This document shows, in pieces, positions 1-39,400 of a stretch of DNA of 39,400 nucleotides. The stretch spans positions 1-39,400 of the forward strand of contig MHEU01000016.1 in assembly GCA_001805245.1 (NCBI GenBank), in the 5' to 3' direction. Origin of the DNA: Nitrospirae bacterium RIFCSPLOWO2_02_FULL_62_14. Its GTDB lineage: Bacteria > Nitrospirota > Nitrospiria > Nitrospirales > Nitrospiraceae. How positions within the stretch are numbered: the first letter of the stretch is position 1; every line of letters starts with the position of its first letter. A program made the translations under genes and the position numbers. A model generated the notes under the pieces. It was not told where the DNA came from. It made no database searches and saw only the letters and a list, made by a program, of their open reading frames with translations.

Positions 1-401
1 GTGTCCACGCTGATGGTGATGAGCTCGATCATTTTGTCGAGGCCGTGGTTCTTCTCGCTCAGATGATGCGTCTGCTGCTCGCAGACCGGCGTATCCAGCG
101 AGGGCACGACATTGATGATCCGGACCCTGCCTTTGGTGTCGGCCAGGTTCACCAGCGAGAGGTCGCCCTTGGCGACCTTCACGTCGCGGAGCATATCGCC
201 GACCTTGATGCCGGGGCCGGCGAGCGCGAGCGGCGCGCCTTTGAACGTGACGGTATGACCCTCGCCTGGTTCGGCGCTGCCGGTGGCGACCGGAAGGTTT
301 TTGTACATGAAGCCGGTGTCGGCCTGGGTGCCCATGCCGGCGCAGCCGGACAGCCCCATCGGAACGGCAAGAACCAACGCAACGATGCCCGCGTATTTCA
401 T
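1..401 (-). CDS. tpx: Thiol peroxidase with lipoprotein-type leader, 3' end outside the window
   Basis: Thiol peroxidases of the Tpx (atypical 2-Cys peroxiredoxin) family reduce hydrogen peroxide and alkyl hydroperoxides. About 133 residues are visible from the ATG at 401, which has an AGAGGT ribosome-binding site. The N-terminus is a short hydrophobic leader ending in LSGC, a lipobox, so the enzyme is probably anchored in the cell envelope, whereas E. coli Tpx is periplasmic or soluble. The family signature follows: TFKGAPLAL, then VKVGD-like segment, then VVPSLDTPVCEQQT, whose Cys is the peroxidatic residue. The resolving Cys and C-terminus lie beyond the window edge. Family assignment is firm; membrane anchoring is inferred from the lipobox. 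Confidence 0.93.
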   Translation of the reverse strand, partial: MKYAGIVALVLAVPMGLSGCAGMGTQADTGFMYKNLPVATGSAEPGEGHTVTFKGAPLALAGPGIKVGDMLRDVKVAKGDLSLVNLADTKGRVRIINVVPSLDTPVCEQQTHHLSEKNHGLDKMIELITISVD

Positions 402-463
402 CGGTGACCTCTTTTCAGTGGTACGTAGGCCCGGCTAATTTATCGGCTCTTTACCTCGCGTAG

Positions 464-1393
464 TCAAGACTTCAGAAACGTCATCAGCAGGGCGTTCACG
501 GCTTCCGGCTGCTCCCACTGCGGAATATGTCCGGCCGCGGGGATCAGCGCGATGGAGGCGCCTTTAATGGAGCGTTGCAGCTCGTGCCCGACCTCTGGCG
601 GGAAGACCTTGTCCTGCTCGCCCCAGATGATGAGTGTCGGCCGGCTGATTTCACCGATTTTGAGCGCGAAGCCCTGTTCCCAGAGCGGTAGAGTTCTGAC
701 GGAGGTCATCGCGGCGGGGATCAGTCCCGGTCGCCGGCGGTTCTGATAGGAACGCTCGATGACGGCCGGCGTGAGCCGGCTGTGGTCGTACACGATTTCC
801 TGCAGCACGTCTTTCGTGACCCAGCGGCCGGCGAGCCAGTTGCCGAGCCGGATCAGCCAGACTGGAGCCGAGGTCTCGACCGCGCGCTTGATGAGCGGAC
901 CCGTGAGTTTCTCGCGCACGCCTTTGGGCAAGCCGCTGATCAGCACGAGGCGGTCCACCCGGTCAGGATGGGCGAGAGTCATGCCGATGACGAGGCCGGC
1001 ACCCATCGAATTGCCGATCAACGCGGTTTTCTGAATCCCCAGCGCGTCCATGAAGCCGCGGAGGAAGGCGATCATTTCATCGGGTGTGTAGGCGATGTCC
1101 GGCTTGTCGGACAGGCCCGAGCCGGGCAGGTCCAGGGTGATGACGCGATAGTGCGATGCGAGGGCGGCCTGCTGGTATTCCCACTGCCACATGGAACCAC
1201 CGAAGCCGTGCACGAGGATGACCGGCTGGCCGCCGCCGGCGTCGAGATAGGCGATGCGGGTGCCGTTGACGGTCACCGTGTGGACCGGCTGGCGCTGGAG
1301 CCCGTCGAACCAGGGCGGAATCTCGGGTGGAGCGGCACAGGCGCCCAGGAGAATCGGGAGCAGCAGGAGAACGCACCAGCGCTGCGGGAACAT
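464..1393 (-). CDS. Alpha/beta hydrolase, lipoprotein
   Basis: A 309-residue alpha/beta-hydrolase fold protein. Residues 1-19 form a lipoprotein signal with lipobox LGAC (Cys19). The oxyanion segment HGFGG is at 62-66, the nucleophile elbow GNSMG at 127-131 (Ser129), the acid in WGEQDKV (Asp261) and the catalytic His in AAGHIPQWE (His289), so the triad is complete. Family members hydrolyse esters, epoxides or C-C bonds; substrate cannot be read from the sequence. It lies 9 nt after the pycB stop codon and may be cotranscribed with pycB and pycA, but a functional link to carboxylation is not evident. Confidence 0.9.
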   Translation of the reverse strand: MFPQRWCVLLLLPILLGACAAPPEIPPWFDGLQRQPVHTVTVNGTRIAYLDAGGGQPVILVHGFGGSMWQWEYQQAALASHYRVITLDLPGSGLSDKPDIAYTPDEMIAFLRGFMDALGIQKTALIGNSMGAGLVIGMTLAHPDRVDRLVLISGLPKGVREKLTGPLIKRAVETSAPVWLIRLGNWLAGRWVTKDVLQEIVYDHSRLTPAVIERSYQNRRRPGLIPAAMTSVRTLPLWEQGFALKIGEISRPTLIIWGEQDKVFPPEVGHELQRSIKGASIALIPAAGHIPQWEQPEAVNALLMTFLKS

Positions 1394-1402
1394 ACGGGCG
1401 GC

Positions 1403-3304
1403 TTATTCGAGCTGCACGAGTGTTTCGTCGGGCTTCACGTCGTCGCCTTCGTGCACGTAGAGCGTGGCGACGGTGCCGGCGACGGGGGACGGCAAGCGGT
1501 TCTCCATCTTCATGGCTTCGATGATCAGCACCGGATCGTCGGCCTTCACCTTGTCGCCCTTGGCGACCAGCACCTTGACGACGCGGCCGGGCATGGGCGA
1601 GGCGATGTCGCCGGGCTTGCTCGGCTTGGGCCGTTTCGGCTTGGCCTTGTCGCCGGTCTCCGGCGCTTCCGGCACGCCGGCCAGCACTTCCTGGATCGGC
1701 TCGAGTTGGACCTCTTCCAGCTTGTCGTTGATGCGGATGTAGTAGGGTTTGCGGCCCTCTTCCTTCCGGCCGGAGCCCGACACCTGGATGTGATAGGTCT
1801 CGCCGTGGACCGTGACGTTGAAGTCGATCGGCGCCAGGTGCAGCTCGTGCGCGACCTTGGGGCCCGCTTCCGGCGCCGGCGCCAGCGGCTCGGGCTTGAG
1901 CTCGCCCTTCTCCCGCTGGTCGAAAAATTCCCGCGCGATGGCGGGGAACAACGCCAGCGACACCACGTCCTCAGGCGACATGGATTTCCCGGCCAGTTCC
2001 GTGATGGCGGCGGGCAGTTCGGGTTCCAGCCGGTCCGCCGGGCGGCCCTTGACCGGCCGCTCATCGCCGGTGGCGCGCGCGGCGACCTCTTTGTTCACCG
2101 GGCCCGGCGGTTTGCCGTAGTACCCGAGGAAATAATTCTTCGTCTCGGTGGTGATGACCTTGTAGCGCTCGCCGGTCAGCACGTTGAGCGTGGCCTGCGA
2201 GCCTACGATCTGGCTGCTGGGCGTGACCAGCGGCGGGTAGCCCATGTCCTTCCGTACGCGCGGCACTTCCTCGAGCACGTCCCGCATCTTCTCCAGCGCG
2301 CTTTGCTCCGCGAGCTGGGCGGCCAGGTTGGACAGCATGCCGCCGGGAATCTGCGAGGTCAGGATTTCGGCGTCCACGCCCGTGAAATCGCTCTCGAACT
2401 GGTGGTACTTCTTTCGCGCCGTCCGGAAGTGCTCGGCGATCGGGATGAAGCGCGGCAGTTGCAGCCCTGTGTCGTAGGGTGTGCCCCGCAGCGCCGCGAC
2501 CATCGTTTCCGTCGGCGGGTGGGACGTGCCGCCGGCGAGCGGCGACATGGACGTATCCAGGATGTCCAGGCCGCCCAGCACGGCCATCAGCGACGACATG
2601 GAGGCCATGCCCGACGTGTAGTGCGAATGCAGGTGGATCGGCGCCTTCACCGCGGCTTTGAGTTTCCTGACCAGTTGGTAGGCGTCCATCGGCGCCAGCA
2701 GACCGGCCATGTCCTTGATGCAGAGCGTGTCGGTGCCCAGGTCCTCCAGGCGTTTTGCCAGGTCCACGAAGCTGTCCAGGGTGTGGACGGGGCTCACGGT
2801 GTAGCAGAACGAGGCCTCGACGTGCTTGCCCTGGTCCTTCACGCAGCGGACCGCGTGCTCGAGGTTGCGGATGTCGTTGAGCGCGTCGAAGATGCGGAAC
2901 ACATCGATGCCGTTGGTCGACGAGCGTTCGATGAACCGCTCCACCACGTCGTCCGCGTAGTGGCGGTAGCCCACGACGTTCTGCCCGCGCAGCAGCATCT
3001 GCAGTTTGGTGTTCGGCATGGCGGCGCGCAGGGCGCGCAGCCGCTCCCACGGGTCCTCCTTGAGGAAGCGCAGGCAGGTGTCGAACGTCGCGCCGCCCCA
3101 GACTTCGAGCGACCAGTAGCCGATGGCGTCCAGCTTCTGCGCGATCGGCAGCATGTCCTCCGTGCGCATGCGCGTGGCGAGCAGCGACTGGTGGCCGTCG
3201 CGCAAGGCGACGTCCGTGATCAGCAGCTTTTTGCCGGGCGCCGGCGTGACGTCGATTCCCGGCTTCCCTTTGCCTGACTTCTTCATGGGTTTACGCGTTG
3301 CCAT
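1403..3304 (-). CDS. pycB: Pyruvate carboxylase subunit B (carboxyltransferase plus biotin carrier)
   Basis: A 633-residue two-part protein. The N-terminal two thirds is a HMGL/pyruvate-carboxylase-type TIM barrel opening with DVALRDGHQS (31-40) and containing the metal-binding HLHSHYTSG and LCIKDMAGLL segments. The C-terminus is a biotinyl domain with EAMKMEN; the biotinylated lysine is Lys599. Together with the neighbouring biotin carboxylase this makes a two-subunit pyruvate carboxylase that turns pyruvate, bicarbonate and ATP into oxaloacetate. Oxaloacetate decarboxylase alpha subunits look similar, but no membrane beta or gamma subunit is present and the accC-like partner argues for carboxylation. 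In an autotroph using the reductive TCA cycle this would feed oxaloacetate into the cycle (inference). Confidence 0.93.
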   Translation of the reverse strand: MATRKPMKKSGKGKPGIDVTPAPGKKLLITDVALRDGHQSLLATRMRTEDMLPIAQKLDAIGYWSLEVWGGATFDTCLRFLKEDPWERLRALRAAMPNTKLQMLLRGQNVVGYRHYADDVVERFIERSSTNGIDVFRIFDALNDIRNLEHAVRCVKDQGKHVEASFCYTVSPVHTLDSFVDLAKRLEDLGTDTLCIKDMAGLLAPMDAYQLVRKLKAAVKAPIHLHSHYTSGMASMSSLMAVLGGLDILDTSMSPLAGGTSHPPTETMVAALRGTPYDTGLQLPRFIPIAEHFRTARKKYHQFESDFTGVDAEILTSQIPGGMLSNLAAQLAEQSALEKMRDVLEEVPRVRKDMGYPPLVTPSSQIVGSQATLNVLTGERYKVITTETKNYFLGYYGKPPGPVNKEVAARATGDERPVKGRPADRLEPELPAAITELAGKSMSPEDVVSLALFPAIAREFFDQREKGELKPEPLAPAPEAGPKVAHELHLAPIDFNVTVHGETYHIQVSGSGRKEEGRKPYYIRINDKLEEVQLEPIQEVLAGVPEAPETGDKAKPKRPKPSKPGDIASPMPGRVVKVLVAKGDKVKADDPVLIIEAMKMENRLPSPVAGTVATLYVHEGDDVKPDETLVQLE

Positions 3305-3333
3305 ATGCTTTCATCATCCGTGATGCACTGCTA

Positions 3334-3423
3334 CGCGGGACTCGCGTGACGCGCGAGAAATGCGAGACTCGGAAGAATCCTTCATGCCAGTCGCGCTTTC
3401 GTCCGAGTCGCGCGAGTCTCGCA
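3334..3423. repeat. 9-nt degenerate repeat array, inverted arms (CGCGAGAAA/ACT family)
   Basis: The spacer between pycA and pycB holds five left-arm units of exactly 9 nt (3334-3378: CGCGGGACT, CGCGTGACG, CGCGAGAAA, TGCGAGACT, CGGAAGAAT) and four inverted right-arm units (3388-3423). On the opposite strand these read TGCGAGACT, CGCGCGACT, CGGACGAAA, GCGCGACTG. Eleven bases (3361-3371 and 3413-3423) are perfectly complementary across the arms. The right arm ends 2 nt from the pycA stop codon. A related array lies at 34860-34930. Function unknown. Confidence 0.8.
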
Positions 3424-3425
3424 AC

Positions 3426-4844
3426 TCAAAGTCCCTCATACGCCGCGATGCAGGCGGAAATGGCCAGGACCAGATCCTCCGGCTCGATGTGTTCGTCGTA
3501 GTTGAACACGTCCGGGTGCGTCTCCAGGTAGGAGGTGTCGAACTTTCCGGCCCGGAAGTCCGGCTCCTCCATGATCTTTTCCATGAAGGGAATCGTCGTC
3601 TTGAGCCCGCGCAGGACGTATTCCTCCAGCGAGCGGTGCATGCGGCTGACGGTTTCCTCCCAGGTGCGGCCGCGGACCGTGAGCTTGGCGAGCAGCCCGT
3701 CGTAATAGGGCGGCACGTCGTAATCCTTGTAGACGGCGCCGTCGATGCGCACGCCGATGCCGCCCGGCGAGAGATAGGCGGTGACCTTGCCGGTCACGGG
3801 CCTGAAATTGTTCCGCGGGTCCTCGGCGTTGATGCGGCACTGGATCGCGTGGCCCTGCAGCGTCACGTCGCTCTGCTTGAACTCGAGCGGCCGGCCGGCG
3901 GCGATCGTGATCTGCGCCCGCACGATGTCCACGGCGGTGATCTGCTCCGTGACCGTGTGCTCGACCTGGATGCGCGGGTTCATCTCGATGAAGTAGTACC
4001 GGCCCTGCGGGTCCAGCAGGAATTCCACGGTGCCGGCGTTGTCGTAGTCCACCGCGCGGGAGATTTTCGTGGCGGCCTCGCCCATCTCGCTGCGCAGCTC
4101 CGGCGTCAGGACCAGCGACGGCGCGATCTCGATCAGTTTCTGGTGGCGGCGCTGGATGGAGCAGTCGCGCTCGCCCAGGTGGATGCTGTTTCCGTGGCGG
4201 TCCGCGAGGATCTGGAATTCGATGTGGTGCGGCCGCTCGATGTATTTCTCGATGAAGACGCTGCCGTCGCCGAAGGCGGCCTGCGCTTCACGCGAAGCGG
4301 TGTCCATGTTGACGCGCAGCTCCTGGTCGGACCGGACGACGCGCAACCCGCGTCCGCCGCCGCCGGCGCTGGCCTTGATCATGACCGGGTAGCCGGCGCT
4401 TCTGGCGAAGGCCAGGGCATCGTCCATGCTAGTGACGGCCTGTTCCGTGCCCGGCACGATCGGCACGCCGACCTGCTTGGCCAGAGTGCGCGCCTGGATC
4501 TTGTCGCCCATCAAATGGATGGCCTGCGGGGAGGGCCCGATGAAGGTGATGCCCGAAGCCTGGCACAAGTGGGCGAAAGCGGCATTCTCGGACAGGAACC
4601 CGTAGCCGGGATGGATGGCGTCCGCGCCGATGCGCAGGGCCAGGTCGACGATCTGCTGCCCGTCCAGAAAGCCCTTCACCGGACCGGGGCCGACGAGGTG
4701 GGACTCATCGGCTTTTTTGACGTAGATGCCGGTGGGGTCGGCTTCGGAATAAATGGCGGCGGTGGCGATGTTCAATTCGCGGCAGGCGCGAATGATGCGC
4801 ATCGCGATTTCACCCCGGTTGGCGACTAAAATCTTCTTAAACAT
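3426..4844 (-). CDS. pycA: Pyruvate carboxylase subunit A (biotin carboxylase)
   Basis: A 472-residue AccC-type biotin carboxylase that uses ATP and bicarbonate to carboxylate the biotin on PycB. The start was set at 4844 because MFKKILVANRGEIAMRII is the family N-terminus; an upstream in-frame ATG at 4907 would add 21 unrelated residues. Visible are the pre-ATP-grasp domain (1-115), the ATP-grasp lysines Lys115 and Lys157, the glycine-rich loop GGGGRG (161-166) and the MNPRIQVEHTVTE metal/bicarbonate segment, then the C-terminal domain. The length matches the family. It is upstream of pycB on the same strand, separated only by a 9-nt repeat array. Confidence 0.94.
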   Translation of the reverse strand: MFKKILVANRGEIAMRIIRACRELNIATAAIYSEADPTGIYVKKADESHLVGPGPVKGFLDGQQIVDLALRIGADAIHPGYGFLSENAAFAHLCQASGITFIGPSPQAIHLMGDKIQARTLAKQVGVPIVPGTEQAVTSMDDALAFARSAGYPVMIKASAGGGGRGLRVVRSDQELRVNMDTASREAQAAFGDGSVFIEKYIERPHHIEFQILADRHGNSIHLGERDCSIQRRHQKLIEIAPSLVLTPELRSEMGEAATKISRAVDYDNAGTVEFLLDPQGRYYFIEMNPRIQVEHTVTEQITAVDIVRAQITIAAGRPLEFKQSDVTLQGHAIQCRINAEDPRNNFRPVTGKVTAYLSPGGIGVRIDGAVYKDYDVPPYYDGLLAKLTVRGRTWEETVSRMHRSLEEYVLRGLKTTIPFMEKIMEEPDFRAGKFDTSYLETHPDVFNYDEHIEPEDLVLAISACIAAYEGL

Positions 4845-4944
4845 CGTGGAGTTCCGTTTCGCCTGACTTTCCCGAAATGCCCGTGAAAAGTCAGCGTAAG
4901 TTAGCATAGGGACTCAACGGCTGTCGAGGGAAAGGGTGGGGAAG

Positions 4945-5022
4945 ACGTAAGGCGTGAGACGCGAGGTGTGAGGAGTCAGACGAAGCAGGGCACCCCTACG
5001 CCTGACCCCTCACCCCTGACGG
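4945..5022. repeat. 7-nt degenerate repeat array, inverted arms (RCGTGAG family)
   Basis: Left arm 4945-4979 has five 7-nt units: ACGTAAG, GCGTGAG, ACGCGAG, GTGTGAG, GAGTCAG. Right arm 4995-5022 has four units in inverse orientation; read on the minus strand they are CCGTCAG, GGGTGAG, GGGTCAG, GCGTAGG. The array ends 5 nt from the stop codon of the IPT/TIG gene and lies upstream of pycA. The same family occurs at 34533-34567, directly before another gene. Confidence 0.8.
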
Positions 5023-5027
5023 TTGAG

Positions 5028-5483
5028 TTATTTCGCTTGGACCAGGAACCCCTTGGATCGGGCGTTGCCGCCTCCGGCGACGATGTCGATGAACGTCATG
5101 CCGGCTTTGACGTTGGGAACGACGGCCTCGATGGTGGTGTCGTTGATGAATTTGTATTCCACTTTGGACGCGCCCGCGGCGCTGAAGGCCACGCCGTGGA
5201 AACATTCCTTCGTGCCGAAGTTTTCGCCCTTGATGACGACTTTCGTGCCGGGCTTCGCCTCGTCCGGCTCGACCTTGTGGATCTTCGGCCGCTTGTTCCG
5301 GTCGCACACCGGGTCCTTTTCCACCTTGGACTCGTCGAAGCCCTTGATGGACTCCGTGCCGAACATGGTGAAGCCGGTTCCTTCTTCGATCTGGCCTTCC
5401 GGCTTTTTCTCCTCGGCCGCGAGCGGACCGGCCAGCACGGCGATGAACATCGTGACGATGAACAGGGAAATAAATCGAGTCAT
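5028..5483 (-). CDS. Secreted IPT/TIG-domain protein
   Basis: A 151-residue exported protein. The start at 5483 follows an AAGGGGG ribosome-binding site; a start at 5510 would put nine residues before the signal peptide. Residues 1-23 form a Sec signal ending LAGPLAA. The C-terminal half is one IPT/TIG immunoglobulin-like domain: PKIHKVEPDEAKPGTKVVIKG is followed by ENFG and ends with a VPNVKAG...VDIVAGGG pattern. Such domains bind ligands or partners on the cell surface. It is 23 nt after a PstS-like binding-protein gene and probably shares its transcript, so the two may work together in the periplasm (inference). Confidence 0.82.
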   Translation of the reverse strand: MTRFISLFIVTMFIAVLAGPLAAEEKKPEGQIEEGTGFTMFGTESIKGFDESKVEKDPVCDRNKRPKIHKVEPDEAKPGTKVVIKGENFGTKECFHGVAFSAAGASKVEYKFINDTTIEAVVPNVKAGMTFIDIVAGGGNARSKGFLVQAK

Positions 5484-5506
5484 ATGGGCCCCCTTGAGAT
5501 AAGACG

Positions 5507-6331
5507 TCACTTCTTCTGTTCCAGCGGCGTATAGCCTTCGATATCCAGGATCTTTTGCCCGGCCGGCGAATGCGCAAAGGCGACCAGTGCGTCCACCATC
5601 GGGTTGGGCTCCTTTTTGCTCAGCAAGAGCAGCGGCCGGCGGAGTTTGTAGCGTCCATCCTTCACCGTCGGTTCCTCCGGCTCGACCTTATCGACTTGCA
5701 GGAGGCGGACCGCGACGCCCGAGTTGACGGCTTCCAGCGCCGGCCCCATGGAAACATACGTCACGGCCGAGAGGGGCGGGAGCGTGCCGGCCACGGTTTT
5801 GATGACCTTGTCGTCGGTCTTGATGACCTTTGCGGATTCGGGAATCTGACCGGTAATGCCGAGCAACTGCTCGAAGGTGTCGCGGATGTTCCGGTTCCTG
5901 GGGCGGTCCAGGAGCAGAATCCTGGTGTCCGGCCCCCCCACCTCGGCCCAGAGTTTGACTTTGCCGGAGAAGATGTCGGCGACCTGCTGCGAGGTGATCT
6001 CCTTCATGTGGTTCGCGAGATTCACCATGATCACGATCCCGTCCCATCCGATCTGCGCGGCCCGGAGGTCCGGGTCCTCCCTGCCGGTTACGGCGATCTG
6101 CGCCTGGCCGTTTTTAACGAGCTCGACTGGTTTGGAGTTTTCGTTCCACAGGATGTCCACGTAAGCGCGCGGGTTGGTTTTTTCGAACGCGCGCGCGAGT
6201 TTCTCGATGGCGTTGGCTTCCGGGCCGTTGCCGGCGATGACGATATGACCCACGGTGTCCCCGGCAGTGAGGGGCGGCGCGCCGGCGAAGAGCAGTCCTA
6301 TGCAGAGAATGATGACGGTGGACGAGCGCAT
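5507..6331 (-). CDS. PstS-like periplasmic substrate-binding protein
   Basis: A 274-residue protein with a signal peptide (residues 1 to about 23, ending PPLTAG) and a PBP-like fold similar to phosphate-binding PstS proteins: VIAGNGPEANAIEKLARAF at the mature N-terminus, IAVTGR, then ITSQQVADIFSGKVKLWAEVGG, which is characteristic of the family, and a C-terminal AHSPAGQKIL. Phosphate or another oxyanion is the likely ligand class. No permease or ATPase genes lie nearby, so a role as a stand-alone binding or sensing protein is possible. Its stop is 1 nt before the FmdB gene's... downstream order on this strand is FmdB, this gene, then the IPT/TIG gene, with very tight spacing. Confidence 0.85.
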   Translation of the reverse strand: MRSSTVIILCIGLLFAGAPPLTAGDTVGHIVIAGNGPEANAIEKLARAFEKTNPRAYVDILWNENSKPVELVKNGQAQIAVTGREDPDLRAAQIGWDGIVIMVNLANHMKEITSQQVADIFSGKVKLWAEVGGPDTRILLLDRPRNRNIRDTFEQLLGITGQIPESAKVIKTDDKVIKTVAGTLPPLSAVTYVSMGPALEAVNSGVAVRLLQVDKVEPEEPTVKDGRYKLRRPLLLLSKKEPNPMVDALVAFAHSPAGQKILDIEGYTPLEQKK

Positions 6332-6332
6332 G

Positions 6333-6641
6333 TCAGGACGGCTTGTCGCCTCCCGAGTCGGAGTCGGATGAGGGGGGCGGCGTGGGCGGCTTCCGCTTGC
6401 CGATGATCGGCGGGAGTTTCCCGAACTTGTCCATCCGCTCGTGCAGCATGTCGTAGGCCTTCATTTCGCCGAATCCGGGCTTGTGGTCGCCCACGATTTT
6501 CGAGGCGAAGGCGGACAGAAGTCGCACGGCTTTCTTGGCCTGGCAGTGGGGGCAGACGGTGTCCTCGGAGCGGGCATTCATCGGCTGGACGATTTCAAAG
6601 CCTTCGCCGCAGCCCTCGCACCGGTATTCGTACATCGGCAT
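6333..6641 (-). CDS. FmdB-family zinc-ribbon protein
   Basis: A 102-residue protein beginning MPMYEYRCEGCG, the standard opening of the FmdB/CxxC_CxxC regulatory-protein family. The zinc-ribbon cysteines are Cys8/Cys11 and Cys30/Cys33. The start at 6641 was chosen over 6671 because of the family N-terminus and a GGAGG 10 nt upstream. The C-terminal tail is proline- and serine-rich and probably disordered. It ends 1 nt before the start of the PstS-like gene. FmdB proteins are often regulators or small metal-binding accessory proteins; the exact role is unknown. Confidence 0.88.
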   Translation of the reverse strand: MPMYEYRCEGCGEGFEIVQPMNARSEDTVCPHCQAKKAVRLLSAFASKIVGDHKPGFGEMKAYDMLHERMDKFGKLPPIIGKRKPPTPPPSSDSDSGGDKPS

Positions 6642-6671
6642 GGGGTTTAGATCCTCCCAACGTGTGAGCAA

Positions 6672-6677
6672 ATTATA
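6672..6677 (-). promoter_or_regulatory. Probable -10 box of the FmdB/PstS-like/IPT operon
   Basis: A perfect TATAAT on the minus strand ends 30 nt before the FmdB start codon. TATAAT is rare in this GC-rich window. No good -35 box was found at the usual distance; TTGTCG with a 20-nt spacer is the nearest candidate. Confidence 0.42.
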
Positions 6678-6710
6678 GCCGATTTGCCGGACGGATGCGA
6701 CAAGCGACGC

Positions 6711-6802
6711 AAAGGAAAAAGTAAAAAGGTAAAAGTAAAAAATAACAGGCCTGCAGGTTCCTGATCCTTACTTTTTCCTTTTCACTTTTGCCTTTTTACT
6801 TG
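6711..6802. repeat. 7-nt degenerate repeat array, inverted arms (AAAGTAA family)
   Basis: Left arm 6711-6745 has five units: AAAGGAA, AAAGTAA, AAAGGTA, AAAGTAA, AAAATAA. Right arm 6768-6802 has five inverted units: TTACTTT, TTCCTTT, TCACTTT, TGCCTTT, TTACTTG. The arms are largely complementary around a 22-nt centre containing CCTGCAGG. This array lies between divergent genes, so it cannot simply be a terminator. Confidence 0.78.
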
Positions 6803-6812
6803 CTCCGTGGTC

Positions 6813-6842
6813 TTGACCGCGCGGCGTGCGGTCGAGTATCTT
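6813..6842 (+). promoter_or_regulatory. Possible sigma-70 promoter for the 58-residue gene
   Basis: TTGACC (6813-6818) and TATCTT (6837-6842) are separated by 18 nt and lie about 47 nt before the ATG at 6889. The spacer contains the inverted repeat GACCGC/GCGGTC. Prediction by eye only. Confidence 0.38.
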
Positions 6843-6888
6843 AGCCGCACGTGCCAGAATGCAGTGGTATTGGAAAAGGGAGAGGGAC

Positions 6889-7065
6889 ATGCCGTTGTTG
6901 ATTCGTCGGTTTAAGTTGACCAGCGGAATGATGCAAGAGGAGCGGATTGACGATCCGGACCGGATCGAGCGGTATTTCAAGCTGTTCGAAAAGGATGACG
7001 TCAAGAAACTTGAGACCGGCGTCAAGGTCTTTATCGAAAAAGACGAATGGCAGCTCCTGCCGTGA
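6889..7065 (+). CDS. Conserved-looking small protein, 58 residues
   Basis: The start at 6889 follows a GAGAGGGAC ribosome-binding site. The product begins MPLLIRRFKLTSGMMQEERI and is rich in charged residues, with DDPDRIERYFKLFEKDDVKKLETGVKVF suggesting a helix followed by a strand. No signal peptide, membrane segment or known motif was recognised. An in-frame ATG at 6856 exists but lacks a ribosome-binding site. It looks like a real small cytoplasmic protein of unknown function. Confidence 0.6.
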   Translation: MPLLIRRFKLTSGMMQEERIDDPDRIERYFKLFEKDDVKKLETGVKVFIEKDEWQLLP

Positions 7066-7084
7066 GCCGCCTGCAGCGGGCTCA

Positions 7085-7177
7085 ATTTTCCCATTTGGTG
7101 ATTTGATCATTGATTGAATGGACGGACCGTCTGCCGGGCTCCAATCGACAAATCAGCAAATGGGTAAATCACGCAAT
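7085..7177. repeat. 8-nt degenerate repeat array, inverted arms (ATTTGGTG family)
   Basis: Left arm 7085-7124: ATTTTCCC, ATTTGGTG, ATTTGATC, ATTGATTG, AATGGACG. Right arm 7141-7177 is inverted; on the minus strand its units read ATTGCGTG, ATTTACCC, ATTTGCTG, ATTTGTCG, ATTGG. The centre is a short GC-rich segment. The array fills the spacer between two small genes and ends 11 nt before the ATG at 7189. The same family occurs at 15986-16051. Confidence 0.8.
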
Positions 7178-7188
7178 TGCTTCTTACC

Positions 7189-7392
7189 ATGATCTACTGG
7201 CTCCACATCGCCCGCCAAAACGATCGGACAATGCTTCACAAGGATCGCTGCCCGGCGGTTCCTTCCCACAATATAACCACGGATTTCTGGGAAGGCGGGT
7301 GGTTCGAATATCCGGACAAGGAACGGGCCCTGGCGGCCATGGAACAGTCCGGCACCAACGATCACAGGAAGTGCCCCCTCTGTAAGCCCTAA
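7189..7392 (+). CDS. Small cysteine-containing protein of unknown function
   Basis: A 67-residue open frame starting MIYWLHIARQNDRTMLHKDR and ending KCPLCKP. The internal ALAAMEQSG...HRKCPLC segment resembles small Nitrospira-type proteins remembered as having a C-terminal CxxC, but this could not be checked. No ribosome-binding site precedes the ATG; instead the 8-nt repeat array ends 11 nt upstream. A TTG at 7177 is an alternative start. The minus strand of the same stretch is also open (7153-7365), so the call is moderate. Confidence 0.5.
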   Translation: MIYWLHIARQNDRTMLHKDRCPAVPSHNITTDFWEGGWFEYPDKERALAAMEQSGTNDHRKCPLCKP

Positions 7393-7396
7393 TGAC

Positions 7397-7464
7397 GTTG
7401 CGTCGGTTTGTCAGTTTAGCCCGTTGTGCCAGTTAACGGGCTCAACCGGCTGAACAGGCCAAAC
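7397..7464. repeat. 9-nt degenerate repeat array, inverted arms (GTTTAGCCN family)
   Basis: Left-arm units: GTTGCGTCG, GTTTGTCA (8 nt), GTTTAGCCC, GTTGTGCCA, GTTAACGGG (7397-7440). They run into inverted right-arm units GGGCTCAAC, CGGCTGAAC, AGGCCAAAC (7438-7464). Eight bases later is the EamA start codon. An array of the same family and arrangement occupies 14512-14617 with exactly the same 8-nt gap to the next start. Confidence 0.8.
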
Positions 7465-7472
7465 AGATTCAT

Positions 7473-8324
7473 ATGCCCCGTCTTGCGCTCATTCTCACCA
7501 CCCTGATCTGGGGTGCGACGTTTCCAGCCACCAAGGCCGCCCTCGCGCAGATTCCCCCCTTTTCGTTCATGTGCCTGCGGTTTCTGCTCGGCGCGATCCT
7601 CGCCGTCGGCGTGTATCTGGCCGTCGGCGGCCGGCTGCGCGTCGACCGCGAACTCCTGCGCATGAGCGGCATTGCGACGATCTTTCTCTTTCTGGGCTAT
7701 GTCACCCAGACGATCGGCCTGCAGACGACCACCGCATCCAACTCGGCGTTCATCACGGTGCTGTACGTGATTTTCGTGCCGGTCTTTCTGCGGCGGTTTC
7801 AGGGGCGCACATGGTTCTCGGCGGGGCTGGCGCTGACGGGCCTCTGGTTCCTGGTCACGCCCTCGTTGGAGATGAACGTCGGCGACCTCTGGACGCTGGC
7901 CTGCGCCGTCGCCTTCGCCGCGCACATCGCCTGCATGGAGTCCTTTTCGCGCCGGGGAGAAGCCGCGCTGTTTTTTCTGTGGCAGATGATACTCGTGACC
8001 CTGCTGCTCGGACCGGCCATGCTGATCGAGGGGCCGACATGGGGGCAGGTGGCGCCGACCGGCATTTTATTGGTCGGGTTGGGGGTGACCGGCGGGCTGG
8101 CCACCGGCGCCTTTGCGGTGCAGGTCTGGGTGCAGCGGGTCCTGCCGGCGCAGCAGGTGGCGCTGATCTTCTCCCTGGAGCCGGCTTTTGCCGCGTGGCT
8201 GTCCTGGTATTTTCTCGGCGAGCAGATGAGCGCGCAGGGCTGGATCGGCAGCGCGTTGATCCTGGCGGGAGTCATCATCGGCGGACTGGCGCCGGGCGAG
8301 AGGGGTAACGGGGTAGAGGGGTAG
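7473..8324 (+). CDS. EamA-family (DMT) transporter
   Basis: A 283-residue inner-membrane protein with about ten hydrophobic segments in two EamA repeats. The first repeat starts MPRLALILTTLIWGATFPATKAAL and the second has the typical LWQM...TWGQVAPTGILLVGLGVTGGLATGAFAVQVWVQR and FSLEPAFAAWLSWYFLGEQ motif. Members export amino acids or other metabolites; the substrate cannot be inferred. The start is 8 nt after a 9-nt repeat array and has no clear Shine-Dalgarno sequence. The stop codon lies inside an 8-nt repeat array. Confidence 0.9.
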   Translation: MPRLALILTTLIWGATFPATKAALAQIPPFSFMCLRFLLGAILAVGVYLAVGGRLRVDRELLRMSGIATIFLFLGYVTQTIGLQTTTASNSAFITVLYVIFVPVFLRRFQGRTWFSAGLALTGLWFLVTPSLEMNVGDLWTLACAVAFAAHIACMESFSRRGEAALFFLWQMILVTLLLGPAMLIEGPTWGQVAPTGILLVGLGVTGGLATGAFAVQVWVQRVLPAQQVALIFSLEPAFAAWLSWYFLGEQMSAQGWIGSALILAGVIIGGLAPGERGNGVEG

Positions 8325-8350
8325 AGGGGTAGAGGGGCAGGAGGAGAGTG
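8303..8350 (+). repeat. 8-nt repeat array spanning EamA stop and next start (GGGTAGAG)
   Basis: Units: GGGTAACG, GGGTAGAG three times (perfect, 8311-8334), GGGCAGGA, GGAGAGTG. The EamA stop TAG (8322-8324) is inside the third unit. The last units supply the AGGAGG-like ribosome-binding site and the GTG start of the next gene. No inverted arm was found. Confidence 0.8.
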
Positions 8351-8815
8351 GCGCAGAAATTCGGCAACAGCCGCTGGGTCAAGGAGGGATGGCTGGATAA
8401 CCGTGTCGGCGGCTGCGTCGTTGGGCGCATCACCTTCGCAGTGATCGGAGCGGTGGATCTCTATTTAAAGGGAAACTTTCGCGGCGAGATCGCCGGCAAG
8501 GCCATCCGGTTCAATAATCCCGGGTTCGAAGACGATGACATGGCCGGGCATGTCATCGGCGACATGGAGAATCCCCAAATCGGCGAAGTCAATCTCATCT
8601 CATTCGATCCGCATCCGAACCTCGCTCCGCATCCCTATATTGAATGGTTTTCCATCCAGAAGAACCATTACCGCATCGAGCTGCAGCCGCAGGACGCCAG
8701 GATTCTGTCCGATGGCGAGGCGCAGGCGCTGGATCGGGACAGCCAGGCGCTCCGGGACAAGCTGAGTTCGCAGGTCCGCTCGACGCGGGACCGGGAAGAC
8801 TCGGATTGGGTGTAA
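8348..8815 (+). CDS. Conserved-looking protein of unknown function, 155 residues
   Basis: GTG start with GGAGGA just upstream. The product begins MAQKFGNSRWVKEGWLDNRV and contains an acidic, non-membrane central part (GFEDDDMAGHVIGDMENPQIGE...) followed by a tryptophan-containing strand (HPYIEWFSIQKNHYRIEL) and a charged C-terminal helix. No catalytic motif or signal peptide was recognised. Codon use matches neighbouring genes. It is cotranscribed with the EamA gene if spacing is a guide (23 nt). Confidence 0.72.
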   Translation: MAQKFGNSRWVKEGWLDNRVGGCVVGRITFAVIGAVDLYLKGNFRGEIAGKAIRFNNPGFEDDDMAGHVIGDMENPQIGEVNLISFDPHPNLAPHPYIEWFSIQKNHYRIELQPQDARILSDGEAQALDRDSQALRDKLSSQVRSTRDREDSDWV

Positions 8816-8821
8816 AACCCG

Positions 8822-9334
8822 TCAGACTTTTCGCTGCTGGAACTGCGCGAGGTGCGTGGCCAGCATGCCGGCGACGAGGGATTTGTCGAAGGGCCAGGCG
8901 TAGCGGATGGCGATGCCCGGGTGGGTTCGCTTGAGATGCTCCACCGTTTCAGGAATTTCGATCTCGGCGTGCGAGCCGCCGGCGGTGAACATGGACGAGA
9001 CCACCGTGATGTCCCCTGTGCCCTCCTTGATGAGTTCTTCCACAGCCTCTTCCAGCGTCGGCGCGCAGAATTCGTTGTAGGCGATCGCCAGCCGGTCGCC
9101 GTTCAGCAGAGGACACAACTGGTCGGCAAGGGCCTCCAGCCCTCCTTTATAGGGATCGTTCTGCGGCGTGCGCGGCCAGCGACGAATCTTCTGATCTAAT
9201 TCCAGTTCTTCCTATGACATGGGCTTGCCTGCCGCGCGGCGCTGCGCTTCCAGTTGCTTGAGTTTCCGGACAAGTTCATGCGGGCAGTCTTTCGGCACCC
9301 CGCCGTGCCCCACCAGCACGATGGCCCGCCTCAT
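8822..9334 (-). pseudogene. CbiX/SirB-like sirohydrochlorin chelatase broken by an in-frame TAG
   Basis: Translation from the ATG at 9334 gives MRRAIVLVGHGG, the metal-chelatase N-terminus with the active-site His10, then KPMS and an amber codon at 9214-9212 (codon 41). The same frame continues without shift as EELELDQKIRRWPRTPQ, then NEFCAPTLEEAVEEL, VVSSMFTAGGSH and a C-terminal RYAWPFD to the stop at 8822. The total of 170 sense positions fits a single-domain CbiX. Family members insert Co, Ni or Fe into sirohydrochlorin-type tetrapyrroles. The start overlaps the upstream epimerase gene by ATGA, so translation is coupled. A sequencing error, recent nonsense mutation or read-through are all possible. 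Confidence 0.82.
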
Positions 9335-10140
9335 TTTTTCCGCTCCAATTCTTCCAGCGCCGCGAACAGATCCGGACGGCGCAGAGTGTAACCCAGTTCA
9401 GCCAGCAGTTTCCGGTTGCTGATCCGCTTGCCCGCCGTGGGATCGGCCGGCAGCGGCTTGGCGGTGCCCCAGCGCGCGGCGGCTGCGTCCATGATTTCGG
9501 ACCAGCGGCGAGGTGTTCCATCGCTCACATTATAGGTGTCGCCCGGCGTGCCGTCCTCCAGGGCCCGTAAAATAATCGCGGCCAGATCCTCGACGTGGAT
9601 CAGGTTGACGTAGCGGTGGGAATAACCGACGCGGCCCTGGCGAATCCACTCGAGCGGGTTGCGGCCCGGCCCGTAAATGCCGGCCACCCGCAGCACGATC
9701 GCGCCGAACCGTTCGCGCAGCAACTCCTCGCCGTGGACGCGGGCGATCGAGCGGTCGACGGGAGCGGTTTCATCCACCGGCTCGCCGCGCACGGCCTGGG
9801 GCGAGCCGTCATAGGCCGAGGTCGCGCCCAGCACGACCAGCCGCCGCAGGCGCGGGACGACCTGTTCACCGAACGCGCAGACGGTGTCCGGCGGCACGGC
9901 CGGAAAGGTCCAGACCGCGTCGGCCTGTGCCGGGATCGCCTCCCACGTGTCCGCACGGTCGAGATCGAACAGCAGGCGCTGCTCGGGTGGAATACCCTTT
10001 AGATTCGTCTCCGGCGCGCGGCTGGCGGCGAAGACGATACGGCCTTCGGCCCTGGCCTGCCGGAACAGCTCGCGGCCGGTGTAGCCGGTGCCAAGGATGA
10101 CCAGCGAATGGAACGATGTCGGCTCCGCCTGGTCAGACAT
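9331..10140 (-). CDS. NAD(P)-dependent epimerase/dehydratase-like (extended SDR) protein
   Basis: A 269-residue protein with an N-terminal Rossmann motif LVILGTGYTGRELF (GxGxxG) and a variant SDR active region: VVLGATSAYDG supplies the Ser and Tyr area, LRVAGIYGPGRNPL and YVNLIHVEDLAAII are typical of NAD-dependent sugar-epimerase-like proteins such as YeeZ. The exact substrate is unknown. It overlaps the DUF523 gene by 8 nt upstream and the chelatase pseudogene by 4 nt downstream, so the three form one minus-strand operon. Confidence 0.85.
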   Translation of the reverse strand: MSDQAEPTSFHSLVILGTGYTGRELFRQARAEGRIVFAASRAPETNLKGIPPEQRLLFDLDRADTWEAIPAQADAVWTFPAVPPDTVCAFGEQVVPRLRRLVVLGATSAYDGSPQAVRGEPVDETAPVDRSIARVHGEELLRERFGAIVLRVAGIYGPGRNPLEWIRQGRVGYSHRYVNLIHVEDLAAIILRALEDGTPGDTYNVSDGTPRRWSEIMDAAAARWGTAKPLPADPTAGKRISNRKLLAELGYTLRRPDLFAALEELERKK

Positions 10141-10663
10141 GATTGCGCGACCTGCGATAGTCGGACGCTCGTTTCAAAAAGTCCTTCAATATCTGCGGAT
10201 CGTGCAGCCGGTCTTCATCCTCAACGGGAATCAGCAAAAAATGATCCATCAAGGCTCGTGCGAAGAGGCCGACTCCCTCAAGCGTCTCGACTCCCTGCGC
10301 ATTTACGAGAGGGACCTTGCCGATGCCGCAACTTGGCGATCGAGCCTTGAACACGTAACCGGAGAGATCCAACCGTTCAAGCTCGCGCAGCCGGCGCGCC
10401 GAGAACTGTTGCATGGCGGCTGTGTGATCCACGCTGGTTGTGATGGTCACAATCCGTGGCGACACGGCGGTTCCTTCCAGCCGCATCGGCTCGCGCGGGA
10501 CGCCGAGCCCTGCTTCCACCTCAGGGCACACGGGCACCCATTCAACGTGCCGGCTCAGGGTGTCGGCGAGCAAGGCATCACGCTTGTGCCCACCGTCGTA
10601 GCGGACGTGGTCGCCCAAGAGACACTGGCTGATACCGATGCGAAGGCGAGGAGAAGCGGTCAT
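10133..10663 (-). CDS. DUF523 protein
   Basis: A 176-residue protein with the DUF523 features: RIGISQCLLGDHVRYDGGHKRD near the N-terminus, PVCPEVEAGLGVPREPMRL in the middle and KARSPSCGIGKV toward the C-terminus, with three conserved cysteines. Some members are fused to DUF1722; this one stands alone. The family is thought to bind a metal or cluster through the cysteines, but no reaction is firmly established to my knowledge. First gene of the DUF523-epimerase-chelatase operon. Confidence 0.88.
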   Translation of the reverse strand: MTASPRLRIGISQCLLGDHVRYDGGHKRDALLADTLSRHVEWVPVCPEVEAGLGVPREPMRLEGTAVSPRIVTITTSVDHTAAMQQFSARRLRELERLDLSGYVFKARSPSCGIGKVPLVNAQGVETLEGVGLFARALMDHFLLIPVEDEDRLHDPQILKDFLKRASDYRRSRNHV

Positions 10664-10813
10664 GGCGGGAGACTGCCGAAGCGCGCTCCGCTATGTCAAG
10701 GTATGCACCGGCCCGCTGGTGGATATTCGTGGGCAACCTCGCTAAAATGCGACGTCTCGGGAAAAGGCGCGTCCACGCGGAAAGAAGCCTGTCCGCAGGC
10801 TTGGGTCATGGGT

Positions 10814-10851
10814 AAGAGGCGCGTCTCGGCGCGCCTGGGGCTAGGCGGGTG
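10814..10851 (+). repeat. REP-like hairpin element, copy 1
   Basis: A 38-nt stretch with a perfect 7-bp stem AGGCGCG/CGCGCCT around a 6-nt loop, then TGGGG and a G-rich tail. It aligns without gaps to 17894-17931 with 7 differences; two of these (G5/C5 and C22/G22) pair with each other and preserve the stem. A second partial G-rich copy (CGCCTGGGGTAGGTGGG) follows at 10871-10887. The rest of the 10664-10890 spacer holds a small GCCTG/CAGGC hairpin and nothing coding that I can support. Confidence 0.65.
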
Positions 10852-10890
10852 AGATGGCGGATGCAACGACGCCTGGGGTAGGTGGGTTAA

Positions 10891-11916
10891 ATGAATGATC
10901 GCTTTCTCAAAGCCTGCCGCCGCGAGCCGGTGGACTGCACGCCGGTGTGGTTCATGCGGCAGGCCGGCCGCTACATGCAGGAATATCAGGCGATCCGCGC
11001 CAAGCATTCCATTCTCGACGTCTGCAAGACGCCCGAACTCGCCGCGCAGGTCACGCTCCAGCCCATTGATCGCTTTCCGCTCGACGCCGCCATTATTTTT
11101 GCCGACATTCTGCTGCCGCTGGAGCCGATGGGCCTGTCGCTCACGTTTACGGAGGGGGAGGGGCCCGTCATCAAGAATCCTGTCCGCGACCGCGCCGCGG
11201 TCGAGCGCTTGAAAAGCATCGATGGGGACGAACTGCGCTACGTCGAAGAAGCGATCATACAGGCACGCAAGGCGCTCACCGGGAAAGTCCCGCTGATCGG
11301 ATTCGCCGGTGCGCCGTTCACGCTGGCCAGCTATGCCATCGAGGGCGGCAGCTCGAGAAATTTCATTACAACGAAGCAATTCATGTACCGCGAACCGGAA
11401 GCCTGGCACAAGCTGATGGACAAGCTGGCCCGCGTGGTGACCGGCTACCTGCGCCGCCAGATTCGCGCCGGCGCCCAGGCCGTGCAGCTGTTCGACAGCT
11501 GGGTCGGCTGCCTCTCGCCCGGCGACTATGCCGAATACGTGCTGCCGCACGTGCAGCTGATTTTCGAAGGGTTGAAGCGTGAAAATGTTCCGACGATTCA
11601 TTTCGGCACCGGGACATCCGGTCTGCTCTCGCTCATGAAAAAAGCCGGCGGGACGGTGATCGGGGTGGACTGGCGCGTGCACATGGACGAGGCCTGGGCC
11701 GGAGTCGGCCACGACGTCGCGGTGCAGGGCAACCTCGACCCGGTGGTCCTGTTCGCTCCTTTGCACGAAATCGAACGGCGGGTGGAGGATATTCTGCGGC
11801 GCGCCGCCGGCCGTCCGGGACATATTTTCAATCTCGGACACGGGATCCTGCCCAATACGCCTGTCGAGAATGTCGCGGCGACCGCTGAGTTGGTACATAA
11901 GCTGAGTCAACGTTGA
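10891..11916 (+). CDS. hemE: Uroporphyrinogen decarboxylase
   Basis: A 341-residue enzyme converting uroporphyrinogen III to coproporphyrinogen III. It shows the family signatures PVWFMRQAGRY (about 18-28), AAIIFADILLPLEPMG with the catalytic Asp, GFAGAPFTLASYAIEGG, VQLFDSWVGCLSP and the C-terminal FNLGHGILPNTPVENV. The length fits HemE. The ATG at 10891 follows an AGGTGGG sequence. First gene of a heme run hemE-hemH-hemG on the plus strand. Confidence 0.96.
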   Translation: MNDRFLKACRREPVDCTPVWFMRQAGRYMQEYQAIRAKHSILDVCKTPELAAQVTLQPIDRFPLDAAIIFADILLPLEPMGLSLTFTEGEGPVIKNPVRDRAAVERLKSIDGDELRYVEEAIIQARKALTGKVPLIGFAGAPFTLASYAIEGGSSRNFITTKQFMYREPEAWHKLMDKLARVVTGYLRRQIRAGAQAVQLFDSWVGCLSPGDYAEYVLPHVQLIFEGLKRENVPTIHFGTGTSGLLSLMKKAGGTVIGVDWRVHMDEAWAGVGHDVAVQGNLDPVVLFAPLHEIERRVEDILRRAAGRPGHIFNLGHGILPNTPVENVAATAELVHKLSQR

Positions 11917-11921
11917 ATTTT

Positions 11922-12012
11922 AGCGAGCAGCAAGTAGCTGGCAGCTAGCAGCCAGATTAGGGCTCAATAATATCGCCATTAGCTATTTGCTATCAGCTAT
12001 TGGCTATTCGCT
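11922..12012. repeat. 7-nt degenerate repeat array, inverted arms (AGCNNAT family)
   Basis: Left arm 11922-11956: AGCGAGC, AGCAAGT, AGCTGGC, AGCTAGC, AGCCAGA. Right arm 11978-12012: ATTAGCT, ATTTGCT, ATCAGCT, ATTGGCT, ATTCGCT, which is the inverse orientation. Five units per arm around a 21-nt centre. The array starts 5 nt after the hemE stop and ends 11 nt before the hemH start. The same family is found at 31985-32052. Confidence 0.85.
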
Positions 12013-12023
12013 TTGGTGAGAAG

Positions 12024-12968
12024 ATGCCAGGACCGCAAAGACTGACGGCGATCCTATTGATGGCGGTGGGAGGGCCGGACAAGTTGGAGAATGTCGAGCC
12101 CTACCTGCTCGACGTGCGCGGGGGGCGGCCGACGCCGCCTGAACTGGTCGAAGAGATCAAGGAACGGTACCGCGTGACCGGTGGAAAAACGCCGGTGCTC
12201 GGCATCATGCGTGAAATCGTCAAAAAGCTGGAGCAGAGGCTCAACGGGCCGGGCGGCGAGCGGTACCGCGCCTATATCGGATTCCGGCACTGGCATCCCT
12301 ATATCAAGGACGCCTACGCGGAGCTGATGGACGAACGGCCCGAGCAGCTCATCGGTGTCTGCATGGCGCCGCAATATTCCTCGATGAGCATCGGCGCCTA
12401 CATCAAGAAGGTTGAAGAGGCGCGGGCGGCGCTCGGCGGCGAGTTCCCCGTCAGTTACGTTCAAAGCTGGCACGAGCACCCGCGTTTGATCGCGGCGATC
12501 GCCGAGAACATCACCGCCGCGCTGCAGAAATTTCCGGCGGACGTGCGCAGCCGCGTGCCGATCCTGTTTACGGCGCACAGCCTGCCGGAGCGCATTCTGC
12601 AGATGAAGGATCCCTACCCGGACCATGTGCGGGCGACCATGAACGCCGTGTGCCGGACGCTTGGTGAGGTGACGGCGAGGTTTGCCTACCAGAGCCGGGG
12701 ACGGTCGAGTGAAAAGTGGCTGGGGCCGACCGTCGAGGAAGCGCTCGATGCCTTGTGCGCGGACGGCCACAAGCACGTGCTGATGGCGCCGATCGGGTTC
12801 ATCTCCGACCATCTGGAGGTGCTCTACGATATCGACATTGAATTGAAACAGCGCGCAGCCAAACAGGGGATGCAGTTGGAGCGGATCGCCATGTTGAATG
12901 CCACACCGCCCTTGATCGAAATCCTCGCGTCGGTGATTGAGCAACACGAGACCTCGTTGGTTCGGTAA
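12024..12968 (+). CDS. hemH: Ferrochelatase
   Basis: A 314-residue ferrochelatase that inserts ferrous iron (or acts on coproporphyrin in the alternative pathway). The start at 12024 (MPGPQRLTAILLMAVGGPD) follows GGTGAG; an upstream TTG at 12000 lies in the repeat array and is not credible. Motifs include the metal-binding LFTAHSLPERI (catalytic His), FAYQSRGRSSEKWLGPTVEE and PIGFISDHLEVLYDIDIE with the conserved Glu. No [2Fe-2S] C-terminal extension is visible. Confidence 0.95.
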   Translation: MPGPQRLTAILLMAVGGPDKLENVEPYLLDVRGGRPTPPELVEEIKERYRVTGGKTPVLGIMREIVKKLEQRLNGPGGERYRAYIGFRHWHPYIKDAYAELMDERPEQLIGVCMAPQYSSMSIGAYIKKVEEARAALGGEFPVSYVQSWHEHPRLIAAIAENITAALQKFPADVRSRVPILFTAHSLPERILQMKDPYPDHVRATMNAVCRTLGEVTARFAYQSRGRSSEKWLGPTVEEALDALCADGHKHVLMAPIGFISDHLEVLYDIDIELKQRAAKQGMQLERIAMLNATPPLIEILASVIEQHETSLVR

Positions 12969-12976
12969 AGTTCTCG

Positions 12977-14461
12977 GTGGCAGCACAACCCACACAACCA
13001 GCCAGACACGTCGCCATCGTCGGCGGCGGCATCGCCGGTCTGGCGGCGGCCTGCAGCCTCTATGAGCAGGCGGCAAGCGCGGGCCTGCCGCTGACCTGCA
13101 CGCTGATCGAGGCAGGCCGTGATTGGGGTGGCAAGATCCTTACGCATCACGTGGGCGATCTGACGATCGAAGCCGGTCCCGATTCGTTTCTCTCGCAAAA
13201 ACCCTGGGGTCTCGAACTCTGCAACAAGCTGGGGCTCTCCGGCCGGCTCATCAATACGAACGAGCATCAGAAAAAAACCTTCATCTATTCGCGCGGACGC
13301 CTGCGCGAACTGCCGGAAGGGCTGGTCGTCATCGTGCCGACCAAGCTGGGGCCGTTTTTGAGCAGCGGACTGGTTTCCTGGCCCGGCATCATGCGGATGG
13401 GGATGGACCTGGTGTTGCCGGCCCGGCGCGCGGGCGGCGACGAGTCGCTGGCGTCTTTTTTCTCGCGACGGCTCGGGCGCGAAGCCTTCGAACGGGTCGT
13501 CGAGCCGTTGATGGCTGGAATCTACGCGGGCGATGCCACGCAGATCAGCCTCCGCGCAACCTTCCCGCGCTTTCTCGACCTGGAACAGAAACACGGCAGC
13601 CTGATCCGCGGGATGCTGGCCAGCCGGTCGGCCGTCCAGGCGGCATCAGCCCGGCCGGCCAGCGCGCTGGGGGGCCGCACCATGTTCGTGACGCTCCGGG
13701 ACGGGTTGGCGGAATTGGTTCAGGCGTTGCTGACGCGGCTCGCGACCGCAGGCGCGAAGCTCATGACGCAGCAATCGGTGGCGGCGATCCGGGTGCGTCA
13801 AACCGGCACGACCCATCCGATCGGATGGACCTACGACCTGACGCTGGAGAACGGTCCGGTGATTTCCGCCGATGCGGTGGTGCTGGCGACGCCGGCCTTC
13901 GTATCCGCCGATCTGGTCCGGCCGTTGAGCCCGATTGCGTCGGAATTGCTCGGCGCGATTCCCTATGCGTCCACGGCCACGGTGTCGCTGGCCTATGCGG
14001 CCGGGACGCTCGGCGCCGAAGTCGACGGTTTCGGATTCGTGGTGCCGCGGGTGGAGCGGCGCGACCTGCTGGCGGCGACGTGGACGTCCTTGAAGTGGCC
14101 GCACCGCGCGCCGGCCTCGCAAACGCTCGTGCGCTGCTACCTCGGCGGGATCGGGCGAGAAGCCGTTCTGCAGGAGGACGACCGCGCGCTCGTCCGGCGC
14201 GTACGCGACGAATTGAAATACATCGCCGGCGTGACCGGCGAGCCGGCCTATGCCGAGGTGAACCGGTGGGAGCGCGGCATGCCGCAATACACGCTCGGGC
14301 ACTTGGATCGTTTGGAAGCCATCCAGCGGTCGCTCGATCGGTATCCCAGCCTCGTGCTGGCCGGGGCGGCGTATCGGGGCATCGGCATTCCGGACTGCAT
14401 CAAGGATGGAAGCGACGCAGCCGCGTCCGTGATCCGATTCTTGATGGGAACCCGCGCATGA
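12977..14461 (+). CDS. hemG: Protoporphyrinogen oxidase (HemG/HemY type, FAD-dependent)
   Basis: A 494-residue flavoprotein. The N-terminus HVAIVGGGIAGLAAACSLYEQ binds FAD, followed by EAGPDSFLSQKPWGLEL, a hallmark of oxygen-dependent protoporphyrinogen oxidases, and a C-terminal FAD segment RGIGIPDCIKDGSDAAASV. It oxidises protoporphyrinogen IX (or coproporphyrinogen III in the coproporphyrin-dependent branch). The GTG start at 12977 lies 8 nt after hemH; the ribosome-binding site is weak, consistent with coupling. No hemQ is present in the window, so the pathway branch cannot be decided here. Confidence 0.94.
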   Translation: MAAQPTQPARHVAIVGGGIAGLAAACSLYEQAASAGLPLTCTLIEAGRDWGGKILTHHVGDLTIEAGPDSFLSQKPWGLELCNKLGLSGRLINTNEHQKKTFIYSRGRLRELPEGLVVIVPTKLGPFLSSGLVSWPGIMRMGMDLVLPARRAGGDESLASFFSRRLGREAFERVVEPLMAGIYAGDATQISLRATFPRFLDLEQKHGSLIRGMLASRSAVQAASARPASALGGRTMFVTLRDGLAELVQALLTRLATAGAKLMTQQSVAAIRVRQTGTTHPIGWTYDLTLENGPVISADAVVLATPAFVSADLVRPLSPIASELLGAIPYASTATVSLAYAAGTLGAEVDGFGFVVPRVERRDLLAATWTSLKWPHRAPASQTLVRCYLGGIGREAVLQEDDRALVRRVRDELKYIAGVTGEPAYAEVNRWERGMPQYTLGHLDRLEAIQRSLDRYPSLVLAGAAYRGIGIPDCIKDGSDAAASVIRFLMGTRA

Positions 14462-14511
14462 TTATCCATGTTGCGTGACTCACATGGGACTCAATATAGT
14501 GAGGAACGTTT

Positions 14512-14617
14512 GTTAGACCCGTTAGGCCTGTTTAGCCGGTTAGGTCCGTTAACGGATGAAACAGGCTCAACCGGCTGAACGGGCTGAACAGGCTCAACTG
14601 ACTCAACGGGCACAACA
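14512..14617. repeat. 9-nt degenerate repeat array, inverted arms (GTTTAGCCN family)
   Basis: Left arm: GTTAGACCC, GTTAGGCCT, GTTTAGCCG, GTTAGGTCC, GTTAACGG (14512-14555). Right arm 14564-14617: GGCTCAACC, GGCTGAACG, GGCTGAACA, GGCTCAACT, GACTCAACG, GGCACAACA. Six clean 9-nt units on the right are inverse to the left units. The array ends 8 nt before the ATG at 14626, the same gap as in the related array at 7397-7464. Confidence 0.87.
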
Positions 14618-14625
14618 TCCGAGTT

Positions 14626-15033
14626 ATGGCCAGTCCGTTTACCATCCTGAACGTCAGCGGTCCGTACCGGGAACCCCGCGAAGCGGTGTTCTCGTACGAC
14701 TATTCGATCCAGCGGGTCACCTGGCCGACTCCATGCGGTGTGCGTGTCAAGGTCGCTGTGGCCGAAGAGTTGGACTATTTCAAGGCCAAAGTCCTTGAAA
14801 TCCAGGGCGGCAGTCCCGGCCAGCAGTTGAGGATCTCGCAAATACTCACGCAACGCATCGCGGATCATAAGCTGCAGATCGCGAATGAAGAAAATATGCT
14901 CAACGAACGCCTGGATGTCATGATTGCGCCGTTCACTGGAGCGCTTGCGCATCTGTTTTCAAAGTTGGAGGCGCGAATGAACGAATCAAAGGCCGCGTTA
15001 CGACAGGAAATTCACGAAAAAGTGAAACTTTGA
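14626..15033 (+). CDS. Protein of unknown function, 135 residues
   Basis: Begins MASPFTILNVSGPYREPREAV. The C-terminal half is a long amphipathic helix or coiled coil (RISQILTQRIADHKLQIANEENMLNERLDVMIAPF...LEARMNESKAALRQEI). No signal peptide or known domain was recognised. The start has no Shine-Dalgarno sequence and directly follows the 9-nt repeat array. Codon use is like that of nearby genes except for an AT-richer 3' end. Confidence 0.6.
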   Translation: MASPFTILNVSGPYREPREAVFSYDYSIQRVTWPTPCGVRVKVAVAEELDYFKAKVLEIQGGSPGQQLRISQILTQRIADHKLQIANEENMLNERLDVMIAPFTGALAHLFSKLEARMNESKAALRQEIHEKVKL

Positions 15034-15330
15034 CTACTCGGTATTATTCCACAGAATCTGTGGATAACTCTGTTGATAGCAGTCTTTAAAGCACATGATT
15101 TCAGCATCTGAAGCCACCCTTAACGACTTGCCTACCTTTTAGTCATTGTGGTTCTTCAATAAGTTACCACAAGATATAGTGATTTTTTGTACATTTGTAT
15201 TAAAGCGGCCTGAAATTGGCAGGGGCTGAGTATAGGCTGTGTACTGTAGAGGCAAAAACCATGCGAGAAATTCGATACATGCAAAGCGAGGGAAGACATT
15301 GGCAATATGAAGAAAATTTCTTTACAAAAG
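15034..15330. other. AT-rich spacer with a DnaA-box-like inverted pair
   Basis: About 300 nt of clearly lower GC than the surroundings. 15059-15067 on the minus strand is a perfect DnaA box (TTATCCACA). It is paired with an inverted near-copy TTATTCCACA (15043-15052) and followed by TGTTGATAG. TTACCACA occurs further on, then an AT-rich run near 15175-15205. No gene is supported here; a plus-strand open frame 15216-15422 runs into the opposite-strand gene and is probably chance. Confidence 0.4.
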
Positions 15331-15332
15331 TC

Positions 15333-15980
15333 TTAGAAGAGTTCGCGATAATGTTTGGAATGGATGCCGGACTCGTCAGCGAAGCCGATGGACCCTTTAT
15401 CGGGATGTCCGGTGTCGTTTAAGTCGATCCGGTAATGTCCGCGCACGTGTTCCATGGCGGTTTCGAACGGAATGGCGCTTGGATAGAGCTCGCCGGGAGC
15501 GTGAGCACCGTGCGACAACACTTTGATGGCGTCGTCTTTCGCATATTTTCCGTCAGAAAAGATAAAAATATCCGCTACAGCATATTCGCCGAGTTTATGC
15601 TTCGGCGTGGTGGGCGGGAGAAGGGTCGCCAGCGCATTGGACAGCCGGGCCTGTCGGAAACGTTTGAGCAGGCCGGCAATCTGGCTGTCGGTGGCCTGCT
15701 CCGGGACCAGCACACCGATCGCGTTGAATTCCTTGATGGTGGTCTTGACGCGAAAGATGATCGGCGCCGCGTCGGCTTCTTCTTCAACAAGGGTTTTCGA
15801 GGCCAGCTCGGGATTGACCGGCGGCTGGGTCTGCTTGCCCTTTGGCGTGGCCAGCCAGATCGCGAACCACAGGCCGAGTATGACGGAGAGGACGACGACC
15901 AGCGGGTGTGCACCGGCGCGCTTGCCCTCTTGGTAAGGGGCTTCTGCCTGTTCCGCCTCGGGCTTTTGATCGGGTTCCAT
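15333..15980 (-). CDS. Membrane-anchored protein of unknown function
   Basis: A 215-residue protein with a charged N-terminus (MEPDQKPEAEQAEAPYQEGK), one membrane helix (about 26-44, HPLVVVLSVILGLWFAIWLA) and a globular part rich in hydrophobic strands, including KEFNAIGVLVPEQATDSQIAGLLKRF and DIFIFSDGKYAKDDAIKVL. The membrane topology suggests N-in with a periplasmic C-terminus. The family was not recognised. The start codon lies 5 nt from an 8-nt repeat array and has no Shine-Dalgarno sequence. It follows mazG on the same strand. Confidence 0.72.
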   Translation of the reverse strand: MEPDQKPEAEQAEAPYQEGKRAGAHPLVVVLSVILGLWFAIWLATPKGKQTQPPVNPELASKTLVEEEADAAPIIFRVKTTIKEFNAIGVLVPEQATDSQIAGLLKRFRQARLSNALATLLPPTTPKHKLGEYAVADIFIFSDGKYAKDDAIKVLSHGAHAPGELYPSAIPFETAMEHVRGHYRIDLNDTGHPDKGSIGFADESGIHSKHYRELF

Positions 15981-15985
15981 AAGTT

Positions 15986-16051
15986 ATTTGGTGATCTGGT
16001 GATTTCGTAATTTAGCGAAATTCACTTCGTCCAATCACCATATCGCCAAAT
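15986..16051. repeat. 8-nt degenerate repeat array, inverted arms (ATTTGGTG family)
   Basis: Left arm 15986-16025: ATTTGGTG, ATCTGGTG, ATTTCGTA, ATTTAGCG, AAATTCAC. Right arm 16028-16051: CGTCCAAT, CACCATAT, CGCCAAAT, which are the inverse of ATTGGACG, ATATGGTG, ATTTGGCG. The array fills the whole mazG to membrane-protein spacer; the mazG stop starts at its last base. Same family as 7085-7177. Confidence 0.85.
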
Positions 16052-16884
16052 CATACTTCCCTTGCCTTGGCCTTCTTCCATAGGGCATCCATTTCGTCCA
16101 GTGTCATGGAGTCCAGCGTCCGGCCCGTGCGCGCGGCCTCCGCTTCAATGAAGTGGAACCGGTCGGCGAAACGGTCGGTTGCCCGCCGCAGGGCGTCCTC
16201 CGGGTTGAACTTGAGGAATCGCGCCAGGTTCACCAGCGAGAACAGCACGTCGCCCATCTCATCTTCCAGATGCCGTTGCGCGGCACTGCGTTCGGCATCG
16301 CCCGCCTGGTCGTTCCGCGCGACATAGGCTTCGGTCAGTTCTTCGATCTCTTCCTTGACCTTGCCCATGACCTGATGGACGCCCTCGCCGTTCTGCGGCC
16401 AGTCGAAGCCTACGCGCGAAGCGCGGGCCTGGATCTGAAACGCCCGCAGGAGGGCGGGCAGGGTCTTGGGCACGCCGTCCAGCACAGATTCGGAGCGTCC
16501 GGTCTGCTGCCGTTCTGACTTTTTGATCTGTTCCCAGTTGGTATAGACCTGGTCGGGCGTGAGCGCGCCGCCGCCCTTCGGCCCGAAGACATGGGGATGC
16601 CGGCGGACCAGTTTGTCCGCAAGCAGTTGCATCACATCCTCGATAGAGAAGGCCTGCCGCTCGGCCGCGATCTGGGCATGAAAGAGAATCTGCAGCAGGA
16701 GATCGCCGAGCTCCTCGCGCAGCTTGCCGTCATCCTGTTTGTCGATCGTTTCCAGGACTTCGTAGGTCTCTTCCAGCAGGTAGGGTTTCAGCGAGTCGTG
16801 CGTCTGCTTGCGGTCCCAGGGGCAGCCGTCCGGCGCCCGCAGTTTTGCCATCAATTGTATGAGTTCGTCGAACCGATCCGCCAC
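16051..16884 (-). CDS. mazG: Nucleoside triphosphate pyrophosphohydrolase
   Basis: A 277-residue MazG with two EExxD-type MazG repeats: the first around LREELGDLLLQILFHAQIA and the second around LEDEMGDVLFSLVNLARFL, both coordinating Mg. It hydrolyses noncanonical and canonical NTPs to NMP and pyrophosphate and can lower ppGpp in E. coli. RAPDGCPWDRKQTHDSLKPYLLEE is the family N-terminus. The GTG start at 16884 has an AAGGAG ribosome-binding site. Confidence 0.94.
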   Translation of the reverse strand: MADRFDELIQLMAKLRAPDGCPWDRKQTHDSLKPYLLEETYEVLETIDKQDDGKLREELGDLLLQILFHAQIAAERQAFSIEDVMQLLADKLVRRHPHVFGPKGGGALTPDQVYTNWEQIKKSERQQTGRSESVLDGVPKTLPALLRAFQIQARASRVGFDWPQNGEGVHQVMGKVKEEIEELTEAYVARNDQAGDAERSAAQRHLEDEMGDVLFSLVNLARFLKFNPEDALRRATDRFADRFHFIEAEAARTGRTLDSMTLDEMDALWKKAKAREV

Positions 16885-16910
16885 CGCAATAGCTCCTTCA
16901 ATCGAGGGGC

Positions 16911-16916
16911 ATTATA
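16911..16916 (-). promoter_or_regulatory. Probable -10 box upstream of mazG
   Basis: A perfect TATAAT on the minus strand, 26 nt before the mazG GTG. The expected transcript would have a leader of roughly 20 nt that contains the AAGGAG. No convincing -35 hexamer was found. Confidence 0.4.
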
Positions 16917-17057
16917 CCTGTTTGAATCGCCGCATAGAAATGTCCAGGATGGATGCAGCCATGAATTCGTCAGGTCCCTGGATAGCCGGATGTATATGCG
17001 TGTGGTGTGGGGAAGAATATGACGGGTGAGCGAAGCGCTTTCTCCCCTTTCCCTAGC

Positions 17058-17149
17058 GGCGGTTCGGGTTGCCTTCGACTGCGCGCATCGGACGAGCACC
17101 CTTCCGAGGCGTGCGCGTTCTGCGAGCACGGAAGGCAGACCGAACCGCC
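17058..17149. repeat. 92-nt long imperfect hairpin
   Basis: GGCGGTTCGG (17058-17067) pairs perfectly with CCGAACCGCC (17140-17149). After a short interruption TTGCCTTC pairs with GAAGGCAG, and inside that GCGCGCA/TGCGCGT-like segments can extend the fold. No T-tract follows, so it is not a standard terminator. It sits in the 16885-17231 spacer between divergent mazG and the DUF1844 gene; no other feature was seen there. It may be a structured RNA or a palindromic mobile repeat. Confidence 0.6.
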
Positions 17150-17231
17150 ACGCTCATCTTACTGTGTCGCTTGCGCAACACTAGGCCCTGTGATAGCGTA
17201 CGCATAGTATTTCATATGGTTAGGAAGGGCC

Positions 17232-17651
17232 ATGGCCAAGGAAGAAGAACAGGGTTTTGTGATTCGAGACAAGCGGGGCCGGGGCGACGAACCGGCGGCG
17301 TCCGAGTCCAGCCGTCCGGCTGCGGCAGCACCCGCGCCGGCGTCCGAGCCGGGGCAGGAGGCAGCCCATGGCCACGAGCCGCATCTGCCCGTGACGTTTC
17401 CGTCGTTCGTGTTCTCGCTCAGCACCTCCGCGCTGATGCTCATGGGCGAACAGTTGGATCCACGGCAAGGCAAGATTCCCGTCAACCTGCCGCAGGCCAA
17501 GGAAATCATCGACATCCTGTCCGTGCTGGAGGCCAAAACGAAGGGCAACCTGGATACAGAAGAACAGCAGATGCTCACGGACATGCTCTATGCTCTGCGG
17601 ATGAAATATGTGGACCTGGCGTCCGGGAAAAAACCACCGTCTGCCTCCTAG
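17232..17651 (+). CDS. DUF1844 protein
   Basis: A 139-residue protein. The first 50 residues are an Ala/Pro/Glu-rich, probably disordered tail. The rest is the DUF1844 core: TFPSFVFSLSTSALMLMGEQLDP, NLPQAKEIIDILSVLEAKTKGNL and TEEQQMLTDMLYALRMKYVDL. The family is widespread in Deltaproteobacteria, Acidobacteria and Nitrospirota and has no established role. AGGAAGG precedes the ATG. The stop is 1 nt from the left end of a MITE-like element. Confidence 0.87.
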   Translation: MAKEEEQGFVIRDKRGRGDEPAASESSRPAAAAPAPASEPGQEAAHGHEPHLPVTFPSFVFSLSTSALMLMGEQLDPRQGKIPVNLPQAKEIIDILSVLEAKTKGNLDTEEQQMLTDMLYALRMKYVDLASGKKPPSAS

Positions 17652-17652
17652 C

Positions 17653-17955
17653 GGATGTTGAAAAAGGCCTTCGCCCGGAATGTTCATGAACGCTTCTGCT
17701 GCAATCACGGATACGCTGCTGCGACGGGCGGGCTCGCCGCTCAGTCAGTCAACGTCCTGCTGAGGGGCGCCTCCTTCCTTTGCGGCTCCACGCGCCCCTC
17801 TCGCGACGCGTCTACGTGATTTCGCGACGAATCGCCATGAACAATCCGGGCTAGCTTCGTTCTCGCATTGCTCGCTGCGGCTTTGCCACGGGAAAGACGC
17901 GCGTCTTGGCGCGCGTGGGGTGGGTCGGGTGCAACGAAGACCTTTTTGAGCATTC
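17653..17955. mobile_element. MITE-like palindromic element, long copy with nested REP-like hairpin
   Basis: Terminal inverted repeats: left 17653-17673 (GGATGTTGAAAAAGGCCTTCG) pairs with right 17935-17955 (complement GAATGCTCAAAAAGGTCTTCG form), differing at a few positions. The interior shares CGTTCTCGCATTGCTCGCTGCGGC with the shorter copy at 24262-24382, where the equivalent reads CGTTCTCG...CTCGCTGCGGCC. About 200 nt of extra sequence and a REP-like hairpin (17894-17931) are inserted. No transposase gene is present. The interior does not hold a credible gene. Confidence 0.65.
17894..17931 (+). repeat. REP-like hairpin element, copy 2
   Basis: A 38-nt copy of the element at 10814-10851. 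Its stem is ACGCGCG/CGCGCGT. Relative to copy 1 the stem's second pair is C-G instead of G-C, a compensatory double change. It lies inside the long MITE-like element. Confidence 0.65.
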
Positions 17956-18007
17956 TGAAAGAAAATTCTCGAGCGGTCGAAGTTCAATGCATATCTCAGC
18001 CTGCATA

Positions 18008-19144
18008 ATGGAGCGGCTACTAATCGGGCTAGCCTGTGTGGTCTGCGCAGTCGGACCGGCGTGGGCGGAGAAACCGCAGCAGGCTGCGACTGTTCGCGCG
18101 GCTTCGCTGGCCGAGACCGGCTGGAAGCTGATCAAGGGCGGTGAGTATCACCGGGCCTCCACGACTTTTGCCGAGGCCTCGGCACTGGCGCCCTCGGATG
18201 CCTCGCTGCTGATCGGTCTCGGCGTGAGCCAGCATCTGCTGGTCAGGGACGAGCAGGCGGCTGTGACGTTCCAGAAAGCGCTGGCGCTCGATTCCGGCGC
18301 GACCCAGGCCCACAAGTTCCTGGGCGACATTTACGATCAACGGGGTGAGATTAAAACGGCGCTGCGCCATTACGAGCACGCCGCCCGGCTGGATCCCAAC
18401 GAAGCAGGCATTAAAGGCCGCGTGCTGGCCGCGCGCCGCGCCGTCGAAGCCGAAGCCGGCCTGGACCGGCTGTTCAGCGCGCATTTTGTCGTCAAGTTCC
18501 ACCGCTCCACGGATCGCGCCGTGGCCAACGCCGTGGCCGACAGGCTGGAGGCGGTCTATCGGACGATCGGCGCCCAATGGTTGTATTTCCCGGCTTCCCG
18601 TGTCGTCGTCGTGCTCTATCCCCGCGGGCAATTTCAGGGAGCGGCGTCTGGTCCGGATTGGGCGCAGGGGCTGTTCGACGGCCGCATCCATCTGCCGGTG
18701 GAGCGCATGTCCGGCGATCCGGCTTCGGCCGATGCCGTGTTGCGGCACGAGTACATGCATGCCGTCGTGCACCGGCTGAGCGGCGGGCAGGCGCCGGCCT
18801 GGCTGAACGAGGGGCTCGCGCTCTATATGGAGCGGGGTCCGGATGCCGCCGGGTCATGGGAGCGCGAAACGCGCCGGATTCAAGCGGGCGAGCGGCCACC
18901 GCTGGCGGCGCTGCACCGGAGCTTCCTCGAACTGCCGGCCGGCGATGCGTCACTGGCCTACGCGGAAAGTTACGGCGCCACCCGCGCGTTGCTGCAGCGG
19001 CGGGGCACGGCGTTGGTCCGCCGGCTGCTGGAGTCCCTGACGGTCACGCCGGATTTTGGGGACGCGTTTGAAACGCTGTTCCATGAACGATACAGTGACT
19101 TTGATTCGTCCTGGGCGGTTGTGCGCAGTGTGAACGGACGTTAA
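18008..19144 (+). CDS. Exported TPR protein with peptidase-MA-like zinc protease domain
   Basis: A 378-residue exported protein from the ATG at 18008 (MERLLIGLACVVCAVGPAWA signal peptide); an ATG at 17987 is the alternative start and neither has a good ribosome-binding site. Residues about 30-130 are TPR-like helices (ASLAETGWKLIKGGEYHRAS, LLIGLGVSQHLL, HKFLGDIYDQRGEIKTALRHYEHAARLDPNE). The second half is a gluzincin-type domain: HEYMH at 247-251 and the third zinc ligand in LNEGLALYME (Glu268). It is likely a periplasmic or envelope metalloprotease. A heptamer array joins its stop codon to ntrY. Confidence 0.83.
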   Translation: MERLLIGLACVVCAVGPAWAEKPQQAATVRAASLAETGWKLIKGGEYHRASTTFAEASALAPSDASLLIGLGVSQHLLVRDEQAAVTFQKALALDSGATQAHKFLGDIYDQRGEIKTALRHYEHAARLDPNEAGIKGRVLAARRAVEAEAGLDRLFSAHFVVKFHRSTDRAVANAVADRLEAVYRTIGAQWLYFPASRVVVVLYPRGQFQGAASGPDWAQGLFDGRIHLPVERMSGDPASADAVLRHEYMHAVVHRLSGGQAPAWLNEGLALYMERGPDAAGSWERETRRIQAGERPPLAALHRSFLELPAGDASLAYAESYGATRALLQRRGTALVRRLLESLTVTPDFGDAFETLFHERYSDFDSSWAVVRSVNGR

Positions 19145-19211
19145 ACGTCATTCGTTAATCGCCAGAGTCGGCTCGGACGTTTAACGTTTCACGTTTAACG
19201 AGTAACGAGGG
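19137..19211. repeat. 7-nt repeat array, inverted arms (ACGTTTA family)
   Basis: Right arm 19177-19211 has five units: ACGTTTA, ACGTTTC, ACGTTTA, ACGAGTA, ACGAGGG. The left arm begins inside the stop codon of the protease gene (19142-19144) and reads, on the minus strand, ACGAATG, ACGTTTA, ACGTC. The last right-arm unit ACGAGGG is the only plausible ribosome-binding site of ntrY, 4 nt before its ATG. Confidence 0.85.
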
Positions 19212-19215
19212 AATA

Positions 19216-21513
19216 ATGCCGGGCCTGTTCGATCCGCCGGTCGAGATAAAGAAATCCTCGGAGGGGTTTCGCCGCACGGCTGCCCCCGCGTCCGGGTCCG
19301 AGCTGCGATCCGGCGAATACACCGCTGAGCGCCGGCCGCACTGGACGCCGGTGTGGACCGTCCTCCTGTTGCTCGTGCCCTGCCTCGTGCTGACCTACTA
19401 TTACTCGCAGGACATTCTGAGCGGTGCGACCAATCCTGACGCGCTCCTGCCGGATGCCAGCTATGCCTTCGTGCTGCTGCTGGTCAATCTGGACCTGATC
19501 GGGCTCGTCGTGCTGACGCTGCTGCTTTCCCGCAGTCTGATCAAGGCCTACTTCGAACGGCGGCACCGGCTGGTCGGCTCGGGCTTCCGCGCCAAACTCG
19601 TGGCCGCCTTCATCGGGTTTTCGCTGATCCCGACGGTGCTGCTGGCGATCGTGGCGAGCGGGCTGGTGACGAAGGCGATGGATGTCTGGTTCAACGACCA
19701 GATCGAGCAGGTGCTGAAGGACTCCCAGGACGTGGCGCGGATGCACCACGAAGGCCACGTGACGCTGGCGATCAACAACGCGCGGGCCATCAGCCTGGAA
19801 ATCTACCGTGAGGAGTGGATGAAGCGCGACCTGCGCGATCTCCTGTCGGCCGGCATGGCGCGCAAACGGGCGGAGCACAATCTGGCGAGCGTCGAGATCT
19901 ATTCGCCCAAGCTAGAACTGCTCACGAAAGCCGTGGATCCGGCGGTGTCGGCATCCGTCGTGGAACTGCCGATCGGGCAACTGGTGCTGCAGGTCCTGGA
20001 GGGCAAGCAGGAGATGACGTCGGTGCAGGAGGCGCAAAGCGGGCGTCTGATCCGGGCCGGCGTGCCGATCGCGTCGAACGCCAGGCAGGGCGAGATGGAC
20101 GGCGTCGTGGTCGTGGCGGCCTATGTGCCGGAATCGCTGCTGGCGAAGATGGAGGGGATTGCCAGGCAGTACACGGAGTATCGCCAGATCAAGGCCATGC
20201 AGAAACCGATCAAGGTGGCGGCCTATCTGTTCGTCGCCGTGATCACGGTGATGATCCTGTTCGGCGCGACCTGGTTCGGCTTCTATGTGGCGCGGGGCAT
20301 CACCGTCCCGATCCAGCGGCTGGCCGAAGCGACGGAATCCATCGCGCACGGCAATCTCGACGTCAAGATCAAGGTCAAGGCGACGGACGAGATCGGCACG
20401 CTGGTGGAGTCCTTCAACCGCATGACCGACGACTTGCGCAGCAGCAAAACGAAGATCGAAGAGGCCAACATCTCGCTCGACCGCCGCCGTGCCTACATCG
20501 AAGCGGTGCTGGCGACGGTGGCGGCGGGCGTGCTGTCCATCGACCGGACCGGCACGATCACGACCGTGAATCCGTCGGCGGAGCGCATCCTGGGCGTGTG
20601 GGGCGACCGGTTGCGGAGCCGTCCCGTCAACGAAGTGTTCAAGGAGCTGAAGCTCGATCTGTTCCAGAATGCGTATGACCGCATTCACGCGGACGCGCTG
20701 GACACGCTGTCGCTGGAAGGCGTGATGGAGGTGCAGGGGAAGCCCATGACCACCGTGCTGAACCTCTCGCGCATGCGGGACGAGGCGGGCAGGGACCTGG
20801 GCTTCGTGCTCGTGTTCGAAGACCTGACCGAGCTGATCAAGGCCCAGAAGGTCGCAACCTGGAAGGAAGTGGCGCAGCGCATCGCGCACGAGATCAAAAA
20901 TCCGCTCACGCCCATCCAGTTGTCGGCCCAGCGGCTCCGGAAGAAGTTCGACGAGAAAGCTCCTGATTTCAACAGCGTGTTCGAAGAATCCACGAACGTG
21001 ATCATCAGCGAGGTCAACAGCCTCAAGCGCATGGTGGACGAATTCTCCAAGTACGCGCGGATGCCGGCGCCGCAGATGGCGCGGCAATCGCTGCACGACG
21101 TCGTGCGCGACGTCGTCGCGCTCTATCGGGGCGCCCATCGCGACGTGCAATTCACCGCGGAGATGGACGAGACACTGCCGTACCTGAACTTCGACCGCGA
21201 GCAGATCAACCGCGTCTTCGTCAACCTGCTCGACAACGCGGTGCAGGCGATGGAGCAGCGCGGACATGTGTGGATCACGACCAGGCACGATGCCAAGCGG
21301 CGGCGCGCGGTGGTCACGGTGGCGGACGACGGGCCGGGGGTGAATCCCGAGGACCAGGACAAATTGTTCATTCCCTATTTCACCAGAAAACGGACCGGCA
21401 CGGGCCTGGGATTGGCGATCGTGCAGCGCATCATCACGGACCACGAAGGCCAGATTCGCGCCGGACGGAACGAACCGAAGGGCGCGGTGTTTACCTTTGA
21501 GCTTCCGACGTAA
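19216..21513 (+). CDS. ntrY: NtrY-type membrane sensor histidine kinase
   Basis: A 765-residue sensor kinase. Order: several N-terminal membrane helices (about 45-150), an extracytoplasmic region, another helix near 334-360, HAMP (about 361-415, ITVPIQRLAEATESIAHGNLD), a PAS domain (about 425-530, AGVLSIDRTGTITTVNPSAERILGV), HisKA with IAHEIKNPLTPIQLSAQRLR (phospho-acceptor His558) and HATPase_c with the N-box Asn674, DDGPGV and TGLGLAI boxes. It should phosphorylate the adjacent NtrX-type regulator. NtrY proteins are linked to nitrogen, redox or envelope control; the signal is not readable here. Confidence 0.93.
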   Translation: MPGLFDPPVEIKKSSEGFRRTAAPASGSELRSGEYTAERRPHWTPVWTVLLLLVPCLVLTYYYSQDILSGATNPDALLPDASYAFVLLLVNLDLIGLVVLTLLLSRSLIKAYFERRHRLVGSGFRAKLVAAFIGFSLIPTVLLAIVASGLVTKAMDVWFNDQIEQVLKDSQDVARMHHEGHVTLAINNARAISLEIYREEWMKRDLRDLLSAGMARKRAEHNLASVEIYSPKLELLTKAVDPAVSASVVELPIGQLVLQVLEGKQEMTSVQEAQSGRLIRAGVPIASNARQGEMDGVVVVAAYVPESLLAKMEGIARQYTEYRQIKAMQKPIKVAAYLFVAVITVMILFGATWFGFYVARGITVPIQRLAEATESIAHGNLDVKIKVKATDEIGTLVESFNRMTDDLRSSKTKIEEANISLDRRRAYIEAVLATVAAGVLSIDRTGTITTVNPSAERILGVWGDRLRSRPVNEVFKELKLDLFQNAYDRIHADALDTLSLEGVMEVQGKPMTTVLNLSRMRDEAGRDLGFVLVFEDLTELIKAQKVATWKEVAQRIAHEIKNPLTPIQLSAQRLRKKFDEKAPDFNSVFEESTNVIISEVNSLKRMVDEFSKYARMPAPQMARQSLHDVVRDVVALYRGAHRDVQFTAEMDETLPYLNFDREQINRVFVNLLDNAVQAMEQRGHVWITTRHDAKRRRAVVTVADDGPGVNPEDQDKLFIPYFTRKRTGTGLGLAIVQRIITDHEGQIRAGRNEPKGAVFTFELPT

Positions 21514-21524
21514 TGGAGACATGA

Positions 21525-22913
21525 ATGGCCGAATCGATTCTGATCGTTGACGACGAACCGGCGATCCTGACATCGCTGAGCAAAATCCTCGAGGACGAGG
21601 GCTACCAGATCGCCATGGCCAAGAGCGGCCAGGAGGCGTTGAAGATGCTGGGGGCCGATCCGCCGGATCTCATGATGCTCGACATCTGGATGCCCGAACT
21701 GGACGGCATCGAGACGCTGAAGCGCGCGCGCGAGCAGGCGCCCCAGGTGCAGGTCGTCATGATGTCGGGGCACGGCAATATCGAGACGGCCGTGAAGGCC
21801 ATCAAGCTCGGCGCCTACGATTTCATCGAAAAGCCGCTGTCGCTGGAAAACGTCACGCTGCGCGTGCGCCATGCGCTGGACCAGCGGCGGCTTCAGGAGG
21901 AGAACAAGACCCTGCGCAGCAAGGTGGACCGGCAGTTCGAGCTGATCGGCACCTCGCCGGTCATGCAGAAGCTGCGCACGCTGATCAAGACCGCCGGCCC
22001 GGCCAACGCCCGCGTGCTGATCGGCGGCGAGAACGGGACAGGCAAGGAGCTGGTTGCCCGCGCGATCCACCAGCACAGCCCACGCTCCGACAAGCCGTTT
22101 GTCGCCGTCAACTGCGCGGCGATTCCAGAAACGCTGATCGAAAGCGAACTGCTCGGGCATGAGAAGGGGTCGTTTACCGGCGCCACGGCGCAGAAGCGGG
22201 GCCAGTTCGAGCAGGCGGACGGCGGGACGCTGTTCCTGGACGAGATCGGCGACATGAGCCTGAGCACGCAGGCGAAGGTCCTGCGCGTGCTGCAGGAGCA
22301 GCAATTCATGCGCGTGGGCGGGACCAAGGTCATCAAGGTGGACGTGCGGGTGATCGCCGCGTCCAACAAGGACTTGCAGGCTGAAATCAAGAAGGGAAAT
22401 TTCCGGGAGGACCTGTATTACCGGCTCAACGTGGTGCCGATCGAGGTGCCGCCGTTGCGCCAGCGGAAGCAGGACATCCCGCTGCTGGTGAAGCATTTCC
22501 TCAAGACCCACGCGGAAGAGCAGAAGGTCAAGCCGAAAGAAATCACGGCGGAGGCGATGGTGGCCCTGGAGCAGTACGACTGGCCGGGCAACATCCGCGA
22601 ATTGCGCAACCTGATCGAGCGGCTGATGATCATGGTACCGAGCGAGACCATCGATCCTTCCCACATCGGCCTGCTGTTGCAGTCGCATTCCACGGCCGCA
22701 GGCGGCACCGCGACGGCGCCCAGTCCGCTGGCGATGAAGAACTTCGATTCGCTCAAGGACGCGCGGAACGCCTTCGAGCGTGAATACATCAGCCGCAAGC
22801 TCCGCGAGCACAACTGGAACGTCTCCCGCACGGCGGAAGACCTGCAGATCGAACGCAGCCATCTGCATAGAAAAATAAAATTGCTGAACGTCGAGTTGCG
22901 GCCCGAAAACTAG
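21525..22913 (+). CDS. ntrX: NtrX-type sigma-54-dependent response regulator
   Basis: A 462-residue protein: receiver domain with VDDEPA and phospho-acceptor Asp53 in MLDIWMPELDG, AAA+ domain with Walker A GENGTGKE, sigma-54 contact loop ESELLGHEKGSFTGA (GSFTGA instead of GAFTGA), Walker B GGTLFLDEIGDM, R-finger region PPLRQRKQDIP, and a C-terminal Fis-type helix-turn-helix (NVSRTAEDLQIERSHLHRKI). It is 11 nt downstream of ntrY. The Ser in place of Ala in the loop also occurs in other regulators of this type, so sigma-54 activation may still be possible. Confidence 0.93.
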   Translation: MAESILIVDDEPAILTSLSKILEDEGYQIAMAKSGQEALKMLGADPPDLMMLDIWMPELDGIETLKRAREQAPQVQVVMMSGHGNIETAVKAIKLGAYDFIEKPLSLENVTLRVRHALDQRRLQEENKTLRSKVDRQFELIGTSPVMQKLRTLIKTAGPANARVLIGGENGTGKELVARAIHQHSPRSDKPFVAVNCAAIPETLIESELLGHEKGSFTGATAQKRGQFEQADGGTLFLDEIGDMSLSTQAKVLRVLQEQQFMRVGGTKVIKVDVRVIAASNKDLQAEIKKGNFREDLYYRLNVVPIEVPPLRQRKQDIPLLVKHFLKTHAEEQKVKPKEITAEAMVALEQYDWPGNIRELRNLIERLMIMVPSETIDPSHIGLLLQSHSTAAGGTATAPSPLAMKNFDSLKDARNAFEREYISRKLREHNWNVSRTAEDLQIERSHLHRKIKLLNVELRPEN

Positions 22914-22968
22914 CGGCCGCTCTATCGTCCCAACTGAATGTTCAATCGCATCACGTCATTTACGTCTA

Positions 22969-24270
22969 ATGTCCACCATCACAATTGAAAAGCTTGTCCA
23001 GGGAGGGCGCGGTTTGGCGCGGCAGGAGGGGCAGGTGCTGCTCGTGCGCGGGGTCATCCCGGGCGAGACGGTTTCGTTCCTGGGCGGCGCGAAGCGCAAG
23101 GGTGTCCAGGAAGGTACGGTTCAGGAGGTTCTGAAGCCCTCGCCCGATCGTGTTGCCGCGCCCTGTCCCGTCTATGAGATTTGCGGCGGCTGCCAGTTGC
23201 AGCACATTCAGTATGACGCGCAGCTCCGGTTCAAGCGGGAGATCCTGGCCGAGACGCTGACCCGTGTCGGTAAATTGCAGATCGATGTTCCTGCGATCGT
23301 CGCCTCTCCCAATCCCTACGGGTACCGGAGCTCGGTCCGCTTCGTGGTGTTCCGGAACAAATCGGGCTTCACGCTCGGATTTCACGAGGAAGGATCGCAT
23401 GCGCCTGTACCCGCGGCCGGCTGCCTGCTCGTGCCGGAGGCGATGCGGAAGGTGATCGCGGATGTGCAGGGGCGGCTGGCGCGGTACGGCAAGCTGCCGG
23501 CGCAGGCCGAATCGCTGGAAGTCCGGCGGTCGGTGGCCTTCGGCTCGACGCTCCTGTCGTGGCGGACCGGCCCGGCGATGCGTTCGCAGGCGGAGAAGCT
23601 GTTCGCGTTGTTTCAGGATGTTCCGAATGTGGTCGGGCAGGTGGTCACCGCCAGCGGTGAAGGCAGCGGCGGGCGGAGCCAGCGGTGGGTACTGGGGCAG
23701 GATTGGATCGCCGACCGGCTGGACGATCTGCTCTTCCGGATCACGGACGGCACGTTCGTGCAGGCCAATTGGTCCCTGACCGAGACGCTCGCGCGCACGC
23801 TTGCCGAATGGACCACACCGTCATCCGGACTCCGTGTGCTGGAATTGTACTCCGGTATCGGCGTGCTGGGTCTTCCGCTGGCCCGGCGCGGCGCGCTGGT
23901 GACGGAAGTGGAAGCCAATCGTTGGGCGCTGGCCGATGCGCGCCATGTCGCAAAAACCAACCATATCGGCCGCTGCCGATTCCGGCATCTCCAGGCGGAC
24001 GAGTGCCTGGATGCGTCGGAGTCCGGTGAGTATGACGCTGTGCTCATGGGTCCGCCGCGCACCGGCTTGAGCCCGGAGTCTCTGCGCGGGCTGCTGGCGC
24101 TCAATGTGCCGCGGCTGTTCTATGTCTCCTACGATCCCGCCACGCTGGCACGCGATCTCGGCAAGCTTTCCGCAGGCGGATATCGAATCGCCCGTCTTCA
24201 GGCCTTCGACATGTTCCCGCAGACTGCGCATCTCGAGACTCTCGTCGAGATGCGCAATAGCGGCTGCTGA
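22969..24270 (+). CDS. RlmD/TrmA-family RNA methyltransferase-like protein lacking catalytic Cys and Asp
   Basis: A 433-residue homologue of 23S rRNA uracil-C5 methyltransferases. An N-terminal TRAM-like domain (1-55) is followed by Fe-S cysteines Cys66, Cys72, Cys75 (CPVYEICGGCQLQH) and Cys152. The SAM fold is seen in LELYSGIGVLGLPLARRGALV. Motif IV, usually DPPR, reads MGPPRTGL (Gly361), and the nucleophile motif, usually YxSCxPxTLARD, reads YVSYDPATLARD (Tyr388). Each difference is one nucleotide (GGT for GAT; TAC for TGC). HLET with the general-base Glu is kept. The stop codon lies within a MITE-like element end. It may be inactive or repurposed. Confidence 0.88.
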   Translation: MSTITIEKLVQGGRGLARQEGQVLLVRGVIPGETVSFLGGAKRKGVQEGTVQEVLKPSPDRVAAPCPVYEICGGCQLQHIQYDAQLRFKREILAETLTRVGKLQIDVPAIVASPNPYGYRSSVRFVVFRNKSGFTLGFHEEGSHAPVPAAGCLLVPEAMRKVIADVQGRLARYGKLPAQAESLEVRRSVAFGSTLLSWRTGPAMRSQAEKLFALFQDVPNVVGQVVTASGEGSGGRSQRWVLGQDWIADRLDDLLFRITDGTFVQANWSLTETLARTLAEWTTPSSGLRVLELYSGIGVLGLPLARRGALVTEVEANRWALADARHVAKTNHIGRCRFRHLQADECLDASESGEYDAVLMGPPRTGLSPESLRGLLALNVPRLFYVSYDPATLARDLGKLSAGGYRIARLQAFDMFPQTAHLETLVEMRNSGC

Positions 24271-24382
24271 AAAAGGCCTCCAACTGCGTTCTCGTGTCGC
24301 TTCCATCCTCGACGTACCTAGAAGCAGTACGCCTCGGCTGTTCGCTCGCTGCGGCCTTATTGGAAGACCTTTTTGAGCAGCC
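24262..24382. mobile_element. MITE-like palindromic element, short copy
   Basis: Inverted ends: 24262-24283 (GGCTGCTGAAAAAGGCCTCC...) and 24360-24382 (...GACCTTTTTGAGCAGCC) match with few differences. The interior has an inner hairpin CGTAC/GTACG and the CTCGCTGCGGCC segment shared with 17653-17955. The left end contains the stop codon TGA of the upstream methyltransferase gene, so the element may have changed that protein's C-terminus. I recall similar sequences in Nitrospira genomes but cannot verify that here. Confidence 0.65.
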
Positions 24383-24443
24383 TGAAGAAAGTTAAATCGA
24401 AGTGCGCGTTGACCCCTGAATCGCCCTCCGGTATCATCGCACC

Positions 24444-24478
24444 ATGACTCATTACTCATCACGCATCACTCGTCACGT
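24444..24478 (+). repeat. 7-nt repeat array before purM (ATCACTC family)
   Basis: Five 7-nt units: ATGACTC, ATTACTC, ATCACGC, ATCACTC, GTCACGT, ending 6 nt before the purM ATG. No inverted arm was found. No standard Shine-Dalgarno sequence separates it from the start. Confidence 0.8.
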
Positions 24479-24484
24479 CCTAAG

Positions 24485-25510
24485 ATGACCACATACAAGC
24501 AGTCAGGAGTGGACATTGATGCCGGCAACGAGTTTGTCCGCCGGATCAAACCGTTCGTCCGCTCCACCTTCCGTCCGGAAGTCCTGACCGATCTCGGCGG
24601 TTTCGGCGGCCTCTTCAAGCTCCAGGCCGACCGCTACAAGGAACCGGTGCTCGTCTCCGGCACCGACGGCGTCGGCACCAAGCTCAAAATCGCCTTCTTA
24701 ATGGACAAGCACGACACGGTCGGCATCGATCTCGTGGCCATGTGCGTGAACGACATCATTGTGAGCGGAGCCGAGCCGCTGTTTTTTCTGGATTACTTTG
24801 CGACGGGAAAGCTGGCTGTGTCCAAAGGCGAGGCGGTCGTCCGCGGCATCGCCGAAGGCTGCAAGCAGGCCGGCTGCGCCCTGATCGGCGGCGAGACGGC
24901 GGAAATGCCGTCGTTTTATCCCGAAGGCGAGTACGATCTGGCCGGATTTGCCGTCGGCGTCGTGGACAAGCCGAAAATCATCGATGGCGCCACGATCAAA
25001 CCGGGGGACGTGCTGGTGGGGCTGGCCTCAACCGGCCTTCACAGCAACGGCTTTTCGCTGGCGCGCCGCGCGCTGTTCGAAGACGGGGGGCTGGATGTCC
25101 GGAGCAAGCTGACGGACCTCGACCGGCCGCTGGGCGAGGTGCTGCTGACGCCGACCAGGATTTACGCGAAGCAGGTGCTGGCGCTGGCTGCCGAGTTCCA
25201 CGTAAAAGGCATCGCGCACATCACCGGCGGGGGGCTCACGGAAAACCTGCCGCTCGTGTTTCCGAAGAACTGCAAGGCGCGGCTCCGCCGGGGTTCGTGG
25301 CCGGTGCCGCAGATCTTCCCGTTGATCAAGAAGATCGGCCGCGTGGACGAAGCCGAAATGTACCGCGTGTTCAACATGGGCATCGGGCTTGTGCTCATCG
25401 TGTCGGCCGGGGATGCCGATGCCGTGATCGCGAAAGCGGCCGCGTTGGGGGACGCGGGCTACAAGATCGGCGAGATGGTCTCCGGCGAGCCGGGCGTGGA
25501 GTATGTCTGA
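24485..25510 (+). CDS. purM: Phosphoribosylformylglycinamidine cyclo-ligase (AIR synthetase)
   Basis: A 341-residue PurM that makes aminoimidazole ribonucleotide from FGAM with ATP. Family motifs: [20 protein letters not shown] at the N-terminus, [78 protein letters not shown] and [12 protein letters not shown]. The length matches the family. The stop codon overlaps purN by 8 nt (ATGTCTGA), showing a coupled purM-purN operon. Confidence 0.96.
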
Positions 25511-26168
25511 CAAAACTGGCACGAGGCACGAGGCACGAGGCAAGCGGTTGCGTGTAGGCGTGCTGGCCTCCGGGCGCGGGTCCAACCTTCAAGCCGTCAT
25601 TGATGCGATCGAGGCGGGCAGGCTGGATGCCACGATCGTCCTCGTCCTCAGCAACAAAAAAGATGCCGTGGCGCTGGAACGGGCGCGCAAGCACGGCCTC
25701 ACCGAGGTGTTTCTCGATCCCAAGCCCTTTGCCGGCCAACCGGACAGCCGCGAAGCATACGACCGCGCGGTGCTGGATGTGTTGCGGAAGCATGACGTCG
25801 AGCTGGTGCTCCTCGCCGGCTACATGAAGATCGTCACGCCCGTGCTGGTGAAGGCCTATGAGAACCGCATGATGAACATTCATCCCTCATTGCTGCCGTC
25901 CTTCCCCGGCCTAGACGCCCAGAAAAGGGCGCTCGCTCACGGCGTGAAGTTGTCCGGTTGCACGGTGCATTTCGTGACCGAAGGCGTGGACGAGGGGCCG
26001 ATCATCATCCAGGCCGCCGTGCCGATTCTGGAGGGAGACACGCCGGAGGCGCTGGCCGCACGCATTCTGGTCGAGGAGCATAAAATTTATCCCAAGGCTG
26101 TGCAGCTCTATGCCGAAGGACGACTCAAAGTGGACAGCCGCATCGTGCGCGTGAGCGGTGCGTCATGA
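25503..26168 (+). CDS. purN: Phosphoribosylglycinamide formyltransferase
   Basis: A 221-residue PurN that transfers a formyl group from 10-formyl-THF to GAR. Motifs: [18 protein letters not shown] at the nucleotide-binding N-terminus, [26 protein letters not shown] with catalytic Asn and His, and [19 protein letters not shown] with the Asp. About 15 residues precede the family start ([16 protein letters not shown]); this extension is encoded largely by three perfect heptamers GGCACGA plus a degenerate one. Three heptamers equal 21 nt, so frame is kept. Confidence 0.95.
25518..25545 (+). repeat. In-frame 7-nt repeat inside the purN 5' coding region
   Basis: GGCACGA occurs three times without change (25518-25538) and then GGCAAGC. 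It encodes the GTRHEARGK stretch before the conserved PurN core. This is the only array found fully inside a coding sequence. Confidence 0.88.
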
Positions 26169-26428
26169 ACATTCACCAGGATGTTGTTGACGAGCAACTC
26201 CGGATGGGACGGGTGCGACGGGTAGCGGATGTGACCGTCTATTGGCTGGGGCAGGGATCGTTCACCCACGAAGAGGCGCTGTCCATCATCGAGCATGCCC
26301 GCGGGGAAATCCTCACGCTCTGTCCGGGGAAGGAGGAGGTCTTCGAACTGGTGATCCGCCCGCGGTTCCTGCGGATTCTCACCGAGCGGGCGCTGATCGA
26401 ATGGGGCGCTACGGATTCAGTGAATTAA
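26165..26428 (+). CDS. Small protein of unknown function after purN
   Basis: An 87-residue product overlapping purN by ATGA. It begins [20 protein letters not shown] and contains WLGQGSFTHEEALSIIEHARGEILTLCPGKEEVFELV followed by RFLRILTERALIEWG. Its size and helical pattern suggest a small cytoplasmic protein. No domain was recognised. Translation coupling and neighbour-like codon use support a real gene. Confidence 0.72.
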   Translation: MNIHQDVVDEQLRMGRVRRVADVTVYWLGQGSFTHEEALSIIEHARGEILTLCPGKEEVFELVIRPRFLRILTERALIEWGATDSVN

Positions 26429-26438
26429 CGAGGATCGG

Positions 26439-26465
26439 TTTGGTGGAGGGCAGGGGGATCGAACC
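26439..26465. repeat. 27-bp copy of the tRNA-Ala 3' end (att-like)
   Basis: These 27 bp are identical to 26628-26654, which covers the CCA end, the acceptor 3' strand and most of the T arm of the tRNA-Ala. Copy spacing is 189 bp. A copy of a tRNA 3' end just beyond the tRNA is the footprint expected of an integrating element, but only a few hairpins lie between the copies. Confidence 0.7.
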
Positions 26466-26513
26466 ACCCTCCCTCGCCGGTTCGGCCGTGAAGCCGCCTC
26501 ACCGGCTCTTACA

Positions 26514-26531
26514 GAGGGGGCCGGCCCCCTC
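26514..26531. repeat. Perfect 18-bp palindrome
   Basis: GAGGGGGCC followed by GGCCCCCTC, no loop. It lies between the two tRNA-end copies, followed at 26543-26566 by a second hairpin ATGAAGGGGG/CCCCCTTCAT. The interval 26466-26568 encodes no gene that I can support. Confidence 0.8.
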
Positions 26532-26568
26532 GTAGGCTCCCCATGAAGGGGGCCCACCCCCTTCATCA

Positions 26569-26593
26569 CCCCCAGGTCGGGGGTTCTCTTTTT
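26569..26593 (+). terminator. Rho-independent terminator-like hairpin
   Basis: CCCCC, 5-nt loop, GGGGG, then TTCTCTTTTT. Suitably placed to end the purM-purN-87-residue-gene transcript (+ strand). Confidence 0.55.
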
Positions 26594-26605
26594 ACAATTT
26601 GATCA

Positions 26606-26632
26606 CCAAAACCAACCGGAAGTTGGTTTTGG
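26606..26632 (-). terminator. Hairpin at the tRNA-Ala 3' end
   Basis: CCAAAACCAAC (26606-26616) pairs perfectly over 11 bp with GTTGGTTTTGG (26622-26632). One arm includes part of the tRNA CCA end. On the minus strand it follows the tRNA; the T-tract after it is poor, so it may be a processing or weak termination site. Confidence 0.45.
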
Positions 26633-26705
26633 TGGAGGGCAGGGGGATCGAACCCCCGACCTCGTCGTTGCGAACGACGCGCTCTCCCAACTGAGCTAGC
26701 CCCCC
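26630..26705 (-). tRNA. tRNA-Ala, anticodon CGC
   Basis: On the minus strand a 76-nt cloverleaf: acceptor GGGGGGC/GCCCTCC with one G-T pair, D arm GCTC/GAGC with loop AGTTGGGA, anticodon stem CGTCG/CGACG with loop TTCGCAA (anticodon CGC, reading GCG), T arm GGGGG TTCGATC CCCCT, discriminator A and an encoded CCA. Confidence 0.95.
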
Positions 26706-26751
26706 ACCGGACCGAAAAGATGACGTCGATATGTGTTGAGAAGATCTACGC

Positions 26752-26768
26752 GGTCATTATACATGACC
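26752..26768 (-). promoter_or_regulatory. -10 box inside a palindrome upstream of tRNA-Ala
   Basis: TATAAT on the minus strand (26756-26761) lies about 50 nt before the tRNA. It overlaps the inverted repeat GGTCAT/ATGACC (26752-26757 and 26763-26768), which could be an operator. No clear -35 box. Confidence 0.4.
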
Positions 26769-26827
26769 CCTAGTGAGGTCTCTACTGTAATTCGTGAATT
26801 CCTGGCAAGTTCACACGCGAATCATTG

Positions 26828-26926
26828 TTATCGCCCGCTCTTGATCTCAATCTCCCTCAGCGACTGTGTATACGGCGCGCAGAATTCGTGTGACTTCTGC
26901 GGCTCGCTTTCGTATTGGCTCAGGGA
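26828..26926 (-). pseudogene. Truncated copy of the 3' end of the lipoprotein gene at 27835
   Basis: On the minus strand, about 32 residues ending HEFCAPYTQSLREIEIKSGR closely match the end of the lipoprotein at 27835-28086 (REFCAPYTQSLREIEVRGGR). Nucleotide similarity spans roughly 95 nt with about a quarter of positions changed, many silent. The N-terminal lipoprotein signal is absent. This makes a direct repeat flanking the two plus-strand genes at 26975-27821. Confidence 0.75.
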
Positions 26927-26974
26927 TTCGATGGACTTCCCTTTTCCCTCAGTTCTGTTACAATTTGCAGCATT

Positions 26975-27310
26975 ATGAGTCAACAGGCCGCTTCCCGGCA
27001 ACAGCGCCTCAAGGTTCTTCCTGCGTACACCCGCGTGTCCACGCTGCATGAGGCTCTTTGTGATCCGCGAAGCCTCCGGGTATTATGGTTGGAAATTCTC
27101 TTTAACGACCAACTCGACCTTGCTCCCGTCCTCGACGTTCCAGAAGGGCGGGAAGCCTATCAGAAAGCCTGCCGCTGGTATACGGCGTTTCGAAGCCTGA
27201 TTCAGTTTGTGACTCCTCGAAATCCTCTCCCTGAAGATTCAGGCCCCATCGATCAGCGCGAGTACAGGACCTTCGCCGAGGCGCTCCACTTTGTCAGCCC
27301 TGACGCTTGA
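26975..27310 (+). CDS. Unknown protein, partner of the nucleotidyltransferase-like gene
   Basis: A 111-residue product starting MSQQAASRQQRLKVLPAYTR. Middle segment LWLEILFNDQLDLAPVLDVPEGREAYQKACRWYTAF is helical; no known motif was recognised. The start at 26975 is preceded by TTACAAT and a weak upstream sequence. It overlaps the next gene by 20 nt, typical of paired genes such as toxin-antitoxin modules, and the pair is flanked by copies of the lipoprotein 3' end. Confidence 0.65.
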   Translation: MSQQAASRQQRLKVLPAYTRVSTLHEALCDPRSLRVLWLEILFNDQLDLAPVLDVPEGREAYQKACRWYTAFRSLIQFVTPRNPLPEDSGPIDQREYRTFAEALHFVSPDA

Positions 27311-27821
27311 CCGTCTGGTCGCACTCCTGCAGGAGTATGTCCGGCAGACGGGAGATAGTCTTGACCTCCTGCTCATCGGACGATTGGCCCTTCACGCCTA
27401 CGGAGACCCCGATCCTCAGACCGAAGATCTCGACGCCGAGCTCAGCGGGAACTTCGATTCGCTGGCCGGTTTCCTCAAGCAGCGCAATATTCCGACGAAC
27501 TTGAGCGAGAACATCTCCGGATGGTCGACCGTGGCCATGCCGCCGGGCTATCGCGGGCGGTGCACGGTTTTGATGGAACAGCCCGGTCTTCGTATCCGGC
27601 TGCTTTCGCCCGTTGATTTCGTGATCGCGAAACTCAGACGTGGGACGGAGCAGGATCTTCGGGATGCTGAGTTCGTGGCCAGAAAATTCGGAGTCTCACC
27701 AGAAACCGTGGGGGCATCGGCTGAACGCGCGCTGGCTGCCTCGCCGAAGGACACAACGCTCTTCACATTTCGGAAGACTGTGGAATTATTTTGCCAACGG
27801 CTGCGGAACGGAGTCGGATGA
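27291..27821 (+). CDS. Nucleotidyltransferase-fold protein (DUF6036/AbiEii-like)
   Basis: A 176-residue protein with a TTG start. LLLIGRLALHAYGDPDPQTEDLDAEL matches the minimal nucleotidyltransferase pattern: a glycine turn, then T-x-D-x-D; the usual GG is GR here. VDFVIAKLRRGTEQDLRDAEFVARKFG is also typical of DUF6036-like proteins. Proteins of this kind are often one partner in toxin-antitoxin or abortive-infection pairs. Active-site erosion (second Gly missing) makes activity uncertain. The partner gene is upstream and overlapping. Confidence 0.68.
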   Translation: MSALTLDRLVALLQEYVRQTGDSLDLLLIGRLALHAYGDPDPQTEDLDAELSGNFDSLAGFLKQRNIPTNLSENISGWSTVAMPPGYRGRCTVLMEQPGLRIRLLSPVDFVIAKLRRGTEQDLRDAEFVARKFGVSPETVGASAERALAASPKDTTLFTFRKTVELFCQRLRNGVG

Positions 27822-27834
27822 TCCTTGCCGATGC

Positions 27835-28086
27835 CTATCTCCCGCCCCTGACCTCAATCTCCCGTAGCGACTGCGTATAGGGCGCGCAGAATTCTCTCGA
27901 TTTAGAAGGTTCACCTTCATACTTCTTGAGGCACTCACGGTAAGCTCGCATCAGTTCCGCCCGCTCTTCCTGGACGTCCGCCTGGGTTTTCTTGAGCCGG
28001 AAATCTTCGTAGTAATGGCATCCTGGCAAGCCGGCAAGGAGCAGGCCGGCTAGGAACGTGGCGCTGAAGACGTGCGTGCTCGTCAT
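27835..28086 (-). CDS. Small lipoprotein of unknown function
   Basis: An 83-residue product with a lipoprotein signal ending LPGC (Cys23). The mature part is a charged helix (YYEDFRLKKTQADVQEERAELMRAYRECLKKYEGEP) and a C-terminal FCAPYTQSLREIEVRGGR. AAAGGAT precedes the ATG at 28086. A degenerate copy of its 3' end is at 26828-26926. Confidence 0.8.
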   Translation of the reverse strand: MTSTHVFSATFLAGLLLAGLPGCHYYEDFRLKKTQADVQEERAELMRAYRECLKKYEGEPSKSREFCAPYTQSLREIEVRGGR

Positions 28087-28122
28087 CCCGTTATCCTTTC
28101 ATGCGTGCATCGGTGCAGGACA

Positions 28123-28509
28123 CTATTTGCCCTCCGTCATTTTGCGCTGCATGGTGCTGAGATAGGCGTCCAGTTCCTGGGTGTTCTGGAACACGGACAT
28201 GCCCGGCAGCGCCTTCACGATGTCGAACACCTTCTGGATCTGCGGCTGAAGGTTGGTCATGTAGCATTGCGAGCCCTTTGCCGCCAGAGTTTTGCGCGTG
28301 CCGAGCAGCACGCGGAGTCCGGCGCTGCTGACGAAGTTCAACCCGGCCAGGTCCAGCTCCACCACTTTGGGGCCGGCCTGAATGACCGGCGCCAGTTCCT
28401 TCTCCGCTTGGGGAGACGTGGCGGTATCCAGCCGGCCCTCCATTTTGACGACAGTGGCCTGGATGTTGCCTGATTTTGCCTGTTGGCTGATCTGAATGCT
28501 GAGCGACAT
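28123..28509 (-). CDS. STAS-domain anti-sigma factor antagonist-like protein
   Basis: A 128-residue SpoIIAA/RsbV-like protein. VVKMEGRLDTATSPQAEKEL and VELDLAGLNFVSSAGLRVLLGTRK are the STAS signatures; the residue aligned with the phosphorylated Ser of SpoIIAA is Ser62. It sits downstream of a gene encoding a fused SpoIIE phosphatase and anti-sigma-type kinase, so it is the likely substrate of both activities in a partner-switching pathway (inference). The spacer between them is filled by a 9-nt array. Confidence 0.9.
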   Translation of the reverse strand: MSLSIQISQQAKSGNIQATVVKMEGRLDTATSPQAEKELAPVIQAGPKVVELDLAGLNFVSSAGLRVLLGTRKTLAAKGSQCYMTNLQPQIQKVFDIVKALPGMSVFQNTQELDAYLSTMQRKMTEGK

Positions 28510-28531
28510 GGGACCTCCTTTATGTCATGTC

Positions 28532-28588
28532 CGGTTTATCCGGCTCGCCGGACGGACTGTCCGGGCGAACCGGTTTTATCGGGTGATG
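28532..28588. repeat. 9-nt degenerate repeats at the SpoIIE-like stop codon (CGGTTTATC family)
   Basis: CGGTTTATC, CGGCTCGCC, then GGACGGACTGTC (12 nt), CGGGCGAAC, CGGTTTTAT, CGGGTGATG. The arms are partly inverse (CCGGAC/GTCCGG at the centre). The stop codon of the SpoIIE-like gene (28576-28578) is inside a unit. Weaker than the other arrays. Confidence 0.55.
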
Positions 28589-31230
28589 CGGCGTTCCATC
28601 ACGAGCCGGTTTTCTCCACTCTCATAGGCGTATTCGACTCGATCCATCAATTGGCGGACGAGGTACACCCCCAGGCCGCCCACGGATCTGTCGTCCGGGG
28701 GCGTGCTGAAATCGGGCTCCGGCTGTTCCAGCGGATTGAAGGGACGCGCCCGGTCTCGCACGACCAGCCGTATGCGGTCCGTCGAGATGGCGGCCAGCAC
28801 CTCGATGTCGCCCGGCTTGTCACCATACCCGTATTGCATGATGTTGCTCAAGACCTCGTCCAGCACCAGCCGCACGTCATGGAGTAACTCCGCCGAAACA
28901 TGATGTGCGGCATAGAATGATTCGATCTCCGTCTGCGCGCGCTCGAGCGCCCTGGTGTCGTTGGGGAGGCGCAGGGTTTTCTCGGCCGATTGAGCCGTCG
29001 CGCCGTCTCCGGCGCCGGTCACGTGGACGGCAATCACCGCGATATCGTCTGATTGCAAGGCGCCGGCCGCGTGACGCCGGACAATCTCCATGACGCTGGC
29101 CGTGGTTTCAGAGGCCGTCCGGCCCGGCTGCGGGGACAGTTGTTCAAGAAACGGCTGCTCGCCCAGCAGGTCCCCGTTGGGATTGTATGCTTCCGTGACG
29201 CCGTCCGTGTACAGGATGAAGGTATCGCCCGGCTGGAAGGCCATCGTATGGCCCTGGATGTCGATCCCCGACGCGATCCCCGCCACGGTACCCTGTTCCT
29301 CGAACGGCAGCATGGGCCGCTGGCCGTTCCGGATGAGCACGGGAGGCATATGCCCGGCGCTGGCCCAGGAGACGGTGCCGGCCCGCGTGTCGAACATGCC
29401 GCAGAGCAGCGTGACGAACATCGTGTGGGGGTTCAGCAGCACGAGGTCCTCGTTGACGCGCTGGAGCAACTCCTCGGGCCGCACGAAGTGCGGGGCCTTG
29501 GTCCGCAACAGCGTGACGGTCACGGCCATGAAGAGGGCGGCGGGAATGCCCTTGCCGGACACGTCGCCCATGATGACCACCACGCGTCCGTCTCCGGTCC
29601 GCGTCACCTCGAATAAATCCCCTCCGACCTGTTGGGCCGGTTCCAGGGTGGCATGGATGTCCAGCCCTGTGCCGCTGGTGAAAGAGGAAAGATCGGTCGG
29701 CAGAATGCCCATCTGGATGTCCCGCGCAATCTGCAATTCCCTGTTGGTGGCCTCACGGAGCTCTTCCTCCGTCCGTTGGAGATTCTCGGCCATCTGGTTG
29801 AAGGACACCGCCAGCAGGCCCAGTTCGTCCTTGGAGGTGACCGGCACCCGCTTGGACAGGTCTCCCTGTCCCAGTTCCGCGGCGCGCTCGGTGAGCAGCA
29901 GGATCGGACGCGTGAAGGACCGAGCAAAAATGAAACCGAGAAATCCGGAGAACAGCGTGACGATCAGTCCCAGCGCGCGCACGGTCTCCCGCAGATGCTG
30001 GACCGGCGCGAGGGCCTCGGCCGCCTCGATTTTGGCGACCAGCGCCCAATGCACATCGGTGATGGCCAGCGGCGCATAGGAGCTCAGGACCGGGATGCCG
30101 CGATAATCCATGGTGATTTTCGTGCCGGTGATGCCGCGCAAGGCCTCCGTGGGGGCTTCGGTCCGGATTTCCTGATACAGGATGGAGGTCGAGTGCACCG
30201 TCATGCGATCAACCAGCGTCGGATCGGTGCCGAGGGCAAGGAGCTGCCGGACATATTCGGACGGCGTTTCGACGAGGGGGCGCGCATCGCTCCGCAATTT
30301 ATGGTCGTCGCCGATGAGGTAGGTCTCGCCGGTTTCTCCCAATCCGACGGCCCGCCAGTTGTGGTTGCTGGTCATCAGCGCGTTGAGACGGTCTGTGGAG
30401 ATCTGGACGGCCAGCACGCCCGTCACGCGGCTGCCATCAAAAATGGGCGCGGCAAAGAACGCCGACGGCATAAGGAGGGATGGCGGATAATGTTCAAAGT
30501 CCACGAATGTGACGGCGCCCTTCCGTGCCTGTCGAAAGGCGCGGGACAGTTTCGTCTCACGGTAAGGCCCGGTGAGCAGGCTGGTGCCGAAGTCTGTCTC
30601 TTTCTGAAACGAATAGAGGATCCGGCCGGTCTGTGCCTCGATCAGATGGAGATCGTAGAAGTCGAACGCCCGCACCACATTCTGCATGACGGGGTGCACC
30701 TGCTCATGGATCGCACTGTATCGGCTGCGATCGGAGGCTTTGTTGAGCCGGCCCCGCTCCTGCCACACGTAGGGATTGGCGGCGATGTAGTGATATTGCA
30801 GGAATTGTGTACGGTCGTCCTTCGGCCAGAATTCCTCGACGGTATGCAGGCGATCGGAGGCCCGTTGCAACTTCGGGAGGAACTGTTTTTCATAATAGGC
30901 CCGCAGCGCCTTGCGCTCGGCAGGCGTGAGCGCTGGTTTCCCCTTCCGTGTCTCGAGCGCACGGAACGCATCGGTGAAATCTCTCGTGGCACGGACGATT
31001 GAAGGCAGGGAAGGGAGGATAGTCATGTCTTCTCGAAGGTCATGAAAATAGCTCTCGACGGCCTGCTTTTGGGACTCCCGGACCGTGGTCATCCGGTCGA
31101 AGGTGACCGTTTCCAGGGCCTGCTTGGCGCTACGGTACGACAACCAGCCGGTCAGAAAGATCGAGACCAGCGCGAGCCAGCTGAAGACGAGCAGGAATTT
31201 GGTGCGGATGCTGAAGTGTTTGAACGCCAC
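28576..31230 (-). CDS. Membrane sensor with HAMP, SpoIIE-type phosphatase and HATPase kinase domains
   Basis: An 884-residue protein. TM1 12-30; a large extracytoplasmic dCache-like sensor (about 45-415); TM2 about 418-437; HAMP 438-490; a coiled linker ending IARDIQMGILP; a PP2C/SpoIIE domain with GGDLFEV (Asp538), MGDVSGKG (Asp556), SAGHMPP and YTDGVTEA (Asp676); and a C-terminal RsbW-like kinase/ATPase with the N-box EVLSN (near 792-796) and GGLGVYL. It can in principle both phosphorylate and dephosphorylate a STAS protein; the one next to it is the obvious candidate. GTG start overlaps the yqeY stop (TAGTG). Confidence 0.92.
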   Translation of the reverse strand: MAFKHFSIRTKFLLVFSWLALVSIFLTGWLSYRSAKQALETVTFDRMTTVRESQKQAVESYFHDLREDMTILPSLPSIVRATRDFTDAFRALETRKGKPALTPAERKALRAYYEKQFLPKLQRASDRLHTVEEFWPKDDRTQFLQYHYIAANPYVWQERGRLNKASDRSRYSAIHEQVHPVMQNVVRAFDFYDLHLIEAQTGRILYSFQKETDFGTSLLTGPYRETKLSRAFRQARKGAVTFVDFEHYPPSLLMPSAFFAAPIFDGSRVTGVLAVQISTDRLNALMTSNHNWRAVGLGETGETYLIGDDHKLRSDARPLVETPSEYVRQLLALGTDPTLVDRMTVHSTSILYQEIRTEAPTEALRGITGTKITMDYRGIPVLSSYAPLAITDVHWALVAKIEAAEALAPVQHLRETVRALGLIVTLFSGFLGFIFARSFTRPILLLTERAAELGQGDLSKRVPVTSKDELGLLAVSFNQMAENLQRTEEELREATNRELQIARDIQMGILPTDLSSFTSGTGLDIHATLEPAQQVGGDLFEVTRTGDGRVVVIMGDVSGKGIPAALFMAVTVTLLRTKAPHFVRPEELLQRVNEDLVLLNPHTMFVTLLCGMFDTRAGTVSWASAGHMPPVLIRNGQRPMLPFEEQGTVAGIASGIDIQGHTMAFQPGDTFILYTDGVTEAYNPNGDLLGEQPFLEQLSPQPGRTASETTASVMEIVRRHAAGALQSDDIAVIAVHVTGAGDGATAQSAEKTLRLPNDTRALERAQTEIESFYAAHHVSAELLHDVRLVLDEVLSNIMQYGYGDKPGDIEVLAAISTDRIRLVVRDRARPFNPLEQPEPDFSTPPDDRSVGGLGVYLVRQLMDRVEYAYESGENRLVMERRITR

Positions 31231-31682
31231 TAGACCTTGCTGAGCCTGGATTTCACGAGATCGCTGACGTGCTTGCCGTCCACTGTCTGTCCCGCCAGTT
31301 TCGCCATGACGGCCTTCATCAGGTTGCCCATGTCCTTCATGGTTGAGGCGCCGATTTCCTTGATTGCCGCGTCAACGGCCTCCGCAATGGCTTCCGGCGA
31401 GGCGGCCTTGGGCAGGTACCCCTCGATGATCGCGATTTCCTTGATCTCCTTGGCGGCCAGGTCGTCGCGCTTGGCCTTCTGGTACTGCTCGATGGATTCC
31501 CGCCGCTGCTTGAGCATATTGGTCATGACCTTGCTCATCTCGGCGTCATCGAGGTTCTTTTTGAGTTCGATCTCCTTGTTCAATATCGCGGCCTTGATCA
31601 TGCGGATGACGTCCATCCGGAGTTGGTCCTTGGCCTTCATGGCTTCTTTGAGGTCGTTCGAGAGACGGTCGGGGAGCGACAT
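31230..31682 (-). CDS. GatB/YqeY-family protein
   Basis: A 150-residue YqeY protein: MSLPDRLSNDLKEAMKAKDQLRMDVIRMIKAAI at the N-terminus, KQRRESIEQYQKAKRDDLAAKE and IIEGYLPKAAS in the middle, MGNLMKAVMAKLAGQTVDGKHVSDLV at the end. The domain resembles the tail of GatB amidotransferase subunits; some members act with glutamyl-tRNA handling, but the role is not settled. Its stop overlaps the GTG start of the sensor gene by one base. Confidence 0.92.
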   Translation of the reverse strand: MSLPDRLSNDLKEAMKAKDQLRMDVIRMIKAAILNKEIELKKNLDDAEMSKVMTNMLKQRRESIEQYQKAKRDDLAAKEIKEIAIIEGYLPKAASPEAIAEAVDAAIKEIGASTMKDMGNLMKAVMAKLAGQTVDGKHVSDLVKSRLSKV

Positions 31683-31796
31683 GGGCGTGCCTTTCTGTTG
31701 ATTCTCTGCGCGGTACGGTGGAAGCGAGCTTAGACTTCGGTGCTGGCGGAGTCAAGAATAGGGCGGTAGAATGAAAAATAAGATAAAGGAGGGCCC

Positions 31797-31979
31797 ATGG
31801 TGAAAATCTGGATAGCGATATTCGTTTCGATGATCTGGCTGGGTGCGGTCGGCTGTGCAGAGCAGAAGGCGGCTCCGGCTCCCTCGCAGCGGCAGGTGCA
31901 ATCAGACTCCGACCGGTTTTTCGACAAGATGAAACAGGACGAGCAGGAGCACGGCACGGGACGGGAGCTGGGGAAGTAG
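31797..31979 (+). CDS. Short lipoprotein
   Basis: A 60-residue product with signal MVKIWIAIFVSMIWLGAVGC (lipobox GAVGC, Cys20) and a charged mature part ending DKMKQDEQEHGTGRELGK. AAGGAGGG precedes the ATG. Function unknown. Its stop is 5 nt from a 7-nt array. Confidence 0.75.
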   Translation: MVKIWIAIFVSMIWLGAVGCAEQKAAPAPSQRQVQSDSDRFFDKMKQDEQEHGTGRELGK

Positions 31980-31984
31980 CGCAG

Positions 31985-32052
31985 AGCTTATAGCTTATGG
32001 CGTATGGCAGGGGAAGTCGAAACCATAAGCTATAGGCCATTAGCCATTCGCT
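31985..32052. repeat. 7-nt degenerate repeat array between convergent genes (AGCNNAT family)
   Basis: Left arm 31985-32012: AGCTTAT, AGCTTAT, GGCGTAT, GGCAGGG. Right arm 32025-32052: ATAAGCT, ATAGGCC, ATTAGCC, ATTCGCT (inverse orientation). It fills the spacer between the short lipoprotein and the MFS transporter stop. Same family as 11922-12012. Confidence 0.83.
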
Positions 32053-32058
32053 CTTGCC

Positions 32059-33423
32059 TTACTGGCGGCTTTCCCGTCCTACGAAGACGTCGGTCAGCGG
32101 TTTCACGAACGGCAGTTGGGTAACGAGCCGCCGGTGGGTGATCGGCTCCACCGGCCGTGTTTCGTGAAACGTTCGCAGCAGTCCGAGCGAGACGATCAGC
32201 CGCAGCGCTCCGGAGATAAAAAAGACCGCCTGCAGGTTTGAGGCAAGCGACAATTCGATCCCGGCCAGCGTGAACCGGGCCGGGACCACCGTGGCCAGCC
32301 AGCTTCCGAGCATCGCCCCCGCAAACCATCCCATCGCATTGATCGTGTTCCAGACTGCGATGCCCTTGGCGCGGTCTTCGGCGTGCACGGCGTCGAACAC
32401 GTAGTTCTGCAATCCCAGCGCGAGCCCGGCCCAGATCATGCCGCCGAGAAGATTGACCAGGACCAGATACCAGACGCTCGTGCCGAACAGATAGAGCATC
32501 GGCAGGAAGGGCACGGACAGGCCGGTCGCCACCAGCAGCTTCTTGTTCCCGAAGCGGTCGCTGAGGCGTCCCCATGGCTTCAGCGTGAGAAACTGGCCCA
32601 GCACGCCGGCTGCCAGCCAGGTCGCATACATCCAATAGGAGTAGTGCAGGTCCCGGAGCAGATAAATGACGAAATAGGGTCCAGAGATCAGAACGCAGAC
32701 GTGCATCAGTCCCGAGAACAACAGGAAGCGCTTATAGTTGACGCTCCGTTCATGCCGCAGGAATTCGAGCAGGCGGAATTCGGCTTCCCGCGTCGCCGGC
32801 GCCGCGGATTCATCCATGCGGTTCAAGTAGCTGGTCGAGAGAAACCGCGCGGTCGAGGCGGCGAGGAAGATCAAGGCAAATCCCACCCAGGCGCGGGCAT
32901 GCGATTCCGCTTCGTGCAGGATGAGGCCCGCCGCGCAGAGCGCGGAGAAACTCAGGACCGTCATCACCCTGCTTCGGCGCGCGAAATAGGCTCCGCGTTC
33001 GTTGGGGTTGACCAGGTCGGTGATCAGGCTGTTCCAGGCCGGGACGGCAAAATGGCCCAGTCCGAAATAGGTGACCGTGCAGGCGATGAGAATCCACGGA
33101 CCGTATGCCGGAGACAGCATCGGCAGTGCCAGCAGCGGCAGCCATGACAGGGCCTGGCCGGTCGCGCCGGCCATCATGATGGTTTTGCGGTGCTGGAACC
33201 GGTTCAGCGCCTTGACCGAGAGCAGTTGGGTCCAGGTGCCGACCAGTTGCGGCAGGGCGGAGAGCAATCCGACCTGGAACGGCGTGGCATGCAGCAGGAT
33301 CGCGAAGGCGGACAGATATTGTTCGCCACCGCCTTGCATGATGGCCTGGCAGGCGCCGTCCCTGATACCGTAACGGCGGCTCTGCTCTCCTGCGGGGTTG
33401 TGTGTGGATGACGAGTCGGGCAC
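32059..33423 (-). CDS. MFS transporter
   Basis: A 454-residue inner-membrane protein with about 12 hydrophobic segments, including VGTWTQLLSVKALNRFQHRKTIMMAGA near the first cytoplasmic loop and GRLSDRFGNKKLLVATGL, the MFS loop motif, in the middle. Substrate unknown. The start is GTG at 33423; no Shine-Dalgarno sequence precedes it, and a TATAAT ends only 5 nt away, so the message may be leaderless. Confidence 0.87.
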   Translation of the reverse strand: MPDSSSTHNPAGEQSRRYGIRDGACQAIMQGGGEQYLSAFAILLHATPFQVGLLSALPQLVGTWTQLLSVKALNRFQHRKTIMMAGATGQALSWLPLLALPMLSPAYGPWILIACTVTYFGLGHFAVPAWNSLITDLVNPNERGAYFARRSRVMTVLSFSALCAAGLILHEAESHARAWVGFALIFLAASTARFLSTSYLNRMDESAAPATREAEFRLLEFLRHERSVNYKRFLLFSGLMHVCVLISGPYFVIYLLRDLHYSYWMYATWLAAGVLGQFLTLKPWGRLSDRFGNKKLLVATGLSVPFLPMLYLFGTSVWYLVLVNLLGGMIWAGLALGLQNYVFDAVHAEDRAKGIAVWNTINAMGWFAGAMLGSWLATVVPARFTLAGIELSLASNLQAVFFISGALRLIVSLGLLRTFHETRPVEPITHRRLVTQLPFVKPLTDVFVGRESRQ

Positions 33424-33428
33424 GGCGC

Positions 33429-33434
33429 ATTATA
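33429..33434 (-). promoter_or_regulatory. -10 box abutting the MFS start codon
   Basis: TATAAT on the minus strand ends 5 nt before the GTG start, which would place the transcript start at or within the start codon. No good -35 box was seen. An alternative ATG one frame over at 33430 does not encode a plausible protein. Confidence 0.4.
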
Positions 33435-33551
33435 GCAGATGCCTATCCGCAGGCCGGTCACGCGGTTGCATTCCCCGGAAGCCTTGCAGTAGGCTGTTTT
33501 TGTGATCCGGATGCGGGAGAAAAGACGCGACATTCCGCCGGGAGGTGCACC

Positions 33552-34214
33552 ATGAGCCTCTTTACCGGAGCATCGAACAGGGCAATGCGGGGTACCATGG
33601 CGGCGGGTGCATTGGTATTGGGAGCCCTGTTGTCGATGGCGCCGGCCATCGGATCGGCCAGCGATGCCATGGCGCCGAAGGAGCAGAGCAACACCGGCGA
33701 TATCGATCCCTCCAAGCTGCCGTCCTTCGATCAGCAAAAGCAGGGTGTGCCGCAATCACTGTTTGTTTCCATCCACATGGCCAGGGGATTTCAGGAAGAG
33801 TGGGACAGCTTCGGCCGCAAGGGCTGGTACACGCAGGATCCCCGCCTCAAGCCGATCGATCCAGGCACGACGATCTTTGCGCCGGACGCGCCGGCGGTCT
33901 ATATCGTCTTCGAAGTGGCGCCACTGGAGGATCCGGCTCAGTTCAGCGCGCAATGGTTCCTGCTGGACAAGGACGGCAAGCCGTCGGCGGAGCCGGCCGG
34001 CAGGGATACGCTCGAAGTGCCGGGGCACGAACGGTATGGCTACCTGGAGCTGAAAAAACCGGCCAACGGGAACTGGCCGAAGGGCCATTACCTGGTGAAA
34101 CTGTTCATCACGCCGCTGGGGCAGCAGCCGTTCCACGCGGCCAACCAGGTGGGGACGATGCAGTTCAAAATTACCGACCAGCCGCTTGCATCCGAGGCAC
34201 CAACAAAGAAATAA
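33552..34214 (+). CDS. Secreted protein of unknown function
   Basis: A 220-residue exported protein starting MSLFTGASNRAMRGTMAAGA, with a signal peptide ending near IGSASDA. The mature part has beta-rich segments (PAVYIVFEVAPLEDPAQFSAQWFLLDKDGKPS, HYLVKLFITPLGQQPF) and no recognised catalytic motif. GGAGGTG precedes the ATG; upstream in-frame starts would give unrelated residues. It stands divergent from the MFS gene. Confidence 0.78.
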   Translation: MSLFTGASNRAMRGTMAAGALVLGALLSMAPAIGSASDAMAPKEQSNTGDIDPSKLPSFDQQKQGVPQSLFVSIHMARGFQEEWDSFGRKGWYTQDPRLKPIDPGTTIFAPDAPAVYIVFEVAPLEDPAQFSAQWFLLDKDGKPSAEPAGRDTLEVPGHERYGYLELKKPANGNWPKGHYLVKLFITPLGQQPFHAANQVGTMQFKITDQPLASEAPTKK

Positions 34215-34260
34215 TCCTTCCGTAAACGTTCATCATTCAGCGCGCCTCGCTTGAAAACCC

Positions 34261-34530
34261 ATGCCCATTTACGAATATCTCGCCGACGAATGCCTCCGCA
34301 AGCCGCCGTGCTCACGGCGTAAAGAATACATCCAAGGCGTGTCGGAGCCGGCCCTCGCCAAGTGCCGTGAATGTGACGCGTCGATCCGGCGCGTGATGTC
34401 GTCGTTCGCAGCCCGCTCCGGTGCGGTCGGCGTCTCGACGCCTGACCCGACCGGGTTGAACATGACCAACATTCCGGCCCCCTCCAGCATGCCGTCGGAT
34501 GCGGAAGGCGGCTGCGGGCACGATCACTGA
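34261..34530 (+). CDS. FmdB-like protein with altered zinc ribbon
   Basis: An 89-residue product opening MPIYEYLADECL like FmdB proteins. The cysteine pattern differs: Cys11 and Cys17 are six residues apart instead of CxxC, while Cys35/Cys38 (CREC) are normal. The C-terminus is CGHDH. No good ribosome-binding site precedes the ATG. Metal binding may be altered; the full-length FmdB relative is at 6333-6641. Confidence 0.78.
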   Translation: MPIYEYLADECLRKPPCSRRKEYIQGVSEPALAKCRECDASIRRVMSSFAARSGAVGVSTPDPTGLNMTNIPAPSSMPSDAEGGCGHDH

Positions 34531-34532
34531 GC

Positions 34533-34567
34533 CGTGAGGCGTGAAACGTGAAGCGTGAGGCGAAAGA
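34533..34567 (+). repeat. 7-nt repeat array touching a start codon (RCGTGAG family)
   Basis: Units CGTGAGG, CGTGAAA, CGTGAAG, CGTGAGG, CGAAAGA end exactly at the ATG at 34568 and start 2 nt after the stop of the previous gene. The array itself provides the GTGAGG ribosome-binding site. Same family as 4945-5022. Confidence 0.87.
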
Positions 34568-34843
34568 ATGAAGGTGACGGATCCAGAAAAACTGGCGCTA
34601 CTCTACGAACGGTTTCGCGATGTCTGTCTGGTGGAGAAGGAAGTCTGGAAGGAAATCTTTCTGCAGCGGGACGCGGCGCAGGGAGGCCCGGTGCTCACCA
34701 ACCGGCAGGATCGGTATGAAGTGGTGATCGATGATCCGGAGGTCGAAAATACTCTCGAAGCCAACATTCCGCTCGGGAGCAAATCACTTGGCGCGGCGAT
34801 TCAGGAGTACCGCAGCCACATCAGCTTTGTCAGAAAGTCGTAG
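34568..34843 (+). CDS. Conserved-looking protein of unknown function, 91 residues
   Basis: Begins MKVTDPEKLALLYERFRDVC and has a central DRYEVVIDDPEVENTLEANIPLG. No motif recognised. Its start directly follows the heptamer array. Codon use and a helix-strand pattern support a real gene. Confidence 0.68.
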   Translation: MKVTDPEKLALLYERFRDVCLVEKEVWKEIFLQRDAAQGGPVLTNRQDRYEVVIDDPEVENTLEANIPLGSKSLGAAIQEYRSHISFVRKS

Positions 34844-34859
34844 CAACGCGACGGGCTAG

Positions 34860-34930
34860 ACGAGCGCGAAACGCAGGAAACGATCCGGATCGCGCGTCCC
34901 GCATGCCGCGCCTTTCGCGCGTTTCTCGCG
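34860..34930. repeat. 9-nt degenerate repeat array (CGCGAGAAA family)
   Basis: Left-arm units ACGAGCGCG, AAACGCAGG, AAACGATCC (34860-34886). Right-arm units 34895-34930, read on the minus strand: CGCGAGAAA, CGCGCGAAA, GGCGCGGCA, TGCGGGACG. The unit CGCGAGAAA is identical to one at 3352-3360. It fills the convergent spacer before the terminator at 34930. Confidence 0.72.
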
Positions 34931-34954
34931 TAGGCCGGTCCCGGCCTACTTTTT
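34930..34954 (+). terminator. Rho-independent terminator
   Basis: GTAGGCCGG, loop TC, CCGGCCTAC (9 bp) followed by TTTTT. It ends the plus-strand transcript from 34568 and overlaps the end of the convergent glutathione peroxidase gene. Confidence 0.75.
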
Positions 34955-35566
34955 CTCCAGCGCGGTCTCGATTCCCTGCACGATCTCGTCCGACAGCGGC
35001 TTCGTCCGGTGATGGAAGCGGGCGACCACGTTGCCGGACCGGTCCACCAGGTATTTCTGGAAGTTCCACTCGACTTCGCCCGGGAAGGGGCTCTGCTCGG
35101 TGAGATAGCGGTACAGCGGATGCTTGTCCGATCCCTTGACGCTGATTTTGCTGAACAGCGGGAATGTCAGGCTGTACTTCGTGAGGCAGAAGCCCTTGAT
35201 CTCCTGATTCGTGCCCGGCTCCTGCTGGCCGAAATTATTGGCCGGGAAGGCCAGAATTTCGAACCCGCGGGCCTGGTATTTCTCATAGATGGTTTCCAAA
35301 TCCGAATACTGGGGAGTGTTCCCGCACATGCTGGCGGTATTGACCAGCAGCAGAACCTTGCCGCGGAACCTGGTCAACGGTGTCGGTTTTCCGTCGATGT
35401 CGTCCAATGTGAAGTCGTACACGCTTCCGGTTTGTGCGGCCATGAGGATTCCTTTCTGGCCCGTGTCGCCGGCCTCGACCGGCGGGGTGTGGAGAAAATA
35501 CCCGGAGCCGCATGACACGACGATGCTCAGCGCGAACCCCGTCATGGCGCCGGTCAGAAAACGCAT
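34946..35566 (-). CDS. Glutathione/thioredoxin peroxidase family protein, exported
   Basis: A 206-residue protein with an N-terminal hydrophobic anchor or signal (5-25). Motifs: NTASMCGNTPQYSDLE with peroxidatic Cys81 (not selenocysteine), FPANNFGQQEPGT with Gln114, GEVEWNFQKYLVD with Trp167 and Asn168, and a resolving-type Cys127 (KGFCLTKY). It reduces hydroperoxides, probably using thioredoxin. The start at 35566 has GGGAGG; an upstream ATG at 35635 would add unrelated residues. 13 nt downstream of htpX. Confidence 0.9.
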   Translation of the reverse strand: MRFLTGAMTGFALSIVVSCGSGYFLHTPPVEAGDTGQKGILMAAQTGSVYDFTLDDIDGKPTPLTRFRGKVLLLVNTASMCGNTPQYSDLETIYEKYQARGFEILAFPANNFGQQEPGTNQEIKGFCLTKYSLTFPLFSKISVKGSDKHPLYRYLTEQSPFPGEVEWNFQKYLVDRSGNVVARFHHRTKPLSDEIVQGIETALEKK

Positions 35567-35579
35567 ATACACCTCCCGT

Positions 35580-36470
35580 TCAGGAGAGCCGCTGCAGCGC
35601 GGCGACGCGGGCCTCGATCGGCGGATGCGTGGCAAACAGGCTCATAATCCCGCCTGTCCGGCCCGAAATCTTCATGGTCGCCAGCGCGTCCTGCGGCGCG
35701 GGCTCCAACTGGGCGCGTGACACCCAGCGGTCGATGCCCCGCAGCGCCGAGATCATCGCGTCCTTGCCGTAGACCCTGGCCGAGAAGGCATCCGCTTCGA
35801 ACTCGCGCCGGCGCGAATGCCAGTTGACCACGAGCATGGCCAGGATGCCGAGCCCGATTTGAATGACGATGGACACGAAGAACCCCAGCAGGGCCTGGTC
35901 GCGTTCGGCGAAGATCCGGCGGACCCACATGGCGATGAAGTAGACGAAGGTGTTCATCAATCCGGCGAGCACCGTCGTCGTGAACATGTCGCCGTTGAAC
36001 ACGTGCCCCATCTCATGGGCCAGCACGGCCTTGACGTCCTGCTCATTCAAGTTGGCCAGCAAGCCGGTGGAGACGGCGACCATGGCGCTGTTCTTGGTCG
36101 GGCCGGTGGCGAAGGCATTGGGATCGGGGGAGTCGTAGACCCAGACTTCCGGCATCTTGATATGGAGCCGCTGGGCGATTTCCTGGACGGACCCGTAGAT
36201 GACCTGCTCGGCGGGGTTGCGCGGCTGGACGATCTGCGCGCAATTCAGCATCATCCGGGCCATCTGTTTCGAGAAGGCCAGACTGATGAAGGCCCCTCCC
36301 ATGCCCAGGATGAAGGCATAGAGCAGGATCATTTCGTTGGCCGAGTCCCGGAGATCGATTCCAAAGGCCGGCAGCACCACGTAGGCGAGCACGTTGAACA
36401 CGATGTACAGCGCGATCCCGATCAACAGATTCGAGATCAGGAGCAGCCCGATCCCTTTGAGCGATTTCAT
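35580..36470 (-). CDS. htpX: Membrane zinc protease HtpX
   Basis: A 296-residue HtpX: two N-terminal TM segments (about 7-35 and 45-67), AHEMGHVFNGD with HEMGH at 152-156, EFEADAFSARVYG with the third zinc ligand, and further TM helices near 165-220. It degrades damaged membrane proteins. The start at 36470 has GGAGGAATCG upstream. The length equals E. coli HtpX. Confidence 0.95.
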   Translation of the reverse strand: MKSLKGIGLLLISNLLIGIALYIVFNVLAYVVLPAFGIDLRDSANEMILLYAFILGMGGAFISLAFSKQMARMMLNCAQIVQPRNPAEQVIYGSVQEIAQRLHIKMPEVWVYDSPDPNAFATGPTKNSAMVAVSTGLLANLNEQDVKAVLAHEMGHVFNGDMFTTTVLAGLMNTFVYFIAMWVRRIFAERDQALLGFFVSIVIQIGLGILAMLVVNWHSRRREFEADAFSARVYGKDAMISALRGIDRWVSRAQLEPAPQDALATMKISGRTGGIMSLFATHPPIEARVAALQRLS

Positions 36471-36522
36471 CGATTCCTCCTTGACGATTAACGACCCTCG
36501 CCGCAAGCAAAGGTCTGCCACC

Positions 36523-36528
36523 ATTATA
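36523..36528 (-). promoter_or_regulatory. Probable -10 box of htpX
   Basis: TATAAT on the minus strand, about 52 nt before the htpX ATG. No strong -35 box. The divergent spacer also contains an 8-bp hairpin TTGACGCT/AGCGTCAA (36633-36662). Confidence 0.4.
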
Positions 36529-36708
36529 CAGCGCGCCTGGTGAAAAATCAGCGGGCAGGGGAAAGATAAGTCTGCGGGGCGGCCGGTCAACCCCTCGACT
36601 GCCCCGCGCTCTCAAGCGTGACTTGCTCGGGGTTGACGCTGAGCCGGCTGTCGAAGCGTCAAGTCCTCAACGTTGACGCCTCTTTCCGCTTCTGTTAGAA
36701 GGGCTCGC

Positions 36709-37140
36709 ATGAACCAGGCGCCCATGACGCTGGCCTTGGCCCTGTGTGGCGCGCTGGCTGGCTCCTCGCCACTGGCGGCGGAGGAGGCGTCTCCGGTTCC
36801 CGCCCCGCCAGTGATGGCTGAGGTGGGCGCCGACGGGGTCCAGCGCGCGACGATCATCCTCGACAGTTATTCCTATGCGCCCAACCACTTGATCGTCCAG
36901 GCCGGCAAGCCGGTCGAGCTGACCCTGACGAGGGCGACTTTGATCACCCCGCATAATTTCCTGCTCAAGTCGCCGGATGCCGGCCTCGATATCGAAGAGG
37001 ATGTCGGCCACGGTGAACCCACGAAGGTTCGTTTTACTCCGATGACACCCGGGACGTTCACCTTCTATTGCGACCGAAAACTGCTGTTCTTTAAGAGTCA
37101 TCGCGAAGAGGGCATGGAAGGCCGTCTCGAAGTCCGGTAG
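36709..37140 (+). CDS. Exported cupredoxin-domain protein
   Basis: A 143-residue protein with a signal peptide (ending PLAAEE) and one cupredoxin domain. Copper ligands: His82 (TPHNF), Cys121 (FYCDR), His131 (KSHRE) and Met136 (EGMEG), with a 9-residue gap between Cys and the second His, longer than in plastocyanin. Probably a type-1 copper electron-transfer protein in the periplasm. The stop is one base before the squalene/phytoene synthase start. Confidence 0.86.
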   Translation: MNQAPMTLALALCGALAGSSPLAAEEASPVPAPPVMAEVGADGVQRATIILDSYSYAPNHLIVQAGKPVELTLTRATLITPHNFLLKSPDAGLDIEEDVGHGEPTKVRFTPMTPGTFTFYCDRKLLFFKSHREEGMEGRLEVR

Positions 37141-37141
37141 G

Positions 37142-38191
37142 ATGCTGGCCACGATCACCAACCCCCTCAAACGCTCCCTGCTGCGCGACATTCTCAAACA
37201 GGTGTCCCGTTCCTTCTATCTGACGCTTGCCGTCATGCCGGCTGATGTTCGGGATCAGATCGGGCTGTCCTATCTCTTTGCCAGGGCCGCGGATACGATT
37301 GCCGATACGGATGCAATCGAACGTGCGCAGCGGCTGCAGTACCTTAAGCAGTTCCGGGCCCAGTTCGCGGGCGAGCAGATCAACCGGGTGGCGATCCGCG
37401 GCATCCAGGCGGCCCTGGCGCCCCATCAAACCGACTCCGCCGAGCGTGTGCTGCTCCAGCGGCTCGAAGACTGTTTCCAGCTCTATCTGGATTGCACGCA
37501 GGACGATCGCCTTCGGATTCGTCGCCTCATGGGCACCCTGCCGAACGGGATGGAAATGGATCTGGCGCGCTTCCCTGGCGACACCACTGCGGATTTGAAG
37601 GCCCTCCAGACTCTCGATGAACTTGATCAGTACACCTATTATGTCGCCGGCTGTGTGGGGGAATTCTGGACCGACATGACATGCGGACATCGGCCGGCGC
37701 TCGCGCACTGGAATGTGAAGGAGATGTCGGCCATCGGCGTGCGGTTCGGCAAGGGTCTGCAACTGACGAACATTTTAAAGGATCTGGCGAAGGATCTTCA
37801 GCGGGGGCGCTGCTACATTCCTGAGGCAATGTTGAAGGAAGTCAGCCTGACATCGAAAGATCTGCTTCAGGCTGAGAAGGTTGACGCCTTTCGGCCGGTG
37901 CTGCGGCAATTGCTGACAATTGCGAAGGAGCATCTGGACCAGGGCTGGCTCTATACGATGGCGATCCCGCGTCTGGAAATCCGGCTCCGCCTCTCCTGCA
38001 TGTGGCCCATCCTGTTCGCCGGTGAAACGCTGCGGCTGATCGCCCGTTCGGATGAGTTGCTGAACCCGGCGGTGACGCTGAAGATTTCCCGGGGAACGGT
38101 CTATCGCATCATGGCGCTGACGATCCTGACCGGCGCCTGCGGATACGTCGGCACGGCCTACTGGGGCTGGCTCCGAAAGCAGATAGCCTAA
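37142..38191 (+). CDS. Squalene/phytoene synthase-family protein
   Basis: A 349-residue prenyl-diphosphate condensing enzyme. Motifs: VSRSFYLTLAVMP, ARAADTIADT (first DxxxD at 51-55), and NILKDLAKDLQRGRCYIP (second DxxxD, Asp214 and Asp218). A C-terminal membrane helix (about 325-345) resembles eukaryotic-type squalene synthases. Likely makes squalene from farnesyl diphosphate for hopanoids or quinone-like lipids (inference). Translation is coupled to the cupredoxin gene. Confidence 0.9.
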   Translation: MLATITNPLKRSLLRDILKQVSRSFYLTLAVMPADVRDQIGLSYLFARAADTIADTDAIERAQRLQYLKQFRAQFAGEQINRVAIRGIQAALAPHQTDSAERVLLQRLEDCFQLYLDCTQDDRLRIRRLMGTLPNGMEMDLARFPGDTTADLKALQTLDELDQYTYYVAGCVGEFWTDMTCGHRPALAHWNVKEMSAIGVRFGKGLQLTNILKDLAKDLQRGRCYIPEAMLKEVSLTSKDLLQAEKVDAFRPVLRQLLTIAKEHLDQGWLYTMAIPRLEIRLRLSCMWPILFAGETLRLIARSDELLNPAVTLKISRGTVYRIMALTILTGACGYVGTAYWGWLRKQIA

Positions 38192-38197
38192 GAAAGC

Positions 38198-38392
38198 AGG
38201 GTGGTAGCGCCGGATCGCTCCCGCACCTCCCAGAGCGACCCATCCGGGCTTTAGCTCGTGGAAGCCTTCCGGAATTCCTTCGTCCGCGATCTGCGATCGC
38301 GATGCCTCAGTCAGTTCCGGCTTTCCTCCTCGCTAAAGCCTCGGCGGGTACCCCGCTCTTCCGGTGAAGGTCGCTCTTGGCTCTCCCACCCT
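38198..38392. repeat. Large nested-hairpin element
   Basis: Three nested complementary pairs: AGGGTGG (38198-38204) with CCACCCT (38386-38392), GAGCGACC (38233-38240) with GGTCGCTC (38369-38376), and GGCTTTAGC (38247-38255) with GCTAAAGCC (38332-38340). Internal small hairpins include TTCCGGAA. No coding capacity supported. Could be a structured RNA or a palindromic element. Confidence 0.6.
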
Positions 38393-38404
38393 ACTCTAAA
38401 ACTG

Positions 38405-38441
38405 GAACGGGGACCGGTCGCTTGCAAACCGGTCCCCGTTC
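38405..38441. repeat. GGGGAC-type hairpin, copy 1 (plus orientation)
   Basis: A perfect 14-bp stem GAACGGGGACCGGT/ACCGGTCCCCGTTC around loop CGCTTGCAA, followed by a conserved flank AACGCTTCGCCA and GTTCAG. Copy 2 is at 39363-39397 in the opposite orientation. Similar hairpins are known as dispersed REP-type repeats in other genomes (from memory). Confidence 0.72.
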
Positions 38442-38680
38442 AACGCTTCGCCACGTTCAGTGGGCTGCCCTAGTAGCTAGTGTCCTCACAACATTGTTTA
38501 CCGCGAGCCTGTCGAGAGGCCGCCCAAGAATTATTGACGCACTTCTAAGGAAAGCGTAGCCTGCTTCCACCCGAAATGGTGAATGTCCCTGTTTTTCTTT
38601 CCTCAGTTTCTGAACTCGAACCGGAACGGTCGGAGGCCGAGGATGAGTCAGAGCATGGTTACTCCAGGGAAAGGCTCCCT

Positions 38681-38754
38681 GGCTGACTCGCCGTGCTCGC
38701 GCAACGCGCGGCCTCAGAAGGCCCTCGTTGGACGCGCGCAGTTGCGAGTCAGCC
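38681..38754. repeat. Inverted repeat with structured loop
   Basis: GGCTGACTCGC (38681-38691) pairs perfectly with GCGAGTCAGCC (38744-38754); the loop contains further small pairs such as GGCCT/AGGCC. It lies in the 38192-38861 non-coding stretch, where I see only hairpins. Confidence 0.6.
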
Positions 38755-38781
38755 ACGTCGCCCCCAATTTTAAGTGAGTGG

Positions 38782-38814
38782 GCGGGGACAGACCGCTGAT
38801 AGGCCTGTCCCCGC
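38782..38814. repeat. GGGGAC-type hairpin, different subtype
   Basis: GCGGGGACAG pairs with CTGTCCCCGC around a 13-nt loop. The flanks do not match copies 1 and 2, so it belongs to another subtype. Confidence 0.65.
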
Positions 38815-38861
38815 TCGGAATGAAGCCCGCATTTCTGGTTTCATGAGTTGAAGAGCTAACC

Positions 38862-39347
38862 ATGAGTCCAGCAAGAACATTTCCTGACGGTACACGACCG
38901 AATATGTTTTTCATCGGTGTGTTTGTTGTCCTCTGTTCCGCCATTGGTGCAGCTGCGATTTCATCTGTTGTCGCAGGTCTCCTTACGCTCGTAGAGCCTT
39001 CATGGTCCAAGCACAGCACATCTGGACTAGTGTTCATATTAAGTTTTCCGATTGGCATCGTTCTAGGGGGAACCTTTGGATACGTTTGGATTAAGTACGA
39101 CGCTCCGGACAAAACGGCGGGCTATATATTTTCTGTAGTGGGCAGTTTGATCACCTGCATTTGTCTTGTGTGGATTTTTCCATTGGCTCGAGAGTTCAGC
39201 GTCTTGGGGCTGATTTTAGTAACTGCTCATCCCTCACACGCGGTTCCATTAGTCGCGTCTTTGACAATGTTGGTAAGAGGCGTGCTGCTCATTAAGCGCC
39301 AAGAAAAGGAACAGCAAAGGGTAATAACTACTGGAGTAGCCCGCTGA
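38862..39347 (+). CDS. Small membrane protein of unknown function, lower GC
   Basis: A 161-residue product with about four hydrophobic segments (near 15-42, 55-76, 86-106, 115-137). No family recognised. Base composition is visibly less GC-rich than the window, and the gene is enclosed by inverted hairpin repeats, which suggests it may have been acquired. The start at 38862 has a weak GAAGAG upstream. Confidence 0.65.
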   Translation: MSPARTFPDGTRPNMFFIGVFVVLCSAIGAAAISSVVAGLLTLVEPSWSKHSTSGLVFILSFPIGIVLGGTFGYVWIKYDAPDKTAGYIFSVVGSLITCICLVWIFPLAREFSVLGLILVTAHPSHAVPLVASLTMLVRGVLLIKRQEKEQQRVITTGVAR

Positions 39348-39362
39348 ACTTGGCGAAGCGTT

Positions 39363-39397
39363 AACGGTGACAGACTTTCAAGCGGTCTGTCACCGTT
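39363..39397. repeat. GGGGAC-type hairpin, copy 2 (minus orientation)
   Basis: AACGGTGACAGAC/GTCTGTCACCGTT, 13-bp stem with a 9-nt loop. Reversed, the loop is CGCTTGAAA and the flank AACGCTTCGCCA plus GTTCAG matches copy 1. Four stem pairs differ between copies and all remain paired. The element may continue beyond the window end. Confidence 0.72.
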
Positions 39398-39400
39398 CCA

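Follow-up and report, generated by a model that had tools for sequence, protein, structure and literature searches.

The short tandemly repeated repetitive (STRR) sequences of cyanobacteria are intergenic arrays of heptamer direct repeats that occur in many copies. The 23S rRNA intervening sequence (IVS) of Coxiella combines an S23p open reading frame (ORF) with tandem heptamers preceding that ORF and with terminal inverted repeats, and 23S IVSs with S23p are regarded as selfish or possibly mobile (PMC4990558). In the REPIN/RAYT systems of P. fluorescens and others, every group of repeats is paired with a gene of its own, flanked by those repeats, and RAYTs are thought to spread or keep the REPINs (PMC3116915). 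Tandem 7–8-nt units are also found in the 'global regulator binding sites' of classes 1–4 of Geobacter metallireducens, which form opposite-strand pairs of units such as GTTGCTYN (PMC2700814). In marine Beggiatoaceae, most TAACTGA repeats immediately precede a start codon, and ribosome-binding sites are few (PMC4679880). Finally, the Avd protein of diversity-generating retroelements (DGRs) has a four-helix-bundle fold homologous to PF05635 (PMC10053308). PF05635, the 23S rRNA intervening-sequence protein (IVP), alias S23p, is itself a four-helix bundle with a solved relative, 2GSC.

The window analyzed here, a 39,400-nt stretch of the genome of Nitrospirae bacterium RIFCSPLOWO2_02_FULL_62_14, contains two convergent inverted arrays of the 9-nt unit AACNGGCYN, at 7397–7464 and 14512–14616 (Table 1). 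At both sites, reverse units (GTTNRGCCN) lead to the centre GTTAAC, from which forward AACNGGCYN units continue. Two-unit matches numbered 13 in the window compared with 0.04 expected from dinucleotide shuffles, and 254 genome-wide compared with one for the reversed pattern. The first-pass annotation had described one 9-nt family in an inverted layout at both loci, and the symmetry around GTTAAC and the excess of matches confirm that description. A higher-order repeat of 27 nt is present at 14560–14617. A search of the window for known structured RNAs (Rfam, gathering thresholds) returned nothing but one tRNA. No T-run following a G+C-rich stem was found in 14400–14700, so the arrays are not intrinsic terminators of the usual kind, and this candidate was ruled out.

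The genes downstream of the two arrays had been noted to lack a Shine-Dalgarno sequence, which holds for both: each is a real gene whose ATG (7473 and 14626) is backed by orthologues aligning from residue 1. The EamA gene has matches in 26 of 41 genomes, and the 135-aa protein, for which no Pfam match was found, in 34 of 41. The layout of stop codon, array and start codon in the spacer between the ORF at 7110 and the EamA gene is found in relatives too.

Table 1 Coordinates of the arrays and neighboring genes in the window.
Feature	Position	Strand	Remarks
Inverted array, 9-nt GTCTCGCNN family	3335–3422		Same family flanks one IVP gene in this genome
Weak inverted array, GTGAGNC-type	4935–5020		RNA fold z −1.63, not significant
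ORF upstream of 7397 array	7110–7385	+	Stop 11 nt before array
7397 array, left arm	7397–7434	−	Reverse units; two good at 7414–7431, outer ones degenerate
7397 array, right arm	7435–7464	+	Three AACNGGCYN units; ATG 7473 8 nt on
EamA-type transporter gene	7473–8324	+	PF00892; downstream of 7397 array; no Shine-Dalgarno
Direct 8-nt array GGGGTAGA, EamA 3′ end	8299–8337	+	Same unit flanks another IVP gene
Weaker inverted array, AGCTATTNG-type, between URO-D and next gene	11920–12016		RNA fold z −1.23, not significant
Flavin amine oxidoreductase gene	12977–14461	+	PF01593; stop 50 nt before 14512 array
14512 array, left arm	14512–14550	−	Four reverse units (GTTNRGCCN family), outermost imperfect
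14512 array, symmetry centre GTTAAC	14548–14553		From sequence
14512 array, right arm	14551–14616	+	AACNGGCYN units, 9-nt register; ATG 14626 9 nt on
Conserved 135-aa protein gene	14626–15033	+	Downstream of 14512 array; no Shine-Dalgarno
Inverted array, GGTGATNT-type	15987–16050		RNA fold z −5.17

Both arrays had been reported to stop exactly 8 nt before an ATG. When the array end was defined by the last AAC of a unit, in one register for both arrays, the gaps were 8 nt (7464 to ATG 7473) and 9 nt (14616 to ATG 14626), the earlier end at 14617 having included one extra base. Plotting many copies, which the first-pass annotation had called for as a check on a preferred distance, yielded no single fixed distance: the 33 starts located ≤60 nt from an array had gaps of 3–51 nt (median 17 nt), measured outside the window from the starts of a home-made gene finder without curated start sites, and a fixed 8-nt gap was thereby rejected. 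The shortest gaps were 3, 5, 6, 7, 7, 8, 8, 8, 9, 9 and 12 nt, with a soft mode at 5–9 nt (9/33). Gaps between arrays and stop codons were equally tight (median 8 nt), indicating that an array tends to take up the whole of a short spacer between a stop and a start. None of the 11 starts with a gap of ≤12 nt had a Shine-Dalgarno sequence, compared with 57% of all genes; at these starts, the array stands in its place. A start without this sequence is ordinary in the genome, where it is seen in 43% of genes. Among EamA copies from this genome and orthologues, 21 of 23 lack it, nearly all of them without an AACNGGCYN repeat. Orthologues in relatives use the same start codon behind quite different upstream sequence, and some arrays lie between convergent genes without a nearby start codon. 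Of the suggestion that the array was copied with a defined position, one part stands, in that copies of one dispersed family are involved, often abutting starts, while the distance itself ranges over 3–51 nt among arrays ≤60 nt from a start, and other arrays lie at greater distances. The two clusters are not a special ribosome-start signal; they are part of ~40 scattered hairpin-forming repeats.

Every unit of the AACNGGCYN family retains AAC and GGC, whereas its positions 4, 8 and 9 are free and vary independently. No covariation of these positions was detected between the arms at any offset, which argues that exact pairing is not the target of selection; selection for a perfect hairpin as the driver of the arrays was rejected on this basis. 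Adjacent units agree at position 4 in 40 of 180 cases compared with 51.5 expected (~1% tail), as if identical neighbors were avoided, and recent slippage was rejected because adjacent units are no more alike than chance. As judged from sequence, the pattern of variation speaks for a putative recognition of individual units rather than of perfect stems.

The family is dispersed over the genome. AACNGGCYN occurs at 41 loci in the 719 kb of this genome's stretches that underlie all locus counts and were selected partly for array hits. It is absent or nearly absent from 60 related genomes, and two genomes of the same genus have one match each. Within the genome, blast matches between AACNGGCYN arrays mostly stop at the array edges, except in one small set of repeats of ~180 nt that enclose an array. 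Four copies of this repeat with ~92% identity were found (L031:11880–12061, L032:16407–16584, L039:7871–8050 and L043:10846–11020); its termini are CCCACATTATTC...GAATAATGTGGG with the AACNGGCYN array within, and 47 nt from its end are found by themselves at many further loci. The repeat looks like a MITE enclosing an array. At two other loci (L037:676–750 and L036:7256–7303), AACNGGCYN units are followed by AACCAGAYR units in one array with a shared 9-nt register, as if one family had replaced or recombined with the other in place.

At least eight families of dispersed inverted arrays with 7–9-nt units are present in the genome. Orthologous spacers in relatives often contain inverted short-period arrays of another unit, mostly of 7 nt. 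The units observed by eye before EamA in relatives include ACTCAGC, ATCACGC, GAATGAG, ACTCAAC, GTCACCC and others, and the spacer occupied here by the array at 11920–12016 holds different families in relatives. No clean empty site was seen at orthologous positions, because those of relatives are often filled by other families, and no transposition event or target-site duplication came to light. Across nine syntenic stretches, occupancy of orthologous spacers was weakly correlated, with an odds ratio of 2.2 (p = 0.08), from few spacers, many having dropped out through the limits of gene calling, and from pairs that are not independent. Arrays were scarcer in divergent spacers, though not significantly so (3/54 vs 36/250, p = 0.11).

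Each of the eight IVP genes of the genome is enclosed by inverted short-period arrays, which represent seven unit families as assigned by eye. Two AACNGGCYN loci, both on contig C55, have an IVP ORF between the arms, and these two IVP copies are closely related; the window's own arrays are without an IVP gene, as are dozens of AACNGGCYN arrays in other spacers. For 24 of 29 IVP genes from this and nearby genomes, the eight included, flank complementarity exceeded the 97.5th percentile of controls (250 control genes; Mann–Whitney p = 2e−16). In a wider IVP set from several phyla, z exceeded 3 in 76 of 103 cases, with periods of 7 (52), 8 (11) and 9 nt (8); about a quarter of the sampled IVP genes were without strong inverted flanks by the automatic score. 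IVP genes were present in 10 of 12 genomes from other phyla that had been picked for AACNGGC arrays, a Tychonema cyanobacterium among them, and none was found in 14 control genomes. Elsewhere in this genome, the motifs of the IVP flanks occur at 41, 17, 21, 10, 7, 2 and 6 loci, IVP loci counted, compared with 0 for the reversed controls, and each of the seven families has gene-less arrays, two of them at few loci. For the AACCAGAYR family, no IVP copy was found in this genome, and the IVP of a relative has such flanks. Across 16 genomes, IVP copy number correlated with array density (rho 0.73, p = 0.0014, uncorrected for kinship).

Several further features of IVP loci were observed. In four cases (L053:2886–3281, L052:13678–14082, L276 and L318), the IVP reading frame enters the downstream array, which yields a lysine/arginine-rich tail, e.g., RAKRTQRAKRAKPA. 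Two Deltaproteobacterial/Desulfobacterales MAGs (G065 and G068) have 19 PF05635 matches each, more than the other genomes searched. In the orthologous spacer before a thioesterase-like gene of several relatives (L266, L275, L279, L284, L285 and L291), IVP is kept and the surrounding array sequence differs from genome to genome. In a Tychonema cyanobacterium (L334), an IVP gene is located between long inverted arrays of the heptamer GGTCATT, an arrangement that would place the heptamer arrays of cyanobacteria in the same class.

An IVP tree was built from 98 rows; it has few columns and many open forks. Unit period clusters on it, requiring 11 changes compared with a mean of 16.5 after shuffling, and 0 of 200 shuffles gave so low a number. 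Most members of the well-supported clade with the motif MKIxRFEDLxCW (SH-aLRT 98) are accompanied by AAC-type 9-nt units, namely AACNGGCYN in this genome and in two genomes of Desulfobacterota (L317 and L323), AACCAGAYR in other relatives, and, in still other genomes, AACTCAATA and AACCATCTC. Different units accompany some members of the clade. From these sequence comparisons, each IVP lineage appears to go with its own 7–9-nt unit.

The arrays, their dispersal, the IVP genes between their arms, the match of clade and unit, and the gene-less copies of each IVP-flank family were observed directly, and from them we infer transposition of the arrays. We propose a dispersed hairpin element linked to IVP, of which the window arrays would be copies without the gene, a reading to which we assign a probability of roughly 0.6. 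The full element would consist of an array arm, a gene for the PF05635 four-helix bundle and an inverted array arm. The window arrays would be miniature copies from which the gene is absent, and their AACNGGCYN unit would belong with the two IVPs on contig C55. The IVP, or a process that it assists, may recognize the unit and spread or maintain the arrays in trans, by analogy with RAYTs and REPINs. PF05635 is not known to act as a nuclease or recombinase. The spacers between a stop and a start would be the sites that tolerate arrays; how far an array lies from the start codon would be a by-product of the end-to-end filling of short spacers, and a clearance of at least a few nucleotides would be left for initiation. 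Alternatively, the hairpins could be independent of the element, with IVP genes inserting into some of them, and the gene-less arrays would then not derive from it.

These data also bear on other explanations of the arrays. As RNA, both arrays fold far more stably than shuffled sequences (z −4.35 for the 14512 array and z −4.60 for the 7397 array), as would be expected if they were RNA hairpins at gene 3′ ends that are selected for their structure, in mRNA stabilization or non-canonical termination, with the spread of IVP being incidental. The closeness to stop codons (median 8 nt), the non-significant deficit in divergent spacers (3/54 vs 36/250, p = 0.11) and the presence of hairpins of other sequence in the same spacers of relatives fit this explanation as well. 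We nevertheless consider it unlikely, since the T-run is absent and the arms do not covary, and since it accounts neither for the IVP gene in the loop nor for a unit shared across the genome. A DNA- or RNA-binding regulator, perhaps IVP itself, could have the arrays as its binding sites. The constant AAC and GGC, the independence of positions 4, 8 and 9, the low agreement of neighbors at position 4 (40/180 vs 51.5) and the tracking of IVP clade by unit length would all be in keeping with such sites, and the Geobacter 'global regulator binding sites' are built alike (PMC2700814). The arrays, however, lie mostly after stop codons, where they fill spacers without any promoter-like placement, and their families turn over at the same site between relatives; a regulatory role of this kind therefore seems improbable to us.

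That the arrays act in cis on translation initiation from a set distance to the start codon is very improbable, given that the gaps are broad and that stop codons are crowded equally. Arrays also occur between convergent genes, and the same genes in relatives start without the repeat, EamA lacking a Shine-Dalgarno sequence in 21 of 23 copies regardless; the idea that the array serves as the initiation region, raised in the first-pass annotation, is not supported for these reasons, despite the soft mode of 5–9 nt (9/33), the 0/11 Shine-Dalgarno sequences at gaps of ≤12 nt and the published parallel of the Beggiatoaceae TAACTGA repeats (PMC4679880). Plain local microsatellite expansion, through slippage and template switching, would produce tandem units and could account for the 27-nt higher-order repeat at 14560–14617, but it would hardly leave neighbors no more alike than units taken from other arrays. 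Such an expansion would, moreover, give each site a locus-specific unit, whereas one unit is found here at dozens of unlinked loci, and AACNGGCYN is also present in other phyla with related IVP. We attach almost no credence to this origin.

The reading of the window arrays as gene-less copies of an IVP-linked element has wider implications. The two arrays that were first noticed in the window are one family of a much larger phenomenon, and the overall pattern suggests a type of mobile or self-spreading DNA that has no earlier description. In the open-access literature, no report was found that links PF05635 with intergenic arrays; PF05635 (IVP/S23p) proteins and short-period intergenic arrays, two long-standing puzzles, are tied together here in several phyla. 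The data suggest that 23S rRNA intervening sequences, heptamer arrays and 'regulator sites' of a similar kind share a single explanation. In a broader and tentative form, which we hold to be somewhat more probably wrong than right, the intergenic short-period inverted arrays of bacterial phyla, cyanobacterial heptamer arrays among them, and the 23S rRNA intervening sequences would constitute one class of mobile or self-spreading hairpins with PF05635 as its only protein, each lineage recognizing its own 7–9-nt unit and spreading gene-less arrays in trans without a known transposase or reverse transcriptase. The findings also raise the prospect that DNA may spread with no known transposase involved, and the match between protein lineage and repeat unit is open to bench testing. 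Many spacers of the genome would have been shaped by such elements, which bears on the annotation of promoters, terminators and ribosome sites.

Among the known systems, the STRR and TAACTGA repeats resemble the arrays described here in being intergenic and present in many copies. They differ in that the arrays here have convergent arms and a unit of 9 nt in which three positions are free, those of relatives being mostly of period 7. The Geobacter sites likewise consist of tandem short units in opposite-strand pairs; in the portion of that source considered, they are read as regulator sites and no link to IVP is mentioned (PMC2700814). A DGR was rejected as a candidate: no match to reverse transcriptase (PF00078) was found in this genome, whose assembly is 95% complete, and without reverse transcriptase there is no DGR here. 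A RAYT-driven repeat was rejected as well, a search of the same 95%-complete assembly for RAYT (PF01797) having returned 0 matches with positive search controls. In population structure, REPIN/RAYT is nevertheless the nearest system, as both involve dispersed extragenic inverted hairpin repeats, with a gene flanked by its own group of repeats; the partner here is the PF05635 four-helix bundle, and a short-period array whose units have free positions takes the place of a single REP. In anatomy, the nearest system is the 23S rRNA IVS of Coxiella, Leptospira and Brucella, an element that RNase III excises from the transcript and which has in common with the elements described here a PF05635 ORF in the loop of an inverted repeat. 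Unlike the IVS, however, the elements in this genome are located between protein genes rather than in rRNA helices, their arms are arrays of 7–9-nt units, and their gene-less copies are numerous and dispersed.
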